Assembly (NCBI RefSeq): GCF_008369915.1
Contig: NZ_VSRN01000001.1
Location: forward strand, 2,972,501-3,036,500
DNA length: 64,000 nt
Direction: 5' to 3'
DNA from: Dyadobacter sp. UC 10
GTDB lineage: Bacteria; Bacteroidota; Bacteroidia; Cytophagales; Spirosomataceae
A program made the translations under genes and the position numbers. A model generated the notes under the pieces. It did not search any database and was not told where the DNA came from. It was given only the letters and a program-made list of their open reading frames with translations. Of this stretch, positions 1-64,000 are shown piece after piece (within the stretch, counting starts at the first letter, position 1; every line of letters starts with the position of its first letter).

Positions 1-602
1 ATGCTGTTCAGGCTAAATGACGAGCCGAAAGTTGAAATGGGGATACCGTCAATGAATATACGGACTGAGCCGCCCGACATTCCGTTGAGGTTATAATTGA
101 CAGCCGAACCAAGACCGCCATTCTGTCTTACCCGCACGCCCACAGTCCTGTCCAGCAGTTCGTTCGTTTGAAAATTACGGGTGGCCACTGTCTTCGTTTC
201 GATCACATTGGCCGCAAAACCCTGTGTTTCTATCTCTTTCTTTTCGGTTTTCTGAACGATCTGAACTTCGTTGAGATCATGTGCAGATTTGATTACAGAC
301 AGCCCAAGTTCGTGGAATGTCTTGTGGACATGGAGTTTGTGGCTTTTAGCTTTGATCTCCACAGAAGTAATCAGCAACTCCTGATTTCCATAAGGAACAC
401 TTTTCAATTCGAAGGACCCGTCTGATTCAGAATGCGTTGCTATCTCGCTTCCTTTCAGCCGGACGGTCGCATATCCGACAGCCAAACCTTTTTCGTCTCT
501 GATCCGGCCTTTCAAAGTGGCCAGCTTGGGAGATGCCATCTGGGCAAAAGCGCTGAGATGAAGGAAGATTAATAATACTGAGTAGCGTAGCGGATTTCTC
601 AC
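1..602 (-). CDS. TonB-dependent receptor, N-terminal part (partial)
   Basis: This is the N-terminal 200 residues of an outer-membrane TonB-dependent transporter; the rest lies left of the window. The GTG at 602 is chosen because a stop codon sits directly upstream and it opens a clean signal peptide (MRNPLRYSVLLIFLHLSAFA). Next comes a carboxypeptidase-regulatory-like beta domain at about residues 28-105 (GRIRDEKG, then GYATVRLKG). From about residue 140 the start of the plug domain is visible (LLDRTVGVRVRQNGG, then GGSVRIFIDGIPI). The substrate cannot be told. It was missed by ATG-based ORF calling because of its GTG start. Confidence 0.85.
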   Translation of the reverse strand, partial: MRNPLRYSVLLIFLHLSAFAQMASPKLATLKGRIRDEKGLAVGYATVRLKGSEIATHSESDGSFELKSVPYGNQELLITSVEIKAKSHKLHVHKTFHELGLSVIKSAHDLNEVQIVQKTEKKEIETQGFAANVIETKTVATRNFQTNELLDRTVGVRVRQNGGLGSAVNYNLNGMSGGSVRIFIDGIPISTFGSSFSLNS

Positions 603-835
603 TTATTTAGACTAATTATATTGAGACAAAGATATATGTTCGCCGATCGCCGGAAATGACGCGAAAAGGAATATAAATGTCGTTAAAGGGAGAAATACCA
701 TGATTTGGGCCAGCTTGAATGCGTTACCGGTTGCGGAAGAGGGCGGGAAATGTTGCGGCGTGATCGTAAGGTTCGTATCAGGCAGTAACAACTTGCGGTT
801 ATGGTCTTTCACTATTCAAAAAACTATCTGCCAGC
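603..835. other. Divergent intergenic region, no gene seen
   Basis: This stretch separates the minus-strand TonB receptor from the plus-strand ABC permease and should hold both promoters. A 66-codon ORF on the minus strand has no recognizable features. No strong hairpin was seen. Confidence 0.4.
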
Positions 836-3241
836 ATGTTTCGTAACTATTTAAAGATAGCCTGGCGCAGTATCGCCGGTAACATCACTTACTCCGCAAT
901 CAACATTGGCGGGCTTGCAGTGGGGATGGCGGTCGCTATGTTGATCGGGCTGTGGATTTATGACGAACTCTCATTTAACAAATACCATCAAAACTACCCT
1001 CGGATTGCACGGCTCATGCAACAGCAAACGTTGGATGAAGAAATAAACACGGGCAATAACGTGCCGATACCCCTGTTCAAAGAGTTGCATAACAACTTTC
1101 ATTCAGATTTTAGTCATGTCGTGATTACTTCGTGGCTTCAAAGACATACACTGACTTACGGGGAATCGGGTTTTACAAAACCGGGTAACTTCATGTCTGT
1201 CGGTGCAGCGGAAATGCTGTCTCTGAAAATGATCAGCGGAAGTGCTTCCCTGAAAGATCCCGCAACGATCCTGCTTTCCGAATCGGTGGCGAAAGCGATA
1301 TTCCGGCAGGCCGATCCGGTGGATAAGATGATGAAGATCAATAAAGAACTGGATGTGAAAGTGGTGGGGGTTTATGAAGATATTCCTTACAACTCGGAGT
1401 TTCACGAGCTGGGATTTATCGCGCCATTCGATCTGTTCGTTTCGTCTACTCCCTGGGTGAAAGAGGCCATGGAAAACGATGAATGGGAAAGCAGTTCGTT
1501 CCAAATCCTGGTGCAGCTGACTGAGAATAGCGATTTGAATACAATTTCCAATAAAATCAGGGACATTAAAGTTAAAAAAGCGGATGAAAGTGAGCGAAAA
1601 TTTAAGCCACAAATCCTCCTGCATCCCATGAACCGCTGGCACCTGTATTCCGAATGGGAAAATGGAGTTAATGTGGGTGGACGAATTCAGTTTGTTTGGC
1701 TTTTTGGAATTATTGGCCTGTTTGTGCTGCTGCTGGCCTGCATTAATTTCATTAACCTGAGTACCGCGCGTTCCGAGAAACGCGCCAAAGAAGTGGGAAT
1801 CCGAAAAGCGATCGGCTCCGTAAGACTGCAACTGGTCGGCCAATTTTTCGGGGAATCATTGCTGGTGGTGTTCTTTGCCTTTTTCTTATCATTAGTACTC
1901 GCCCGGCTGGTCTTGCCAACATTCAATGCAATTGCAGACAAACAAATGCATATTCCCTGGGTCGACCCTGTTTTTCTTGTGAGCGGCCTCGTGTTCGCAC
2001 TGCTGACCGGACTCATTGCGGGCAGTTATCCCGCGTTCTATTTGTCCTCATTTCAGCCAGTTAAAGCACTCAAAGGTAAATGGACGCCGCTTGGATTGCG
2101 CGCGACGTTACCAAGAAAAATCCTCGTGGTTCTTCAATTCACAGTTTCTATCACACTGATCATCGGCACGGTGGTGGTTTACAGACAAATCCTGCACGCC
2201 AAAAACCGGCCTATCGGCTACAACCGGCAGGGACTTGTGACTATACTGACAAATAGCAGGGACATTCACACGCATTTCGACGCTGCTTTGGATGATCTTG
2301 TAAAAACCGGAAGTGTAATATCAATAGCGGAATCGGCCGCTCCGCCTACTGAAGTATTTTCAGCAAATGTAGGCTTCAACTGGAAAGGCAAAGATCCTGG
2401 CCTGCAGTCTGAGTTTGCTACCATAGGTGTTTCACATGATTTTGGCAAAACAGTGGGCTGGCAGTTTACCGCAGGGCGCGATTTTACCAAAACTCTATCC
2501 AGTGACTCTGCGGGATTTGTGGTAAATGAAGCCGCAGTGAAGTTTATGGGCCTCGGAAAACAGAACCTGAATGATGTGATCGGAGAAACGGTAACCTGGG
2601 ACGGAAGGCGTTTTCAGATTATTGGTGTGATCAGGGATATGATTATGGAATCGCCTTACGATCCGGTGAAAAAGTCCATCTTTTTCATCCATCCGAAAGG
2701 CGGCCGCTTTATAACGGCCAGATTAAACCCGGCTGCGAATGCACCGGCGGCTTTAAAACACATCGAGGCCGTATTTAAAAAATACAGCCCCGACTCTCCG
2801 TTCAGTTACCAGTTTGCGGACCAGGAATTTGCATTAAAGTTTGCCGCTGAAGAAAGGATCAGCAAGCTGGCTACGGTATTTACAGGTCTGGCTATTTTCA
2901 TCAGTTGCCTTGGACTTTTTGGAATGGCGTCATTCATTGCCGAGCAGCGTACGAAAGAAATAGGCATCCGTAAAGTGCTTGGCGCATCCGTTGCCAACCT
3001 GTGGCAGCTGCTTTCCGGCGATTTTGTAATTCTGGTAGTCGTTTCTTGCTTGTTGGCCACGCCTATTGCCTGGTATATGATGGATCGCTGGCTGGAAAAG
3101 TATACGTACCATACCCAGATTTCATGGTGGATTTTTGCGTTGGCCAGTTTAGGAACGCTCGCGATTACCTTGGTAACAGTAAGCTATCAGGCCATTCGTA
3201 CTGCATTGCTCGATCCCGTCAAAAGTTTGAGGGGCGAATAA
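836..3241 (+). CDS. ABC transporter permease, MacB/FtsX family
   Basis: An 801-residue inner-membrane permease of the type common in Bacteroidota, where many paralogues start with a similar MFRNYLKIAWRS. It has an N-terminal membrane helix at about 20-42, then a MacB-type periplasmic core domain. A first FtsX block follows at about 285-415, with the cytoplasmic coupling motif EKRAKEVGIRKAIGS. After a second periplasmic core comes a second FtsX block at about 680-795 (EQRTKEIGIRKVLGAS). This duplicated architecture is complete for the family. Such proteins pair with a LolD/MacB-like ATPase for lipoprotein, peptide or drug export, but no ATPase gene is adjacent. Substrate unknown. Confidence 0.9.
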   Translation: MFRNYLKIAWRSIAGNITYSAINIGGLAVGMAVAMLIGLWIYDELSFNKYHQNYPRIARLMQQQTLDEEINTGNNVPIPLFKELHNNFHSDFSHVVITSWLQRHTLTYGESGFTKPGNFMSVGAAEMLSLKMISGSASLKDPATILLSESVAKAIFRQADPVDKMMKINKELDVKVVGVYEDIPYNSEFHELGFIAPFDLFVSSTPWVKEAMENDEWESSSFQILVQLTENSDLNTISNKIRDIKVKKADESERKFKPQILLHPMNRWHLYSEWENGVNVGGRIQFVWLFGIIGLFVLLLACINFINLSTARSEKRAKEVGIRKAIGSVRLQLVGQFFGESLLVVFFAFFLSLVLARLVLPTFNAIADKQMHIPWVDPVFLVSGLVFALLTGLIAGSYPAFYLSSFQPVKALKGKWTPLGLRATLPRKILVVLQFTVSITLIIGTVVVYRQILHAKNRPIGYNRQGLVTILTNSRDIHTHFDAALDDLVKTGSVISIAESAAPPTEVFSANVGFNWKGKDPGLQSEFATIGVSHDFGKTVGWQFTAGRDFTKTLSSDSAGFVVNEAAVKFMGLGKQNLNDVIGETVTWDGRRFQIIGVIRDMIMESPYDPVKKSIFFIHPKGGRFITARLNPAANAPAALKHIEAVFKKYSPDSPFSYQFADQEFALKFAAEERISKLATVFTGLAIFISCLGLFGMASFIAEQRTKEIGIRKVLGASVANLWQLLSGDFVILVVVSCLLATPIAWYMMDRWLEKYTYHTQISWWIFALASLGTLAITLVTVSYQAIRTALLDPVKSLRGE

Positions 3242-3261
3242 GGCCAGCCGCTGAATGTTAC

Positions 3262-4083
3262 TTACTTTCCGAAAAGCAGGCCTGCGGTCACTTCCAGCCT
3301 TCCGAGACCTTCGAACTCGTCCTTTCTGAGTTTGATGGTTTCTTTCCGGCCACCCGATTCCACATTGATTTTGGTGATAGTACTACTCAGCCACGCCAGG
3401 TTTAAAAACGCTTTGGCCGATTTGGCAACTCTGAAAGCATATCCCGCTTCCAGGCCCGCGCCAAGCGTGCCGCCCGTGATATGGAGGTCAGTTCCCAGGG
3501 ATGTGAGTTGGTCGAGGTAGGATTGATAACCCAGATTAACCCCCAGGGAAATTTCATTATCTGACCGGAGTACAAGTCGATTGAGAGCCGAAATAGCGAT
3601 GTAATGCATTTTAACCTTATCCTCAAAATCCGTGTCCTTGTACTGATAAGCGTTAAAGTTGTATTTAACACCCAAACCAAGCGGCTCGGAAATGAAATAG
3701 TGTATGTCGCCGCCCAGTGTGTAGCCGGATTTCATTTTGGTAAGATAATCTTTTACACCGGGGGCCACCTGGTCGCTGACCCGGGCAATGCGCCTTGAGT
3801 AACCGCCTTGTAACCGATACTGCCACCGGGTAAAGCCTGCCTCCCCCACATTTCTGACGCGTGTTTTATACAGACCCATCCGCTTTTCAGCAATGGAGTC
3901 GCTTGCTATCAGCGTGTTGGCTGATACTCCTTCCTTGATATAGTTGAAATAAACGTAACCGTCGCGTTCACGTGTTATTTTGCAAAAAATAGAATCACCG
4001 GCGGTTGTGACGATAAGATCCTGTGCCAGGCTACTGCCGGCCCGCATCAGGCAGACGAGCAAAATGAGTAATATTTGTTTCAT
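3262..4083 (-). CDS. Exported hypothetical protein, probable outer-membrane beta-barrel
   Basis: 273 residues with a signal peptide (MKQILLILLVCLMRAGSSLAQ). Residues 22-70 (DLIVTTAGDSIFCKITRERDG) resemble the short beta module often found before small barrels in Bacteroidota. From about residue 85 there are alternating amphipathic strands with many Gly, Tyr and aromatic ends, as in an eight- to ten-stranded barrel. It ends in a hydrophobic strand and LLFGK. It lies 9 bp downstream of a lipoprotein gene on the same strand, so the two are probably cotranscribed. It converges with the ABC permease gene. No family was recognized with certainty. Confidence 0.65.
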   Translation of the reverse strand: MKQILLILLVCLMRAGSSLAQDLIVTTAGDSIFCKITRERDGYVYFNYIKEGVSANTLIASDSIAEKRMGLYKTRVRNVGEAGFTRWQYRLQGGYSRRIARVSDQVAPGVKDYLTKMKSGYTLGGDIHYFISEPLGLGVKYNFNAYQYKDTDFEDKVKMHYIAISALNRLVLRSDNEISLGVNLGYQSYLDQLTSLGTDLHITGGTLGAGLEAGYAFRVAKSAKAFLNLAWLSSTITKINVESGGRKETIKLRKDEFEGLGRLEVTAGLLFGK

Positions 4084-4092
4084 GGAAGGGGG

Positions 4093-4806
4093 CTATTTGC
4101 GTTTGCTGAAATATTCACGTTTGCCGGTAGGACCATCTACAATATCCAGGGTAGGGCGGCCTACCAGTACGCCCATGCCAATTCCGCAGCGTAAATAGTA
4201 TGTCCGGCCGATTTTGAACTCCACGGGGACGGAAGCCTTCGATTCGGTTTTGGCCCACAACTCGTAAGCTCCCTGGCTGCGGATCTCGATTTTTTGGCGG
4301 AATTTGTTGGTTACCCGGCAAATGACCGAGTCTCCCATGCTGACGTTATACGATACAAAAGCCCCGGCGCCACCGTTCCGGTACACATAAAGAATGGCGT
4401 GGTCGATCAGCGAGTCGGTTTCAACTTCTGCTTGCCGGAAAATACTGATTTGGTCCTGGCTGAGGCGCAATACTTCGGCGGTAATCCGGTGGCACGAGCT
4501 CATGAAGTTAGGCGTTTTGTGTTCGGTGACACGGATTGCGTTCCCGCCCGATTTTCTGGCTTCTTCTTTTGCCTTTTCCAATACTACCGAAAAGCTGCAG
4601 TTTGTAGTCATACCGGCATCGCCTACATGCACCGTACCGAGCAGTTCGGCCCCGGCTGGTGCGTCGGTTTCCTCGGGGATTGTCCATACCTCTTCCTTAA
4701 AATGGAGCGGCGGATATTTTTGTGCAATGTTGGTCCGGATTTTAGGGGCGCACCCGGCAAAAAGTAATGTGCAGACAGCAACTGCCGCAAGGAATTTGGT
4801 AAACAT
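4093..4806 (-). CDS. Putative lipoprotein
   Basis: 237 residues beginning with a lipoprotein signal (MFTKFLAAVAVCTLLFAGC, lipobox LFAGC, Cys 19). The middle (GTVHVGDAGMTTNC, then AKEEARKSGGNAIRV) resembles the YbjQ/heavy-metal-binding-like fold seen in many small Bacteroidota lipoproteins. The C-terminal half is predicted beta-rich (GRTYYLRCGIGMGVLVGRP). It is the first gene of a likely two-gene unit with the probable barrel protein downstream, which suggests a shared envelope role. Function not known. Confidence 0.65.
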   Translation of the reverse strand: MFTKFLAAVAVCTLLFAGCAPKIRTNIAQKYPPLHFKEEVWTIPEETDAPAGAELLGTVHVGDAGMTTNCSFSVVLEKAKEEARKSGGNAIRVTEHKTPNFMSSCHRITAEVLRLSQDQISIFRQAEVETDSLIDHAILYVYRNGGAGAFVSYNVSMGDSVICRVTNKFRQKIEIRSQGAYELWAKTESKASVPVEFKIGRTYYLRCGIGMGVLVGRPTLDIVDGPTGKREYFSKRK

Positions 4807-5022
4807 TTACTGATAGATAAAGAGATAAAAGGGTGATTTTGTAACCAAAAATACACAAATGATTGAGGCAGTTATTTATTTGTGTCAAATTAATTTTAAA
4901 CAAATAATTCTAGTTATTCTTTTTATGGTACCAGTCACTTTAATGGAAATCCGATCGTGCAGAAGGGTAAGGTTCGTGCACAAACTTCTTTGAAACTGAG
5001 AACAACCAAACTGACCCTTAGC

Positions 5023-6669
5023 ATGAAATATATGCCGCTGATGTTCCTCCTGTGCTTTGCATCCGCTATCAATGCCCAGCAAAAAACTCCTCTCGGGAAT
5101 GTAGTGATATCATCTGAAAAAGGTGAAACGAGAATATATGAAGAGAATAGTCAACTGCGGATGAACGTATCGCCAAAGGATGTCCGCAAATATAAAACCG
5201 CCGGCCTGGTCCGGTACAGCGACTTTGGTGCGAAAGCCGATGGTAAAACGGACGATATTAATGCAATTGCTGCAACACACGCATTTGCCAATGCGCACGG
5301 TTTGCGGGTAAAAGCCGACGATAATGCTACCTACTATATTAGCGGAAAGGAGCGCACAGCTGTAATCCGGACCGATACTGATTTTGGTAAGGCGGCATTT
5401 ATCATTGACGATACCGAAGTGCAAAATCGCCATGCGGCCGTTTTTACAGTCAGTTCAGCGCTCAAACCGTTTAACCTTCAAGCGGTAACTTCACTTAAAC
5501 GGAACCAGGAAAAAATCGATGCGTCCTTGCCTGGCCCCTGTCTGATCACGGTCACGAATGCCAATGTAAAGCAATACATCCGGTTTGGGCTGAACCAGAA
5601 TAATGGATCGTCACAGACTGACATTTTTGTAGTTGATAAAAATGGTAAGGTGGATATGAATGCACCGATCATCTGGGATTTTGATCAGATCACAGAAATT
5701 ACCGCCCTCCCTATTGATGAAAATCCGCTGAAAATCACAGGCGGACGTTTCACCACCATTGCCAATAAAGCTGAATCGAAGTATACCTATTATAACCGTA
5801 ACATCGCGATCAGGCGTTCAAATGTGATTGTCGATGGGCTGGAACACCGCATTACGGGCGAAGGCGATCATGGAGCACCTTATGGAGGTTTCATCAATAT
5901 CGGCGACTGCTCTTATGTGACGGTCAAAAATACCGTGCTGACCGGACATAAGACTTACAGCACCATCGGCGCGGCCGGAAAGCCCGTCACAATGGGTACT
6001 TACGACCTTTCGGTTAACCGTGCGCTCAATGTTTCCTTTGTGAATTGCACCCAAACCAATGACATTAACGACAATACGTACTGGGGTATCCTCGGTTCCA
6101 ACTTCTGCAAAAACCTGCTTTACGACCATTGTACGCTTTCCCGGTTTGACGCCCATCAGGGTGTAGCCAATGCCACGATCCGCAACTCTACGCTGGGGCA
6201 TATGGGGATCAATGCGATTGGCAGCGGAATGTTACTGGTGGAAAATTCGACTATCAGGGGCAGGAGCATCGTCAACCTTCGTTCCGACTACGGCAGTACC
6301 TGGCAGGGAGAACTGGTGATCCGCAATTGTGTCTTTGTGCCTGCAAACGGAAAGCCGGGCAATGTTTCTCTGATCAGCGGATCGTACTCAGGGCAGCATG
6401 ATTTCGGGTATACCTGCTATATGCCTCAAAAAATCACCATTGAAAACCTGCGGATCGAAGACTCGCAGCATCCTGAAAATTATCAGGGCCCGGCTATTTT
6501 CACCAACTTCAACCCGGAAATGAAGGATGACTCTTACCAGGAGAAATTTCCCTATGTAAAAACCAGAGAGGTTGTATTAAGGAATGTAACAACCGCCAGC
6601 GGCAAGGCAGTGCGGGTTAGCGATAACACTTTTATGTTTAAGGATGTAAGGATTGAGGGGATTAAATGA
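5023..6669 (+). CDS. Secreted right-handed beta-helix protein (pectate-lyase-like fold)
   Basis: 548 residues from the ATG at 5023. An upstream in-frame ATG at 4957 exists, but 5023 opens directly into a signal peptide (MKYMPLMFLLCFASAINAQ). Residues 65-120 (DFGAKADGKTDDINAI) match the N-terminal signature of pectate_lyase_3/parallel beta-helix proteins. The remainder is a ladder of short beta repeats with Asn and Gly turns (VTVKNTVLTGHKTYS, LYDHCTLSRFDAHQG). Such proteins bind or cleave polysaccharides. The substrate cannot be inferred, and no catalytic residues were assigned. It stands alone and converges with the next gene. Confidence 0.75.
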   Translation: MKYMPLMFLLCFASAINAQQKTPLGNVVISSEKGETRIYEENSQLRMNVSPKDVRKYKTAGLVRYSDFGAKADGKTDDINAIAATHAFANAHGLRVKADDNATYYISGKERTAVIRTDTDFGKAAFIIDDTEVQNRHAAVFTVSSALKPFNLQAVTSLKRNQEKIDASLPGPCLITVTNANVKQYIRFGLNQNNGSSQTDIFVVDKNGKVDMNAPIIWDFDQITEITALPIDENPLKITGGRFTTIANKAESKYTYYNRNIAIRRSNVIVDGLEHRITGEGDHGAPYGGFINIGDCSYVTVKNTVLTGHKTYSTIGAAGKPVTMGTYDLSVNRALNVSFVNCTQTNDINDNTYWGILGSNFCKNLLYDHCTLSRFDAHQGVANATIRNSTLGHMGINAIGSGMLLVENSTIRGRSIVNLRSDYGSTWQGELVIRNCVFVPANGKPGNVSLISGSYSGQHDFGYTCYMPQKITIENLRIEDSQHPENYQGPAIFTNFNPEMKDDSYQEKFPYVKTREVVLRNVTTASGKAVRVSDNTFMFKDVRIEGIK

Positions 6670-6705
6670 GCGTAATATTCCGATTGATTCTTCGCCAAAT
6701 ATTTT

Positions 6706-7764
6706 TCAGGTATTTGCAAAAAGCAGATGCAACTTTTGTTGTAATACGTTTCGGTCGGGTAGTTGTGTTTTATATTCTGCGACCAGTGCAGGGGAAAGAT
6801 TTCTGCTCAGGGCATATTCGACAACTTCTGAATCTTTGTCTTTACAAAGCAAAATTCCGATACTGGGATTTTCATTATCCTTTTTAACATCGCGGTCCAA
6901 AGCTTCCAGGTAGAAGTTCAATTGGCCCAAATGTTCGGGTTTGAATTTGTCCGCTTTTAACTCAAAGGCAACCAAGCACTGTAAACCACGATGATAAAAA
7001 AGTAAATCTAGTTTAAAGTCGCTATTTCCAACTTGAAGGCGATATTCTTCCCCTATAAAAAGAAAATCCCTTCCTAGCTCCAGAATAAAGCTCTTCATCT
7101 GACTAATAATCGCTTTCTGAAGTGTGGTTTCTTCGTGAGGCTCGGGAATGTTCAAAAATTCCAGAATATAACTGTCCTTAAATACATTGCTGAGATCCTG
7201 TTTTAGTTCTTTCAACGCGGGAGGATGATTGTAGTTACCTAGCATGACCCGTTCGAATGTTCCACTATTAATTTGTCTCTCCAGCTGTTTTACAGAGTAT
7301 CGTTCCTGAATGCAAAGACGCAAATAATATTCCCGCTCTTCCTCTGTTTTAGCTCTCGACAGCAATATCAAATGGTGCGTCCAGCTAAGTTGTGTTAGTA
7401 ACGAATCTCTTATACCTCCATTTTCAAATTGTGTCATCGCCGATGACACAATTTCATTCACTTTTTCATTGCCTTGTTTGGGAGGAGCTGAAAGTATTTT
7501 ACTGCTGGCATAGGTTTCATAAAATTGTTTCATTCTGTACAAACCACGCCGACTGAAACCCTTTAATTCCGGGTGACTTACTTTCAGGTAATTTGCCAGT
7601 TCATCTACGGTTTTTTCACCCCACGAAGCAGCTTCTATTTTGCTACTAATATGTTGCCCAATAAGCCAATAGAGATTGATAAGCGCGGTGTTAACCGATT
7701 GGATAGCGTTTTCCCTGGCGTAGTGGATTAGCTCAATAATATCGGAAAATCTGTTCTCAGGCAT
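6706..7764 (-). CDS. PDDEXK nuclease domain protein, DUF1016/YhcG family
   Basis: 352 residues, the usual length for the YhcG (DUF1016) family. The N-terminal half (about 1-150) is the DUF1016_N helical domain, with the typical IHYARENAIQSVNTALINLYWLIGQ-like start and GFSRRGLYRMKQFY. The C-terminal half is a PD-(D/E)XK nuclease fold, with DLLFYHRGLQCLVAFELK giving the D and ExK elements, then QLNFYLEALDRD. Members are often carried on mobile DNA or near restriction systems. Here it stands alone, and the 37-bp gap to the convergent beta-helix gene is tight. Cellular role unproven for the family. Confidence 0.88.
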   Translation of the reverse strand: MPENRFSDIIELIHYARENAIQSVNTALINLYWLIGQHISSKIEAASWGEKTVDELANYLKVSHPELKGFSRRGLYRMKQFYETYASSKILSAPPKQGNEKVNEIVSSAMTQFENGGIRDSLLTQLSWTHHLILLSRAKTEEEREYYLRLCIQERYSVKQLERQINSGTFERVMLGNYNHPPALKELKQDLSNVFKDSYILEFLNIPEPHEETTLQKAIISQMKSFILELGRDFLFIGEEYRLQVGNSDFKLDLLFYHRGLQCLVAFELKADKFKPEHLGQLNFYLEALDRDVKKDNENPSIGILLCKDKDSEVVEYALSRNLSPALVAEYKTQLPDRNVLQQKLHLLFANT

Positions 7765-7906
7765 AGTGCGTTGTTTTGTCTGGTGAAAACTAAACGATTT
7801 GGGCTTAATGGTTACAAACTTGCACGAAACACGATCGCCGCAACTCTACTTGCACACATCAGCGGAAATTTCGAACAAATTTCTTTTTTCTTCAAATATT
7901 AAAAGT

Positions 7907-7916
7907 TTACTTTGTC
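7907..7916 (+). promoter_or_regulatory. Possible promoter -7 box before the leader ORF
   Basis: A TTTACTTTG-like sequence resembles the Bacteroidota -7 consensus (TAnnTTTG) with one base missing. It lies about 70 bp before the leader ORF at 7988. No convincing -33 TTG was fixed, so this is tentative. Confidence 0.25.
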
Positions 7917-7987
7917 TATCAAATTAATAGGATACTCTGTTAGCCACCAACAGAGATAACTCTTTTAAGTATTTATCATATCTACTT

Positions 7988-8077
7988 ATGAATGCACATT
8001 CAGAACGGATAATTTTTGCGAAGATCATGGTGGCTCCTATCTGCATTTTACCGGCACCGCTTGGTCGCTGTTGTTGA
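7988..8077 (+). CDS. Short leader peptide ending in Arg-Cys-Cys
   Basis: A 29-codon ORF beginning MNAHSERIIFAKIMVAP and ending LPAPLGRCC before TGA. It lies 93 bp upstream of the arylsulfatase gene, inside what must be its 5' leader. The hydrophobic core followed by tandem cysteine codons directly before the stop looks like a translation-sensing leader peptide. Stalling at the Cys codons under cysteine limitation would report sulfur status, which fits a sulfatase downstream. The ORF is open in frame with ordinary codons. That it is translated and regulatory is inference. Confidence 0.6.
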   Translation: MNAHSERIIFAKIMVAPICILPAPLGRCC

Positions 8078-8109
8078 TCCTGCATGGGTCTGCACACCGT
8101 CGCACATTT

Positions 8110-8158
8110 AACTCTTGAGGCGTCTTCTCAGGGCGCGTCCTCTGTTACATTTTTTTAA
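8110..8158 (+). promoter_or_regulatory. Possible attenuator hairpin between leader ORF and arylsulfatase
   Basis: Between the leader stop and the sulfatase start lies an imperfect hairpin: GAGG and CG at about 8115-8121 can pair with CG and CCTC at about 8136-8143. A T-rich run (ATTTTTTT) follows at 8150-8157. This arrangement is compatible with transcription attenuation controlled by the leader peptide. The stem is short, and alternative pairings were not computed. Confidence 0.3.
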
Positions 8159-8170
8159 GCTACTCTTCCT

Positions 8171-9814
8171 ATGAGGATTTCTACATTCTTTACTATTGCA
8201 TTATTGGGCCTTTCCGGAGCATATGCACAGAAAAAGTCCGCCCCAGACCAACGCCCGAACATTATCCTCATTATGGTCGACGACCTGGGATATTCCGACA
8301 TTGGCGCCTACGGTTCGGAAATTAAAACGCCCAATATTGACCAGCTTGCGAGCGAGGGCATCCGTTTCCGCGAATTTTACAACAATTCCATCTGCGCCCC
8401 GACCCGGGCGTCGCTCATTACCGGGCAGTATCCGCACAAAGCGGGAGTAGGTTATTTCAATGTAAATCTGGGCCTCCCGGCCTATCAGGGTTACCTCAAT
8501 AAGGAATCGCTCACGTTCGGCGAGGTATTGCAAAAGGCTGGTTACAGTACCTTGCTCAGCGGAAAATGGCACGTGGGGAACGATAGTCTGGCCTGGCCAA
8601 ACCAGCGTGGTTTCGACCGTTTTTACGGTTTTATCAATGGCGCCAGTAATTATTTTGATATTGGTAAATATGGTAAAGGCCCGAAGGTTGAGCTGGTTGA
8701 AGATAACAAACGTATCCATCTGCCACCCGGTAAATACCTGACCGACGAGATTGCCGACCATGCGATTTCCTTCATCGAAGCGCAAAGCAAAACGCCGAAA
8801 CCGTTCTTTCTATACCTGGCTTTCAATGCGCCGCACTGGCCGCTGCAGGCTTATGAAGAGGATATTGCCAAATACAAAGGCAGATATAGTATCGGCTGGG
8901 ATTCGCTTAGAAATGAACGGATTGAGCGGCAAAAGGCGATCGGGATCACAGATCCAAAACAAGCCCTGGCTAATCGCGATCCGGACGTAACACCCTGGGA
9001 GAATGTGCCTTATGATGAAAAATTACTTTGGGAACGTAAAATGGAGATTTACGCAGCAATGGTCGACCGCGTAGATCAGAACATTGGCAAGCTGCGTGAG
9101 AAGTTGAAGGCATTGAAAAAAGACGATAACACACTCATTGTCTTTATCTCGGATAATGGGGCGCAGGGAGGATATGCCGGTGCGTCGGCGCGCAGGCCGC
9201 AGCGCAATTCCGGTCCGGCGGGGTCGGCCGGATCTTATGCGTACCAGGACCAACCCTGGGCATATGTTTCCAACACGCCGCATGCGAGCTACAAAAACAA
9301 TATGCATGAAGGTGGGATCAGCGCGCCGTTTATCGCCTGGTTTCCCAAACAAATCAAGGCAGGCACCATTGCGAAAGGCACGGCACATTTAATAGATCTT
9401 GCACCCACATTTTACGATCTGGCAAAAGCTACTTACCCTGCTGCCGAAAAGGGTGTCCAGATCAACCCGCTGCCGGGGAAGAGCCTCGTGCCGGTACTCA
9501 CAGGTAAAGCCGGCGAAGTAGAGCGGGGTGAGCCTATTTTCTGGGAGCGCGCCGGCAACCGGGCCGTCCGCAAAGGCAAATGGAAAATCGTGTCAACCTA
9601 TCCTTCCTACAAATGGGAGCTTTATGATCTGGAAACTGATCGCGGCGAAACAGCGGACATTGCCGGCAGCAGAACAGATATCGTAAATGAACTGTCGGCT
9701 GACTATGCAAAATGGGCCGAGCGGACCGGGGTTGTGGATTACGAAAAGATCAAGCCGGCCAACCCGATCGGTGCGCCAGCTGCACGGCCGAACAGGCGCC
9801 CGCCAACTTTTTGA
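8171..9814 (+). CDS. Arylsulfatase (type I formylglycine-dependent sulfatase)
   Basis: 547 residues with a signal peptide (MRISTFFTIALLGLSGAYAQ), so it acts in the periplasm or outside. The sulfatase signature CAPTRASLITG gives Cys75-x-Pro-x-Arg79, with Cys75 converted to formylglycine by a separate enzyme. Metal ligands are visible in IILIMVDDLGYSD (Asp37/38) and VFISDNGAQGG near residue 330. HVGN and NAPHWP supply the usual active-site Lys/His surroundings. Length and domain order are normal for the family. It would release sulfate from sulfated organics or glycans; substrate unknown. An upstream leader peptide ending in Cys-Cys suggests sulfur-responsive control. Confidence 0.93.
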   Translation: MRISTFFTIALLGLSGAYAQKKSAPDQRPNIILIMVDDLGYSDIGAYGSEIKTPNIDQLASEGIRFREFYNNSICAPTRASLITGQYPHKAGVGYFNVNLGLPAYQGYLNKESLTFGEVLQKAGYSTLLSGKWHVGNDSLAWPNQRGFDRFYGFINGASNYFDIGKYGKGPKVELVEDNKRIHLPPGKYLTDEIADHAISFIEAQSKTPKPFFLYLAFNAPHWPLQAYEEDIAKYKGRYSIGWDSLRNERIERQKAIGITDPKQALANRDPDVTPWENVPYDEKLLWERKMEIYAAMVDRVDQNIGKLREKLKALKKDDNTLIVFISDNGAQGGYAGASARRPQRNSGPAGSAGSYAYQDQPWAYVSNTPHASYKNNMHEGGISAPFIAWFPKQIKAGTIAKGTAHLIDLAPTFYDLAKATYPAAEKGVQINPLPGKSLVPVLTGKAGEVERGEPIFWERAGNRAVRKGKWKIVSTYPSYKWELYDLETDRGETADIAGSRTDIVNELSADYAKWAERTGVVDYEKIKPANPIGAPAARPNRRPPTF

Positions 9815-9906
9815 CCTGGCGTATATACTATTACGTTTTTGCCTGAAACTAAAATACCAAATCTGCGCCGGAATGAATGATACAACTTCTAAACTGTAAT
9901 TTGAAA

Positions 9907-10620
9907 ATGAAAAATCTGAGACTTTTAATCTTGTTGATGCTGGTTGGTATGACCAATGCATTCTCACAAACTACAAAACGCGACCTACTGTCCTTTGAAG
10001 CATTCGAAGCTAAATTGAAAGCCGCGGGAAAGGATGCACAGATCCTGGACGCACGGCTCCCGGAGGAATACGCCCAGAACCACCTTGAAAAAGCGATCAG
10101 TTTCAATGTTAAAGATAAGAGCGATTTCGACAGGCAATCCGCAAAGCTGGAAAAGGACAAACCAACTTTCATCTATTCGATAGGTAACGGGCGCAGCGGC
10201 ATGCTTGCCAGGGATTTACGAAACGCGGGCTTCAGGGACGTGACCGAGATCCCGGGCGGCCTGAGCAAATGGATCGGGCTCGGCAGGCCTGTGGTTTCAA
10301 CGACGGGAAAAGGGCTTTCGCTCGACGAATATCAGGCTTCTCTCCAAAGTGATAAGCTGGTCCTGGTCGATTTCGGATCACGCTACTGCCCGGGCTGCAA
10401 AAGACTCGATCCGACGATTGATTCGATCAAAACTGAGCAGGCTTCGACTGTGAAGGTGATCAAGATTGAGGCTTATGAGAATAAAAGCCTGGTGAAAGAA
10501 TTGGGTGTTATTGGTCTTCCTACTCTAATACTTTACCGGAACAAACAGATAGTTTGGGAGAAAAAGGGAGCTACCTCCAAGGCCGAGATCGAGGCAGTCC
10601 TTAAAGGTCAGACTTTATGA
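9907..10620 (+). CDS. Exported rhodanese-thioredoxin fusion protein
   Basis: 237 residues from the ATG at 9907, preferred to the in-frame ATG at 9877 because it gives a signal peptide (MKNLRLLILLMLVGMTNAFSQ). Residues about 30-120 form a rhodanese domain (DARLPEEYAQNHLEKA, GMLARDLRNAGF). The expected catalytic Cys in the loop is absent: the segment reads YSIGNGRSG, where active rhodaneses have Cys-x5-Arg. Residues about 130-237 are a thioredoxin fold with a CPGC active site (FGSRYCPGCKRLDP) and the cis-Pro segment LPTLILY. The second domain is probably redox-active and the first a binding or scaffold domain. Confidence 0.82.
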   Translation: MKNLRLLILLMLVGMTNAFSQTTKRDLLSFEAFEAKLKAAGKDAQILDARLPEEYAQNHLEKAISFNVKDKSDFDRQSAKLEKDKPTFIYSIGNGRSGMLARDLRNAGFRDVTEIPGGLSKWIGLGRPVVSTTGKGLSLDEYQASLQSDKLVLVDFGSRYCPGCKRLDPTIDSIKTEQASTVKVIKIEAYENKSLVKELGVIGLPTLILYRNKQIVWEKKGATSKAEIEAVLKGQTL

Positions 10621-10725
10621 TAAAGTAATCGCCAGTCTTACTAGCTTTGCTCTGCGGGCCAATGCTGTTTGCACGTTGCAGCATGACCTTTCTTATAAAA
10701 CTTTTGTAAAAAAAGTACGCATTGA

Positions 10726-11247
10726 ATGGAGCAGATAAGGATAATAAAAGCGAATGCCGAAAGTCTGGCAATGGTGCAGCAGATCAGCAGAGAAACATTT
10801 TTTGAGACGTTTGCAGAAGCTAATACGGAGGCAGATATGAATAAATACCTGGCCGAGAATTTCAGCGAAGCGAAAATGTCTGCTGAGCTCAACAATGCGG
10901 AATCGCAATTCTTCATGGCCTGGCTCGGCGAAAATCCGGTCGGATATATGAAATTAAATACTGGCCACGCGCAAACGGAATTGAAGGATTCGGCTTCCAT
11001 TGAAATCGAGCGTATTTACGTAAAAAGTGCCTTTCACGGTAAAAAAGTGGGTCAGCTATTGTATGACAAAGTACTCCAAACAGCACAGCAGGAACAGAAA
11101 GCATACATCTGGCTGGGTGTTTGGGAAGAGAATCTGAAAGCGATCCGGTTCTATGAAAAGAATGGCTTTGTCGCATTTGACAAACACATCTTTAAATTTG
11201 GTGAAGATGAGCAGACGGATATTATGATGAAGAAGATATTGTTGTAG
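10726..11247 (+). CDS. GNAT family N-acetyltransferase
   Basis: 173 residues, the usual GNAT length. Motif A is visible as IEIERIYVKSAFHGKKVGQLLYDKVL, where the Q/R-x-x-G-x-G/A acetyl-CoA loop is HGKKVGQ. Motif B is LGVWEENLKAIRFYEKNGF. The N-terminal part (ISRETFFETFAEANTEADM) resembles acetyltransferases annotated as spermidine or ribosomal-alanine-like enzymes in Bacteroidota, but the substrate cannot be assigned. It stands alone, about 100 bp after the rhodanese gene. Confidence 0.88.
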   Translation: MEQIRIIKANAESLAMVQQISRETFFETFAEANTEADMNKYLAENFSEAKMSAELNNAESQFFMAWLGENPVGYMKLNTGHAQTELKDSASIEIERIYVKSAFHGKKVGQLLYDKVLQTAQQEQKAYIWLGVWEENLKAIRFYEKNGFVAFDKHIFKFGEDEQTDIMMKKILL

Positions 11248-11421
11248 TGTAAGATAGCTGCGCCTGCACACCGCGGTCACTTTCAGCTATTCGAATTACA
11301 TGAGACACCGTTAAGTAATAAAATAGCATAACTTGCTGATTTGCAGTGTTACGCTGGTTATCTTTATGCTTATCGGTCCGAGTAGTCTTTCATGTAATTC
11401 CTCACTTAACCTTCGTTTTCT

Positions 11422-13158
11422 ATGAAGCCCGGCTATTGTTATCTCGCATTGATCGCTTTTATAACTTTGGCCTGTTTCAAGAAACAGGAGAAGAAAGAAA
11501 ACCAACCGTCTGACAGTACTTTGGGGATCACGGCTTGTTACAATCCCAAAATCACCGACCTGGAGTGGTATAGTTCGGGGAAAAAAGCACCGCGGCTCGA
11601 AGGATTGAAAGGCATCGATTTTAAAATTTCCACCTCTAACCCGGAAGCACAGGCATATTTCAACCAGGGAATGATGCTGGCCTACGGCTTTAACCATGCC
11701 GAAGCCGCACGGTCGTTTTATGAAGCGATCCGGCTTGATTCGACCTGTGCCATGGCCTACTGGGGGTTTGCCTATGTATTGGGTCCCAACTACAATGCGG
11801 GGATGGAGGAGGGTAACTTTCAGCGTGCCTGGGAGGCGGGACAAAAGGCGCAATCTTTGGCGGCCAGATGTACCCCCAAAGAACGCGCACTCATCGGGGC
11901 ACTTGCGGCCAGGTATGCAAAAGTACCGCCGGCCGACAGGGGACCTCTGGACATGGCGTACTCCAGGGCTATGGAGAAAGTATACGCGCAATATCGCTCA
12001 GATCCGGATGTCGGAGCCTTGTATGCGGAGTCACTGATGGACCTGCACCCGTGGGATTTGTATGAGAAAAGTACGAAAGCCCCCAAATCGTGGACACCGG
12101 CAGTAACAGCAACTCTCGCAGATCTCCTGAAAAAGAACCCACGGCATGCGGGCGTGAATCACCTCTTTATTCACGCCTATGAGGCCTCAGCTACACCGGA
12201 AAAAGCCATCAGGTCTGCCGCGCTGCTCGATTCACTGGTCCCCGGGGCCGGGCACCTGCTTCACATGCCGTCGCACATTTACATCAACACCGGTGATTAC
12301 CACCTTGGCTCGCTCTCAAATATCCGTGCCGTGAAAGCCGATAGCGGCTACATCACGGCTTGTTATGCACAGGGAGCTTATCCACTCGCTTATTTTCCGC
12401 ACAACTATCATTTTCTGGCAGCTACGGCGACGATGGAAGGGAATTCGCACCTGGCTTGGTTGGCCGCCAGAAAGGTTCAGCAGTACACGGCGAAGGAGGT
12501 TATGCGGACACCCGGCTGGGGCACGCTCCAGCATTATTATACAATACCCTATTACATAGCAGTGAAGTTTTCGATGTGGGACGACATTCTTTCGATGCCA
12601 CGACCTGCCGATGGCCTGGTATATCCGCAGGCGATCTGGCATTACGCAAGGGGCATGGCTTTCCTGGGTAAACATGACCTGGTCAATGGGCGGGAAGAGT
12701 TGAGCAAGCTTAGTTCGCTGGCTGCAGATACAACTTTGCAGGACCTTACTATCTGGAACATCAACACGACCGCCGACCTGGTACAGATCGCTTCCAAAGT
12801 TTTGTCGGCAGGGATTGCTGTGCAGCAAAACCAACTCGACAAGGCTACTGCCCTGCTGGGTGAAGCCATTTCCATTGAAGATAAACTTAACTATAACGAG
12901 CCGCCAGACTGGTTTTTCTCTGTCCGGCACCACCTCGGAGCGGTATTGCTCAAAGTCGGGAAAAGTACAGAGGCAGAAAAGGTTTACCGGCAGGATCTGC
13001 TGTCGTGGAAGAAAAACGGCTGGGCGCTGATCGGTCTTTACAATTCTCTGGTACAGCAAAAGAAATCCGCTGAAGCCCAAGCCGTCAAATCTGCCTTTGA
13101 CGAATCGTGGCAATACGCTGACACAAAAATCACAAGGTCATCGAGTATCTTGGATTAA
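11422..13158 (+). CDS. TPR-repeat lipoprotein
   Basis: 578 residues with a lipoprotein signal (MKPGYCYLALIAFITLAC, lipobox TLAC, Cys 18). The body is helical tetratricopeptide repeats, for example AYFNQGMMLAYGFNHAEAARSFYEAIRLDSTCAMAYW near residues 75-115 and KVGKSTEAEKVYRQDL near 515-530. Histidine-rich stretches such as LLHMPSHIYINTGDYH are typical of this TPR-lipoprotein group. It is probably a periplasm-facing protein-protein interaction scaffold. Partners unknown; the adjacent genes give no hint. Confidence 0.75.
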   Translation: MKPGYCYLALIAFITLACFKKQEKKENQPSDSTLGITACYNPKITDLEWYSSGKKAPRLEGLKGIDFKISTSNPEAQAYFNQGMMLAYGFNHAEAARSFYEAIRLDSTCAMAYWGFAYVLGPNYNAGMEEGNFQRAWEAGQKAQSLAARCTPKERALIGALAARYAKVPPADRGPLDMAYSRAMEKVYAQYRSDPDVGALYAESLMDLHPWDLYEKSTKAPKSWTPAVTATLADLLKKNPRHAGVNHLFIHAYEASATPEKAIRSAALLDSLVPGAGHLLHMPSHIYINTGDYHLGSLSNIRAVKADSGYITACYAQGAYPLAYFPHNYHFLAATATMEGNSHLAWLAARKVQQYTAKEVMRTPGWGTLQHYYTIPYYIAVKFSMWDDILSMPRPADGLVYPQAIWHYARGMAFLGKHDLVNGREELSKLSSLAADTTLQDLTIWNINTTADLVQIASKVLSAGIAVQQNQLDKATALLGEAISIEDKLNYNEPPDWFFSVRHHLGAVLLKVGKSTEAEKVYRQDLLSWKKNGWALIGLYNSLVQQKKSAEAQAVKSAFDESWQYADTKITRSSSILD

Positions 13159-14026
13159 GGTTTTTGCAAAGCGTAAGCTTGTTACATTGAGCACCAAAGC
13201 TCAGTAAAGTACGGAAGCGGGAGTGTCTGTACTTCGTGATTTCTATTCTGGTAAACATTTTACCCCATTCGGACAGTTCTGGGGGTGTTTCGTCCTTTGC
13301 CTCACGGATGCTGATATAAAACGAGCTAGTTTTACGTACTCAGCCCGCTCAACCGCAACGTTCAACATTCTCACAAAAACAAATGGCCCCAGCATCGCGC
13401 TCCCGTATTTGCACGCATTTATCGCGCCGTCGTCTCCTGCGCAGATAACAACACACCCGTTCCCGAAATCCGACCGGGAAAGTCAGCATGAAAAGATAGA
13501 AAACTGTTTGGGGCAGGGTCATTGCCGACCTGCCAAGAGTCTATTACTTTAGGTTTGTTATATTGCAAGAAAAGACCCTGAGGTTCGGGGTCTTTTTCTT
13601 GCGTAAGTTTTCGCTTGCAAATTTTTCTTTAACTCGCTTAAACTACGCCTTCCGCTTATCGTTTCTTAATGTCGAACAGGCTCCTACTCTCTCATATCAC
13701 TAAGTAAATCCGCTTGCAAAGTTGTCGGGTGAGAACGGAATTGCCTGGGGTATGCAAATGTTGATGGTTGGCCCTTAGGGTTAGTAATACCTTTTAGGAT
13801 TTATTACTAAAATTTTAAGTCGCATGATGGCTGAGCATTCCCATATTATGTGTTTATAAAAAATGCTGGTGACGAGATCATCTTATTTGTACCAAAAAGT
13901 GTTAATAGTCATTGGGGGAAATGGCATTCAGAACAGAACGAGTTGGAAGATTTTTTCACAAGACAGATAGTTTTTTTACAAATCCCGAACCTCTTCGGGC
14001 TCGTTGCATTTGTTGTAAAATGGGCA
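13159..14026. other. 868-bp region without a convincing gene
   Basis: A 109-codon plus-strand ORF (13223-13552) and an 80-codon minus-strand open run over the same bases (roughly 13244-13490) are both free of stops. Neither shows a signal, domain or start context that settles the matter. The minus reading (CVVICAGDDGAINACKYGS and RTKHPQNCPNGVKCLPE) looks a little more protein-like. The strong terminator at 13565-13602 closes this part. 13610-14026 is AT-rich with no feature recognized. It could be a noncoding RNA with its terminator; tmRNA, RNase P and 6S features were looked for by eye and not found. Confidence 0.35.
13565..13602. terminator. Strong intrinsic terminator hairpin
   Basis: GCAAGAAAAGACCC pairs with GGGTCTTTTTCTTGC around a loop of about nine bases. 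The A/T-rich flanks make it usable in both directions. It ends transcription downstream of the TPR lipoprotein, or of an unrecognized transcript in 13160-13560. Confidence 0.75.
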
Positions 14027-15100
14027 CTATTTGATATAGATTTCAACAGTGTTATCGAGCTCCTTTCCAAAATTGTAGATTTCATCCAGTGATTTAATCT
14101 CTACCTTTGTCTCTTTTTTCTCAGCGTCAAATAGCCCGATGTATTTCTTGCTTGGACTATTGAGGTAAAGGCGACACAGTGGCTTGCGATTGTTGTCATC
14201 TAGAAAAATGGCAAAATATGACAGAGCATCCCGATGAGTAATGCGATTCGACTGCACTTTCTGTCTTAGAAGAGACCTTACGATATAGAATCCTTCAAGT
14301 TCTTCCTGAGTGGTGACAACTTCTTTGTCTTGCTGACTTGGGCTGGCTGTAAGAGTACCGGGCGCAGGTTCCTCCTGAATCGGTGCATCGTTACTGGATA
14401 TCGCCGACTTTAACCGATCATTAATGGTGTCATTAATGATATTTGTAATGGTCCGCTTAACCAGAGATCGAAAAGACTCCAATACTTTCGATGTCACTAC
14501 TGAAGGATAAACTTGTTTCGCAAAGTATTTAACAAACTCGTCATTTGGTTCAGAGAATTCTTGGCTAACCAAATGACGGATTTCATTGATGTATTTTAGA
14601 TCACTCGCGGACTGATATATGTTGTCTACATCAAAGTAAGCTTTGTGAAACTCTTTGAGCTTTTCGATCTGACCATCCTTAATCTCCTCAATATTGAATT
14701 CCAGAAATGGCTTTTCGTCCATTTTGTTAGGCTCGACGAGATCAGTATAAAACCTGAATATCAAACCATTTGTCAGGATTGAAAACTTTGCTTTTGAAAC
14801 GTGGAAGTATCGAAGTAATTGACCGTCATGTACATCGAGCTTTTGCTTCCAATGCTTACATTCGACCAGAATTATAGGGCTGCCGTCTCGAAAAATAGCG
14901 TAGTCTATCTTCTCGCCTTTTTTAATTCCAATGTCGCAAATAAATTCTGGTATGACTTCCAGAGGGTTAAATACATCATAGCCGAGAACTTGAAGAAACG
15001 GCATAATGAATGCATTCTTCGTTGCTTCTTCAGTATGAATATTGTCTTTCAGTTTTGATACCCGATCGCTGAATTGCTTGATTTGATCTTTGAAGTCCAT
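14027..15100 (-). CDS. Type I restriction HsdR_N-like nuclease domain protein
   Basis: 357 residues. Residues 1-150 form an HsdR N-terminal-type PD-(D/E)XK domain: EEATKNAFIMPFLQVLGYDVFNP, then KIDYAIF (Asp) and ILVECKHW (ExK). A helical linker and Pro/Ser-rich stretch lie near residues 245-270. The C-terminal part (EELEGFYIVRSLLRQ and LSYFAIFLDDNNRKPLCRLYLN) is the small domain usually found with this group. There is no helicase motor and no HsdM or HsdS nearby, so this is a stand-alone protein and not a type I system. Role unknown; defence or DNA repair is likely. Confidence 0.82.
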   Translation of the reverse strand: MDFKDQIKQFSDRVSKLKDNIHTEEATKNAFIMPFLQVLGYDVFNPLEVIPEFICDIGIKKGEKIDYAIFRDGSPIILVECKHWKQKLDVHDGQLLRYFHVSKAKFSILTNGLIFRFYTDLVEPNKMDEKPFLEFNIEEIKDGQIEKLKEFHKAYFDVDNIYQSASDLKYINEIRHLVSQEFSEPNDEFVKYFAKQVYPSVVTSKVLESFRSLVKRTITNIINDTINDRLKSAISSNDAPIQEEPAPGTLTASPSQQDKEVVTTQEELEGFYIVRSLLRQKVQSNRITHRDALSYFAIFLDDNNRKPLCRLYLNSPSKKYIGLFDAEKKETKVEIKSLDEIYNFGKELDNTVEIYIK

Positions 15101-15412
15101 TTCTGATATTAGGTTTACATAAATGGTTTTTCAAGTTTCTCAATGCTCTTATTTACTCACGGCATTTATTAAACGGTCGCAAAAACATATCCGAAACCGT
15201 TGGCTTTTTTTATCCTGCTTCAAAAAAATATTCCCCAATATTTACTTCACGAACATTATTAAAATTTTATGGTGCTCATGTTAGAACTTGGATTTGAATG
15301 GGAGGGCTGTTGGCGAAACTCGTTTTTTATTGTTACAGCATCGGCCACGCAGAGAAATTTTAACCTCAGATCTTCTTGTTTTACAATAAAGTCTTTCAAA
15401 CCTTGCATTCCA
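15101..15412. other. Divergent intergenic region
   Basis: AT-rich sequence between the HsdR_N-like gene and the lipoprotein gene. An in-frame upstream extension of the lipoprotein ORF to 15269 is not believed to be coding because the lipoprotein signal starts at 15413. No hairpin or repeat stood out. Confidence 0.35.
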
Positions 15413-16354
15413 ATGAAAAGACTTCTGCTCCTGATCTTCGCAATCCTTGTACTGCATGCATGCGGCTCATCTGAGCAGTATTTTCTCGATGAGGCTATTC
15501 CGCGTTTGCAAACTCCCGCCGATCAAATTGCCAGTCTGCGCACGAAATGGCGTGATGGTAGCCATATCGAAACGGTCTTTTATGACCATGAAGGCCGGGT
15601 TATTGAAAAATTCAATTTCGGAAGGTCGTCTTCGAAAGAGCTGCATCATTACGAAGGCGGCCTGCAAAAGAGAAGCATTTACTATGATCATAGCGATAGC
15701 TCGGCACCTGGCTATGTGTCGGTTGATACGGTGACGCGGGAGTTTGATGCGAATGGCAGGCTGGTTTCGGAAACGCACATTCGGGGTGCATTGCCGGAGT
15801 CAAAAAGTGACTCCTATGCGCGACATTTGACGTACACGGCCAAAGGGGATACAATAGAAAGGCTGGAAGGCATTGACGGGAACAACTCACAATTGGCTCA
15901 TATCGATCGATGGGAGCGGGACGAGAAAAACCGTTTGAAGCGCCATTACCTGCTTTATGTGATGAGTTCGCCTGATTCTGCTCATCCAGATACTGTCAAT
16001 CACTTTTCCCAAAAGTTTGCATATGACTCGGATGGAAGACTGGCACTGGCCTGGTTTGACTACATGTATCTTGGCAAATTCTACATCGTCCAGGGGCCGG
16101 ACAGTATCTGGTACCGCTACAATTCTCAAAATCAACTCTCGGAAGAGGAACACATTTACACAACTGATATGCGAAATAAGCGGGAAGTGGATACAACTAA
16201 TCTGTCGCGTCAGGATAGCGAATCAGTCAATTACTTTCGGAATAGCTTTATTACCAATGCATATGGACAAAGCAATGCGAGATATATGATTAGGTATAAA
16301 TATGAAAAGTTTGATCCTTCCAGGCACGGCAAGCTCATTATACCTTCGAACTAA
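15413..16354 (+). CDS. Putative lipoprotein with YD-like repeats
   Basis: 313 residues from the ATG at 15413, chosen because it opens a lipoprotein signal (MKRLLLLIFAILVLHAC, lipobox LHAC, Cys 17). The mature part is a series of hydrophilic beta hairpins with the pattern YDxxGRxxxxF (FYDHEGRVIEKFNF, FDANGRLVSETHI, YDSDGRLALAWFDY). These resemble RHS/YD repeats or the MORN-like repeats of Bacteroidota lipoproteins. It is likely anchored in the outer membrane. No enzyme motif was seen. Confidence 0.7.
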   Translation: MKRLLLLIFAILVLHACGSSEQYFLDEAIPRLQTPADQIASLRTKWRDGSHIETVFYDHEGRVIEKFNFGRSSSKELHHYEGGLQKRSIYYDHSDSSAPGYVSVDTVTREFDANGRLVSETHIRGALPESKSDSYARHLTYTAKGDTIERLEGIDGNNSQLAHIDRWERDEKNRLKRHYLLYVMSSPDSAHPDTVNHFSQKFAYDSDGRLALAWFDYMYLGKFYIVQGPDSIWYRYNSQNQLSEEEHIYTTDMRNKREVDTTNLSRQDSESVNYFRNSFITNAYGQSNARYMIRYKYEKFDPSRHGKLIIPSN

Positions 16355-16724
16355 GGTGATATGTGGTTGTACGTTCGGCTGGAGCGATTTGATTTGTTAT
16401 CGTGTGAGAGTGGGGCTTGGGGTAATTGCCGAAATCTTCATAAATCCGGACAACAAAAAAAGGTCCCGATTTATCGCGACCCTTATTAGCGTTTCTGATT
16501 TTTGAATATGGTTAGATATTTCTGGACTTTTGGACGCTAAATCCGCTACATACGCAATTGAATTGGCACAGGCGCAAGTATCTAAGAAGTAAGTTACAGT
16601 CATTTAAAATTTAAACACCGGGTATTAGTGGTATTATTTAACATCTTTACAGTAAACCTTATTAGTTTTATTTTAAATTGTCACCCTTTGGCCAAATTTT
16701 ATTTCCCTTCCTTTTTCTAATCAA
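16355..16724. other. Intergenic region with weak terminator
   Basis: About 370 bp between two plus-strand genes. Apart from the hairpin at 16452-16474 it is AT-rich and unremarkable; the promoter for the DUF5009 gene should lie at its right end. Confidence 0.35.
16452..16474 (+). terminator. Probable terminator after the YD-repeat lipoprotein gene
   Basis: A hairpin of GGTC-x-CGAT against ATCG-x-GACC, with a C-C mismatch, is preceded by a run of A and followed by CTTATT. It is weaker than the other terminators in the window. Confidence 0.4.
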
Positions 16725-17840
16725 ATGAAAGATAGTACTCCTCCGCAAAGGCTGTTGTCGCTGGACACATTGCGCGGCTTTGATATGTTTTGGATTTCCG
16801 GCGGCGAAGAAATTTTTCATGTGCTCGCAAAAGTTACCGGCTGGTCCTGGGCGATCGTGATCGCTCACCAGTTCACCCACCCTGACTGGAACGGCTTTCG
16901 TGCTTACGACCTGATCTTCCCGACTTTCCTGTTTATGGCTGGAGTGTCCACACCATTCTCGCTCGGAAGTCGCCTTGAGAAAGGGGTACTGCAATCGGAG
17001 CTACTCCGAAAAGTTGTGCAGCGGGGCATTTTGCTGGTGTTCCTGGGCATTATTTACAACAACGGAATTTTCCAGACCGAATGGCATGATATGCGCTACC
17101 CTAGTGTACTGGCGCGCATTGGTCTCGCGGGCATGTTCGCACAGATCATCTATTTGTATACAGGCAAGAAAGCCCGCTGGATCTGGTTTGCCGGCCTGTT
17201 GGTTGGCTACTATCTTTTTATGGCGTTTTATCCGGTACCAGGCTGCGGCGCCGGACTCATGACGATGGAGTGTAATCCGGCCAGCTATTTTGACAGAATG
17301 ATTATCCCCGGCCGCCTCCATTTGACGATCCACGACCCGGAAGGATTGATATCCACAATCCCGGCGATAGCAACCGGATTGATGGGAATTTTTGCGGGTG
17401 AACTTTTACGTACGAGCGAGGATACCATTTCAAAAAACACGAAAGTATCCTATCTTATTTTTGCAGGAATTATCAGCTTGCTGGTTTGTCTGGTGTGGGA
17501 TTACTTTCTCCCGATCAACAAGAATTTGTGGACCAGCTCGTTTGTGCTTTGTGCGGGCGGATTCAGCGTGTTGCTGCTGGCATTGTTCTATTGGCTGGTG
17601 GATGTTTTGAACTATCGCAAATGGACTTTGTTTTTTGTGGTAATAGGAATGAACTCCATCGTGATCTACATGGTCGGAAGCTTCATTTCATTTGGCTACA
17701 CAGCAAATGCATTGTTTGGCGGCATATTAAGCTATTTCCCCGAGCCGGTGGAAGCAGTAGGTGAAATCATCGCATTCATAGCTGTCCAGTGGGCATTTAT
17801 GTATTTACTTTTTAGAAATAAGCTGTTTTTGAAAGTATGA
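16725..17840 (+). CDS. DUF5009 / heparan-alpha-glucosaminide acetyltransferase-like membrane protein
   Basis: 371 residues, polytopic with about ten hydrophobic segments. The start RLLSLDTLRGFDMFWISGGEEIFH matches the DUF5009/HGSNAT (YeiB-like) family, in which the LDxLRGFD motif and the following His are conserved. RAYDLIFPTFLFMAGVS continues the pattern. The family transfers acetyl groups from cytoplasmic acetyl-CoA across the membrane to amino sugars. In bacteria the acceptor is usually unknown but thought to be cell-wall or glycan amino sugar. Its neighbour downstream is an ABC ATPase, separated by a striking polypurine/polypyrimidine tract. Confidence 0.85.
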   Translation: MKDSTPPQRLLSLDTLRGFDMFWISGGEEIFHVLAKVTGWSWAIVIAHQFTHPDWNGFRAYDLIFPTFLFMAGVSTPFSLGSRLEKGVLQSELLRKVVQRGILLVFLGIIYNNGIFQTEWHDMRYPSVLARIGLAGMFAQIIYLYTGKKARWIWFAGLLVGYYLFMAFYPVPGCGAGLMTMECNPASYFDRMIIPGRLHLTIHDPEGLISTIPAIATGLMGIFAGELLRTSEDTISKNTKVSYLIFAGIISLLVCLVWDYFLPINKNLWTSSFVLCAGGFSVLLLALFYWLVDVLNYRKWTLFFVVIGMNSIVIYMVGSFISFGYTANALFGGILSYFPEPVEAVGEIIAFIAVQWAFMYLLFRNKLFLKV

Positions 17841-17956
17841 AGAATGGAGGAAGGAAGAAAGGGACGAAGGAGGAAGGAGGAAGGAGGAAGGGAAAAAGTA
17901 TATGTTCTTCCTCCTTTCCTCCATCCTCCTTTCCTCCATCCTCCCTTTCCTCCCCA
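17840..17956. repeat. Polypurine tract followed by its complementary polypyrimidine tract
   Basis: About 60 bp of almost pure purine built from GGAGGAA units (17840-17898) is followed by a short AT spacer. About 50 bp of almost pure pyrimidine built from TTCCTCC units follows (17906-17956). The two arms are imperfect inverted repeats and would form a long hairpin in RNA. They lie exactly between two plus-strand genes. They may terminate or stabilize the upstream mRNA, or arise from slippage. Confidence 0.75.
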
Positions 17957-17976
17957 GTTTAATCAATCATTAAAAT

Positions 17977-18684
17977 ATGTCAATATCGGTAACTAACCTG
18001 ACCAAAACTTACGGCGCGCAGCGGGCTATTGATGGGATTTCTTTTTCGTTGAAAAAAGGAGAGATCGTTGGTTTTCTGGGACCTAATGGTGCAGGGAAGT
18101 CTACGACGATGAAAATTTTGACCGGCTATCTCAAACCTACCGAAGGAGCCGCAAGGGTTTCCGATTTTGACGTAGTAAGCCAACCGATGCCGGCAAGAAA
18201 ATCGGTCGGATACCTGCCCGAACACAATCCGCTCTACCTGGATATGTATGTTACCGAGTTTCTTTTGTTTTCGGGAAAACTTTATGGAATGCACGGAACT
18301 GCATTGAATGCAAGGATGGGCGAAGTGGTGGCTATGTGCGGACTTGAAGCCGAAAAGCGCAAAAAGATCGGTCAGCTTTCCAAAGGATACCGGCAGCGTG
18401 TCGGACTGGCCCAGTCGTTTCTGCACGACCCCCAAGTACTCATTCTCGACGAACCTACTACCGGCCTTGATCCAAATCAATTACAGGAAATCAGGGAAGT
18501 GATCCGTACCGCCGGGCAAAATAAAACCGTTCTTTTCTCGACCCACATCATGCAGGAAGTAGAGGCACTGTGCGACCGGGTGATCATTATCAACAAAGGC
18601 CGCGTCGTCAATGACAGTTCGCTGGAAAGCCTGCGCCAGAATGGCAAATCACTGGAAGACACATTCCGCATGCTGACACAATAA
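17977..18684 (+). CDS. ABC transporter ATP-binding protein (GldA-like)
   Basis: 235 residues forming one complete ABC ATPase: Walker A GPNGAGKST near residue 36, Q-loop near 80 (VGYLPEHNPLYLDM), signature LSKGYRQRVGLAQSF near 135, Walker B VLILDEPTTGLDP near 152, and H-loop FSTHIMQEV. It is of the DrrA/CcmA export type. In Bacteroidota this type is often annotated as gliding-motility GldA, but GldA is usually about 60 residues longer and its permease partners GldF and GldG are not here. The permease must be elsewhere. Gene symbol withheld for that reason. Confidence 0.85.
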   Translation: MSISVTNLTKTYGAQRAIDGISFSLKKGEIVGFLGPNGAGKSTTMKILTGYLKPTEGAARVSDFDVVSQPMPARKSVGYLPEHNPLYLDMYVTEFLLFSGKLYGMHGTALNARMGEVVAMCGLEAEKRKKIGQLSKGYRQRVGLAQSFLHDPQVLILDEPTTGLDPNQLQEIREVIRTAGQNKTVLFSTHIMQEVEALCDRVIIINKGRVVNDSSLESLRQNGKSLEDTFRMLTQ

Positions 18685-18874
18685 GCTGATCCTCAAAAGG
18701 GTAGTTGTTGTAGCTATAATCGGAAAGGCAATTATTAGAATTGTATTAAAACCGAGATATTGTTGCATTTAGTGAGTATAAAATTTGTTATTATTGTGAC
18801 TATCGAAAATCTGAGATGTTTATTTCGAAGCAGAACAACCTAACATTCCCTCGTTAAAGTCAGTGATTTCAGGT

Positions 18875-21800
18875 ATGAAGAAATGGTTTTTTAGCCGATT
18901 TCGTGTAGCGTTAAGCATTATCCTGCTTGTTATTTTAAGTACGATGGTTTCCGTAGCCTGGAAGTTCATGGGTACGCGGATACCAGCTATGATGCCTGCC
19001 AGTAACGAGTCTATAAAAAAGCAGGTTAAATCTCCCCGAAAAAAAGCCGATCCTGTTCTCGTACTTCCCGAAAACCAGTGGGTAGACAGTACACTCAATA
19101 CTTTAAACATTGACCAGAAAATCGGTCAGCTGCTGATGGTGGCTACCTACTCCAATCGCGACGAATCTCATTACAATTATATCGACAAGCTGGTCAACGA
19201 TTTCCATATCGGCGGACTGATCTTTTTTCAGGGCGGCCCGGTAGCCCAGGCTTCGCTCACCAACCGGTACCAGGCCCACACTGATATTCCACTCTTTATA
19301 GGCATTGACGGCGAATGGGGATTGGGAATGCGACTGGACAGCACCATTTCATTTCCAAAACAAATGGTTTTGGGCTCCATTCAAAACGACGAGCTGATTT
19401 ACCTGATGGGCCGCGATATTGCGAAACAATGCCAGAGAATGGGTATTCACATCAACTTTGCACCCGTTTCAGATATCAATAATAACCCCGCAAACCCGGT
19501 TATCGGAATACGCTCTTTTGGTGAAGACCGCGATAATGTAACCAGAAAGGCGATTGCTTACATGAAAGGGCTGCAACACAATAAGGTGATCGCAACTGCA
19601 AAGCATTTTCCGGGTCACGGCGATACCGACGCGGATTCGCACTTTACATTGCCCGTACTGAACCATTCCATCGAACAACTTCAGGAAACGGATTTGTACC
19701 CCTACCGTGCCATGATCGCCGACAGCCTGATGGGCGTCTTGAGCGGCCACCTGAATATTCCGGCTCTGGATAACAACCCACAGCAGGCCAGTTCGCTTTC
19801 CGACAAAGTGGTTACGCAGCTTTTAAGAAAAGACCTTGGATTCCGCGGATTGGTCTTCACCGATGCGATGAATATGAAAGGTGTTTTGAAAAACGGCAAA
19901 CCAGCGGACGTGAACCTGAAAGCACTGGTGGCCGGAAATGATATATTGCTCTATCCCGAGAACATCGCCGAAACAGTTTCAAAAATCAAGAATGCGATCG
20001 ATCAGAAAATCATCAGCGAAAAAATCATCGATGATAAAGTAAAACGCGTGCTGCAGGCGAAGTACTGGGCTGGCTTAAACCAATATAGGCCGGTTGAAAT
20101 CAACAATTTGTATGCGGATTTGAATAAAGAAAGCAGCAAAGAACTTTATCGCGCATTGTGTGAAGCTTCTGTTACTGTTGTTAAAAATGACAATAACCTG
20201 ATTCCGATCGGCTCGGTAATCGATAACAATATGGCTTCCGTGAGCATTGGAGAAGGTAATAATGCTTCCTTTCAGAAAATGCTTTCGGTATACAAGCCAA
20301 TGCGGTCTTACTCTTTCTACGAAAGCCCGTCGTCACAGGACCAGATTACAGAAATGCTGAACTACCTCGATCCTTACAATACGGTAGTTGTTGATATTCA
20401 TGGTATATCTTCCAATCCGGCGAAAAACTATGGGGTGACCAAAGGCATGACGGATTTTGTCAGTCAGCTGAAACAACAGAATAAAAAGGTTATTCTATGT
20501 CTTTTTGGGACACCTTACAGTATTGGTTTTTTTCCTGAAACCGACGTTCTGATCTGTGCAAATCAGGATGGAAAAGACCAGCAGGAAATTGTACCGCAGA
20601 TTATTTTCGGCGCATTGAGTTCGCAGGGTCAATTACCGGTTTCTGTACTGAGCTATAAATCAGGCACCGGAGTAAGTACGACGACCATCAACAGGATCGC
20701 ATTCGGTACGCCGGAAAGTGTAGGTATGGACGCAGCCTCATTGAAAAGGATAGACGAAATCGCTACCGCAGCAATGAACGACCGTGTTTTTCCGGGATGT
20801 GAGGTTTTGGTTGCGAGAAGGGGAAAAATCGTTTATGACAAACAATTCGGCGGGCTCAATTACCGCACTCCTGAACGTGTTACCTCTGAAACCATTTACG
20901 ATCTGGCATCGGTGACGAAAGTATCGGCGACCTTACAGGCGATCATGCTGCTTTATGATCGCAAGCAAATCGACCTGGATACAAAAGCATCTGCATACCT
21001 GCCCGAACTGGCTGGCACAAACAAACAGAATTTCACGATCCGGGATCTACTGTTACACCGGTCGGGGCTGGTATCATTCTATCCCCCGCTTTGGGACCGG
21101 ACCAAAACGAGTGCGGGAGGCTTGTTACCTGAATATTACAGCTCCAGATCCGACACTTCCTATTATCTGCAGGTAGCGCCCAAGCTTTACGCGAAGGCCG
21201 CATTACGTGATTCTGTCTGGAAATGGGTAATACAATCGCCGATGAATAACAGCCGGCAACGGTCGGGCAGTTACGGTTATCTGTATAGTGATCTTGGCTT
21301 CCTGACGCTTCAAAAAATTGTAGAACGAGTGACGGGACAAACGCTGGATGTTTTTGTATCGGCCAATATTTATGAGCCGCTGGGGCTTTCTTACCTGGGT
21401 TTCAATCCGCTAAGCCGCTTTCCTGAAAAGCAAATTGCTCCCACCGAACAGGATTACCGGTTCAGAGGACAGTTGCTGCAAGGTACAGTTCACGATCAAA
21501 TGGCCGCTATCGTGGGCGGTGTCGCCGGGCATGCAGGCTTGTTTGGTACCGCGAGAGACCTTGCCATTTTGTTCCAAATGAATTTATGGAAAGGCAATTA
21601 TGCCGGGAAGCGCTATTTTGAGCAGGGCACAGTTCCGTTCTTTTCAAGAATTTATGATGAATCCCATCACCGCGGGCTCGGCTGGGACAAAGCCCCCCTG
21701 GACGGGAACAGCTCGTACGTATCTTCGCAAGCGTCGATCAATTCTTTTGGGCACACCGGCTTTACCGGGACGATGGTTTGGGCGGATCCGGAGGAAGAGC

Positions 21801-21934
21801 TGCTTTTTGTTTTCCTTTCCAACAGGGTCAACCCGGATGCCGAAAATACAGGTATTACCACTCAGCGGACACGTCGCAGGATCCAGGATGTGGTATACAG
21901 TTCTTTACGTGAGCGAAAAAGTCAGCTTCCTTAA
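18875..21934 (+). CDS. GH3 (NagZ-like) and class C beta-lactamase-like fusion protein
   Basis: 1019 residues; the ATG at 18875 is preferred over the GTG at 18863. One N-terminal membrane helix (RVALSIILLVILSTMVSVAW) anchors or exports it. The first part (about 70-600) is a glycoside hydrolase family 3 enzyme: KHFPGHGDTDADSHF carries the His-Asp dyad typical of beta-N-acetylglucosaminidase NagZ, and VFTDAMNMKGV holds the nucleophile Asp. The second part (about 620-1015) is a serine hydrolase of the beta-lactamase/PBP fold with SxxK (ASVTKVSA) and a YSD in place of YxN. Both activities point to peptidoglycan turnover in the periplasm. Such fusions are known in Bacteroidota. Confidence 0.9.
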   Translation: MKKWFFSRFRVALSIILLVILSTMVSVAWKFMGTRIPAMMPASNESIKKQVKSPRKKADPVLVLPENQWVDSTLNTLNIDQKIGQLLMVATYSNRDESHYNYIDKLVNDFHIGGLIFFQGGPVAQASLTNRYQAHTDIPLFIGIDGEWGLGMRLDSTISFPKQMVLGSIQNDELIYLMGRDIAKQCQRMGIHINFAPVSDINNNPANPVIGIRSFGEDRDNVTRKAIAYMKGLQHNKVIATAKHFPGHGDTDADSHFTLPVLNHSIEQLQETDLYPYRAMIADSLMGVLSGHLNIPALDNNPQQASSLSDKVVTQLLRKDLGFRGLVFTDAMNMKGVLKNGKPADVNLKALVAGNDILLYPENIAETVSKIKNAIDQKIISEKIIDDKVKRVLQAKYWAGLNQYRPVEINNLYADLNKESSKELYRALCEASVTVVKNDNNLIPIGSVIDNNMASVSIGEGNNASFQKMLSVYKPMRSYSFYESPSSQDQITEMLNYLDPYNTVVVDIHGISSNPAKNYGVTKGMTDFVSQLKQQNKKVILCLFGTPYSIGFFPETDVLICANQDGKDQQEIVPQIIFGALSSQGQLPVSVLSYKSGTGVSTTTINRIAFGTPESVGMDAASLKRIDEIATAAMNDRVFPGCEVLVARRGKIVYDKQFGGLNYRTPERVTSETIYDLASVTKVSATLQAIMLLYDRKQIDLDTKASAYLPELAGTNKQNFTIRDLLLHRSGLVSFYPPLWDRTKTSAGGLLPEYYSSRSDTSYYLQVAPKLYAKAALRDSVWKWVIQSPMNNSRQRSGSYGYLYSDLGFLTLQKIVERVTGQTLDVFVSANIYEPLGLSYLGFNPLSRFPEKQIAPTEQDYRFRGQLLQGTVHDQMAAIVGGVAGHAGLFGTARDLAILFQMNLWKGNYAGKRYFEQGTVPFFSRIYDESHHRGLGWDKAPLDGNSSYVSSQASINSFGHTGFTGTMVWADPEEELLFVFLSNRVNPDAENTGITTQRTRRRIQDVVYSSLRERKSQLP

Positions 21935-22011
21935 TGTGGTTTAAATGTATTTGAAAAATATCTCTAACTTTACCAGACAATAGGTTAGCGGAAAGATATT
22001 CAGATCAATAC

Positions 22012-25000
22012 ATGAAAAAACCATTTACCCGAAGCGCTTTAATCACATTCCTCGCCACATTTCTCTACGCGGCAACTTCCTTCGGACAGACTAGCATTAC
22101 AACAGGTGTATTAGACCCAACAACGGTTTGCCAGGGTGGTACAGTCGAAGTTCCATTTACTGCGGCGGGTACAATACCTGCGCTCACGACCTACCAGGCG
22201 CAACTATCGGATGCAACTGGGGCATTCGGAGCAGCACCAACTGTAATTGGCTCGTCAGCTACCAGCCCTATCAGCGCTACGATCCCTCCTGCCACAGCTG
22301 CGGGGACAGCTTATAAAATCAGGGTGGTTTCGATATTGGCCGCAGTCATAAAATTCGAAGGAACGGAAAGTGCTGCATTGAAGATCAATGCAATACCTGC
22401 GGCTCCGACTGTGACTGCTGAAGTAATTGTTCAGCAGGGTGAGGCAGCAACACTTACTGCCACCGGAACGAGTTTGCTATGGTATGATGCCGAAACCGGT
22501 GGTAATGCTGGCGCGACAAAGCCGGTCCCAGATACAAGTACTCCTGGCAAAAAAAGCTATTTCGTTTCTCAAACTGTTGGAACCTGCGAAAGCGATCGGG
22601 CTGAAATTGTGGTGACTGTTATTGCATGCATGGCGCCAGCCAAACCAACTGTATCAAACAAAACTTACGAAGTAGGAGACAATGCACCCGTGCTGACAGC
22701 TGTCGGCACAAATCTTAAATGGTACGAAAATGCGACTGGCGGATCTGCGTTAGCTTCAGCCCCCAAACCGGCGACGACTACTGCCGGGACGACAAAATAT
22801 TATGTCTCGCAAACAAACGCGAGCGGCTGTGAAAGTGAAAGAGCGGAGATAGTTGTTACCGTGAGTGCTTGTACTCCGCCAGCTAAACCGACGGTGTCCA
22901 ATAAGACTTACGAAGTAGGAGACAACGCACCCGTTCTCACTGCTGTCGGTACAAATCTTAAATGGTACGAAAATGCGACTGGCGGACCTGCGCTAGCTTC
23001 AGCCCCCAAACCGGCGACGACTACTGCCGGGACGACAAAATATTATGTCTCGCAAACAAACGCGAGCGGCTGTGAAAGCGAAAGAGCGGAGATAGTTGTT
23101 ACTGTGAGTGCATGTACCCCGCCAGCTAAACCGACGGTGTCTAATAAGACTTACGAAGTAGGAGACAATGCACCGGTACTGACCGCCGTTGGAACAAATC
23201 TTAAATGGTATGAAAACGCGACCGGTGGGCCTGCATTAGCCTCAGCTCCCAAACCCTCGACGACTACCGCCGGAACGAAGAAATATTACGTTTCACAAAC
23301 GAATGCAAGCGGCTGCGAAAGTGAAAGAGCGGAGATAACTGTTACTATCACTGACTGTACCCCGCCAGCCAAACCAACGGTATCAAACAAAACTTACGAA
23401 GTTGGAGACAATGCATCGGTATTGACCGCCGTTGGAACAAATCTTAAATGGTATGAAAACGCGACCGGTGGGCCTGCATTAGCCTCTGCTCCGAAACCGT
23501 CGACGACTACTGTTGGAACGAAGAAATATTATGTTTCACAAACGAATGCGAGCGGTTGCGAAAGTGAAAGAGCGGAGATAACTGTTACTGTCACTGACTG
23601 TACCCCGCCTGCCAAGCCAACTGTGTCTAATAAAACTTACGAAGTAGGAGACAATGCACCGGTTTTGACTGCTGTTGGAACAAATCTTAAATGGTATGAA
23701 AATGCGACTGGTGGACCTGCATTGGGTGCTGCTCCCAAACCATCGACGACGACTCCCGGAACAACGAAATACTATGTCTCGCAAACAAATGCAACCGGCT
23801 GCGAAAGCCCAAGAGCAGAAATTACTGTTACCGTAACTTGCAAGAAGTTTGCAGGGCCAAAAGTTTCATCTCCGCTTTCAATCTGCCAGGCCCCAGCTGA
23901 CGCAGCTCCGCTAAAAGCGACTCCCCTGGCGAAACATACGTTACTTTGGTATACCTCTGAGACAGGCGGTAAAGGATCACCTACGGCACCGACGCCTCCC
24001 AACACAGATGCAAAGTCTTATTCCTACTTTGTTAGCCAACTGAGTGAAACGACAGGATGCGAAAGTGAAAGAGTTGAAATCGTTGTCAATGTAAGAGAGG
24101 CGGCCAAGCCTACCGTTACAACTCCGGTAGAGTATTGTATAGGGGAAACCGCTACCGCGCTCACGCCATCCGGCTCCACATTTAAATGGTATTCGTCTCC
24201 TACGGATGTGACAGGCACAACTACTGCGCCAAAACCATCTACCACCACAGCGGCTACGACAGCCTATTATGTTACTCAATCTACCACATACGGCTCGTTA
24301 GTCTGCGAAAGCTCACGCGTTAAACTTGACGTTGTTGTAAACCCAAGACCGGCTGCATTACCAATCCTGTCAGAAGCTTTCTGTCAGGAACGTGAAGACA
24401 AAACATTCACTTTTCCTACAAAAGCTACCGAGGGAAATAAGTTGAAGTGGTACGCAGCGGCCAGTGGCGGAACTGCATTAACGAGTACACCAAGCGTTAA
24501 CCTTAAAGCATCTGGTGAAACAACCTATTATGTTACCCAATTGAGTGCAAAGGACTGTGAAAGCACCACAAGAGTCGCTCAAAAGGTTCGCGTAAAACCA
24601 CTTCCGGGCCTGCCTACTATCGAAAAACCATTGATTGAATACTGTCAGTTTGTAAATGCAGATCCTTTGAAGGCTACTCCAATGGCCAAAGCGGCTTTGA
24701 ATTGGTTTGGAACGAATGCCAGTGGCGGTGCTTCAAGCGATACTCCTCCTACGCCTTCCACTGCCGAAGGTGGCCAGATTTCCTATTACGTCGGACAAAC
24801 GCTTGACGGCTGCCTGGGCGACCGGGCAAAAATCGATGTAAAGATCAATACCACACCAAAGCCGGCTACCAAAACATATCTGGAATACTGCCAGGGTGAA
24901 ACCGCGCCGGTCCTTGATGCAACAGGAACGGTTTTGAAATGGTACAGAACCGTAGACGGTGAGTGGCAAGGCGTTCCATTTACGCCATTTACAGACAAAG

Positions 25001-26169
25001 TCCAGGATTACTCGTTTTATGTGACACAAACCGGACTTGAAAACAAATGCGAGAGTCCGAAAGAAGAAATCAAGATCCACATTAAATCATTGCCTTCTGC
25101 TACGATTTCAGGTGGCTCGACGATTGACCTAGGCAGCGAGGCTACACTAAATATTAAATTTACAGGCGATGGCCCATGGACTTATGCATTGTCAAATGGT
25201 GAGACTAATACCACCGATCAGGTAAACCATCAGGTCAAAGTAAAACCCAGCACTACGACCAGCTATCTGGTCACTGAGGTTTCCAATGCATGCGGAAAAG
25301 GTGTTCCAATTGGAAATGCGATGGTAATCGTAAAAGTACCGACCATCAATTCCGGAAATCCGTCGGTAGCCGAAGCTTGTGCCGGAAAAACCTTCATAGT
25401 ACCATTCCAGCAATCGGGTGATTTCCCTGCTGAAAACAGTTTTAAACTTCAGATTGCGAGCGAAAATCAGGACAGTAAGTTCTATACAATACCTTCGGTT
25501 GCGACGCAGAACTCGGTAACCGCCACATTCCCGGACACGACCAAAGGCGGCAGTTACTACCTGCGCGTCATCAGCTCCGGCGAAAACCCTGATTTCCTGG
25601 TAAAAGGCAGCGTAAGCTCGATCACCATTTCTGCAAGTCCGCTGCCAGTGGCGACATTGTCCGGTGCGCAAACCATCCTGGTTGGAGAAAAGGCGACGCT
25701 TAAAGTAGAAACAACGGGCAAAGCACCCTGGACTTTCAGGTTGGATAATGGCACAAAAGACACCCTGATCACTGCGGCAGTGAGCCCATACACATTTCAG
25801 ATTGCACCTCCTGCAACTGTAACCTATACGATCACGGCTGTTACCAATTCGTGTGGAGCGGGTAAAGGCACCGGATCTGCAAGAGTGCAGGTTGACCCCA
25901 TTTTGGGCGTTGAGCCGCAGCAGCCGGCCGACTGGGTGAAAGTTTATCCTACCCTGGTGCAGTCGGTGTGTACGGTTGAAGTTACAGGTACTATCAAACC
26001 AAAGCAAGCCAGTATTGAGGTGATTGACCTGAACGGAAGGTCCAGAGGCGTGAAGTCTATTGAGCAGAAAAATACAGACGTAGATTTCAGTACTTATCCT
26101 TCTGGTTTATACCTGTTGCGCATTCAGAATGGAAATCTGAGCACGGTACAGCGTGTGATGAAACCTTAG
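22012..26169 (+). CDS. Giant Ig-like repeat protein with T9SS C-terminal tail
   Basis: 1385 residues with a signal peptide (MKKPFTRSALITFLATFLYAATSFGQ). From about residue 210 to 610 there are five nearly identical 81-residue Ig-like modules, each with SNKTYEVGDN, LKWYENATGG and KYYVSQTN. More divergent copies of the same module precede and follow, to about residue 1070. Two further domains resemble the N-terminal one. The last 75 residues (VYPTLVQSVCTVEV to SGLYLLRIQNG) are a type A T9SS sorting domain, so the protein is exported by type IX secretion to the surface. It is probably an adhesin or structural surface protein. Confidence 0.9.
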   Translation: MKKPFTRSALITFLATFLYAATSFGQTSITTGVLDPTTVCQGGTVEVPFTAAGTIPALTTYQAQLSDATGAFGAAPTVIGSSATSPISATIPPATAAGTAYKIRVVSILAAVIKFEGTESAALKINAIPAAPTVTAEVIVQQGEAATLTATGTSLLWYDAETGGNAGATKPVPDTSTPGKKSYFVSQTVGTCESDRAEIVVTVIACMAPAKPTVSNKTYEVGDNAPVLTAVGTNLKWYENATGGSALASAPKPATTTAGTTKYYVSQTNASGCESERAEIVVTVSACTPPAKPTVSNKTYEVGDNAPVLTAVGTNLKWYENATGGPALASAPKPATTTAGTTKYYVSQTNASGCESERAEIVVTVSACTPPAKPTVSNKTYEVGDNAPVLTAVGTNLKWYENATGGPALASAPKPSTTTAGTKKYYVSQTNASGCESERAEITVTITDCTPPAKPTVSNKTYEVGDNASVLTAVGTNLKWYENATGGPALASAPKPSTTTVGTKKYYVSQTNASGCESERAEITVTVTDCTPPAKPTVSNKTYEVGDNAPVLTAVGTNLKWYENATGGPALGAAPKPSTTTPGTTKYYVSQTNATGCESPRAEITVTVTCKKFAGPKVSSPLSICQAPADAAPLKATPLAKHTLLWYTSETGGKGSPTAPTPPNTDAKSYSYFVSQLSETTGCESERVEIVVNVREAAKPTVTTPVEYCIGETATALTPSGSTFKWYSSPTDVTGTTTAPKPSTTTAATTAYYVTQSTTYGSLVCESSRVKLDVVVNPRPAALPILSEAFCQEREDKTFTFPTKATEGNKLKWYAAASGGTALTSTPSVNLKASGETTYYVTQLSAKDCESTTRVAQKVRVKPLPGLPTIEKPLIEYCQFVNADPLKATPMAKAALNWFGTNASGGASSDTPPTPSTAEGGQISYYVGQTLDGCLGDRAKIDVKINTTPKPATKTYLEYCQGETAPVLDATGTVLKWYRTVDGEWQGVPFTPFTDKVQDYSFYVTQTGLENKCESPKEEIKIHIKSLPSATISGGSTIDLGSEATLNIKFTGDGPWTYALSNGETNTTDQVNHQVKVKPSTTTSYLVTEVSNACGKGVPIGNAMVIVKVPTINSGNPSVAEACAGKTFIVPFQQSGDFPAENSFKLQIASENQDSKFYTIPSVATQNSVTATFPDTTKGGSYYLRVISSGENPDFLVKGSVSSITISASPLPVATLSGAQTILVGEKATLKVETTGKAPWTFRLDNGTKDTLITAAVSPYTFQIAPPATVTYTITAVTNSCGAGKGTGSARVQVDPILGVEPQQPADWVKVYPTLVQSVCTVEVTGTIKPKQASIEVIDLNGRSRGVKSIEQKNTDVDFSTYPSGLYLLRIQNGNLSTVQRVMKP
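22648..23862 (+). repeat. Five tandem 243-bp coding repeats
   Basis: The Thr-Val-Ser-Asn start of the module recurs at 22648, 22891, 23134, 23377 and 23620, a strict 243-bp (81-codon) period. DNA identity between neighbouring units is high, including synonymous sites, which points to recent duplication or gene conversion. Flanking modules are related at protein level only. Confidence 0.9.
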
Positions 26170-26189
26170 TTTTTATTTTTATAGATATT

Positions 26190-26229
26190 AAAAAGGACAT
26201 TCATTTAAAACATGGATGTCCTTTTTCTT
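26190..26229 (+). terminator. Terminator after the Ig-repeat gene
   Basis: AAAAAGGACAT pairs with ATGTCCTTTTT, with a partly paired interior, and ends in a T-run. It lies 20 bp after the stop codon and just before tadA. Confidence 0.8.
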
Positions 26230-26248
26230 TCATTAACGTTTATACTAA

Positions 26249-26701
26249 ATGGATATTCAGGCCGATATACTTGACAATTATTTCATGGCAGAAGCCCTCA
26301 GGCAGGCGCAGCGGGCTTATGATGAAGGCGAAATACCGGTAGGAGCGGTGGTTGTGATCGGAGAGCGGGTGATCGGAAAAGGTTATAATCAGACCGAGCG
26401 GCTCAACGATGTAACTGCACACGCCGAAATGATTGCCATCACCGCCGCCGCCGACAACCTCGGTTCAAAATACCTGACCGACTGTACACTATATGTAACC
26501 CTCGAACCTTGCGTGATGTGTGCGGGTGCACTGTATTGGACACAAATGAAGCGTGTGGTGATTGGTGCGAGAGACGAAAAACGTGGATTTACAAACCTCG
26601 GAAAACCGGTCTTACACCCAAAAACCCAACTTGTGAAAGGAATTCTCGCCGAAGAGTCACAGGAATTGCTGCTCAAATTTTTTAGGCAATTAAGAACATA
26701 A
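26249..26701 (+). CDS. tadA: tRNA-specific adenosine deaminase
   Basis: 150 residues, the usual length. Zinc and catalytic motifs are intact: HAE (TAHAEMIAI, with Glu the proton shuttle) and PCxxC (EPCVMCAGAL). The start (MAEALRQAQRAYDEGEIPVGAVVV) is characteristic. TadA converts A34 to inosine in tRNA-Arg(ACG), an essential step. The C-terminal KFFRQLR is also typical. A guanine deaminase is the main alternative within the fold, but the residues around the active site favour TadA. Confidence 0.92.
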   Translation: MDIQADILDNYFMAEALRQAQRAYDEGEIPVGAVVVIGERVIGKGYNQTERLNDVTAHAEMIAITAAADNLGSKYLTDCTLYVTLEPCVMCAGALYWTQMKRVVIGARDEKRGFTNLGKPVLHPKTQLVKGILAEESQELLLKFFRQLRT

Positions 26702-26766
26702 AGCATTTTTCTGCTGTTAGCCTTCTAGTCCTACATTAATTAATTAATCATTAAACTACACTAAAA

Positions 26767-27372
26767 ATGGCATTTACACTTGATCCCTTACCTTACGCAA
26801 ACAATGCATTGGAGCCACATTTCGATGCACTGACAATGGAAATACACCACGACCGTCACCACCAGGCCTACGTTACCAACCTGAATGCAGCAGTAGCAGG
26901 CACTGAACTGGAAGGTAAAAGCATAGAAGAAATCATCGCGAACATCAGCAAGGCCCCTGCACCAGTACGCAATAATGGCGGCGGTCACTGGAACCATGCA
27001 TTTTTCTGGAAATCGCTTTCTGCAAGCGGCGGCGGTGAACCAACCGGTAAATTAGCTGAGGCTATCACTGCTAAATTCGGTTCATTCGCAGCATTCAAAG
27101 AAGAATTCAAAAAAGCAGCAACAGGCCGTTTTGGTTCAGGCTGGGCATGGTTGATCAAATCGGGAGACGGCGTTGCGATCACTTCAACTCCCAACCAGGA
27201 CAACCCTCTAATGGACATTGCAGAAACCAAAGGAACACCGATTATCGGTCTGGACGTTTGGGAGCACGCATACTACCTGAAATACCAAAACAAGCGTCCG
27301 GACTACATTGACGCATATTGGAATGTAGTGGACTGGAAAGCAGCTGACGCACTTTACACTTCTGCGAAATAA
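26767..27372 (+). CDS. Superoxide dismutase (Fe/Mn family)
   Basis: 201 residues, full length. It begins [39 protein letters not shown], which carries the first metal His and the gateway His. [10 protein letters not shown] gives the second ligand. [19 protein letters not shown] gives the Asp and His ligands and the dimer motif. Whether it uses Fe or Mn cannot be decided reliably from the sequence. It is a cytoplasmic defence against superoxide, transcribed alone and closed by the hairpin at 27391-27444. Confidence 0.95.
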
Positions 27373-27390
27373 TATTTGAAGAGTCGGCAG

Positions 27391-27444
27391 AAGGTTTACA
27401 GCTGCGAAATTTTTAGCTAAAAACGCTTGCAAGCTGTAAACCTT
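27391..27444. terminator. Terminator after superoxide dismutase gene
   Basis: A 13-bp perfect stem, AAGGTTTACAGCT with AGCTGTAAACCTT, encloses an AT-rich loop and is followed by TTTGC. Either strand could use it; its position suits the superoxide dismutase mRNA. Confidence 0.7.
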
Positions 27445-27496
27445 TTGCTACTTTTGTGTCCTCGAAACGGAGTTTCCCGGTGCGAGCGACTTAAAT

Positions 27497-27571
27497 GGAG
27501 GTTGTAGCTCAGTCGGTTAGAGCGCTAGATTGTGGTTCTAGAGGTCGCGGGTTCGAGACCCGTCTCCCTCC
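27497..27571 (+). tRNA. tRNA-His (anticodon GTG)
   Basis: The cloverleaf has a D-arm GCTC/GAGC, an anticodon arm CTAGA-TTGTGGT-TCTAG with anticodon GTG, and a T-arm GCGGG-TTCGAGA-CCCGT. It carries the extra G-1 opposite C73 that marks tRNA-His. No CCA is encoded. By this fold the acceptor stem has two non-pairing positions (T5 with C68, T6 with T67). Its last 21 bases are the attL copy of the island to the right, so the 3' end may have come from an integrated element. Confidence 0.92.
27551..27571 (+). other. attL, left attachment site of the genomic island
   Basis: These 21 bases (start GTTCGAGACC, end CTCCCTCC) are tRNA positions 53-73 and are repeated exactly at 50815-50835. The identity starts in the T-stem and ends at the discriminator base, the usual target segment for tyrosine recombinases. 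Confidence 0.88.
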
Positions 27572-27596
27572 CTTGAAATAAGTTCAAAGTCAAACA

Positions 27597-27634
27597 AAAT
27601 GCCTGTAAATCAATGATTTGCGGGCATTTTTGTT
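27597..27634. terminator. Terminator after tRNA-His
   Basis: AAAATGCCTGTAAATCA pairs with TGATTTGCGGGCATTTT (one G-T pair) and is followed by a T-run. It lies just inside the island. Confidence 0.8.
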
Positions 27635-27670
27635 TTTCAGATTATATCAAAAAATGCAAAAATTCCCATG

Positions 27671-27724
27671 TTTTCCAGCGTCATTCGTGTAGTTCAACGC
27701 TTGACGAAAAAAGACGCTGGAAAA
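27671..27724. repeat. 12-bp perfect inverted repeat between attL and int
   Basis: TTTTCCAGCGTC (27671-27682) and GACGCTGGAAAA (27713-27724) are separated by 30 bp. The location between the core att site and the integrase gene suits arm-type recombinase or excisionase binding, or an operator for int. There is no T-run, so it is not a typical terminator. Confidence 0.7.
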
Positions 27725-27820
27725 TGCTCGTAAGTTTCTGATTAACAACCTGTTTACGCCGTAAACATCTTGTTTGGAAAGGCCGGTAACGCGATATTTA
27801 ACCACTTAAATGTTAGCGTC

Positions 27821-29041
27821 ATGTTAGAAAAAACTTTCGGCCTGTTCTTCTATTTGAAACACGCCAAGTATCAAAAGGAGGGTTTACGTTATGTTTACCT
27901 TAGAATTACGGTGGACGGCAAGTCTGTCGAAATGTCCACAAAACAGCTTTGGAGCCCTATCAGATGGAATGCAGATGCGGGTAGAGCCACCGGCCAAAAA
28001 GAAGACACCCGCACGCTCAATGCCTATCTGGACATGCTGAGCTCAAAAGTATTTCAAGCGAAGAAGATTCTGATCGAGGATGACAAGGAATTAACAGCCG
28101 AAGCATTGAAGAATGTTCTGCTTGGTAAAAGCAATGAGACTCGCACTATCCTTGAAGTCTTCCAGCGCCATAATGAGCAAATGGAAGCACTGGTCGGCCA
28201 AGAGTTCGCTCCGCTCACCTTGAAGCGGTACAAGACCGCCAAGGAGCATACCGCTTCCTTCATCAAGTGGAAGTACAAGAAGGATGATATGGCGATCAGG
28301 GATTTGAATTACGAATTTATTACTGAATTCAATTTCTGGCTGCGTAGCGCTCGAGGTTGCAACCATAACTCTGCGATCAAATACATGAGCAATCTGAAAA
28401 AGGTTGTGCTGATCTGCGTTAATAATAAGTGGCTGAAAAAGGATCCGTTTCAAGGCTTCAAGCTGACTAAGAAAGAGGTTGTGAAGAATCCGCTGTCCAG
28501 GGATGAACTGAAAAGACTTACTGAAAAGGTGTTTGAAGTCGAAAGAATCAGCCAGGTGCGGGATATTTTTCTATTCTGCTGCTACACGGGACTTGCTTAT
28601 GTGGATGTGAAGCAATTGAAGACGACGGATATTGTTGTCGGCATGGATGGCGAGCCGTGGATCGACACGACCCGCCAGAAAACGGATGCGCCTACACGTA
28701 TCCCGCTACTAGATACCGCGCTGGAAATAATTGAGAAGTACAAGGATCATCCGCAGTGCTGTGCGGCTGGTGTTGTGCTGCCGGTTCTAAGTAATCAGAA
28801 GATGAATGCTTATTTGAAGGAGATTGCTAACCTATGCGGAATTTCAAAGACGCTGACTTTTCATATTGCGCGGCATACGTTCGCTACTACGGTGACGTTG
28901 AGTAATAAGGTGCCGATTGAGACGGTTTCCAAAATGCTGGGGCATCGGTCTTTGAAGCAGACTATGATTTATGCGAAGATATTGGATGTGAAGATTAGTG
29001 AGGATATGAAGGGGTTGCGGGAGCGGTTGAAGGGGATGTAA
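27821..29041 (+). CDS. Tyrosine recombinase / phage-type integrase
   Basis: 406 residues from the ATG at 27821, which gives the usual Bacteroidota integrase start (MLEKTFGLFFYLKHAK); an in-frame ATG lies at 27770. It has an N-terminal arm-binding domain, a SAM-like core-binding domain at about 105-205, and a catalytic domain at about 215-400. FHIARHTFAT supplies His-x-x-Arg, LGHRSLKQT supplies the second His, and Tyr follows in QTMIYAKI. The first catalytic box reads CYTGLAYVDV, lacking the usual Arg, as is common in Bacteroidota integrases. It would excise and insert the island at tRNA-His. Confidence 0.92.
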   Translation: MLEKTFGLFFYLKHAKYQKEGLRYVYLRITVDGKSVEMSTKQLWSPIRWNADAGRATGQKEDTRTLNAYLDMLSSKVFQAKKILIEDDKELTAEALKNVLLGKSNETRTILEVFQRHNEQMEALVGQEFAPLTLKRYKTAKEHTASFIKWKYKKDDMAIRDLNYEFITEFNFWLRSARGCNHNSAIKYMSNLKKVVLICVNNKWLKKDPFQGFKLTKKEVVKNPLSRDELKRLTEKVFEVERISQVRDIFLFCCYTGLAYVDVKQLKTTDIVVGMDGEPWIDTTRQKTDAPTRIPLLDTALEIIEKYKDHPQCCAAGVVLPVLSNQKMNAYLKEIANLCGISKTLTFHIARHTFATTVTLSNKVPIETVSKMLGHRSLKQTMIYAKILDVKISEDMKGLRERLKGM

Positions 29042-29083
29042 ACAATGTGTCTTCTAAGCTAAGCGCCGTAGTATGGGGTGCTC

Positions 29084-29112
29084 GGGTCGCAACTTCGAAT
29101 CTTGTCATCCCA
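29084..29112 (+). other. Degenerate tRNA 3'-end relic next to int
   Basis: GGGTCGCAACTTCGAAT followed by CTTGTCATCCCA looks like a tRNA T-arm plus acceptor strand. The loop TTCGAAT is intact, but the stem is damaged by apparent G-to-A and C-to-T changes. It could be the att trace of an earlier insertion of the integrase module in a different tRNA gene. Confidence 0.4.
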
Positions 29113-29121
29113 ACATTGATT

Positions 29122-29163
29122 AACAGGCCTTTAAGTGTAACAACTTGAAAGCCTGTTTTTGTT
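29122..29163 (+). terminator. Terminator after int
   Basis: CAGGC-CTTTAAGT pairs with ACTTGAAAGCCTG, slightly imperfect, and is followed by TTTTTG. Confidence 0.65.
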
Positions 29164-29585
29164 TAGTCGAACATTAGTCGAATATTTTTGGTCAGGGTGC
29201 TTGGGCGACTATTGACAGAATTGGTGGTGATCTATCAAAATTTAGGCAAAAACTGCTGCGTAATTTTCCTTGAAAACTTCTTAGAAGGTAGCAGAACACA
29301 GGAAAACCGCTGACGCCAGGGAATGAAACCTTGCTATCGCGTGAACTTGAATTGTTGCTGGATCAGGAGAACATGACCCTAGGAGAACGAAACAAAAACC
29401 TAAAAATCAGCTTACTTTTAGACTGATGGGGATTCAAAAATTCGTGGAGATAAACTTTCTTTCCCAAATTTAACCGTCATTGATAAGGTCAAAGCGTTTC
29501 CATTTGTAATCTTTTTGCATGGCAACAAGATTCGTTTGTTCTAAGCAAGTACATAATTGTTACCAATTAATGCCGGTTCTCCATG

Positions 29586-31367
29586 TTATAATTCATTCTG
29601 GTCAAAATCAAATTTTAAGGCATCCAATTCCGCGTTTGGATAGAGAGGCGTTCCTGCCCGAGTGGTTCTCCCCGTTTCACTAATTAAATGAAGATTCGTT
29701 TTTGCTCGCGAACAAACAACATACAATAATTTCCGTGAAGCATCTTGCGGATCGCCATTAAATATCTCGTTCCAGTGTGGAACATACCCGTTTAAAAGAC
29801 CATACGCTATGACCGTCTCAAACTCCTCTCCCTTTACCCCTACGCATGTGTTGATCACTACTCCGGTCATTTCTCTATAAAAACTCTTGAATGACTCAAC
29901 ATCGCTTGGTACATTAAATACAGGATCAGTAAGTCGCTTACTCACATTGTCAAAAAATATCGTATAGTTTTCTGATAGGCCTGGAAAGTCAACATAGTCT
30001 AGTCCCAGTGTTGCGGTAAATTGCGCAAAGCAATCTTGCAGGTAATCGATACCCTCTGTTTCAGTCGAGGATATTGAATTTATCAATCTGAGCAATTGTC
30101 GTGGATTGTCAAAACGTTCATCAAAATGCCCGCCAACCTCGGAGATAAAATCGCTGATTAATTCACTGGCCCAACGATTTCTTGCTGAATAGATCTTCGG
30201 ACTTGGTGTGGTCAAAAACAGTCTCGAGAGCTTATACCAAATATTGTCTCTGTTCCGAGACATAGGAGACAAACCGGAAGCATCAAAGGCTACGGCTGGC
30301 ATCTGTGCTCTTAACTGCCTGGTAATTCTTGTTATCAACCACCATTGCGGGACGAGAACACAAATTTCGCTCTCCGGGATTCCGCTATCCAAACTCATAT
30401 TGATCAATCTGGCGATTTCGGTCACCAAATCCTTCTCATTAATTTGGGAGTCGAAGGTAATCCTTCCCTTATTTGCCGCACTTTGTCCCAGAGCACGGAT
30501 ATCGATAGGTTGTGTCTGAAAGTGCCGGTAGAAATCTATGATTCGCTGACAACTTCTGTAATTACCGGAAAGAGTTAATGGAGTCAAATTCTGACCACCA
30601 ATCTCTTCTTGAACCTCAGCCAAAGACTTTGCTAGACCTCCTAAAGAAGCATAGATGGCCTGGTCGGTATCACCGACCAAAAATAGGGATGTTTTGCCCT
30701 TACCGACCTTTACAATTCTGCATATGATAGCATAAAGCAAATCCTGCGTATCCTGATATTCGTCTACGCATATCAGCGTAAATATGTTCGAAAGGACGGT
30801 GCTAATAGTAGGGTGGTCTTCGAGCAGCCGGTAAGCGTAGTAAAGCAGCAAATCAAAATCTATCAGTTTACGTGCGCGAAGCGTATGATGATATTCAGCA
30901 AGCACATCGCGATGGGCTGGATATTGCTCAACGAAGCTACCGTCCCTCCTTAGACGGGTGTTGACACTTTCAATCGCGCGTAGTTTGTGCTTGTCCTTTA
31001 ATTCGTCCAAAAGATCTGAACAAAAGCTTTCATCGGCAATTGAAAAGCCGTCGCGAAGTGCCGGCACATAACACGAGTATGGTCTGATTATCCACTCCAA
31101 GCAAAAGGCGTGTAAGGTTCCCGACCATGCCTTCCGATCGTCTATACCCATCGCGCTCAACCTTCGATAAATTTCATCGGATGCCCTGACAGTAAATGTT
31201 ACCGCCGCAACCCGTTTTCTTGAAAGAGCTTGTATTCGATCTAACTCGAATGCGAGTTTATGAATGAGAACTCGCGTTTTTCCACTGCCTGGGCAGGCGG
31301 TTAAAACAACGTGACCGCTTTGAACTACAGCGGCACGCTGCTCGTCACTCAATTTGCCAGTAATCAT
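29586..31367 (-). CDS. gajB: UvrD-like helicase, GajB of a Gabija-like system
   Basis: 593 residues; the ATG at 31367 overlaps the stop of the upstream gene as ATGA, so it is preferred to the GTG at 31373. SF1 motifs are present: Walker A ACPGSGKTR, Walker B DEYQDTQD, motif III VGDTDQAIY, motif IV GNYRSCQRI, motif V GVKGEEFETVIAYG and motif VI YVVCSRAKTNL. Translational coupling to an OLD-family nuclease is the defining layout of Gabija. GajB is known to sense DNA ends or nucleotide state and work with GajA. It is about 100 residues longer than the Bacillus protein. Confidence 0.85.
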   Translation of the reverse strand: MITGKLSDEQRAAVVQSGHVVLTACPGSGKTRVLIHKLAFELDRIQALSRKRVAAVTFTVRASDEIYRRLSAMGIDDRKAWSGTLHAFCLEWIIRPYSCYVPALRDGFSIADESFCSDLLDELKDKHKLRAIESVNTRLRRDGSFVEQYPAHRDVLAEYHHTLRARKLIDFDLLLYYAYRLLEDHPTISTVLSNIFTLICVDEYQDTQDLLYAIICRIVKVGKGKTSLFLVGDTDQAIYASLGGLAKSLAEVQEEIGGQNLTPLTLSGNYRSCQRIIDFYRHFQTQPIDIRALGQSAANKGRITFDSQINEKDLVTEIARLINMSLDSGIPESEICVLVPQWWLITRITRQLRAQMPAVAFDASGLSPMSRNRDNIWYKLSRLFLTTPSPKIYSARNRWASELISDFISEVGGHFDERFDNPRQLLRLINSISSTETEGIDYLQDCFAQFTATLGLDYVDFPGLSENYTIFFDNVSKRLTDPVFNVPSDVESFKSFYREMTGVVINTCVGVKGEEFETVIAYGLLNGYVPHWNEIFNGDPQDASRKLLYVVCSRAKTNLHLISETGRTTRAGTPLYPNAELDALKFDFDQNEL

Positions 31368-33475
31368 AAGCACTCCAAAAATTTAGTCAATTGATCATCT
31401 TCGAAAGTTGTACGGTAATCTTCAATCAACTCTACGTCGGATTTCCCTTCGACAAGAAAAGTTTTGGCTTGCTCAGTATACTTCATCTTATATTTTTGCA
31501 TGCATTCCAAACGATATTTGATTGCCTTTACTTTTGAGGCATGATTAATATGGGATGAAGCGAACGCAATAGCTTTTAAGATGTAGTCGGGGAGAAAGGT
31601 TCGACAAAAAACCTCCTCCGCAAGTAGTAGTGCAAACCAGCCTTTGCCGACTTTTTCAGCGAGCCGTAGCGCCTCAACCCCGGATACATTAACATTGTCA
31701 TCTTTCAACTTCTCTTTGGACTTTTCGATATCGGCATTGCGGCTGTATATTTTTTTAAGGCATTTGCCAAATTCGTAGGAGTTGTCAGATAACAGCAGAT
31801 CAATTTCAAAAGTATAATCCGCGTAATATGCATTTAGGTAGTCACTCTCTTCACAAAACAAATCTAAATCTGCTTGTCTTTTTTGACCACTCGCCTGAGA
31901 AGCCCGGCAATGGGCCTGATATTCATCGTCATCTTCGGGATCTTCTGGGAGCTCGACGACGGATTTGTCACCGTCAGTAATAATCGCGCAAAACTTCCCT
32001 ATACGATCCTGATGAAACAGCGTTGCTATATTTGAAAAGCCCGTACTACCGATGTTAACTAGGCTTACCCCAATCTCATCAAGAGACAAGCCCATTACTT
32101 TTTTAAATAGCTCGGGAATAAGTATTTGTTCGGCATCCCCTTCTACCAAAATGACACCCTTGGCAAACAAGAGATTGCTTCGAACTGCATCTAAATACCG
32201 TTCAATTCTATTGATGTCATCCGGTACTAAGTTGTTTGCAGGTTGGAAAACATTTGCGTGCTGATTGCCTCTACTCAATATGTTTACCGAACTTATCTTA
32301 CTGACTGATGAAACGTGCGTGGAATGCGTGCTGATGATGACCTGTGTTTTAGTTTCGCGAAGGTTATCGAAAAGCGTTTTTTGTATGTGCGTGTGAATAT
32401 GAGCTTCTGGCTCTTCAATCAACAGTAAATTTGCAATTTTATCTGTTTTGACCTTTTCGTATTCAAATAGTTTCAAAGACAGATAGATAAGATTAGCCCC
32501 ACCCAGACTGAGCTCCCATATTCGGCCCTCGTACCCTGCCTCGTCAGGGTCACCAACCCAGAGTTTAAGTGACTGAAAAAGGCGCTCCATTTCATTGGGA
32601 AGCTCCGACTTGATGTTGATGTTGGGCGCGTAGGTTGTCCCTGCTGCCTCTTTTATACTACGGTCTATCCCCTTTTTCACATCTTGCACTTCGTCCAATT
32701 CACTTATCTGATTATTAAGATCGTTTATGCTCCCTATTATATCCTGTTGTTTTTTAACCTCGACAGTTTTCTCTCTGCCTCTTAGAAGGTTTACCAATGG
32801 ATTGTTGTTATAAGATTTCAAATCCGCTTCTACGTCTCTAAGAGCTTTGATAAATGTGCAGGAAACTTCATTGTAAATGCTCAGCTCTTTCGGTATCCAA
32901 CTCCCGTAGACTAGCTCTTCCTTCATATCAGGATCAGGAAAGGTCATTCTATTAAAGTCCCCGACATATTGCAAGTAGGTCGCCTCATCGCTGAAATCGC
33001 CCCCTCCTCGGCACAAAAAAACCGTCTCATAGTCTTTAATAGTTATCTGATCTAGCAACGATTGAAGATCGCCTGCATTTTTGCCAGGAGTTTGAGAGAA
33101 ATCAAAAAGCTGCTTTCGAACTTGATATTTAGGTCGAAAATATAGTGCGTAGCTTCCCTTTTTTTCGGCGTCGACGCGTCCAGCAATTTGGATTGCCAAG
33201 GCCTGCGCTTCATCACTTGGATCGAGATCTTCAAATTCTATCGAAATAACAATCCAATGTCCTTCCCAGCGATTGCGAAGCGACCGGTTAAAATCTCCCT
33301 GAGACAACCTTAAATTTCTGGGTAGTGACTCATCTAATAGTAGGCGAATAGCATGGAACAGATTTGATTTGCCAGATCCATTTTCCCCAATTACCGTGTT
33401 AATTCCGCTCGTAAACAAAAACCGGGCACTTTTAAAACTTCTAAAATTTCGAATTGATAAAGAGGATATATACAT
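31364..33475 (-). CDS. gajA: OLD-family ATPase-TOPRIM nuclease, GajA of a Gabija-like system
   Basis: 703 residues. The N-terminal ABC-type ATPase shows MYISSLSIRNFRSFKS, Walker A GENGSGKSN near 33, signature LSLGGANLIYLSLK near 325, Walker B LLLIEEPEAHIHTH near 350 and ISTHSTHVSS. The TOPRIM domain follows (VILVEGDAEQILIPEL near 440, AIITDGDKS near 500, and a later acidic cluster). GajA complexes with GajB and nicks phage DNA when nucleotides are depleted. The C-terminal 120 residues are longer than in studied GajA proteins. A class 2 OLD nuclease with UvrD partner outside Gabija proper is the alternative. Confidence 0.85.
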   Translation of the reverse strand: MYISSLSIRNFRSFKSARFLFTSGINTVIGENGSGKSNLFHAIRLLLDESLPRNLRLSQGDFNRSLRNRWEGHWIVISIEFEDLDPSDEAQALAIQIAGRVDAEKKGSYALYFRPKYQVRKQLFDFSQTPGKNAGDLQSLLDQITIKDYETVFLCRGGGDFSDEATYLQYVGDFNRMTFPDPDMKEELVYGSWIPKELSIYNEVSCTFIKALRDVEADLKSYNNNPLVNLLRGREKTVEVKKQQDIIGSINDLNNQISELDEVQDVKKGIDRSIKEAAGTTYAPNINIKSELPNEMERLFQSLKLWVGDPDEAGYEGRIWELSLGGANLIYLSLKLFEYEKVKTDKIANLLLIEEPEAHIHTHIQKTLFDNLRETKTQVIISTHSTHVSSVSKISSVNILSRGNQHANVFQPANNLVPDDINRIERYLDAVRSNLLFAKGVILVEGDAEQILIPELFKKVMGLSLDEIGVSLVNIGSTGFSNIATLFHQDRIGKFCAIITDGDKSVVELPEDPEDDDEYQAHCRASQASGQKRQADLDLFCEESDYLNAYYADYTFEIDLLLSDNSYEFGKCLKKIYSRNADIEKSKEKLKDDNVNVSGVEALRLAEKVGKGWFALLLAEEVFCRTFLPDYILKAIAFASSHINHASKVKAIKYRLECMQKYKMKYTEQAKTFLVEGKSDVELIEDYRTTFEDDQLTKFLECL

Positions 33476-33902
33476 TTTTAAATCAATTAATGAGAATCGC
33501 TGTTACAAACGAGTCGGAGAATTTAATGACGATTTCACAACACAAAATAGTGAATATGTGGAAACGCTAATTTTAGGCTAAGTTACTTACATCAACACCT
33601 TACATTCACGAGCTGTTGTCTAGCTTCCTACCATGGCGCACTTACAGAATGCCGGATATAGGTCTCATAGTAGTTCGGTTCGCGACCAGGCTCGTTGGGC
33701 TTGTATTAGGCTGCATCAGGAAGCTGATCCTTGAGTGGCCCAAAAGACTATAAGTGCTGATTGCGTTTCCAGATATTCTAATTTGCATCATTGAAACGGC
33801 AAGATTCGTGAATAGAAAGGGAGGCCCGATGATACTATGACTTTTTAAAAAACATGTATAAGCAATATTTCACCAAGTGTGCTAGGCACTATAAAAAATG
33901 GT
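33476..33902. other. Intergenic region between gajA and the PIN-like gene
   Basis: About 430 bp that should contain the gajA promoter (reading left). No ORF, hairpin or repeat of note was seen. Base use is less AT-rich at 33600-33800, possibly decayed coding DNA, but no reading frame could be followed. Confidence 0.35.
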
Positions 33903-35189
33903 CTAAGCAACTGAGGTCGCATCTTGAATAAAATGTCCGGAAACTAAATGTCCAAATATTAACGTAATCCGTAACCAAGATGGCTTGACTAATTCATCGA
34001 GCCATTCGAGATCCTCATTAGAAAAAGAATTGCCTCTGGTTACTACAACAACATAAGTAGTCAGACCCTTTATTCCAGATGCATAGCCGCAGAATTCGTT
34101 CAAAACATAAATTTGATCATTGGTTAGCCTGTGAGTGGTAGTATATATTACTTGTACTGCTGCCTCATTAACACTTGGTGCATCAAACAGAAAAGTTGGA
34201 ATTCCATGAGATGGAGTTGAGTAATTTATTTCCTCGTGCATGCCCACGAAATAGTCGACAATTGTGCTATAGACTTTGTGAATTGGATCGACACCTTCTA
34301 ACTTTTCTGGCAATCGCTCTTCCGCCCTTACATTTTCCACGACTTCCTGTCCAACACCAAACAATTCTAGAAGCTCGGAAAGCTTAATCATTTGAAAGCT
34401 ACCACCATTTGTTATTCTGTGAAATTCATGGGAGAGCTCGAATCGTGAATACAAGGAACTATTCTCACTTTGATAGAACCAGTCATTCTTCGAATCGTTT
34501 GAAATAAAAATAACATTTCTACCAGGACTGGCGATTTGTAGAATAGTGAGCCAAATTATAAGATCCCCAACTCCCATATCATCTTTCTTATGATCCTTAA
34601 AACCGGGCGGGATGTTATGCCGTAATCTATTTTCAAGATCTTTTTGGATATCCTCTTGCTTCGTATTGAGCTCTATTATCTTGTCGTCTGTAAATATTTC
34701 TTTATAGATTACACTTACAGGATCGTTCCATGACCATCCTTTTATGTGTTTAATTAGATCGTTTGAAAGCTTACGGTACTGCTTGAGTTTTGCATTAATC
34801 TCTTTTTCAAGTGTTAAGATTTCTTCGTAGATCCCATTTCTTTCAAGAATAGGATACTTTCCAAAGTTCAAAGTTTGCACACTACTCATTTTCTTCGATA
34901 GCGCGCTGTGAAGCTCTTTTAATTTGGTAGGTCGGTTGTCCGCAAACTCCCGAACAACTTGTGCTGGAAGAAGTAAACGGTTTTGATCACGCAAGTTCAA
35001 ATAGACGCTTCTAATTTCTTCTAAGCTTTTAGAATCAATTGTATACGGTATAAGTAAGGCATTGGTGTCGATAACAAAAATGCAGTCTTCTTTAATTTCT
35101 TCAATGGACTTTGGAGAGAATCCCAAAATTCCCAATGCAGATGGATATATTTCGCTCTTTATGAATATGTTGTAATTTTTGTCAGCCAT
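33903..35189 (-). CDS. PIN-like domain protein (PIN_8 type), probable defence RNase
   Basis: 428 residues. Residues 30-290 form a PIN-like fold: CIFVIDTNALLIPY gives the first Asp, KKDDMGVGDLIIWLTIL the middle acidic residues, and NVIFISNDSKNDWF the last Asp. A long helical insert (about 90-190, Lys/Glu-rich) separates the first two. This order matches the PIN_8 family, found as a single gene in many defence islands. The C-terminal 140 residues are not recognized. The presumed activity is metal-dependent RNA cleavage. It is separated from gajA by about 430 bp, so it is probably a separate unit. Confidence 0.78.
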   Translation of the reverse strand: MADKNYNIFIKSEIYPSALGILGFSPKSIEEIKEDCIFVIDTNALLIPYTIDSKSLEEIRSVYLNLRDQNRLLLPAQVVREFADNRPTKLKELHSALSKKMSSVQTLNFGKYPILERNGIYEEILTLEKEINAKLKQYRKLSNDLIKHIKGWSWNDPVSVIYKEIFTDDKIIELNTKQEDIQKDLENRLRHNIPPGFKDHKKDDMGVGDLIIWLTILQIASPGRNVIFISNDSKNDWFYQSENSSLYSRFELSHEFHRITNGGSFQMIKLSELLELFGVGQEVVENVRAEERLPEKLEGVDPIHKVYSTIVDYFVGMHEEINYSTPSHGIPTFLFDAPSVNEAAVQVIYTTTHRLTNDQIYVLNEFCGYASGIKGLTTYVVVVTRGNSFSNEDLEWLDELVKPSWLRITLIFGHLVSGHFIQDATSVA

Positions 35190-35630
35190 AGCGCTAAATC
35201 GTAAAATGTCAATATTGGGAGGTTGTGAACTAACTTTATACTATCTAATTTCAACCACATTGGGACCTTGCCGACCATCATGAGTAAATAATTTTAACAT
35301 TCGCATATAGAGGTTGTCTAGTTTAAGAAAAAGCACTGATTTAAAACTACTAGGTCATTACTACGGATTCTCATGGCAGGACATAACGAGTCACTGCATA
35401 CTCAGTAGAAATATCGTATTATTCTGATTTTGAAATACCTGGAAAGTTACAATAGCGTACAAACATGTTTATCACCGAATAATCAAAATATTACTATTCG
35501 AACAATAAACCTTTACGATTCATACGGTTCGCATAAGCCACAAAACAGTCTTCTGCGATTGGTCAGTTCAAAGGTATCAACCAACTGACGAAATGGATTT
35601 TATAATTCAAAAAAGGATACTACGAAATAT

Positions 35631-35690
35631 GATCCATGTCCATGTGGAAGCGGACGGTCAAGGAGAGACTGCATGTCGACACAATTCTAA
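35631..35690 (+). pseudogene. SEC-C zinc-motif relic
   Basis: The reading DPCPCGSGRSRRDC followed by MSTQF and a stop matches the end of SEC-C domain proteins (C-x-C-x8-C-C/H), with the last Cys pair spoiled. Upstream the frame can be followed for only about 12 codons without an initiator. It is probably the tail of a lost cargo gene. Confidence 0.5.
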
Positions 35691-35757
35691 CTCTGATACG
35701 ATAAGCTGATAATGGTCTAATCAGCCTCTTTCATTCACTTTCAGTGCAATACACCAT

Positions 35758-35848
35758 CTCGACCAAACACGCGGAGTTGTCAAACATTCTCGAACAAACA
35801 CGAATATTTTCGAGCATTCGCGACTAAACACAACTATTTTCGAACACT
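35758..35848. repeat. Three tandem 30-bp iteron-like repeats
   Basis: Units start at 35758 (31 bp), 35789 (30 bp) and 35819 (30 bp). All share the pattern CGAC/ACAAACAC near the start. Units 2 and 3 also share ATTTTCGA and a CATT or CACT end. The spacing is close to three helical turns. Direct repeats just ahead of mob genes are typical of relaxosome or replication-initiator binding sites. Confidence 0.7.
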
Positions 35849-36005
35849 ATTGTCAGTCTGAAACGCTTCCTGATCCTAAGGCAAATTTACACAGGATAGG
35901 TAAATCCCATTTCATTAAACTAGATTCACAAATTGGCTCAGCACAAGGTTTCGAAGACTTTGAAATCCTAATGAGCCGCCTGCTTTGCGCGTCTGGCCAG
36001 ATGTA

Positions 36006-36022
36006 CGATTGTAATACAATCG
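36006..36022. promoter_or_regulatory. 17-bp palindrome upstream of mobC, possible oriT or operator
   Basis: CGATTGTA-A-TACAATCG is a perfect palindrome 68 bp before the mobC start. The GC-rich sequence following it (36023-36060) differs from the AT-rich surroundings. It may be the relaxosome recognition hairpin or an autoregulatory operator for MobC. Confidence 0.5.
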
Positions 36023-36089
36023 CCGGTTGCTGCGCACCCGATCTGGCCTTCCCCTCCAAAGTCGGTCCAGGTTTGTGAAGGAGTTTTTA

Positions 36090-36506
36090 ATGTTTGAAAG
36101 TGTAGATAGGATCGTGATGAAAGAAGAAAAATCGAACAAGACAAAGCTTGTAATCTTCCGGTTGACACCCAAAGAATACGCCAATCTGGAAGCCAAACGC
36201 AGCCGCACCACATGTCGGAAATTAAGTGAATTCTTACGGCTCTTGATCTTCAACCGACCGGTGACTGTGATCGAAAGGAACGGTTCGCAAGATCAGATGA
36301 TTGGCGAATTGTCGGAGCTGCGGGAAGAGCTCAACCGGGTTGGCAACAACTTCAATCAGGCGACCAGACGTCTCAATGCAGTCAATCAAATTTCAGAATT
36401 TAGAAACTGGATCGCCAGCTACGAAGCTGAAAAGACATTCCTGTTTTCAGTTCTGGATAAGATCAAATCGCAAACCGATAAACTGGCAGATCGATGGTTG
36501 CAGTGA
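36090..36506 (+). CDS. mobC: Mobilization protein MobC (relaxosome accessory)
   Basis: 138 residues from the ATG at 36090, which follows a GAAGGAG sequence; an ATG at 36117 (MKEEKSNKTK) is also possible. The N-terminal part (LVIFRLTPKEYANLEAKRSR) is a ribbon-helix-helix DNA-binding region as in MobC/BmgB proteins. ELREELNRVGNNFNQATRRLN is the conserved C-terminal signature of the family. It binds oriT and helps the relaxase. Its end overlaps the start of mobA by 13 bp, so the two are cotranslated. Confidence 0.88.
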   Translation: MFESVDRIVMKEEKSNKTKLVIFRLTPKEYANLEAKRSRTTCRKLSEFLRLLIFNRPVTVIERNGSQDQMIGELSELREELNRVGNNFNQATRRLNAVNQISEFRNWIASYEAEKTFLFSVLDKIKSQTDKLADRWLQ

Positions 36507-37768
36507 TCCACACCAGCAGTCGGCTCCGGGCTGTGCTGCAATACAATGAGAACAAACTGGAACAGGGATTCGCGGAATGCATTTCGGCTATCAATTATCC
36601 CAAGGATGCAGATGCACTGAGTTTCGATCAAAAGCTGAACCGGATTCAGCGCCAGCTGGCTTTGAACAAAAGGACGAAGGTCAATACGGTTCACGTGTCC
36701 CTGAACTTTGATCCGTCGGAAAAGCTAAGCAAAGAACAGCTTGCGGAGATTTCGAAAGCCTATTTAAAAGGTATTGGATTTGAGAAACAACCCGCCCTCG
36801 TATACGAGCACCGGGATGCCGGTCACCCCCACGTCCATATCGTGACGACAAACATCAAAGCAGATGGCAGTCGGATCTCACTGCACAACCTGGGCAAAAA
36901 TCAATCGGAGAAAACCAGGAAAGAGATTGAGATAGATTTTGGATTGGTGAAGGCACAAGATCGAAAAGCGCAGGAATTTAATTTGAAGCCAGTTAGCATC
37001 AAAGCGGAGTATGGAAAGTCAGAAACCAAGAAGGCTATCGCCAATGTGCTCGACAAGGTGTTGAACGAATACAAGTTCACTACGATGGGAGAATTGAATG
37101 CAGTGCTCAACCAATATAATGTTGCAGCGGACATTGGCTCAGAGGGTTCGAGGATCAGAAAGAACAATGGCATCTTATACCGCGTGCTGGATAAAGATGG
37201 TAACCGGATTGGGGTGCCCATCAAAGCAAGCGACTTTCATTTCAAACCGATACATAGAAAACTGAAAGTGCGTTTTCTGTACAACGAGATGAATCCAAAC
37301 CGTATGAAGGATTCGCTGCGGATTAGGAATAGCATAGATTTTACTTTGTATGGCAAACAAAACGTGTCATTGCCCAGACTTATCAATATTCTTCAAAAAG
37401 ACGGGATCGATACGGTAATCCGAAAAAATGAAGAAGGCCTACTGTACGGGATCACATATTGCGATCATCGTACGAGATCCGTCTTCAACGGAAGTGCATT
37501 GGGTAAGCAATATAGCGCGAAGGGAATTGCCGAGCGATGCATCGAGGATCCTTTTTCTCTTCATCAGCAAAAGTCTCAAAGGATAGGGATGGATTTAGGC
37601 CAGGCTGCCAGTGCAGGAAATTTGTACCATGCCGGAAATGGTAGTTCGTTGGAGAATGATAGGTCTCTTGATTCTTTGTTATCTCCCGTTAAAGATGGAG
37701 AGTACACGCCGCATCAATTGAAGAAGCCGAAACGGAAGAAGCAGAAAGGGTTTTCAATGGGATTTTGA
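36494..37768 (+). CDS. mobA: Relaxase / mobilization nuclease MobA
   Basis: 424 residues with an N-terminal relaxase domain of the MOBP type. The metal-binding three-His segment is AGHPHVHIVTTN near residue 115. YEHRDAGH precedes it, and VHVSLNFDPSEKLS lies near 72. The nucleophile Tyr is probably Tyr15 (VLQYNENKLEQG). The C-terminal 200 residues are basic and end in KKPKRKKQKGFSMGF, whose decayed copy is found again at 51197-51316. It nicks oriT for transfer by a helper conjugation system. No coupling protein is encoded. Confidence 0.9.
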   Translation: MVAVIHTSSRLRAVLQYNENKLEQGFAECISAINYPKDADALSFDQKLNRIQRQLALNKRTKVNTVHVSLNFDPSEKLSKEQLAEISKAYLKGIGFEKQPALVYEHRDAGHPHVHIVTTNIKADGSRISLHNLGKNQSEKTRKEIEIDFGLVKAQDRKAQEFNLKPVSIKAEYGKSETKKAIANVLDKVLNEYKFTTMGELNAVLNQYNVAADIGSEGSRIRKNNGILYRVLDKDGNRIGVPIKASDFHFKPIHRKLKVRFLYNEMNPNRMKDSLRIRNSIDFTLYGKQNVSLPRLINILQKDGIDTVIRKNEEGLLYGITYCDHRTRSVFNGSALGKQYSAKGIAERCIEDPFSLHQQKSQRIGMDLGQAASAGNLYHAGNGSSLENDRSLDSLLSPVKDGEYTPHQLKKPKRKKQKGFSMGF

Positions 37769-38025
37769 CTATTGAAGAATTGCACTTGAACCACAGCGCA
37801 ACGAAAGGTACAAAGCAAAAAGTGACGACTGCAAAATCCATGCGGCTATTTACCGCGGCTCTCGCCGCTCCCTAAACCGCCGATGGATTTGCAGCCAAGG
37901 GGGTGAACCCCGTCACTTTTTGCTTTGTGTGAGAATAAGCGATTGCATTGAGGTGAAAAAAGTAAGCCGCAGGTAAGCCAGTTGTTTAGTTCGGCAGTAA
38001 GTATTGTCCAACGGAGAGACAATTT
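37769..38025. repeat. Structured hairpin module, copy A (downstream of mobA)
   Basis: About 37782-37958 can fold into one long imperfect hairpin. The outer stem is CAAAGCAAAAAGTGACG with CGTCACTTTTTGCTTTG. The next stem is GCAAAATCCAT with ATGGATTTGC. The inner stem is GCGGC-TCTC-GCCGC, and a side hairpin GGGG-GTGAA-CCCC is present. A diverged copy lies at 48896-49081. The conserved side hairpin with a changed loop suggests selection on structure. It has no ORF and may be an RNA, an oriT-like site or a small mobile repeat. Confidence 0.65.
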
Positions 38026-38071
38026 AAAGATTCATCACTGAACTTACTGTTCAGTGATGAATCTTTTTTTG
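38026..38071. terminator. Very strong bidirectional terminator
   Basis: An 18-bp perfect stem, AAAGATTCATCACTGAAC with its complement, a 5-base loop and a T-run. It separates the mob region from the second cargo block. Confidence 0.88.
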
Positions 38072-38234
38072 GAATCATTGCGCTAGGGTGGCAATCACAA
38101 TTCGGCTGCCAAGTACATAGTACCTCAATGGGCCGAAATACTAATCGTAAATTAAAGTCAAGTTATATGAATACAAAAAATTGTTAAAGTGAAATTGAAA
38201 TTTATATTTGCAGCAACTCTCCTAAATTCTACTA

Positions 38235-40532
38235 ATGAGCGCATTGTATTTAGAAATCCTCCAATTACGAGATGTTCAAAATGACGTAGAACGGGGGTAT
38301 AGATTTGAGCAAGCCATTAGAGAAATTCAACCTTGGGATCGAAAGCCACCCGTAACTGCATCACTTGCTTCTGAACAACTGGATGGGATATTTTTATGGA
38401 AAGAGCAAGCTTATTTAATAGAATCAAAAGCAAAAAAAGCACCAATAACGCCTGGATCTCATGACTGGGAAGATTTTGAGCTAAAAATTCGTCGAAGAAA
38501 GGCGAATGTCGTCGGCTTATTCTGTTCACTATTTCCAGTTAGCAAAAAGGTCTTCATCCAAGCGGAGCAGCTGAACCGCGACGGACATTTTGTAATTATT
38601 CTGGCTGGTACATTTTGGGAAGAATTGAATTATTATAAACTTCCAATATATGACATCCTTGATTACATGAATCTCTTTGGGAGAACTAAGTTCCTGACTA
38701 GCCCTCCTCCAATCAATGTTGTCGTTGAATGGTTCTATGACAAGGATCGCACTCAGAAAAAACTTTCAGATCTTTGCAAACGAAATTCATCGACTTTCCT
38801 CAGAAGATTTAAGGCCTCTTCTCACGAGGCGCTATACCTGCGACGCGAAATAGATGCGAAGATTGAATCTTACGCGCATAATCTAAAGCCACAAGTCATA
38901 AAAAAAGCTAGCGATGCTTCCGCGCAAATCTGTTTGGTACGTGACTATTCAGGATCTGGAAAAACGACTCTATCAATCAATGTGTCTGAATCAAAGGAAG
39001 GTTTCCTTGGTACCGGGGTCGCAGCAAATGAACAAGATATAGACGAAAAATTCGCCAACTTTTTTCAATCTATGGGCCAGCACTTTGGCCTCTTAGAAAT
39101 CATTTCTTTAAATAAGCCCGTTGTGTTCGTAGTAGATTCCTTAGACGAGGCTAATCAAGATGTTCCGAGAAAGAGAAGAGAAATCTTGTCGATATTCAAA
39201 TGTATTGAAGATTTGAATCATTATGCTAGGAGCTTCGATCTGATAATATTTCCTATACTTATTATTTTTACCATTAGAGAGGATTATTGGCGTGACTGGG
39301 AGTCCGTATTTGAAGGGCGAAAACGTCATGACATTAATAAAAGGATCTCATCTTTCACAGCTACAGAATCAACTAAAGCGATTGACAGATATGGTCAATG
39401 GTTTAATTTCAGAATTACAAATGAGTTAACATCAGAGGCAAAACAACTGTTGTCCACTCCGATTAATCTATTAATTTTCTCTGAAACAAATCACTATCAG
39501 GGCGATATTGAGGTATTTGAAATTTGGGAGGGAAAGGTGATCGATCTTTATTTTACCCGGAAGGCGGAGGATATTTATAAACGACACATTCAAGGTCTAA
39601 CTTCAAATGTTTTTATGAGGTTAATATCACTGTTAGCTTTTCGTGTTGTAGCTGATAAAATAAATCAATTGAATATTGGAAATATAAATTCTATAATTAG
39701 CTCAAACTTTCCAATACTCGAACCATATTCTGAGGAAATAATACATTCGGTAGCATCGGAAATGATTTTGATACGCGATCCGGATAAACCGGAAATATTC
39801 AGGTTCAGACATTCACGACTAATAGAATTTTTACTGGCTTACTATATTGTTTCAACATTGGATAAAGAAAAAGACCTGTCGAAGTTGGATAATTTTGCCC
39901 AGATCTCATTTGATTCGGGAATAGTTATTATGTTCAGGATTCATGATGACATCAGGTATATCTGTGAAAAAAAATTTCCCATATTATTGAAGCAGATAGA
40001 TGACTATTATTCCAAATCCAATATTTTCATGTCTAGAAAAATTTTGCGACTTCGATCTGACCTGGCCACAAATAGGCCAACTGAACGATCTGATATCTAC
40101 TTGATACTTAAGAATATTAATAGTAATGATCCGGAGGTGGTGGAAGATGCTTTTTTTATTATTGCTGCTCGATCAAATAATCAAACGAAAGCAACAATAT
40201 TGAATTTGTTTGTTTCCGCATTCAATAAAAGCAATAACTTTCATACACGCTATAAGCTGATAGCCAAGCTTGAATATCATGAGCTCCTTTTAAATGAGCT
40301 AGTTTTTAGCACAATTACAATATCTTCTTTAGCGAAGGATTGGGAGGTGTACTTAGGATTAATTTACTCAAACAACTTGAAAAGTCACTTTTCTGATATG
40401 TGGATGCAATCGGATACAAAAAAAAGTTTTGAATTAATAATTGCAAAATCGCCGGGAGATGACTGGAATCAAGTTAACAAATTGCTCAATGCGATACTAA
40501 CAGATTCAAATTTTATCTTGGGAGATGCTTGA
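38235..40532 (+). CDS. PDDEXK nuclease fused to STAND/NACHT-like ATPase, candidate anti-phage protein
   Basis: 765 residues. N-terminus (about 20-110): restriction-like nuclease fold with RGYRFEQAIREI (Glu), QLDGIFLW (Asp) and YLIESKAKKAP (ExK). Residues about 235-520: P-loop NTPase with Walker A DYSGSGKTT (first Gly replaced by Asp) and Walker B VVFVVDSLDEAN. HSRLIEFLLAYYIV near 525 resembles the winged-helix end of NACHT modules. The C-terminal part is helical. This layout resembles Avs-type sensors with nuclease effectors, though shorter. The frame ends at 40532, but an overlapping frame (40525-40638) continues to the next gene. Confidence 0.75.
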   Translation: MSALYLEILQLRDVQNDVERGYRFEQAIREIQPWDRKPPVTASLASEQLDGIFLWKEQAYLIESKAKKAPITPGSHDWEDFELKIRRRKANVVGLFCSLFPVSKKVFIQAEQLNRDGHFVIILAGTFWEELNYYKLPIYDILDYMNLFGRTKFLTSPPPINVVVEWFYDKDRTQKKLSDLCKRNSSTFLRRFKASSHEALYLRREIDAKIESYAHNLKPQVIKKASDASAQICLVRDYSGSGKTTLSINVSESKEGFLGTGVAANEQDIDEKFANFFQSMGQHFGLLEIISLNKPVVFVVDSLDEANQDVPRKRREILSIFKCIEDLNHYARSFDLIIFPILIIFTIREDYWRDWESVFEGRKRHDINKRISSFTATESTKAIDRYGQWFNFRITNELTSEAKQLLSTPINLLIFSETNHYQGDIEVFEIWEGKVIDLYFTRKAEDIYKRHIQGLTSNVFMRLISLLAFRVVADKINQLNIGNINSIISSNFPILEPYSEEIIHSVASEMILIRDPDKPEIFRFRHSRLIEFLLAYYIVSTLDKEKDLSKLDNFAQISFDSGIVIMFRIHDDIRYICEKKFPILLKQIDDYYSKSNIFMSRKILRLRSDLATNRPTERSDIYLILKNINSNDPEVVEDAFFIIAARSNNQTKATILNLFVSAFNKSNNFHTRYKLIAKLEYHELLLNELVFSTITISSLAKDWEVYLGLIYSNNLKSHFSDMWMQSDTKKSFELIIAKSPGDDWNQVNKLLNAILTDSNFILGDA

Positions 40533-40638
40533 TGACTTTGAAAGGAATACATCTTTATGTATATCTTATTTGACGAAAAGCCAAACTATATTAGGAATAT
40601 TAGAAAACGTACCTTCAGGTAAACCTCTATACAGATGA
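40525..40638 (+). CDS. 37-codon frame overlapping both neighbours: frameshifted C-terminus or small coupled gene
   Basis: An ATG at 40525 overlaps the stop of the nuclease-STAND gene. The frame (MLDDFERNTSLCISYLTKSQ and onward) ends in a TGA that overlaps the start of the next gene as ATGA. The residues read as an amphipathic helix pair, like the helical repeats before it. The frame is open for 9 further codons upstream. Double stop-start overlap is the pattern of real operon genes. It could be the true end of the STAND protein reached by a frameshift. Confidence 0.45.
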   Translation: MLDDFERNTSLCISYLTKSQTILGILENVPSGKPLYR

Positions 40639-41660
40639 ATATTACTTATACGTCACTTCACCATGTTGATCATGTTTCAGGTGCGAAAAAAATTGAAATT
40701 GGAAATCAAAGTAGTGATCTCCCGATTTATGTTGACCGATTGATCTCAGAAATAACGGGAAGCAACAATAGTCGTCAGTTTAATTTCAGAAGCGACACAA
40801 CAGAAATAAGGACCGCATTGGCCCATTTGCTTTCTGGAAAGTATGATGAAGGTGCAGATATTGTAGCTAAACGTCTAGTGAAAGAAGAAATTGAAGCCCA
40901 AAAGGCAATTAGTCATCTCGATGTCGAAATTCAAAAAGGTAGCCTATTCCAAGCGGTTTTAGGTTGTGAAGGCAAAACAGTAGTTATCAGTAAAGCTGAC
41001 CACAACGAATTTCTAGATGCCTTGGATTTTAAAATACACATGGGACTTCCTTGGAAAAAAAGAATTTTCAAAGCATTTCTTGTCCATTTTGATGCAAAAG
41101 GAGAACCAATAGATTTATACGTTTACGATACAAACGCAAAAATGTCTAGATATTGGTGGGACAAATTTCTAGAACTTGAAGAAAAATATACTGACGCCTC
41201 TAATACCAAGACGAGTATGGATATGTTGGATAAAAAGGTTTTTGCAAAGATAAAAACAGAATTTCCAGCAGATCATACAGTCATTAGAAATAGTGCAATA
41301 CGGTATTTCCGTTCCAAACCGGAATTTGAAATTGATGATTTCCTGGAAAATACTCTAAATAACTATACACCCATTGACGAAACTTTTCTCGAGCAAAGGC
41401 TGACTCGGTACAAACAAGAAATACGGGAACTACCAAGCAAATGGAAATTCGACCCTAGATTTAGTATTGAAAAAAGTGAAGTAAAAAAACGCGCCGTTCA
41501 TAAGATACAGCTTAACACGAATATCGAACTTGTTCTTCAAGACTTTGTTTCCAATCTCGGTGACTCGATTAGAGCCGAAACTGATTCTGAGGGCACTAAG
41601 TGGGTCAAAATCAAAGCCACTGATGAGGCATTCGCCAAATTTGTACCACAGAAATCATGA
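40635..41660 (+). CDS. Nucleoid-associated (NA37/NdpA/YejK)-like protein
   Basis: 341 residues. The order of features matches NA37-type nucleoid-associated proteins: a short N-terminal strand, a helical region (EIRTALAHLLSGKYDEGADIVAKRLVKEE), a central block (VVISKADHNEFLD and KRIFKAFLVHFD) and FPADHTVIRNSAIRYF near residue 215. This is a family-level guess, without strong motifs. It starts inside an ATGA and also ends in an ATGA with the next gene, so it is translated with its neighbours. In a defence setting it may bind nucleic acid for the upstream nuclease or downstream membrane protein. Confidence 0.5.
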   Translation: MNITYTSLHHVDHVSGAKKIEIGNQSSDLPIYVDRLISEITGSNNSRQFNFRSDTTEIRTALAHLLSGKYDEGADIVAKRLVKEEIEAQKAISHLDVEIQKGSLFQAVLGCEGKTVVISKADHNEFLDALDFKIHMGLPWKKRIFKAFLVHFDAKGEPIDLYVYDTNAKMSRYWWDKFLELEEKYTDASNTKTSMDMLDKKVFAKIKTEFPADHTVIRNSAIRYFRSKPEFEIDDFLENTLNNYTPIDETFLEQRLTRYKQEIRELPSKWKFDPRFSIEKSEVKKRAVHKIQLNTNIELVLQDFVSNLGDSIRAETDSEGTKWVKIKATDEAFAKFVPQKS

Positions 41661-43135
41661 TGACCCTGTTTGAGCACATCACCCAAGTTTTTCCACCGCT
41701 TAATACACCACAGCGGGTCGAGAAGTATTCAAACTTACTGTATTCGTACCAAACTTCTCTTGATACAATTACACTAAATAATCTCAACGCCTTAACTGCG
41801 GTGATTAAGGATCCCTTTCGACTAACTATTAAAGTTTTTGAGGAAACAATCTCAATAGTATCTCAGCAATTAAATTTGGACGAGTTCATTGAAAAGATTG
41901 TGCAAGAGAAAAATGTTTTAGAGGATGAAAAAGTCTTACTTGAACTAGCTATCAATAAAGATACATCTCTGGGTGTTGTACGGGTCTATGACCTCATTAG
42001 CTTTGACCATTTTTGGTCTTCGACACCATTTATCAAATTACTCGATTTGCTTGCACAGCCTTTAAGAGAAAAGCAACAACTTCGCTTTCATATAATGGAC
42101 AAGGGGCTTGAAGCTATGTATGCTGAAAATATTTGTTTCACACCTCATGAAGATATCAGTCTACCGCAAAATTCCAATATTGACTTAAATAAGATTCGAT
42201 CTAATTGCCATTTCGAAAATTTTGAAAGTTATCCATTTACGGCAAATTACTTCGCGCTAATAAGCCCACCTGCACAGCCAAATTCATTTTCAGAGACGAT
42301 GGATAAGTTGTGCCTATTATTCTGTCTAACTGGAATTTTCGATATAGCTTCATTGAAGGAAAATTCACTTTATTTGAAGCTAACTGGCTATAAAACTCAT
42401 GAATACCAGATAGATCTTGATAAACTTACCACCACCTCACTGAAAGTTTACCAGGATGTATATAAATGGATATATGCTGAAAAAAGTCAAGTAACGGACA
42501 AGCTTGGCTTGGCACGTAATGTACTTTCACTTTACATCGGCAAGGAAGATGTCGCAGTTAATGAGTCGGTATATCTCTCGATGACATCAGGCTTTAAGAT
42601 TTATTTACAGCAAAACATCTCGAAATACGTAGATGCTCGAAATAAAATCTTCGATCAACTTAACGCAATTTCTCAGAAAACCAGTGAGCTTGCAGAGAAA
42701 TACCTTAATAACTATTATAAAAGTAACCTAACTTTCTTCTCTTTCTTTGTATCGGTATTTATTCTGAAAGTGGTTGGGTCAGCTAAATATGATAAGGTAT
42801 TTAATAAAGATGCAACAATTATTTTCTTTTGTTTCATCGCGTTGTCTGTGACCTACTTTGGATTTTCCCTTTATATATTTTTTCAAGAAGGTGGCAGACT
42901 TCGTGAGAAGTATCAACAAATGAAACTTCGTCATGAAGATCTTTTAGATCCTGCCGACATCAAAAATATTCTAAGAGACGATAGCGAATTCAACGATGAC
43001 ATGAAATTTCTGGATAAGCGGGTCATTCATTATTCCGTTTTATGGATTATAACGATATTGATTTTTATTGCAGGTGTGCTAAGCTTATCTACTTATATCA
43101 CATGGCAAAAGCTTTTCTGCTTGTTTCAGCCATAA
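41657..43135 (+). CDS. Membrane protein of unknown family, C-terminal transmembrane helices
   Basis: 492 residues not recognized as any family. Residues 1-340 are soluble and mixed alpha/beta. From about 355 come hydrophobic segments (LTFFSFFVSVFILKVV and TIIFFCFIALSVTYFGFSLYIFF), then a charged loop (EGGRLREKYQQMKLRHEDLLD) and a last helix (YSVLWIITILIFIAGVLSL near 460-480). Its ATG overlaps the stop of the NA37-like gene. A soluble domain plus terminal membrane helices in a coupled defence-like operon suggests a membrane-damaging or membrane-located effector, but that is inference. Confidence 0.65.
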   Translation: MMTLFEHITQVFPPLNTPQRVEKYSNLLYSYQTSLDTITLNNLNALTAVIKDPFRLTIKVFEETISIVSQQLNLDEFIEKIVQEKNVLEDEKVLLELAINKDTSLGVVRVYDLISFDHFWSSTPFIKLLDLLAQPLREKQQLRFHIMDKGLEAMYAENICFTPHEDISLPQNSNIDLNKIRSNCHFENFESYPFTANYFALISPPAQPNSFSETMDKLCLLFCLTGIFDIASLKENSLYLKLTGYKTHEYQIDLDKLTTTSLKVYQDVYKWIYAEKSQVTDKLGLARNVLSLYIGKEDVAVNESVYLSMTSGFKIYLQQNISKYVDARNKIFDQLNAISQKTSELAEKYLNNYYKSNLTFFSFFVSVFILKVVGSAKYDKVFNKDATIIFFCFIALSVTYFGFSLYIFFQEGGRLREKYQQMKLRHEDLLDPADIKNILRDDSEFNDDMKFLDKRVIHYSVLWIITILIFIAGVLSLSTYITWQKLFCLFQP

Positions 43136-43437
43136 AGGCTTCTGCGACCAAGCGGAGTATTGGCAATAAACATTTTTTTATTCACCCAGAGGTGACGCCA
43201 GCGTTGGTTGCATTTTTTGTTTCCGTAGCGCTGAGCAAAATAGGATTAGCAAATGTTTTTTGCACCTAAACTGATGTGGTGATATTGCGCACTTATTGGC
43301 AAACAGTTTTAAAGCTGCCTGGATGGTAAGTAAAGGGCGCAAAATATTGACGATAAAATGCTCGTGATAGTAATTTGACGGATTGGAGAATTACGCACCG
43401 CATGGCGATTGTTAAATGATAGGCTTTCTAAGAATGC
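43136..43437. other. Convergent intergenic region
   Basis: Lies between the membrane protein gene and the convergent PLD-helicase gene. A short ORF at its left overlaps the end of the membrane protein gene and looks like a shadow. No clear terminator was seen. Confidence 0.35.
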
Positions 43438-46400
43438 TCACCCAACTGCCATCTTCGCCATATCCTTCCAGATATAATGCGGAGCTGACTCGCGCAATGC
43501 CCAATTGATACTCATCGGCTTCGCTCCATAATGGTCGATATAATCCGCCAGGCCCAGGAAGACATAGGCAATCGTATTATTGAATTCATCATTGTTCTTC
43601 TCCCGCACAAAAAGAAGAATCGATTTCCCTGTTTGCTTTTGCTTCAAATATGAAAGCCCCTTGCCAGTTTCAGGCCTGGCGGTGTTCTGAGACTGCCAGT
43701 GAAATATCTTTTCACTGACTGCGTAATCGTTATACAATGTGGTCGGAGAGTAATTTGCTTCGGTCTTTTCCAGCGTTATTAGCAGCAGCTCGGCATTCTT
43801 CGCTTCCAGGTTTACGACCCCTTCCCGATTGCTGGATTTCCTTTCAAATGTGCTTTCTTCGAAAGCAGCCAAGATCTGTTCCCTCGAATATCGGCTATGA
43901 ACTTTGAGCGGTTGAACGAACGGCAGAGCAGCGTCCATTTCGATGTGCGCAATTCTGTCAATCACCAGTTCGAGCAGCTCGACCATTTCACTCACCAGCT
44001 GTTCATTTCTTCCAATTTTTGCAATACTTGCCGATAGGTCTTCTGCTCCGCCTGGGCTTTGCCAAAAGTCATAGTGAAGCATGGTTAGCATTAACTTTTC
44101 ATGACCGGGCAACGCATCTACATCTACCTGAAACTTCTGCTTCGCCATCCTTAGAATGAATGACAAATAGCTGAATGAATTACAGCAAAGCCATTTTTTT
44201 AGGATCGTGCGCTTCGTCTCCTCCTCATTGATTGGCAAGAGATCGTCCAACCGATTCGCCAACTGACAGAGTTTGCTCCAAGTCGCTCGCTTGTAAATCG
44301 CTTGCAGCGGAATGTTATGGAAAGCGACAAAGTTTTTTAGCGATAAAGGCATTGTGGTTTGATGCCGGAAATTGGCAATCTTGGTAACGAGCTGATTGGT
44401 ATTGAGCTGGGTCGCCGACCTTATGTTTTTTAGAATGATTTCCTTTGCCTTCTTTTCCAAAACAATGGAGCATCCCAATGGCAAATGTGGGAAATCACGT
44501 TCGAGCTCTTCCAGCGTGGAAGTATTGGTTTTACCTATGAGCGCTCTGAATTTACCTTCAAAATCGTATTCTGGCCGGGCATTGCCGACAAAGTCAAGAA
44601 CAGTCAAGCACTCCTTACCTTCTGACAGTCGCAAACCCCTACCAAGTTGTTGAAGAAACACGGTCAAGCTTTCGGTAGGCCGTAAAAACAGCACTGTGTC
44701 AATTTCTGGGATATCGACACCTTCATTGAAAATATCAACCACGAAGAGGTAATTGATATCCTTTCGCAACAATTTAGATTTAATAGTGGATCTCAATTCT
44801 TCGCGGTCACCTCCGCTAATAAGGTAATCCGCTTTTAAGCCCGCCAATGTAAACTTTTCTGCCATGTAAATGGCGTGTTCCCGAGTTACACAAAAACTCA
44901 GTGCCCTGACATCCTCATAGTCTGTGAGATAGTTTCTGCAATGATTAATTATTTCTCCCACCCGAATATCATTATGGGTGTAAATTCTCGTCAGCTCGCT
45001 TGGAAGATAGCGTCCATTCTGCCAGGTTGCATTAGATAAATCTGTACTGTCGCTAATTCCAAAATATTGAAATGGACAAAGCAGTTTCCTGTTCATTGCC
45101 TCAGGCAATCTGATTTCCGCTGCAATTGTATCACAAAAATCCGCCAGAATATCAGCCCCGTCGGTACGCTCGGGAGTCGCGGTTAAGCCAAGAAGCACCT
45201 TCGGCTTAAATTTATTTAGAATTGGACGGTAGCTATTAGCGGCAATGTGGTGCACTTCATCAACGATAATGAAGTCATAATAGCTTTCCGAAAGCGGTAG
45301 CTCCTCAATGCGATTTGCAAGAGTCATCACGGACGCAAACACAACATCGTAGTTGTCTGGCTCGATGCCGTCAACCCAGAGGTCGCCAAAGTTGTTGTCG
45401 CGCAGAATGCCTGCAAAAGTTGCCCTTGCCTGCATCAATATTTCCTTTCTGTGTGCGACGAAAAGCAATCTTGCGTTTGGTTGGGTTTTCAGAAAGTTTT
45501 TGAAATCAAATGCCGAGACTACCGTTTTGCCTGTACCGGTCGCAGCGACAATCAAGTTTCTATATCTATTATGAATTTCCCTTTCTGCTAAAAGCTTTTC
45601 TAAAATTTCTTCCTGGAACGGTAAAGGCTTTATATCAAAGAAAGAAGTCCCTTCGACCTGGCCTTTATTCTTCTCTCTCCCGAGGGCAATTTTTAGTTTC
45701 TCCGAATGTTCCCCTGACCTAAAATATTCGAATTCTCCGTCTTGCCAATACGTTTCAAAAGTCTTCGCGAATTTATCTATGATGTGACCAACTTCCTGAG
45801 TCGTTACTTTCAAGTTCCACTCCAGTCCGCTGGTTAGCGCGCTCCTTGAAATATTGGATGAGCCAATGTAGCCGGTATTGAAGCCGGTATCTCGGAAAAA
45901 CAAATACGATTTGGCGTGTAGCCGCTCGTTTTCAGTATTGTATGAGACCTTCACTTCACAATTGGGCAATCCGGCTAAAAACTCCACTGCTTTCAAGTCG
46001 GTCGCGCCCATGTAGGAGGTCGTGATGATTTTAAGGGAATTACCGCAACGGGTAAATTCTTCAAGTTCCTTCTGGAAGATTCTAATACCCGACCATTTAA
46101 TGAAGGAAACAAGGAAGTATATCTTATCAGAAGACAGTATTTCTTTTTTCAACTCACTTTCGAGCGAAAGCCCGACATTGGAACCCGTGAATAACTCGCT
46201 TTGTGCTAAACCTGTAAATGGTGTTATTTCCTTGATATGTTTTTCAAAATCGGAGAAAGGCGCATCCATTTTCGCGAATACAGCATTCAGGATTTTTCCA
46301 TTTAGGGAGATTAAATCCTCGTCAAAATCAGCGTACTCAAGCTCCGTTCGAAGAACGCTTATAATCTTATTTGATACTGTAATTTGACGATCAATACTAT

Positions 46401-46581
46401 CATCTCCTGATATCAAGCTGAGACCGTAGTTCAAAAGGCGACTTACATGCTGACTAAGCACGCGAGCGACCTCGCTCTTTTCGACAGGTGTTTCCTTTAC
46501 AAAGAATTGTTGTTTATCGAGGGAGCTTATCTTTGAATCGATAAGCTTAGTAATTAAATTCTCGTAAAGGCCTTGCTGCAT
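43438..46581 (-). CDS. PLD-helicase-DUF3427 protein (DEAD/DEAH superfamily 2)
   Basis: 1047 residues in the known three-part order. About 110-300: phospholipase-D-like domain with one HxK (RLHAKSYLFF) and GSSNISRSALTSG. About 320-720: SF2 helicase with Walker A ATGTGKT, DEVH box FIIVDEVHHIAA, GLTATPERTDG and the arginine-finger motif QQLGRGLRL. About 740-1047: DUF3427 C-terminal region. The family is common in defence islands and resembles type III restriction-like helicase nucleases, but its mechanism is not established. The TAA lies next to a convergent operon. It has its own promoter to the right. Confidence 0.88.
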   Translation of the reverse strand: MQQGLYENLITKLIDSKISSLDKQQFFVKETPVEKSEVARVLSQHVSRLLNYGLSLISGDDSIDRQITVSNKIISVLRTELEYADFDEDLISLNGKILNAVFAKMDAPFSDFEKHIKEITPFTGLAQSELFTGSNVGLSLESELKKEILSSDKIYFLVSFIKWSGIRIFQKELEEFTRCGNSLKIITTSYMGATDLKAVEFLAGLPNCEVKVSYNTENERLHAKSYLFFRDTGFNTGYIGSSNISRSALTSGLEWNLKVTTQEVGHIIDKFAKTFETYWQDGEFEYFRSGEHSEKLKIALGREKNKGQVEGTSFFDIKPLPFQEEILEKLLAEREIHNRYRNLIVAATGTGKTVVSAFDFKNFLKTQPNARLLFVAHRKEILMQARATFAGILRDNNFGDLWVDGIEPDNYDVVFASVMTLANRIEELPLSESYYDFIIVDEVHHIAANSYRPILNKFKPKVLLGLTATPERTDGADILADFCDTIAAEIRLPEAMNRKLLCPFQYFGISDSTDLSNATWQNGRYLPSELTRIYTHNDIRVGEIINHCRNYLTDYEDVRALSFCVTREHAIYMAEKFTLAGLKADYLISGGDREELRSTIKSKLLRKDINYLFVVDIFNEGVDIPEIDTVLFLRPTESLTVFLQQLGRGLRLSEGKECLTVLDFVGNARPEYDFEGKFRALIGKTNTSTLEELERDFPHLPLGCSIVLEKKAKEIILKNIRSATQLNTNQLVTKIANFRHQTTMPLSLKNFVAFHNIPLQAIYKRATWSKLCQLANRLDDLLPINEEETKRTILKKWLCCNSFSYLSFILRMAKQKFQVDVDALPGHEKLMLTMLHYDFWQSPGGAEDLSASIAKIGRNEQLVSEMVELLELVIDRIAHIEMDAALPFVQPLKVHSRYSREQILAAFEESTFERKSSNREGVVNLEAKNAELLLITLEKTEANYSPTTLYNDYAVSEKIFHWQSQNTARPETGKGLSYLKQKQTGKSILLFVREKNNDEFNNTIAYVFLGLADYIDHYGAKPMSINWALRESAPHYIWKDMAKMAVG

Positions 46582-46675
46582 GGGGCGGGTTTAGTAATGG
46601 TATTTAGATAAAGTTGTAGAAAGGAATTAGTTACCCAAATATTAGTTATGTTAGTCATTCTTCAATACTCACCAT

Positions 46676-47575
46676 ATGTCGATAAAAATCCTAACCATTC
46701 TAACTCTACTGGCATCCACGCTCTCCGCTTTCTCTCAGGAAAAAATGGTAAGTGTAAACGGCGTTAATTATCACGTTCTTACGAGAAGCTTGGAGCAAAG
46801 AAAGCTGGCTCAGCCGGTCTTGGTTTTTGAAAATGGTATGGGTATGGGGCTAGGAAATTGGGATACCATAACGGATTCGCTTGCTAATGGCGCTCCTATT
46901 TTTCTTTATGACAGGCAAGGCGTGGATAAATCAGAAAAGGTTTTCCAGCTGCCTACTCCTCAGAAGATAGCAGCGAACCTCAAATCACTTTTGCAGGAAC
47001 TGAAAGTTGAACCGCCGTATATATTGGTCGGTCATTCCATGGGTGGTGTATACACGCGGGCTTTCGCAGGATATTATCCCGATGATATTGCGGGGCTCGT
47101 GTTTGTTGATCCCGCAGATTTTACAGAAACAAAGGCGGACTGGAATCAGATTTTCAGGGCAATTGGTGTTTCTGAAAAGCGAATTGACGAAATGCTTACT
47201 AAGCGATTATACACTCCTTCGAAAGTAGATTCGTCGCGCTACGCCGTATGGAGCGAGGGACAAGTTTTAACTGATTTGCGAAAAACCGACTTCGCTGAGC
47301 TTAGTAGCTTACCCATTCCACAGGTGCCCATCCTGTTTTTTGTCGGAGGAAAACTTGAAGTTTCAATGGAACGCCGGAGTAAGGATTATGATCATGAGCG
47401 GTTCTTTGAAGTAAAGAATAGTTCGAATATGCTAAGATGGAGACGCTTTATTCATTCTTCCAGTAAAGGTGGCGCACTGATTTATTTAAGCAACAGTGGA
47501 CATTTTGTACATCGAGACGACGCGGCAATGGTGATTGGGAATATAAGCATGATGCTCAAAGGCTTAGAAAAATAA
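46676..47575 (+). CDS. Exported alpha/beta hydrolase
   Basis: 299 residues with a signal peptide (MSIKILTILTLLASTLSAFSQ). The nucleophile elbow is VGHSMGGVY near residue 120 (Ser in GxSxG). PVLVFENGMGMGLGNWDTI forms the oxyanion-hole strand (HG replaced by NG), and SGHFVHRDD near 280 supplies the catalytic His. The length is right for the fold. It resembles periplasmic esterases or peptidases of proline-iminopeptidase type. Substrate unknown. It is cargo of the island. Confidence 0.85.
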   Translation: MSIKILTILTLLASTLSAFSQEKMVSVNGVNYHVLTRSLEQRKLAQPVLVFENGMGMGLGNWDTITDSLANGAPIFLYDRQGVDKSEKVFQLPTPQKIAANLKSLLQELKVEPPYILVGHSMGGVYTRAFAGYYPDDIAGLVFVDPADFTETKADWNQIFRAIGVSEKRIDEMLTKRLYTPSKVDSSRYAVWSEGQVLTDLRKTDFAELSSLPIPQVPILFFVGGKLEVSMERRSKDYDHERFFEVKNSSNMLRWRRFIHSSSKGGALIYLSNSGHFVHRDDAAMVIGNISMMLKGLEK

Positions 47576-47625
47576 ATTCGAAAGACTCCAATGCCAAGTA
47601 GGGATATGAGAGATATGCAAATAAC

Positions 47626-48258
47626 TTAATCCCGAACCAGACGAACTGAAAGTCCGCCAGAAACTGGGCCATCCCAACGGAAAGCTTTTTTTAAATTTTT
47701 TTTATTGCTACTGGGAGGTCCACCATAATGAAAGTTCCATGCCCAGGCGTTACTATCTGTACTAGGTAAGGACGTCCAAAAGATACCGAGAACACCTTGG
47801 GCAAAATAGCTACCATCAGGTTTCCGCTGACCTCCTGCAGGCGCGTCGAACCCACTGCTATTGGTACCATTACCGTCTTCATTCCAGCCTTTAATGCTTT
47901 TTAACGCTTCACCGGCATTGTCCTTTCCGCCAAAATGATTCACAAGCATAGCCCATTCGCTATCCGTCGCTAAATGCCAACCGCCGAGGCTGGCTTTTTT
48001 CGCCGCCTCCCAGGTGTAAAGCAAGCCCAGCTCTTTTCTATTAATCTCATTGTCATCATAAGCATAGCTACCTTCAACTTTATAGTTCAGGTTTTGTGCC
48101 ATCCAGGTGACGGTTTTCCCCGTCGAAACTTCTTTAAAGCTGATTGTTTTATACGTTTGACCATCTCGCGAGTCAGTGAAGGTCCCGGTAGATTGGGCAA
48201 TTCCTACTTGTGTAAAAAACAAGGTAGCAACTACGGTAAAGATGTGTTGTTTCATCAT
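47626..48258 (-). CDS. FISUMP-domain secreted protein
   Basis: 210 residues with a signal peptide (MMKQHIFTVVATLFFTQVGIAQ). The rest is one Fibrobacter succinogenes major paralogous (FISUMP) domain. The hallmarks are DGQTYKTISF, VTWMAQNLNYK, LLYTWEAAKKASLGGWHLATDSEWAMLVNH, FDAPAGGQRKPDGSY and WTSLPSTDSNAWAWN. It is related to the formylglycine-generating-like lectin fold. Known members are exported, but the function is not established. It stands alone in the island on the minus strand. Confidence 0.88.
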   Translation of the reverse strand: MMKQHIFTVVATLFFTQVGIAQSTGTFTDSRDGQTYKTISFKEVSTGKTVTWMAQNLNYKVEGSYAYDDNEINRKELGLLYTWEAAKKASLGGWHLATDSEWAMLVNHFGGKDNAGEALKSIKGWNEDGNGTNSSGFDAPAGGQRKPDGSYFAQGVLGIFWTSLPSTDSNAWAWNFHYGGPPSSNKKNLKKAFRWDGPVSGGLSVRLVRD

Positions 48259-48345
48259 TGTGATTTCAGGTTTAGTTTTGTATAGTTACTTACTTTAAGA
48301 AAAAGACTCACTATTAACCGCATAACAAATTGATAAACAACTCCT

Positions 48346-48882
48346 ATGCCCATTCACGTAGCTATTACCCGTAAAGTACTTCCTGGAAAAGAGGAAGAAT
48401 TCAAAGAAGCGTTGCGACATTTTTTGGGAGATTCTTTTATGCATGGCGGCGTTCATGGTGCGGCGATGATGACTGCTTTACCGGGCAGCGAGAGCCGCGA
48501 AATAGGAATATTGAGGACTTTCGCCAACCAGGCCGAGTGCGATGCTTTTTATAATTCAAAGCTTTTCAAAGACTGGGAAGCCTTTGCATCGACATTGACC
48601 GAAGAGCCAGTCTATCGGGAGCTTACCGGGCTGGAAGCCTGGTTCCGCTCACCTGTTCCTCCCCCAAGGTGGAAAATGGCCGTGGCAACACTTTGCGGAG
48701 TATATCCTACCAGCCTGTTCCTGACTTATGTTCTTGGCCCGTTCATTCAGGGGCTCCATCCTGCATTGAGAACTTTGATTGTGGCCGGATGTATGGTTGG
48801 GCTGCTTACTTGGGTCGTGATGCCGCAGGTTACGAAAGTGCTGAAACCGTGGCTTTCTGGAAGCTTAAACAGTAGCAAGTAA
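48346..48882 (+). CDS. Antibiotic biosynthesis monooxygenase-like protein with membrane tail
   Basis: 178 residues. Residues 1-95 form an ABM (dimeric ferredoxin-like) domain: MPIHVAITRKVLPGKEEEF, GILRTFANQAECDAFYNS, and EAWFRSP. Residues 108-170 hold two membrane helices (MAVATLCGVYPTSLFLTYVLG and TLIVAGCMVGLLTWVVMP), an arrangement known for ABM proteins predicted as membrane-attached. The biochemical role is unknown. A decayed copy of its first 16 codons occurs at 51401. Hairpin module B follows its stop. Confidence 0.85.
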   Translation: MPIHVAITRKVLPGKEEEFKEALRHFLGDSFMHGGVHGAAMMTALPGSESREIGILRTFANQAECDAFYNSKLFKDWEAFASTLTEEPVYRELTGLEAWFRSPVPPPRWKMAVATLCGVYPTSLFLTYVLGPFIQGLHPALRTLIVAGCMVGLLTWVVMPQVTKVLKPWLSGSLNSSK

Positions 48883-48895
48883 AGATAATAGCCCC

Positions 48896-49081
48896 TTTTG
48901 CAACTCAGCGTAACGAAAGGTATAAAGCAACAAGTGACGACTTCAAATCAATAGGCTATTTACCGCGGCTAGGCGCCCCCGGCTATCGCCGCTCCTTAAA
49001 CCGCCTCATGGATTTGCAGCCAAGGGGTAAACCCCATCACTTTTCACTTCGTGAGAGGTAAGCGATTGCCCTGAGTTGAAA
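48896..49081. repeat. Structured hairpin module, copy B
   Basis: Diverged copy of the module behind mobA (about three quarters identical by eye). It shares TATTTACCGCGGCT, CGCCGCTCC, ATGGATTTGCAGCCAAGG and AAGCGATTG. It keeps the GGGG/CCCC side hairpin with a different loop (TAAA in place of GTGAA) and has a longer inner loop. The outer stem is weaker than in copy A. It lies 13 bp after the ABM gene stop. Confidence 0.65.
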
Positions 49082-49154
49082 ATTGATCTAAAATATCAGA
49101 ACAACTATAAGCAATTGATGGGAAAATTGAGGCATCACAATCACTGCAAAAATT

Positions 49155-49634
49155 TCAGCTATCCTTTCGAATTGCGTTAATACTATCTAATGCAGTTTTC
49201 GCCAGGGTACTGCCCGGGTATTCTGCCAGCATTCGATTGTACAGAACAATGGCCTTTTCTTCTTCTCCGATTTGAGAGTAACAAAAGGCGATATTATTCA
49301 ATGCCATTTCCCTGTAAGAGATTTTTGACGAGCTCAGGAGAATCAAGTATCTATACTTATCTATCAAGGGATACTTACTTAGGATATCGTAGCTAGACTG
49401 AAATCCTAAAATCGCGGCATCAAAATCACCTGCTTTGATATCCCTTAACGCTTGTCGAAGATGCTTTATGGTAAAAAATTGGATCAAACTGGACCCGGCG
49501 AGGTAGGTCATAATTCCAAAAAAGAAGGAATGCGTAATTCCTAGAATGTAATACAAACCTATTAACAATGCTGTGAATCCTAGTTGTGGTACTAAGGAAA
49601 TCCACGCTAGTCGATTTGTGGTAGAAACACTCAT
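49155..49634 (-). CDS. Small membrane protein with TPR-like C-terminus
   Basis: 159 residues from the ATG at 49634 (an ATG at 49664 is in frame). Two hydrophobic helices lie near the N-terminus (LVPQLGFTALLIGLYYILG and FFFGIMTYLAGSSLIQFF). A tetratricopeptide-like helical region follows (MALNNIAFCYSQIGEEEKAIVLYNRMLAEYPGSTLAKTAL). It is likely a membrane-anchored scaffold. Not recognized further. Confidence 0.65.
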   Translation of the reverse strand: MSVSTTNRLAWISLVPQLGFTALLIGLYYILGITHSFFFGIMTYLAGSSLIQFFTIKHLRQALRDIKAGDFDAAILGFQSSYDILSKYPLIDKYRYLILLSSSKISYREMALNNIAFCYSQIGEEEKAIVLYNRMLAEYPGSTLAKTALDSINAIRKDS

Positions 49635-49906
49635 ATTAGAGAAACAATTAACGACCCGGTACAAGTTGTTAGGAATACTTGAAAATTTGACAACTCAGCA
49701 TTCAGCTTAACAAAATGATAAAGTAAAGCCTCATAGTACTTTAATTAAAACAGACCTGGACTTGGAACAAGGCAAGAAAACACTTCGACTTGACAGGTCA
49801 ATCAGGTGCTATGGTTATTTGCAAAGGAAGTGAGAGTGGTAGATATTAGTTCGGATTTGATGAAAACGAAAGTCGTCGACTGACACACAATGCATGGTCA
49901 AATCGC

Positions 49907-49920
49907 TACATTAAAATGTA
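49907..49920. promoter_or_regulatory. Palindromic operator candidate before the XRE gene
   Basis: TACATTAAAATGTA is a perfect 14-bp palindrome 25 bp before the ATG of an HTH-XRE protein, the usual position for autoregulation. Confidence 0.5.
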
Positions 49921-49944
49921 AGCAAAAATGTTTATATTAGATAC

Positions 49945-50412
49945 ATGGAAAAGCAGTTTGAAAAGTATAAAGGCATTCATCCGGGGATCATTCTTGAGCG
50001 GGAGCTCAAAAAGCGATCAATCAAGCAGCGTCCTTTTGCCATATCTATTGCAGAACATCCCCAGAGCTTTAATGCTATTATCAAAGGAAGACGCAGCCTG
50101 AGCACAGCACTGGCACTTAGAATTGAAAAGCGGTTAGATCTTGACGAGGGCACATTTGTAATTCTCCAAGCGTACTATGACATCAAGAAGGAGAAGGAGA
50201 AACAAGCAAACCAGACTCCTAATTTGACGATATTGAGAAAGTCTTTGTTCTGGGATACTGACATTAGCCGCATTGATTGGGAGAAACAATCAAAGGCTGT
50301 TATTGAAAGAGTCTTTGAACGCGGGGATCAGGATGAGAAAGAAGAAATAATAAGGTTCTATGGGAAAGCAAAGATTCATTCGGTGATGTTTGCTGTTAAG
50401 AACACCTTTTAG
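49945..50412 (+). CDS. HTH (HigA-like) and DUF6922 protein, orphan antitoxin-like
   Basis: 155 residues. Residues 10-75 form an XRE/HigA-type helix-turn-helix (IHPGIILERELKKRSI, AFNAIIKGRRSLSTALALRIEKRL). The C-terminal part (LFWDTDISRIDWEKQSKAVIERVFERGDQDEKEEIIRFYG) matches the DUF6922 pattern, which in Bacteroidota usually sits directly upstream of an AbiEii-type nucleotidyltransferase toxin. No toxin gene follows here; attR is 400 bp downstream. It may be a solitary regulator or the survivor of a toxin-antitoxin pair. Confidence 0.75.
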   Translation: MEKQFEKYKGIHPGIILERELKKRSIKQRPFAISIAEHPQSFNAIIKGRRSLSTALALRIEKRLDLDEGTFVILQAYYDIKKEKEKQANQTPNLTILRKSLFWDTDISRIDWEKQSKAVIERVFERGDQDEKEEIIRFYGKAKIHSVMFAVKNTF

Positions 50413-50814
50413 CACGTTCTCCATAAATAGATTTCTTCAATGCAAAGAGAAGTCACTTGGCAAACTTTCGGCAACAAATGTCAATTACTGCCGAAAGTTT
50501 GATTTTGTATCACGCTTTCTTAACTGCAACAGAACTACAAACTTTTACAAAAATTCGTATTTTTACCCCAGCAAAATCGCAGTTACCACCGACAAAAACC
50601 ACAGGCATTTTCCAAACTTTGAACACCTAAAAACCAACTGAAAACTCACTAAAAAACCAGCGAAAATGACACTTGAATACCTCAATTTTCGCTAAAAGAA
50701 TTATACATAACAAATATACTGTTGTACTATATGTATAAAAAATAGTGAGTCTTTCGTGTAGTTTACCTCAAATAAAGGAGACAAAACCTTGATTACGAGC
50801 TGATTAAAGGCAAA
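50413..50814. other. Right-end noncoding region of the island
   Basis: AT-rich, low-complexity sequence with frequent AAAACC-type runs. No ORF with support was seen and no strong hairpin. Confidence 0.4.
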
Positions 50815-50835
50815 GTTCGAGACCCGTCTCCCTCC
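50815..50835 (+). other. attR, right attachment site of the genomic island
   Basis: Exact 21-bp copy of tRNA-His positions 53-73 without the rest of the tRNA. Identity to attL stops at both ends (AAA before, GCATGG after), as expected for a recombination scar. Confidence 0.88.
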
Positions 50836-50885
50836 GCATGGCTACCGCCCCCTGAAAAATTATTTAGAGTAGGGAGGACAGGTTT

Positions 50886-51131
50886 CTAGGTAATCTTAAT
50901 GCGGACTGGCCCCTTAATGTGCTTAATATCAACAGGCAATCCCTTTAGTGTTATTACTACGATGCCTTTGTTATGCAAATCGATTGCTACTTCGCGTACA
51001 TCTTTCATATGCTTGCGCCAGTCGTTTGGAAATAGCATACGTGCAATTTCAGAAGGACAGGTACTTTTCTCGGCACCGCGCTGAATGGCGGCTGACAGGA
51101 TGGTTGTTGCTATTTTCTCGTAATGCTGCAT
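50886..51131 (-). CDS. DUF3253 protein
   Basis: 81 residues, the usual length of the family. Typical DUF3253 features are ILSAAIQRGAEKSTCPSEIARMLFPNDWRKHM, VREVAIDLHNKGIVVITLKG and IKGPVRIKI. The predicted fold is a small winged helix. The function is unknown. It lies just outside attR, in a patch that also holds relics of an older island. Confidence 0.8.
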   Translation of the reverse strand: MQHYEKIATTILSAAIQRGAEKSTCPSEIARMLFPNDWRKHMKDVREVAIDLHNKGIVVITLKGLPVDIKHIKGPVRIKIT

Positions 51132-51196
51132 GCGTTTGCTGATAGAATTGGTTGTCGGAAATGCGACATCAAAGATCCTGATCTGCTGTCAAACTT

Positions 51197-51316
51197 GATA
51201 GATTTTTCAATTCTTTGTTGCCTCTCATTAAGAATGGCGGGTATACGCCATAGCACTTTAGGAAGCTCAGGAAGCCAAAACGAAAGAAGTAGAAAGGGCT
51301 TTCGATGAGATTTGAC
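51197..51316 (+). pseudogene. Decayed C-terminal end of a second mobA
   Basis: The frame reads DRFFNSLLPLIKNGGYTP, a stop, six residues, then LRKPKRKK, a stop, and KGLSMRF. The intact MobA C-terminus in the island reads DRSLDSLLSPVKDGEYTP, then LKKPKRKK-Q-KGFSMGF. Two stops and a short insertion mark it as dead. It lies outside attR, so it belongs to another, older island. Confidence 0.8.
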
Positions 51317-51400
51317 GTTCACTTTTTTTGATCTGCAACGAGAAAAACCGCATTTCGTATCGTTACACTTACTCCTGCCCGAAATGCTATAACATTTCTA

Positions 51401-51481
51401 TGCCCATACACGTAGCCAGTACCCATCGAGTACTTCCTGGGACGACGCTAGCTTGCTTTAGCTATATTTATAAAAGGTTTT
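51401..51481 (+). pseudogene. Decayed 5' end of a second ABM monooxygenase gene
   Basis: The frame begins MPIHVASTHRVLPGTT, matching MPIHVAITRKVLPGKE of the island gene at 48346. It then diverges and ends after 26 codons. In this relic mobA is only 85 bp away, whereas in the intact island 10.6 kb separate the two genes. Confidence 0.7.
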
Positions 51482-51504
51482 GAATATCAGGGCTTTTTTG
51501 TGGC

Positions 51505-51969
51505 TCAGTAAATACTTTTGGCCACCCGTATCCACGACTCTGCTACTGCGGCGTCGGTAAAAAAGTGCTCAATGTCACTGCTGTACAATGATTCATATTT
51601 CTCCATTTTTGTTGAATCCTGGTGGCAATGTGCCGCTGCGATGCATTGGATATTCCTGTTCCTGGTGATGACCATCTTTTCGGCATCCTCGGGAAACATT
51701 GCCACGTAGCCGACTGTCCAGCCGTAACGTGCAAGCGTGAGCGGGATAATACTGCGAAAATATCTGTGCACATCCAGGTCCACTGCATTAAAACCATTTA
51801 GGTTTATGAAGATCTTGAAAACGCCCGAATCTGCCACTCGGTCCAGGGCAGCATTTAGCGTTTGCTCCCAATTTAACACATCCTGTTTTGCTACGTCACC
51901 ACTGATTTGTGTGATAATGAGTTGCTGATCAGCGTACCAGTCGCTGCTTATGATCGTCTTGCCCGGCAT
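51505..51969 (-). CDS. SpoIIAA/STAS-like protein
   Basis: 154 residues. The pattern of alternating strands and helices (QLIITQISGDVAKQDVLNWEQTLNAAL, GVFKIFINLNGFNAVDLDVHRYFRSI, GWTVGYVAMFPEDAEKM) fits the SpoIIAA-like/STAS fold. A His/Asp/Lys-rich tail with AVAESWIRVAKS is also typical. No signal peptide. Probably a cytoplasmic binding or regulatory protein. It marks the return to host-like sequence. Confidence 0.6.
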   Translation of the reverse strand: MPGKTIISSDWYADQQLIITQISGDVAKQDVLNWEQTLNAALDRVADSGVFKIFINLNGFNAVDLDVHRYFRSIIPLTLARYGWTVGYVAMFPEDAEKMVITRNRNIQCIAAAHCHQDSTKMEKYESLYSSDIEHFFTDAAVAESWIRVAKSIY

Positions 51970-52073
51970 GTTGTACTTGTGATGAATGAATCATTTTGAG
52001 ATGATAATCCGGGAAATGATCTTTTTGTTCTGACCGTCGACAGAAAGTCGTGAACTGTCGACGAAATGAAAAA

Positions 52074-52094
52074 AGGACTGTCGCCAACAGTCCT
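52074..52094 (-). terminator. Terminator on the minus strand
   Basis: AGGACTGT pairs with ACAGTCCT around CGCCA; on the minus strand it is followed by TTTTTTC. It lies downstream of the T9SS gene at 52343 and of the relic frame. Confidence 0.7.
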
Positions 52095-52149
52095 CCAATC
52101 TCTGGGCTTCTTCCCCCATTTTTTCGAGCCCTTACAAAGTACTTTCAGA

Positions 52150-52312
52150 TCAAAATAGCTGACTTTTCAGCTTGATCAATCAGAATACCCGGGTGATGGA
52201 GAACCAGATCGTGGAGATTTTTGAGCGATTCGGATGATCCCCGAGAGCCGTGACAACAGACGATATACGGAAAATCTGCCTGAGATTGCGTCAGCCGGCG
52301 CTGAATGGGTAA
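52150..52312 (-). pseudogene. Orphan coding fragment without a start codon
   Basis: A 53-codon open frame with protein-like composition (QADFPYIVCCHGSRGSSESL, then NLHDLVLHHPGILIDQ) ends in TGA and has no ATG. An upstream stop lies at 52314. It may be the C-terminal remnant of a deleted gene. Not recognized. Confidence 0.35.
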
Positions 52313-52342
52313 CTAAAAGAGCGTGTCAAAGCTATCTGTTCC

Positions 52343-54106
52343 CTATTGTATGGCAAACTTTAATGTTACCAACGGATTCCCGGATTTAGAGAAGATCATG
52401 GCATTGTAGATCCCTGGGGGATAGTGCCCGACATCTATTTTCATTTCACTCCCAGAAATTTCTTGTTTCAAAGAGCTCGCTCCGCTCACGTCTACGAGCC
52501 GGATGTATTGCCCTTCCGAGCCTCCCTTAATGTTTAGCTCGCTGGCTGCCGGATTTGGAAATAGCGTGATAGACGGAGTTTCAGCACATTTGACTGAGAC
52601 AGCAAGAATACGTGAATAATCAAATGTACCCTCCGCTTCTACCGCTTTGAGCCGGTAATATTGCGTGCCTTTCTGTTGCATCAGGTCAAAATGATAAATA
52701 CGTCCCGGTTCATTTAAAGAAAGGACCCTGCCAGAAAAACTGAATTCACGGCCGTTCACAGAGGTTTCGATTTCATAGTGACTCATTTTTTCTTCTTGTT
52801 CAGCTTTCCATGTCAACCGCGCATTACATCCTGAAACCTGGGCAGCGAATCGTGTGATGTTGACCGGTAATGTGGCGTCATATTCGTAGGCTCCCATATC
52901 CACCCCACCGGCCGTAATGCGCTGCCGGCCATCCAGATCCGTGGATACCCCGGAAGGTAACAATGCGTCATTACCTATATTGATACACGGACTTGTCGCT
53001 TTCAGTCTATAGTCACCCGAAGCAGTTGGGACAGCGCCTGCTGATACGGGATTTACAAATTTCGGATCAACCGTCCCGTCCAGATTATCGACACTACCGC
53101 CCGCCTCTCCCTGGACCAGGCTGTAATTGATGTTCAGTGTTGATGGAAACACATTGTTGGTGTATATACCTGGCTTTCTCACAGCTTCATTGTACGCAAC
53201 AATGCTATTGTTGAATGTCAGGTTCCCGCCGTAAACATAGATCGCTCCCTGATCAGTTGCGGAATTTCCGGCAATGGTGACATTGTTGAAAGTAGTATTG
53301 CTATTTTGATTATACCACGCGCTGCCTGAATTGGCAACATTGCCATGCACCACAACATTCGTAAGTACAGGATGCCCGGATCTGGTATAGCCGCCCCCGC
53401 CAACACTTGAACTTCCTCCGTTATTGCTAATCACAACGTTGAGCAATGCAGGGTTTCCGAAATCATTATAAAACCCAAGTCCATAACCAAAACTGCCACT
53501 TTGAGCCGTATTATTGGTAATTATAATATTCCGAAATGTAGGACTGGCCCTGTTATTATGCCAGCCTGCACCATTCGGCCCAAAGATATAGCTGTCATTT
53601 AAATAGAAACCAGGAGTACTAAAATGCAAGACCCCATCGGAAATTGTAAAACCATCCATGACAAATGCCTGCGTAATGTTCGTTCCCGCAGTGATTACTA
53701 CATGGTAGGCATTGTCATTCCTGTTTCCCGCATCTCCTATATTTCCACTTAAAATGGTTTTATAGGTGCCCGGTGCCCGATCCGAAAATGCCGGATCACC
53801 CGTCGCCGGAAAGCCGCCAAACACCCGGACGTTTTTCGTGAAGGTGAATGCATTGTTTCTGTTCGTCGGATTTATCGTACTCAGGTCGGTTGCCGGCCGG
53901 TTAGGAATATACGTTCCTTCTGCAACGTATATCTCGTCAACCTCTGTGTCCGAAGACTCATTGATCATCAGTTGCAGATCAGCAGATGCATTGGCCCAGC
54001 TGGCGCCGGTCTGAGTGCCCGAGCCACCCGGTTTTACATACCGGATAATGGCGTGCGCGTTGTGTTTGGAAAACAGAAGGAGGGTAAGTAAAAAGAGAAG
54101 TCGCAT
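52343..54106 (-). CDS. T9SS-exported beta-helix protein (choice-of-anchor Q type)
   Basis: 587 residues from the ATG at 54106 (signal peptide MRLLFLLTLLLFSKHNAHAI); the longer ORF to 54208 is not used. GSGTQTGASWANASADLQLMI and DEIYVAEGTYIPNR are typical of choice-of-anchor Q/right-handed beta-helix proteins, followed by Asn-rich rungs (TFNNVTIAGNSATDQGAIYV). DLDGRQRITAGGVDMGAYEY closes the helix. The last 75 residues (ITLFPNPAASELNIKGG to PPGIYNAMIFSKSG) form a T9SS type A sorting domain. It is surface-exported and probably polysaccharide-binding or adhesive. Confidence 0.87.
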   Translation of the reverse strand: MRLLFLLTLLLFSKHNAHAIIRYVKPGGSGTQTGASWANASADLQLMINESSDTEVDEIYVAEGTYIPNRPATDLSTINPTNRNNAFTFTKNVRVFGGFPATGDPAFSDRAPGTYKTILSGNIGDAGNRNDNAYHVVITAGTNITQAFVMDGFTISDGVLHFSTPGFYLNDSYIFGPNGAGWHNNRASPTFRNIIITNNTAQSGSFGYGLGFYNDFGNPALLNVVISNNGGSSSVGGGGYTRSGHPVLTNVVVHGNVANSGSAWYNQNSNTTFNNVTIAGNSATDQGAIYVYGGNLTFNNSIVAYNEAVRKPGIYTNNVFPSTLNINYSLVQGEAGGSVDNLDGTVDPKFVNPVSAGAVPTASGDYRLKATSPCINIGNDALLPSGVSTDLDGRQRITAGGVDMGAYEYDATLPVNITRFAAQVSGCNARLTWKAEQEEKMSHYEIETSVNGREFSFSGRVLSLNEPGRIYHFDLMQQKGTQYYRLKAVEAEGTFDYSRILAVSVKCAETPSITLFPNPAASELNIKGGSEGQYIRLVDVSGASSLKQEISGSEMKIDVGHYPPGIYNAMIFSKSGNPLVTLKFAIQ

Positions 54107-54197
54107 AGCCACTGGGAATTCGTTGCAGGCTTTTGAGGGTAAAAAACATATGGGAATGATCCAGGCAACAGTACAACTGCCACCCGGATCATCTGCG

Positions 54198-57100
54198 TTA
54201 CCTGACAATGACTACCTTCTGTGCTTGGGTAGAACCGTCAATCAGTGTGAGTACAGCGACATATATTCCCTGGGAAAGATTACTAACATTCAGTCCTGCG
54301 GATGAAATTGTTTGGACATTCAGGACTTTCACCCCTATCGAATTATAAATTGCCACACCCTTGATCTCTTTATAGTTTGTAAAGAAAAGGTTCTGGCTGG
54401 CTGGGTTAGGGTAAATGGGATCATTTGCTTTTGCAAACTCACCAAACTGGATCCTGCTGTAAGCGAAAGTGCCGTCCCTGTCAACCATTTTCAATCTATA
54501 ATAATTGCCTCCTTTTAGCGGGGCAGAATCTATAAACTCATAATTTTTCAAAACACTGCTTTCACCATGAGCAGGTAATGTACCAATCTGTTTCCATGAT
54601 TTCCCGTCCTCGCTGCGTTCGATCTGGAATGATTCGCTATTGGTTTCTTCCGTCGTTGACCAGTTTAAAAGTGCAGTACCACGTGATCCGGACTCTTCCT
54701 TTGTTAATGTGAATGAAATCAGCGTTACAGGCAATGAGCAGCCTGTTACTGTGATCTTCGTGCTTAATGCACATCCCGCATTGCTATAAACTGCATAGTA
54801 AGTTCCTTCAGTTGCCTTGGTAGGATCACTCACCAGTGATGCATCGGAAGGTGTTGCACTGGTGTAAAAAGCCAGCGTGCTTTCCGGTGGGGTAGTGCTC
54901 GTTACAAGCGCAGTCAGATCCGCAGTGACGACAGGGCATATCAATAAGACAGTGTTTTGCGATACGACCGGTGCATATGGAACATCGCACAGTGTCACTG
55001 TCGAGCAATTGGCGCCGTCATTGCTGCCGGAAGGAGTAAACGTGTTGATTAGATTAGCTGTATTACCTGCTACATCTATCTTATAAAAACCTCCGGTGGT
55101 ATTGTTGAAAGCATATAAATTTCCGCTGGCATCGGTAACAACAGCTCCGTAGCCTGCATTTGGTAATCCATTTATTGGTGTTTCCGAAACCACCACATTA
55201 CCGGTAAAGGGATTCAGCGAAGCTAGCCTGGCATCAAGCGTAATACCATAACACAGCTGCTCACTTGACACAAAAGCAATATCCGAGACATTTAGCGGAG
55301 TACTCACTGCGGTACCATAATCGGGGCCCGTTTTAAGTACAAAACCAGCCGTGGGATCCACTAGTTGAAGATAGGTAGAACGGGTTGCATCAATATCTAC
55401 AACATAATAATAAGCATTCGTGCTGGAAGTGAGCATCATATAGCCATTAGGAAGCTCAACACCAATGTTAAACCCACTCGGTAAATTCGCTATTGTATGT
55501 GTAACTACACCTCCGTCGCGGTCGATCCGCACAATTCTGTTTGAGTTATTAGTATTGACGTACGCCCACAGCATATCATCAGCTGAATTGTAAACCAAAC
55601 CATTCAATGTAAACGGCATTGGCGCGATTAGCGTGCGATCTCCACTGGACACATTAAATGCGTAGAGCGAGGAGGGGTTACCACCAGCAGCGGCAACCTG
55701 GTATGTTGTGCCGTCATTGCAGGTGAATGGAAGATTTTCCATAAGCGTACTAGCGCAACTTGCTCCGTCATTATTACCTGATGGCGTACTCGTTGAGATT
55801 AAAGTGGCCGAGTTCGTCGCAATATTTATCCTGTAATGCGCGCCGGTACTATTTTGGAAGGAATACAAACGTCCTGTAACATCGCTAACTACTGCTCCGT
55901 AACTTCCACCTGGCAAGCCGGTTATGGATGTTTCTGAAACCACGACACTACCGGTGAAAGGATTCAGCGAAGCTAACCTGGCATCCGTCGTGATACCATA
56001 ACTTAGCTGCGTGCTGGACACAAAAGCGATATCCGAGATATTAAGCGGGGCGCTTACTGCAGTACCATAATCCGGACCTGTTTTGAGTGCAAACCCGGCC
56101 GTCGGATCAACCAATTGAAGATATGTCGCACGACTTGGATCAAGATCTACAACATAATAATTAGCATTGTTAGTGGTAGACAGCATCATATAGCCATTGG
56201 GAAGCTCCGTACCAATGTTAAACCCACTCGGTAGGTTCGCGATTGTGTGTGCAGATACTCCTCCTTCCCGGTCGATCCTGACAATACTATTGGTGCCATT
56301 CATGTAGCCCCACAGCATATTATCCACTGAATTGTATATCAATCCATTTACAGGATATGGCAATGTCGCAATTAACGTACGAGTGCCTGTTACTACATCA
56401 AATGCATAAAGTGAAGAGTTCGAACTGCCGCCTGCAACCTGGTAGGTAATACCGTCTTCACAGGTAAATGGAAGATCTGCCAGACTTGTAGCAGCGCAAC
56501 TTGCACCATCATTATTACCTGACGCAGCACTCGTTGAAATCAGAGAAGCAGAGTTGGTGGAAGGATGCACGAGATAAAAAGAGCCTGTACTATTCTGGAA
56601 CGCATATATTCTGCCTGAAACATCACTAAATACGGCACCATAACTATCCGATCCCGACAACCCGCTGACTGTGGCTCCTACTACCGCATTCCCGGTAAAA
56701 GGATCTAGCGTGGCAATCTGGCCACTCGTCGTAATTCCGTAACAAAGTTGATCTTTGGATACAAAAGCTATATCCGAGATCGAAAGCGGAGTACTGATCG
56801 CTGTTCCATAAACCGGACCCGTTTGAAGCGCAAACCCCGCCGTTGGATCCACCATTTGCAGATACGTCGGACGACTGGCATCGACATCTACGACATAGTA
56901 ATGAGTACCGTTATTATTATACAAAAGCATATAGCCAGTGGGCAGCTCAGCACCCACATTAAGTCCTGACGGCAAGCCGACAATGGGATATGATATTGAT
57001 CCACCTTCTCTGTCGATCCTTACAACGTTATTGGTTCCCGTTCTGAAAGCCCATAACATATTGTCCACAGAACTGTAAATCAAACCATTCAGTATATACG

Positions 57101-58067
57101 GCAAGGTTGCGATCAGGGTCTTAGCCCCAGTAGCAACGTCGAAGCCGTGAAGTGCTGACGTACTGGTCGGAATAGAATTGATGGTCTGGTATGCGATTCC
57201 GTCGTTACAAGTAAACGGAAGATCGACCAGCGTTGTATTGGCACAACTTGCTCCGTCATTATTACCTGATGGATCACTTGTTGAAATCAGAGAAGCAACG
57301 TTGGTTGCAGGATCCACCATTGAAAAGGATCCCATACCGTTGTGAAATACGTATATTTTCCCCGACACATCACTAAATATGGCCCCATAGTTACCAGATG
57401 ACGGCAATCCATTAACTGCGGCCCCAATCACCACATTACCAGTGAAAGGATCAAGTGTTGCAATTTGAGAATCTCGTGTAATACCGTAACAAAGTTGATC
57501 TTTTGATACAAAGGCTAAATCAGATACGGTGAGCGAACTACTCATCGCTGTCCCGTAGTCCGGACCTGTTTTAACCACAAATCCCGCAGTTGGATCTACC
57601 AGTTGCAAGTAAGTCGCACGACTGGGGTTAACATCAACAACATAATAATCGGAGGTGTTGATACTATACAAAAGCAAATAGCCACCAGGTAGCTCAGCAC
57701 CCACGTTCGGGTTCAGTCCTGATGGCAGATTTTGTATCGGATACGATGTAGTCCCTCCTGTTTTATCGATCCTTACAATGTTATTAGTACCCGTTTGAAA
57801 AGCCCATAACATATTATCCACAGAATTGTATATTAAACCATTCACGTGAAAAGGTAAAGTTGCGATCAGGGTTTTAACGCCTGTGGTAACATCAAACCCG
57901 TGAAGTCCTGATGTAGTATTTGCCGTGGAATTGATAGTCTGGTAGGCAATTCCATCATTACAGCTAAACGGTTCCTCAGCAAAATTTGGTCTTGCAGCGA
58001 TACTCACATGCGATGTGAGCAGACTCAGGAAAACAGCGAATAGTAATTGAGTAAATGTTCTTTTCAT
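54198..58067 (-). CDS. Large T9SS-exported protein with four DUF6923 repeats
   Basis: 1289 residues from the ATG at 58067 (signal peptide MKRTFTQLLFAVFLSLLTSHVSIA; an ATG at 58100 is in frame). Four repeats of about 250 residues each open with FTCNDGIAYQ-type sequence, then LYGFDV-type, LIATLP, NGLIYNSVDNMLWA and VRIDREGG blades. The blades resemble a beta-propeller and match DUF6923. An Ig-like module follows (about 1085-1160). The last 75 residues (PIYPNPASQNLFFTN to LSQGIYVAVLTLIDG) are a T9SS type A tail. Probably a surface adhesin or binding protein. Confidence 0.87.
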   Translation of the reverse strand: MKRTFTQLLFAVFLSLLTSHVSIAARPNFAEEPFSCNDGIAYQTINSTANTTSGLHGFDVTTGVKTLIATLPFHVNGLIYNSVDNMLWAFQTGTNNIVRIDKTGGTTSYPIQNLPSGLNPNVGAELPGGYLLLYSINTSDYYVVDVNPSRATYLQLVDPTAGFVVKTGPDYGTAMSSSLTVSDLAFVSKDQLCYGITRDSQIATLDPFTGNVVIGAAVNGLPSSGNYGAIFSDVSGKIYVFHNGMGSFSMVDPATNVASLISTSDPSGNNDGASCANTTLVDLPFTCNDGIAYQTINSIPTSTSALHGFDVATGAKTLIATLPYILNGLIYSSVDNMLWAFRTGTNNVVRIDREGGSISYPIVGLPSGLNVGAELPTGYMLLYNNNGTHYYVVDVDASRPTYLQMVDPTAGFALQTGPVYGTAISTPLSISDIAFVSKDQLCYGITTSGQIATLDPFTGNAVVGATVSGLSGSDSYGAVFSDVSGRIYAFQNSTGSFYLVHPSTNSASLISTSAASGNNDGASCAATSLADLPFTCEDGITYQVAGGSSNSSLYAFDVVTGTRTLIATLPYPVNGLIYNSVDNMLWGYMNGTNSIVRIDREGGVSAHTIANLPSGFNIGTELPNGYMMLSTTNNANYYVVDLDPSRATYLQLVDPTAGFALKTGPDYGTAVSAPLNISDIAFVSSTQLSYGITTDARLASLNPFTGSVVVSETSITGLPGGSYGAVVSDVTGRLYSFQNSTGAHYRINIATNSATLISTSTPSGNNDGASCASTLMENLPFTCNDGTTYQVAAAGGNPSSLYAFNVSSGDRTLIAPMPFTLNGLVYNSADDMLWAYVNTNNSNRIVRIDRDGGVVTHTIANLPSGFNIGVELPNGYMMLTSSTNAYYYVVDIDATRSTYLQLVDPTAGFVLKTGPDYGTAVSTPLNVSDIAFVSSEQLCYGITLDARLASLNPFTGNVVVSETPINGLPNAGYGAVVTDASGNLYAFNNTTGGFYKIDVAGNTANLINTFTPSGSNDGANCSTVTLCDVPYAPVVSQNTVLLICPVVTADLTALVTSTTPPESTLAFYTSATPSDASLVSDPTKATEGTYYAVYSNAGCALSTKITVTGCSLPVTLISFTLTKEESGSRGTALLNWSTTEETNSESFQIERSEDGKSWKQIGTLPAHGESSVLKNYEFIDSAPLKGGNYYRLKMVDRDGTFAYSRIQFGEFAKANDPIYPNPASQNLFFTNYKEIKGVAIYNSIGVKVLNVQTISSAGLNVSNLSQGIYVAVLTLIDGSTQAQKVVIVR

Positions 58068-58477
58068 CAAAAATTTCAGTTTGGACGATTTTTTTTTCAT
58101 AGCAATGTGATGGGAAACAAACAACCGCGTTGAGTGATGGATACAACTAATTTTACGGTTTCGAATGTAGATCTCTTTTCTGGTGATGGCTAAAAACGGG
58201 CATGGACAAAAGCGTGGACACAGGTAAAATGCTGCCTGAATGGCTCTAAATGGCGATTTTATGAAAGAGCATGCTACTCATCCGCTGAGGAATCATCTGT
58301 GACAATGCGTCAACAATATGTCACACACTATTTATCGTACCGATCGTAGGTATATGCACTCACCCCATTCGTCGAGACAAAATAGATGCACTTCTGGCAA
58401 GTAGAAGCGTTGTAGACTTTATTTGTAGAAGTACTCAACAGTATTTACCGTTTATTTCCGGCGGCAGTTACCAGATT
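58068..58477. other. Divergent control region
   Basis: Separates the DUF6923 gene from the divergent TPR-HTH regulator. It contains TGTGACA and TGTCACA (58298-58325), an inverted 7-bp pair 14 bp apart that may be an operator. No other feature was seen. Confidence 0.4.
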
Positions 58478-60250
58478 ATGAATCAATATTTTGTTTTAGT
58501 ACTCCTTTTGTTTTTATGTCTTTTCTTTCAAAATGTCTCTACCGCTCAACAACCCGATGAATTCGAAACGGTAATTCGTGAACTCGCCAGCACACTTCCG
58601 TCCGGTCGTGTCATCAGAACTTCCCGCTATGTAGATAGTCTCAGGGAATCAAAAGTATCAATAGCAGGTGTTGGCTATCGTTTGGAAAAACTAAGCCAGA
58701 AAGCAACCCTGTGGAATGATCAGCTATTATCAAGTCATGTCAGATTTTACCAGATCACAAAAAGAGGTTTTCAGTCAGCATTAACCCCCAACGACATTAT
58801 TGCTGAGTTTGACTCCGCGAGAACATATTTCGAAAAAAGTGATGATCAAAGATATACGGCTGTTTGCCACTATTATATTGGTTGCCAGCGGTACGACCAG
58901 AAACAGTATGGCGAAGCATTTTACCATCATGCCAAAGCACTGGAGCTGTTTGAAGCAGTGGGATTTGATAAAATCCCTGAAATGGGTAAGTATCTGCACG
59001 TCATGGCTATCAATAATCTTTATTTTCACAATTATTCAAAGGTCGTACAGCTCATGCGGATTGCTATCAGCCTTCCGCCTTATAACGAGAATCTTGATGT
59101 TCAGCGCTATAATACGCTTGCAATCGCGTACCAAAATCTCAACCAACTCGATAGCACCATCTATTTCTTTAAGCGTACCCGGGAAATTGCGATTTCCATT
59201 GGCAATACCACATGGCCTTATATTGCGATAGGTAACCTGGGCAAGGTTTATCTGAAACAGGGTCGCTACCGTGAAGCCCTGAATATGATGATGCAGGAAT
59301 ATTTGAACAACCAGTCCAAAAGTCGCCACCGGACCATGGCACGGAATACCGCAATCGGTATCGCGTCTATTTGGCAAAAGTTTGGACAACAGGATAGTGT
59401 TTTACGTTATCTGAAGATCAGTGAGCAGTTGAATGCTTCGGTTGGCAATGGCGAGCCTATGTGGAAACACCAGCGAGACAAGCATTTTTACCTTAATTAT
59501 TATCGGGTTTTTCATGATTATCACAAAACCCGGGGTAATATGGCCATGGCGTACAATTACCTCGATAGCCTGACCCGTCTCAGCAACGAAACCAACCTGA
59601 TTTACAACAAAACAGAGACAAAGCTGGCTGAGGATCGCTTGAAAATACAGCAGCAACTGGCTGATATTTCAGAGCAGAAAGCCGACAAAGAAAGGATTCG
59701 TACGCGCTTACAATTCATCATTGGGATGGTGGGGCTGCTTGCAGTCATTCTGTCGCTGCTTTATTATCTGCTGAGGTTGAAGCATTCGAAGGACCGCCTG
59801 ATCGCCGAAAAGGAACGGAAGATACAGCTTGCATTACAGGAAAAAACGGAGACAAAACTGATCCAGGCAAATGTTGAATTGGGAGAATATATGCAACATT
59901 TGAAAGAAAAAAGTGATCTGGTCGAATCATTTCGCTCACAAATTGACGAGCTCCGAAAGCTCCCGGATCCGGAAAACCAGCAACTCGACGATTTGATGAA
60001 CCAGTTGGCCAACATAAAGCTGCTCACGCCGGATGACTGGAATGATTTCAGAAAGCGCTTCAATCAGGCATTCACCGGAGAGCTGGACCAGCTTAAGTTG
60101 AACTACGGAGACCTTACTGTTGCGGAAGAACGACTTTACGCGCTAGAAAAAATGAATGTATCCACCTCTCAAATCGCGTGGATGCTTGGAATATCGAAAG
60201 AATCGGTCAGGAAGGCCAGATACCGGCTTCGGAAAAAAATGCACCTTTAG
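58478..60250 (+). CDS. TPR-transmembrane-HTH regulator
   Basis: 590 residues. A signal/anchor helix (MNQYFVLVLLLFLCLFFQNVSTAQ) puts residues 25-400 in the periplasm as TPR repeats (YHYIGCQRYDQKQYGEAFYHHAKALELFE and RYREALNMMMQEY). A second membrane helix (FIIGMVGLLAVILSLLYYLL) lies near 410-430. A cytoplasmic coiled coil follows (430-510). The end is a helix-turn-helix (LTVAEERLYALEKMNVSTSQIAWMLGISKESVRKARYRLRKK), like LuxR-type domains. It would pass an envelope signal directly to DNA. It is divergent from the DUF6923 gene, a plausible target. Confidence 0.85.
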   Translation: MNQYFVLVLLLFLCLFFQNVSTAQQPDEFETVIRELASTLPSGRVIRTSRYVDSLRESKVSIAGVGYRLEKLSQKATLWNDQLLSSHVRFYQITKRGFQSALTPNDIIAEFDSARTYFEKSDDQRYTAVCHYYIGCQRYDQKQYGEAFYHHAKALELFEAVGFDKIPEMGKYLHVMAINNLYFHNYSKVVQLMRIAISLPPYNENLDVQRYNTLAIAYQNLNQLDSTIYFFKRTREIAISIGNTTWPYIAIGNLGKVYLKQGRYREALNMMMQEYLNNQSKSRHRTMARNTAIGIASIWQKFGQQDSVLRYLKISEQLNASVGNGEPMWKHQRDKHFYLNYYRVFHDYHKTRGNMAMAYNYLDSLTRLSNETNLIYNKTETKLAEDRLKIQQQLADISEQKADKERIRTRLQFIIGMVGLLAVILSLLYYLLRLKHSKDRLIAEKERKIQLALQEKTETKLIQANVELGEYMQHLKEKSDLVESFRSQIDELRKLPDPENQQLDDLMNQLANIKLLTPDDWNDFRKRFNQAFTGELDQLKLNYGDLTVAEERLYALEKMNVSTSQIAWMLGISKESVRKARYRLRKKMHL

Positions 60251-60278
60251 TCAGCTGCTTTCAGCCTACCCTAAGTCA

Positions 60279-60351
60279 TTATTTTCTTGTGTCGATGAAT
60301 TCATAATTTTCAGTATTCATTTCAATTTTGATCTGTTTTGAAATAAATTTT
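60279..60351 (-). pseudogene. Severed C-terminus of the IS-split lipoprotein gene
   Basis: Reading left from the IS boundary, ISKQIKIEMNTENYEFIDTRK and a stop continue exactly in frame from the truncated gene at 63044 once one copy of the target duplication is removed. It shows that the IS inserted into a functioning reading frame. Confidence 0.8.
60344..60351. repeat. Target site duplication, left copy
   Basis: TAAATTTT, repeated at 63044-63051 directly outside the right end of the IS. Eight bases is the normal length for the IS1595 family. Confidence 0.9.
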
Positions 60352-60382
60352 GGTAATGATATACTTAACTGACCCAAAATAA
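60352..60382 (+). repeat. Left terminal inverted repeat of the IS
   Basis: 31 bp starting GGTAATGATATACTTAACTG, a perfect inverted copy of 63013-63043. Confidence 0.92.
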
Positions 60383-60536
60383 ATTAATCTAATAGTTGTT
60401 TTGCTAAGTACTTATATTAAAGGTTATCTCATGCGGGATAGCCTTTATTTTTGTCTATTCAAACGGCTTTGTGTAGGGGCTACTATATATTTTACTGGAT
60501 AATTTGTTTGTCAAAAAAATAGTGTGTCTACCTCTA

Positions 60537-60567
60537 TTGTTTTTGTTGTATAAAGAAATTACATTTG
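60537..60567 (+). promoter_or_regulatory. Bacteroidota-type promoter for the passenger gene
   Basis: TTG at 60537, 20 bp spacer, TACATTTG at 60560-60567, matching TTG-N19/20-TAnnTTTG. The start codon at 60592 follows about 25 bp later. Confidence 0.6.
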
Positions 60568-60591
60568 TGTGTGATCAATAATCTCAAAGAA

Positions 60592-61392
60592 ATGGAACTT
60601 GTAAATCTTGACAAGAAACTTGTAGAAGCGGCAGCAAAGTCTTTTGAAGCAAGTTATAATATGGCCGTAGGTAAGTATAGGTCAGAGGTAAATCAACTAC
60701 AACTTGCTGAGGATGAAGTTATTGCCAAATTTGTATCATGCCAGCTATCATATGCTGACGCTAAAACTTACATTGATCTTCTAAATACAATTGGTGTGGA
60801 AGTTAAAGATACGCTAGTTGAATATGTACCAAGAATACATCTAAGGAATAACCGAAACGAAGTTGATGTAGTAGATAATAGAAGACTGGTAGATGCAGAG
60901 ACTCTAGAATCACAACCAGAAAACACTCAAATAGAAGAAGGTGTTGTTAATGATAGCGTACCTAATACAGAACACGCGGGAGAGGAGGTGAGAGGAGATG
61001 CTACTGGTGGGAACGCAAAACCAAAAAGACAAAGAGGTACACAAGGGCAAGTGTTTAACGTGATAAAAGAACAAGGTGTGTTACTCACGACAGGAGAGAT
61101 AGTCAAGTTAATCAACGATTGGAGACCTGGCACCAGTTATTCGAGTATTACAAACAGTCTTATAAGGTTATCAGGAGAACTTGAACAACTTGGAAAGATT
61201 AAAGATGATAGTGGAGCGAACCTTTACGGGATCATCGACTGGTTCAATGAAGATGGAACAGTTAAACCTGGACACGAAAGAAAAGAAGTTGATAGTGAGG
61301 AAATAGTTGAAGATCAAGAAGAGCTTGAAGATGAACCTGCGGGTTCACCAAGCAATGAAGATGCACGTAGTAAATTAGGTTTGTTTCAATAA
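60592..61392 (+). CDS. IS passenger protein with HTH-like domain, unknown function
   Basis: 266 residues from the ATG at 60592 (the TTG at 60565 is rejected). Residues 1-85 are helical. Residues 95-150 are acidic and low-complexity. Residues about 155-230 (RGTQGQVFNVIKEQGVLLTTGEIVKLINDWRPGTSYSSITNSLIRLSGELEQLGKI) look like a winged helix-turn-helix DNA-binding domain. The tail is highly acidic. It is not a known transposase helper. It may regulate the IS or be a true passenger. Confidence 0.65.
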   Translation: MELVNLDKKLVEAAAKSFEASYNMAVGKYRSEVNQLQLAEDEVIAKFVSCQLSYADAKTYIDLLNTIGVEVKDTLVEYVPRIHLRNNRNEVDVVDNRRLVDAETLESQPENTQIEEGVVNDSVPNTEHAGEEVRGDATGGNAKPKRQRGTQGQVFNVIKEQGVLLTTGEIVKLINDWRPGTSYSSITNSLIRLSGELEQLGKIKDDSGANLYGIIDWFNEDGTVKPGHERKEVDSEEIVEDQEELEDEPAGSPSNEDARSKLGLFQ

Positions 61393-61393
61393 C

Positions 61394-61424
61394 ACAAAAA
61401 GCACCTCGTGTGGGTGCTTTTTGT
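61394..61424. terminator. Terminator after the passenger gene
   Basis: ACAAAAAGCACC pairs with GGTGCTTTTTGT around a 7-base loop, directly after the stop codon. Confidence 0.88.
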
Positions 61425-61426
61425 TC

Positions 61427-61494
61427 GGGGATAGCATGGTGCGCGCAGGGACTTGTCATTCACTACCGCGAGGGTTCGAACCCCTCTATCTCCA
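61427..61494 (+). other. tRNA-like relic inside the IS
   Basis: GGGGATA and TATCTCC pair as a seven-base acceptor stem (one G-T), and GAGGG-TTCGAAC-CCCTC is a perfect T-arm. Between them only 36 bases remain. The D-arm is shortened and the anticodon arm (around TTGTCAT, GTC if Asp) does not fold. Probably a degenerate tRNA picked up by the element. Confidence 0.5.
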
Positions 61495-61567
61495 CGTTAC
61501 TATCGCAAAGGTTAGTGGTCAGACTAACTTTTGGCAGGTAATCGGCGATAGTTCCCACGCCGTAACG
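61495..61567 (+). ncRNA. Candidate structured RNA in the IS
   Basis: Three nested stems follow the tRNA-like sequence: CGTTAC with GTAACG, TATCGC with GCGATA, and AAGGTTAGT with ACTAACTTTT. The nesting is hard to explain by chance. There is no ORF in it and no promoter was identified. Confidence 0.35.
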
Positions 61568-61606
61568 TTCGGGACAACTATCTGTTTCACTCTGAATACA
61601 ATCACT

Positions 61607-61726
61607 ATGCCTAGGAAGGACGACGATTGCATTGAGTACATTTACCGACCTTGGATTACCGTCAAAGGCCGGAAAGTATTTCCCCGCAAGGGGCGTGTTT
61701 TTAAAATATGCATAAAGCGTAAATAA
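61607..61726 (+). CDS. Small basic protein in the IS passenger region
   Basis: 39 residues (MPRKDDDCIEYIYRPWITVK, then GRKVFPRKGRVFKICIKRK). Two predicted beta hairpins and a basic tail. The hairpin at 61741-61775 follows. The conserved-looking composition suggests a real small gene, but there is no homology evidence here. Confidence 0.4.
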   Translation: MPRKDDDCIEYIYRPWITVKGRKVFPRKGRVFKICIKRK

Positions 61727-61740
61727 AACACGAATGCCGG

Positions 61741-61775
61741 AACGGGTTGCAGTCTTAGATGGCGCAACCCGTTTT
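61741..61775. terminator. Bidirectional terminator hairpin
   Basis: AACGGGTTGC pairs with GCAACCCGTT, with a short loop and a T-run. It lies between the 39-residue plus-strand ORF and the 45-residue minus-strand ORF and may serve both. Confidence 0.8.
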
Positions 61776-61776
61776 G

Positions 61777-61914
61777 CTATTTCTTATTGCTTAATTTATT
61801 TTCTGGCTTTGACTTTACAATCTTCTTCATTGTTCTCTCAAACTCAGCAAACGAAACTTCTTGTATTGTCTCAGTCTTAACTTCTTCTACCGTCTTCTTA
61901 TTGCGCTTATCCAT
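61777..61914 (-). CDS. Small charged protein encoded beside the transposase
   Basis: 45 residues, too short for usual ORF calling: MDKRNKKTVEEVKTETIQEV, then SFAEFERTMKKIVKSKPENK. It is entirely charged and helical. It reads in the same direction as the transposase and lies 98 bp downstream. Small ORFs of this style accompany IS1595 transposases in Bacteroidota. Function unknown. Confidence 0.55.
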   Translation of the reverse strand: MDKRNKKTVEEVKTETIQEVSFAEFERTMKKIVKSKPENKLSNKK

Positions 61915-62011
61915 ACACAATTATTTACATAAGCACCTTCTTTTCACTATTTACTCTTACAAAGTAAGGCACTAAAACATTCCCTTGCAAGAATCCATCT
62001 TAAAAACAGCC

Positions 62012-62938
62012 TCACGCGATTAGCTCCTTGTAAGTCAACCTTCCGTCTAAATTAGCCATTACCACCTCGAAACGTTGTCCATCATTAGCTTTGCGAGTGT
62101 TATAGCGGAAAGCATACTCTCCTACATATTGATCTAGGTGTTTAACACTTACCCAATGGTTAATGCCGTTTACTCCACGTTTAAATAAAGACCAAAACCC
62201 TTCGATAGTGTTTGTGTGCACTTCTCCGTTTACATACTGACCTTGTCCGTGACGTATGAAGGAATGCGAGAAGTGTTTGCTTAGTCCTACATACGCAGTC
62301 CATTCATCAGTCATAAGTTTAGCACCAACCGCAACGTGTTCCTTTATGATTGGTTGAAGTGTCTTGGATGAAGTGTTTTTTACAGTCATTGCAACAAGTT
62401 TACCACCTCTTTCTACCATTCCGAAGATAGGAGTTTTGCTTTTTGTGCACCGTCCTTGTGCTCCTTGGGTCTTTTTTGCTACATGTTTATTCTTTTCTGC
62501 TCCACCAAAGTAAGTTTCATCTGTTTCAACTATACCATCAAGTGGCTTTTCAAAGGACTTAGATTTAAGAGCGAACTTCAAACGATGCAATATAAACCAT
62601 GCGGTTTTTTGAGTCACATCAATATCCTTCGCAAGTTGATGTGACGAAATTCCCTTTTTGTGAGCGGTCATTACGAAAGACGCCTTAAACCATTTGATCA
62701 GCAATATTTTACTATCTTCGAAAATAGTACCTGTTCTCACGGTATATTTTTTCCGACATTTTGCACATTTGAAGTCACCATTAGAGAATTGGTACGATTT
62801 CTTATGTCCGCAATGTTGACAAACAGGTTCACCATTCCAGCGAAGACCGGCCAAATACTTTTTGCAAGCCAATTCATTTGGGAATTTAGCGTCGAGCGAA
62901 GTAAATGTTAATTTCGGCGTCTTAGATTTAGCTGGCAT
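62012..62938 (-). CDS. IS1595-family transposase
   Basis: 308 residues from the ATG at 62938 (MPAKSKTPKLTFTSLDAKFP; the longer ORF to 62989 overlaps the promoter). An N-terminal zinc ribbon has CQHCGHKK and CAKCRKKY. The ISXO2-like DDE catalytic domain shows ETDETYFGG (first Asp), LMTDEWTAYVG (second Asp) and VHTNTIEGFWSLFKRGVNGI (the Asn/Glu and Lys expected in this family). Length and motifs appear intact, so it is probably active. Confidence 0.93.
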   Translation of the reverse strand: MPAKSKTPKLTFTSLDAKFPNELACKKYLAGLRWNGEPVCQHCGHKKSYQFSNGDFKCAKCRKKYTVRTGTIFEDSKILLIKWFKASFVMTAHKKGISSHQLAKDIDVTQKTAWFILHRLKFALKSKSFEKPLDGIVETDETYFGGAEKNKHVAKKTQGAQGRCTKSKTPIFGMVERGGKLVAMTVKNTSSKTLQPIIKEHVAVGAKLMTDEWTAYVGLSKHFSHSFIRHGQGQYVNGEVHTNTIEGFWSLFKRGVNGINHWVSVKHLDQYVGEYAFRYNTRKANDGQRFEVVMANLDGRLTYKELIA

Positions 62939-62958
62939 GTTTTTATCTGATTGTTGAG

Positions 62959-62990
62959 TAAATATACAATATAATAATCTGACTACCAAA
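62959..62990 (-). promoter_or_regulatory. Transposase promoter
   Basis: On the minus strand TTTG, a spacer of about 20 bp, then TATATTTA, close to the Bacteroidota consensus, about 20 bp before the transposase ATG. Confidence 0.5.
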
Positions 62991-63012
62991 TATTTAACAC
63001 GATATTTTTCAA

Positions 63013-63043
63013 TTATTTTGGGTCAGTTAAGTATATCATTACC
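63013..63043 (-). repeat. Right terminal inverted repeat of the IS
   Basis: Perfect inverted copy of 60352-60382. The premature stop of the interrupted lipoprotein gene lies inside it. Confidence 0.92.
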
Positions 63044-63398
63044 TAAATTTTATCCGATTTTCGTCCAGTACTTCATATTTGTAAATATCTGTTTCACCGG
63101 AGTCTTCATGAAATTCATAAAATTTGCCATTTTTTACCCACCAGTTTCCCGTCTCAGTATGTTCATCAGATTCGCCTTTGGTAATAATTTTAAAATTAAG
63201 TAAGAAGGTACCATCATTGTTCCTTGTCATCTCCCACATTTTTTGAGCGCCTTCTATTTGCTGATCTTGCTCCGATCCTGTCCAGACTCCTACCAGTCTG
63301 TTATCTATTTTCTTTCCGGAAGGAATTTTCGTCAAACCATTTGAGCAAGAAGCTAATACAAACAATAGTAAAGTAAATTTTATGTAATTTGTTTTCAT
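63039..63398 (-). pseudogene. IS-interrupted small lipoprotein gene, N-terminal part
   Basis: 119 residues with a lipoprotein signal (MKTNYIKFTLLLFVLASC, Cys 18). The body (LVGVWTGSEQDQQIEGAQKMWEM, NDGTFLLNFKIITKG, GNWWVKNGKFYEF) is a lipocalin-like beta sandwich. The frame runs into the IS end, gaining one Arg and a stop. The missing 21 residues are preserved at 60279-60351. The truncated protein may still be made. Confidence 0.8.
63044..63051. repeat. Target site duplication, right copy
   Basis: TAAATTTT, identical to 60344-60351. Confidence 0.9.
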
Positions 63399-63478
63399 TT
63401 ATATTTTATGAATTGTACTGATTTGAATCTACGCCTTCAAGTAGGTAATTTGTTGAAAATTCGATTAATACACTAAAT

Positions 63479-64000
63479 CTACCCGTAGAATTTGCAAACT
63501 TTTTCCACATATTTATTGATATTCAATTCCATACTTTCGGTACTGTCTGAAAATGTATGAGTTTCAACAAAAGGTTTCTCTTTGCTTTTTCTCCAAGTCC
63601 CGACAATCTCATTTTGCGATAAAATTATTGGTTTGAAAATACCATTACCAATTTTTGAGTTATCAAAATCCGACGGTAAAGCTATATCTCTTCCTTCTGA
63701 ATAACCTACTGTGTATTCGTCATAGCACGGTAATAAAGCAAAGGTAGTTTTTTGGGGAATGCTATCTTTCATTTCAAAATGATAATATTCCAAATTACTC
63801 AATTTAAAATGGATAAGTTGTTTGCCTAATTCAGCAATACCAAATTTCGAATCAGTCATACTCAAACCGCTCCACCAGGCAAAATCTTTTAGAGTCGCAG
63901 GTCCCCGTGATTTAAAATATAACTGCGCAAGTTTGGTTATTGCCTCAGATCTTGAAATCTGGCCAGTTCGGGGTACCCTTTTCTCAAACAGCGCATACGT
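63479..64000 (-). CDS. Winged-helix DNA-binding protein (AlkZ-like, HTH_42), partial
   Basis: The reading frame continues through the right window edge, so the N-terminus is missing; 173 residues are visible. AITKLAQLYFKSRGPATLKDFAWWSGLS matches the AlkZ/YcaQ-like winged-helix block, and FALLPCYDEYTVGYSEGRD matches its conserved P-x-D/Y-E-Y-x-x-G-Y segment. EIVGTWRK gives the last strand. The family contains DNA glycosylases acting on crosslinks and antibiotic adducts. The specific activity of this member is unknown. An internal ATG-like start at 63865 is not the real start. Confidence 0.82.
   Translation of the reverse strand, partial: TYALFEKRVPRTGQISRSEAITKLAQLYFKSRGPATLKDFAWWSGLSMTDSKFGIAELGKQLIHFKLSNLEYYHFEMKDSIPQKTTFALLPCYDEYTVGYSEGRDIALPSDFDNSKIGNGIFKPIILSQNEIVGTWRKSKEKPFVETHTFSDSTESMELNINKYVEKVCKFYG

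Follow-up and report, generated by a model that had tools for sequence, protein, structure and literature searches.

The sulfatase gene described here, from Dyadobacter sp. UC 10, is preceded by a leader that probably belongs to a sulfur-scavenging message with two stacked layers of control: an upstream open reading frame (uORF) that would sense charged tRNA-Cys, placed under promoter-level control by an Rrf2-family regulator. On the comparative evidence laid out below, we give this reading a probability of about 0.76. On the same grounds, the element is a genuine regulatory leader that is conserved among relatives; its general kind is known, its lineage and gene set are new, and the layout of its RNA is unusual. 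It lies in a window (the whole stretch of DNA that was analysed) of 64,000 nucleotides, from a genome of ~6.9 Mb; the features are collected in Table 1. The uORF, which spans positions 7988–8077 and reads MNAHSERIIFAKIMVAPICILPAPLGRCC-stop, is separated by 93 nt from the ATG (8171) of the downstream gene, a sulfatase (PF00884, E = 4.3e-65). This 29-codon ORF had been picked out in a first-pass annotation of the DNA, and proved to be one of a family of 29 non-redundant Dyadobacter leaders. All share a common layout: a palindrome, CTATnnnnTTnATAG, at the promoter, a hairpin (P1) with a CCACC loop, and a uORF that contains a complement of this loop, usually GGTGG.

Table 1. Features of the sulfatase leader, in window coordinates.
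Feature	Position	Strand	Basis
TACTTTG, candidate −7 promoter element	7908..7914	+	invariant in 12 aligned orthologous leaders
Palindrome CTATCAAATTAATAG, candidate binding site for a sulfur regulator of Rrf2 type	7916..7930	+	
P1 hairpin, CTCTGTT / loop AGCCACC / AACAGAG	7935..7955	+	fold, covariation, swap test
Leader ORF (uORF), 29 codons, Gly-Arg-Cys-Cys-stop end	7988..8077	+	ORF reading, relatives' table
uORF stretch TGGTGGCT, complement of AGCCACCA in P1 (7942–7949)	8028..8035	+	duplex −14.7 kcal/mol
Two Cys codons, TGT TGT, directly 5' of the TGA stop	8069..8074	+	
Imperfect hairpin with T7 run (plausible terminator that relatives do not conserve)	8109..8156	+	
Sulfatase gene, 547 aa	8171..9814	+	PF00884

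The sulfatase query against 48 genomes of the genus returned 30 loci, the upstream regions of which were compared. In the UC 10 leader (L089) and seven orthologues (L090, L092, L093, L096, L105, L108, L110), the block TTACTTTGTCTATnnnnTTnATAG and a CCACC-loop hairpin lie 5' of a uORF that is exactly 29 codons long in all eight and ends with 2–4 Cys codons. Five orthologues (L091, L094, L095, L100, L112) carry the block without such a uORF, and at L111 it precedes an adjacent rhodanese–thioredoxin-like gene, itself located 5' of the sulfatase gene (L220); the remaining 16 of the 30 loci have no block beside the gene. Ten sulfatase orthologues (L097–L099, L101–L104, L106, L107, L109) have an AT-rich block like TATATAGAATAAATATATTTTTG near the start codon, which is probably another type of promoter or operator. 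At the genus level, the pattern CTATNNNNTTNATAG-N6-14-TNNNCCACC occurs at 40 sites in 24 of the 48 genomes, against one for the reversed pattern; three of the 40 (L148, L155, L156) do not follow TTTG(T/C) and lie in unrelated contexts. The palindrome–CCACC pattern had three matches in 174 other genomes of the family versus two for its reverse, which is chance level. When the TTTG-prefixed pattern was searched in one genome per species across bacteria and archaea, 29 stretches were retrieved, 27 from Dyadobacter, one from Chryseolinea serpens and one from a Thermoplasmata MAG, the last of which looks like a chance match. The start of the uORF falls at +72 to +78 from TTTG in 30 of 31 homologous rows, the exception being L205 (+91). 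Two types of leader were distinguished. Type I uORFs start with MN..S., have GGTGG at nucleotide offset 41 (11/11) and precede sulfatase (8) or SusC (3) genes. Type II uORFs (15 non-redundant) start with MKA or MNA, have the loop complement at offset 47–50, and are followed by a gene for a 39–40-residue membrane protein in 14 of 15 cases (all but L132) and then by a fatty-acid-hydroxylase family gene.

The uORF had been recorded at first pass as an Arg-Cys-Cys leader peptide, with PLGRCC-stop as the string to look for in relatives. This motif was ruled out: it matches in one of the 48 genus genomes, that of UC 10 itself, and neither Arg nor PLG is therefore conserved; Arg-Cys-Cys is not a conserved unit, as the orthologous ORFs end with RCCC, FCCC, CCCC, SCC or GCC. 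RCC-stop strings were found 50 times in the UC 10 genome versus 23 for the reversed pattern, and as 45 of these 50 are overlapped by an open frame of 600 nt or more on either strand, the bare string is uninformative. What is kept in relatives is the reading frame and its Cys codons. Adjacent in-frame Cys codons are present in 27 of 29 non-redundant leaders, versus a mean of 1.4 and a maximum of 6 in 1000 shuffles; this count covers 29 of the 33 tabulated leaders, the degenerate L120, L260 (for which a different ORF was selected by the script) and L138 and L147 (near-identical to L126 and L130) having been dropped, and as the rows are related sequences the counts are not independent events. In the same 29 leaders, the counts of TGYTGY by frame (0:1:2) are 43:3:1, and all 29 have an uninterrupted frame 0 of 26 codons or more, versus 0 and 12/29 for the other frames. 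A single Cys codon is left in two of the 29 (L134, L137), and L120 has lost its Cys run. Selection on the peptide as a protein was not detected by pN/pS, the values for frames 0, 1 and 2 being 0.70, 0.73 and 0.76 in eight type I leaders and 0.69, 0.72 and 0.68 in 12 type II leaders. The frame and the Cys codons are thus conserved while the other residues drift, as would be expected of a codon-sensing leader peptide and not of a functional protein. Together with the position of this short ORF upstream of pathway genes and the clustering of in-frame control codons for the pathway amino acid (27/29), these are features expected of a leader-peptide attenuator. The first-pass idea of a leader peptide closing with Cys codons, ahead of a sulfate-releasing enzyme and possibly with similar leaders in relatives, found strong comparative support: the homologous leaders precede sulfatase, SusC/D and lipid-hydroxylase operons. 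Conservation of the peptide holds for its frame and Cys codons but not for the rest of the peptide.

P1 was supported by several comparisons. In type I leaders, 96.8% of the cells of the P1 alignment are paired, with both-side changes in three of the seven pairs, versus at most 52.4% for slid versions; this count is based on nine sequences, the 9 of 17 sites taken as gap-free (L091, alignable with one mismatch, was left out), and two of its five shuffle measures were not exceptional (51/500 and 134/500). When the arms were exchanged between 41 non-redundant sites, the cognate combinations paired better than the exchanged ones (0/5000 permutations as good), also within each type. This stem test used 41 of the 43 P1 sites, and the loop test described below 29; L213 (in the genus), L228 and L250 (other organisms) and L260 have CCACC near the palindrome and were placed outside the 43. 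An initial stem scan, in which G-U pairs were allowed and the flanks shuffled, was weakly above its control (mean 7.07 versus 5.41 pairs). RNAalifold returned no P1 pairs in type II leaders, because the aligner shifts the stem against the loop. The pairing between the P1 loop and the GGTGG region of the uORF is stronger than the shuffled-ORF mean in 29/29 leaders; exchanged partners were as good in 1/5000 permutations overall and in 18/5000 for type II, while for type I alone the swap test was not significant (1090/5000). In 22 of the 29 leaders, the loop complement ends 29–35 nt before the Cys codons. Given the sizes of ribosome footprints, it would lie immediately 5' of a stalled ribosome, or be covered by a second ribosome queued behind it.

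Eleven of the 43 P1 sites have no such uORF. In four of these (L094, L095, L100 and L112, the gene start of L112 having been chosen by the analyst as its ATGGTGG), pairing of the loop with the region around the gene start (about −26 to +11) is stronger than in 98% of shuffles; in the seven others, the loop partner is within 95% of shuffles. Type II leaders have a second structure after the uORF, with an outer stem AAATATCCC/GGGATATTT, 26 consensus pairs of which seven show both-side changes, and an invariant inner stretch, TTCGGTGGTTG, which could be an additional pairing partner of the P1 loop. These observations suggest that P1 may choose between pairing partners. A conserved, structured RNA of ~96 nt with the invariant TTCGGTGGTTG stretch precedes the membrane-protein/fatty-acid-hydroxylase operon at L151:4562–4657 (−) and in 13 relatives. 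An Rfam scan of two loci with TTCGGTGGTTG (L151, L125) gave no match of note. Searches for known RNA families gave no riboswitch or leader match up to E 10 in the window leader (7700–8300), where two weak eukaryotic families were returned, and weak, chance-like matches only at E ≤1 in five type I and type II loci (L151, L125, L152, L131, L150).

The palindrome follows TACTTTG at 7908–7914, which is a candidate −7 box of the Bacteroidota type. The exact palindrome together with TTTGT occurs at four sites in the UC 10 genome, before this sulfatase, another sulfatase, SusC/D genes near sulfatases, and a hydroxylase–SusC operon. With one mismatch allowed, two further sites were found, as many as with the reversed control: one has a P1-like hairpin before SusC/D and three sulfatase genes, and the other precedes a SAM riboswitch and a desulfurase-like gene. 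Palindrome sites without P1, in 22 genus genomes, lie before directly starting sulfatases or before SAM riboswitches (48.6 and 48.2 bits, and 44.1 just below the cut-off of 44.4), the latter followed by class-V aminotransferase (desulfurase-like) or redoxin genes. SAM riboswitches directly after the palindrome are located at L276:716–809 (UC 10 genome), L204, L215 and L217, that of L217 scoring slightly under the gathering cut-off. At 13 genus palindrome sites without P1, a homologous Cys uORF was not found; CC-containing ORFs ~270–290 nt away at L194 and L197 were taken as chance.

Outside the genus, the palindrome accompanies genes of the Rrf2 family. In Chryseolinea serpens (L260), which belongs to a second taxonomic family, an Rrf2 gene is followed 40 nt downstream by the palindrome, with CCCACC after it, then by a SAM riboswitch (55.8 bits), a uORF, MKTKTDLPGTIVHAPHLLHSYSNYCCC, ending ...CCC, and a sulfatase gene. 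The SAM riboswitch (RF00162) hence stands between palindrome and Cys uORF in Chryseolinea and after the same palindrome in sister sulfur genes of Dyadobacter, whereas it is absent from the window leader. At L221, which comes from another genus, the gene that follows the palindrome encodes a PLP enzyme of Cys/Met metabolism, and an Rrf2 gene comes next. Proteins related to the Rrf2 protein of L260 were found in 237 of 390 Cytophagales genomes, and in 20 of the 30 loci read (among L287–L308 and L310, from other Cytophagales) the palindrome lies 10–23 nt after the Rrf2 stop codon. It is mostly followed by a small ORF (DUF2061 in one tested) and then by a gene for a 234–247-residue protein, and both 234-residue proteins tested with Pfam are PAPS reductases; located between Rrf2 and PAPS reductase operons, the palindrome accompanies sulfate assimilation next to the Rrf2 gene. 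No homologous Cys uORF was seen in these 30 loci, in which three short ORFs ending with CC look like chance. Rrf2 autoregulation was considered but is not supported: the palindrome was within 150 nt upstream of the Rrf2 gene in 0/30 loci and lies downstream of it, before the next gene. The picture is that of a candidate Rrf2 sulfur regulon with a shared operator-like site at sulfur genes, which adjoins the regulator gene in some genomes and lies upstream of it in none of the 30. These associations make an Rrf2-family repressor the most likely protein to bind the palindrome. Like CymR, the L260 protein is of the Rrf2 family and associated with sulfur genes; against NCBIfam, however, it passes the cut-off for the Rrf2 superfamily and falls far below that for CymR (51.9 of 195 bits), so that by this curated threshold it is not CymR.

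In the proposed mechanism, the first control would be exerted by the Rrf2-family repressor on the palindrome, permitting transcription to start when sulfur is short, and the second by the uORF, whose terminal Cys run would report charged tRNA-Cys. At low cysteine, the ribosome would stall on the terminal Cys codons and stay; with ample cysteine, it would terminate at the uORF stop and leave. Because the last Cys codon adjoins the stop in 19 of the 29 leaders, a long dwell of the ribosome is a more likely signal than a different position. This dwell would shield the RNA after the stop, or change the partner of the P1 loop, so that the sulfatase/SusC operon is expressed, and the switched step may be transcription (for example through Rho) or translation. 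Regarding Rho, 27 of 31 leaders have more C than G downstream of the Cys codons; no C-rich stretch specific to the uORF was found, and as the leader before the ORF is equally C-skewed, no Rho site is claimed. Regarding translation, the predicted accessibility of the gene start did not change consistently when a stalled ribosome was masked (mean 0.529 free and 0.545 stalled; up in 9 and down in 3 of 25 scored, 4 of the 29 leaders having no start recognised by the script). Tentatively, and at less than even odds, we propose a more specific arrangement, a switch without terminator in which the P1 loop (ACCACC) has competing partners and ribosome dwell at the Cys codons decides between them. The partners would be the uORF complement, TTCGGTGGTTG in the lipid-hydroxylase operons and, in some uORF-less leaders, the start region of the gene itself. 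Such a switch would operate under the Rrf2 operator, elsewhere paired with a SAM riboswitch, and sulfur status would then be read as Rrf2 signal, SAM and Cys-tRNA by modules that are interchangeable.

A classical transcription attenuator, in which the hairpin and T-run that follow the uORF act as a terminator and Cys stalling prevents its formation, is quite improbable, and the first-pass observation of this hairpin holds for the window. There, the imperfect hairpin (8109–8147, −12.6 kcal/mol) is followed by CATTTTTTT, with its T7; a terminator scan of 7760–8300 on both strands gave two terminator-like sites, versus 0.5 expected, one of them this hairpin, the region of which folds modestly better than shuffles (z −1.76, 12/200 as good). 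However, neither its position nor its strength is conserved: no conserved terminator was found in the 29 leaders, candidates of −8 kcal/mol or better before a U-rich tail being present in 12/29 at scattered positions. In addition, the last Cys codon is immediately followed by the stop in 19 of the 29 leaders; the RNA covered by a ribosome at the Cys codons would therefore differ little from that covered at the stop, which is at odds with the classical terminator/antiterminator geometry. Of the trp-type arrangement, in which a conserved terminator has an exclusive antiterminator and the control codons are so far from the stop that the ribosome's position counts, neither the conserved terminator nor the distant control codons were seen in these leaders, and type II leaders have another conserved structure.

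It is also unlikely that a structured RNA, either a riboswitch or a protein-binding hairpin, is the regulator, with P1 and its loop partner acting on translation start and the uORF being a passenger or the first controlled cistron. P1 covaries and is also present without a uORF, its loop pairs near the gene start beyond 98% of shuffles in 4/11 uORF-less leaders, and in sister genes the place behind this palindrome is taken by SAM riboswitches; yet the open frame and the in-frame Cys pairs of 27/29 leaders would be unexplained, the window, L151, L125, L152, L131 and L150 match no riboswitch family, and in 7/11 uORF-less leaders the loop partner does not exceed 95% of shuffles. The constant length of 29 codons in 8/8 leaders of the sulfatase group might point to a functional protein, small and rich in cysteine, which could for instance bind metals or thiols. 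We hold this to be very improbable, as pN/pS gives no protein-level constraint, the length, the C-terminal tail and the number of Cys residues vary in the family (two leaders having one Cys), and the two peptides tried had no NCBIfam match. Slimmer still are the chances of an ORF arisen by accident in a conserved promoter or 5'UTR, with incidental Cys codons: the body of the peptide does evolve like non-coding RNA, but the frame and Cys statistics contradict this explanation, and the ...CCC* uORF after the same palindrome in Chryseolinea speaks against it.

The preferred reading, a Cys-tRNA-sensing uORF under Rrf2 control, has parallels elsewhere. Polycysteine leaderless short ORFs are reportedly cysteine-responsive attenuators in mycobacteria, as described by Canestrari et al. 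in 2020. In the accessible parts of PMC13236596 and PMC9031893, where polycysteine attenuators are cited, the resemblance to the Dyadobacter leaders lies in contiguous Cys codons within a short ORF before sulfur genes; the mycobacterial ORFs are leaderless, whereas in Dyadobacter P1 comes first and the ORF starts ~75 nt from the promoter-like TTTG. Judged from sequence alone, the conserved P1 and promoter-like block upstream of the uORF AUG argue against a leaderless ORF. The available sections of PMC1262725 list candidate Cys leader peptides for the cys operons of Mycobacterium and Propionibacterium acnes and for cbs of Bifidobacterium longum, and suggest Rho as the executor; as here, these actinobacterial leaders have Cys runs near the stop, lie upstream of sulfur genes and have no conserved terminator. 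From what these sections describe, the present leaders differ by their phylum, by their sulfatase and SusC/D scavenging genes, by the 5' loop complementary to the ORF and by the palindromic operator before it. The uORFC-8-2 motif before cysS in Rhodobacterales, as far as the available text of PMC8632094 goes, also has tandem conserved Cys codons in a uORF, with regulation by charged tRNA-Cys proposed; its Cys codons are usually at positions 14–15, in a stem, with an intrinsic terminator and an aminoacyl-tRNA synthetase gene, in contrast to Dyadobacter, where no terminator is conserved. Leader-peptide attenuation is given as likely for amino-acid operons of Flavobacterium psychrophilum in the accessible portion of PMC9723704. 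Within the literature searched, partly available and with most subscription journals outside it, no Cys leader was found before sulfatase or SusC/D genes, or in Bacteroidota. The comparative data suggest that Cys-run leader peptides extend to Bacteroidota, with an RNA layout unmatched by Rfam families in the loci scanned.

Sulfatases are usually read as tools for access to the carbon of sulfated glycans. To our knowledge, little seems to be known of how Bacteroidota sense sulfur when deploying their sulfatase and SusC/D repertoires. The leader suggests that some of the sulfatase and SusC/D operons of Dyadobacter are coupled to the supply of cysteine, as genes of sulfur acquisition, and its analysis names the palindrome, the likely class of regulator and the relevant Cys codons.

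The gene content of these operons was assigned with Pfam on representatives and otherwise by visible N-terminal similarity. The fatty-acid-hydroxylase assignment of the type II gene is by PF04116, on L151. Downstream of this gene lies SusC in several genomes and a sulfatase gene in others, and hydroxylase, sulfatases, SusC and SusD are found in one place in the D. koreensis-like G018. Among other leaders, L139 precedes a fatty-acid-hydroxylase family gene, L205 SusC/D and sulfatase-like genes, and L255 a gene for a secreted protein that resembles, by the appearance of its sequence alone, a solute-binding protein. The membrane protein of type II operons is MTxADVxLLVKKIAVGILLTLVPFALIAGGIWLAYTLIS-like and lies ~320–340 nt after the TTTG of the operator (L122, L123, L125 and others). 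A rhodanese–thioredoxin fusion gene is located beside the sulfatase gene, 5' or 3', at L157:2186–2917 (−), L153:4040–4759 and L220:3183–3908; PF00581 and PF00085 were run on L157 only, L153 and L220 being assigned by a similar N-terminus. In the type II operon of UC 10, SusC follows, and no sulfatase was recognised in the 17.5 kb read. After this SusC, at L277:9310–11420, repeated SCDNTNKG-like runs in predicted ORFs suggest a minisatellite, which possibly disturbs the gene located there.
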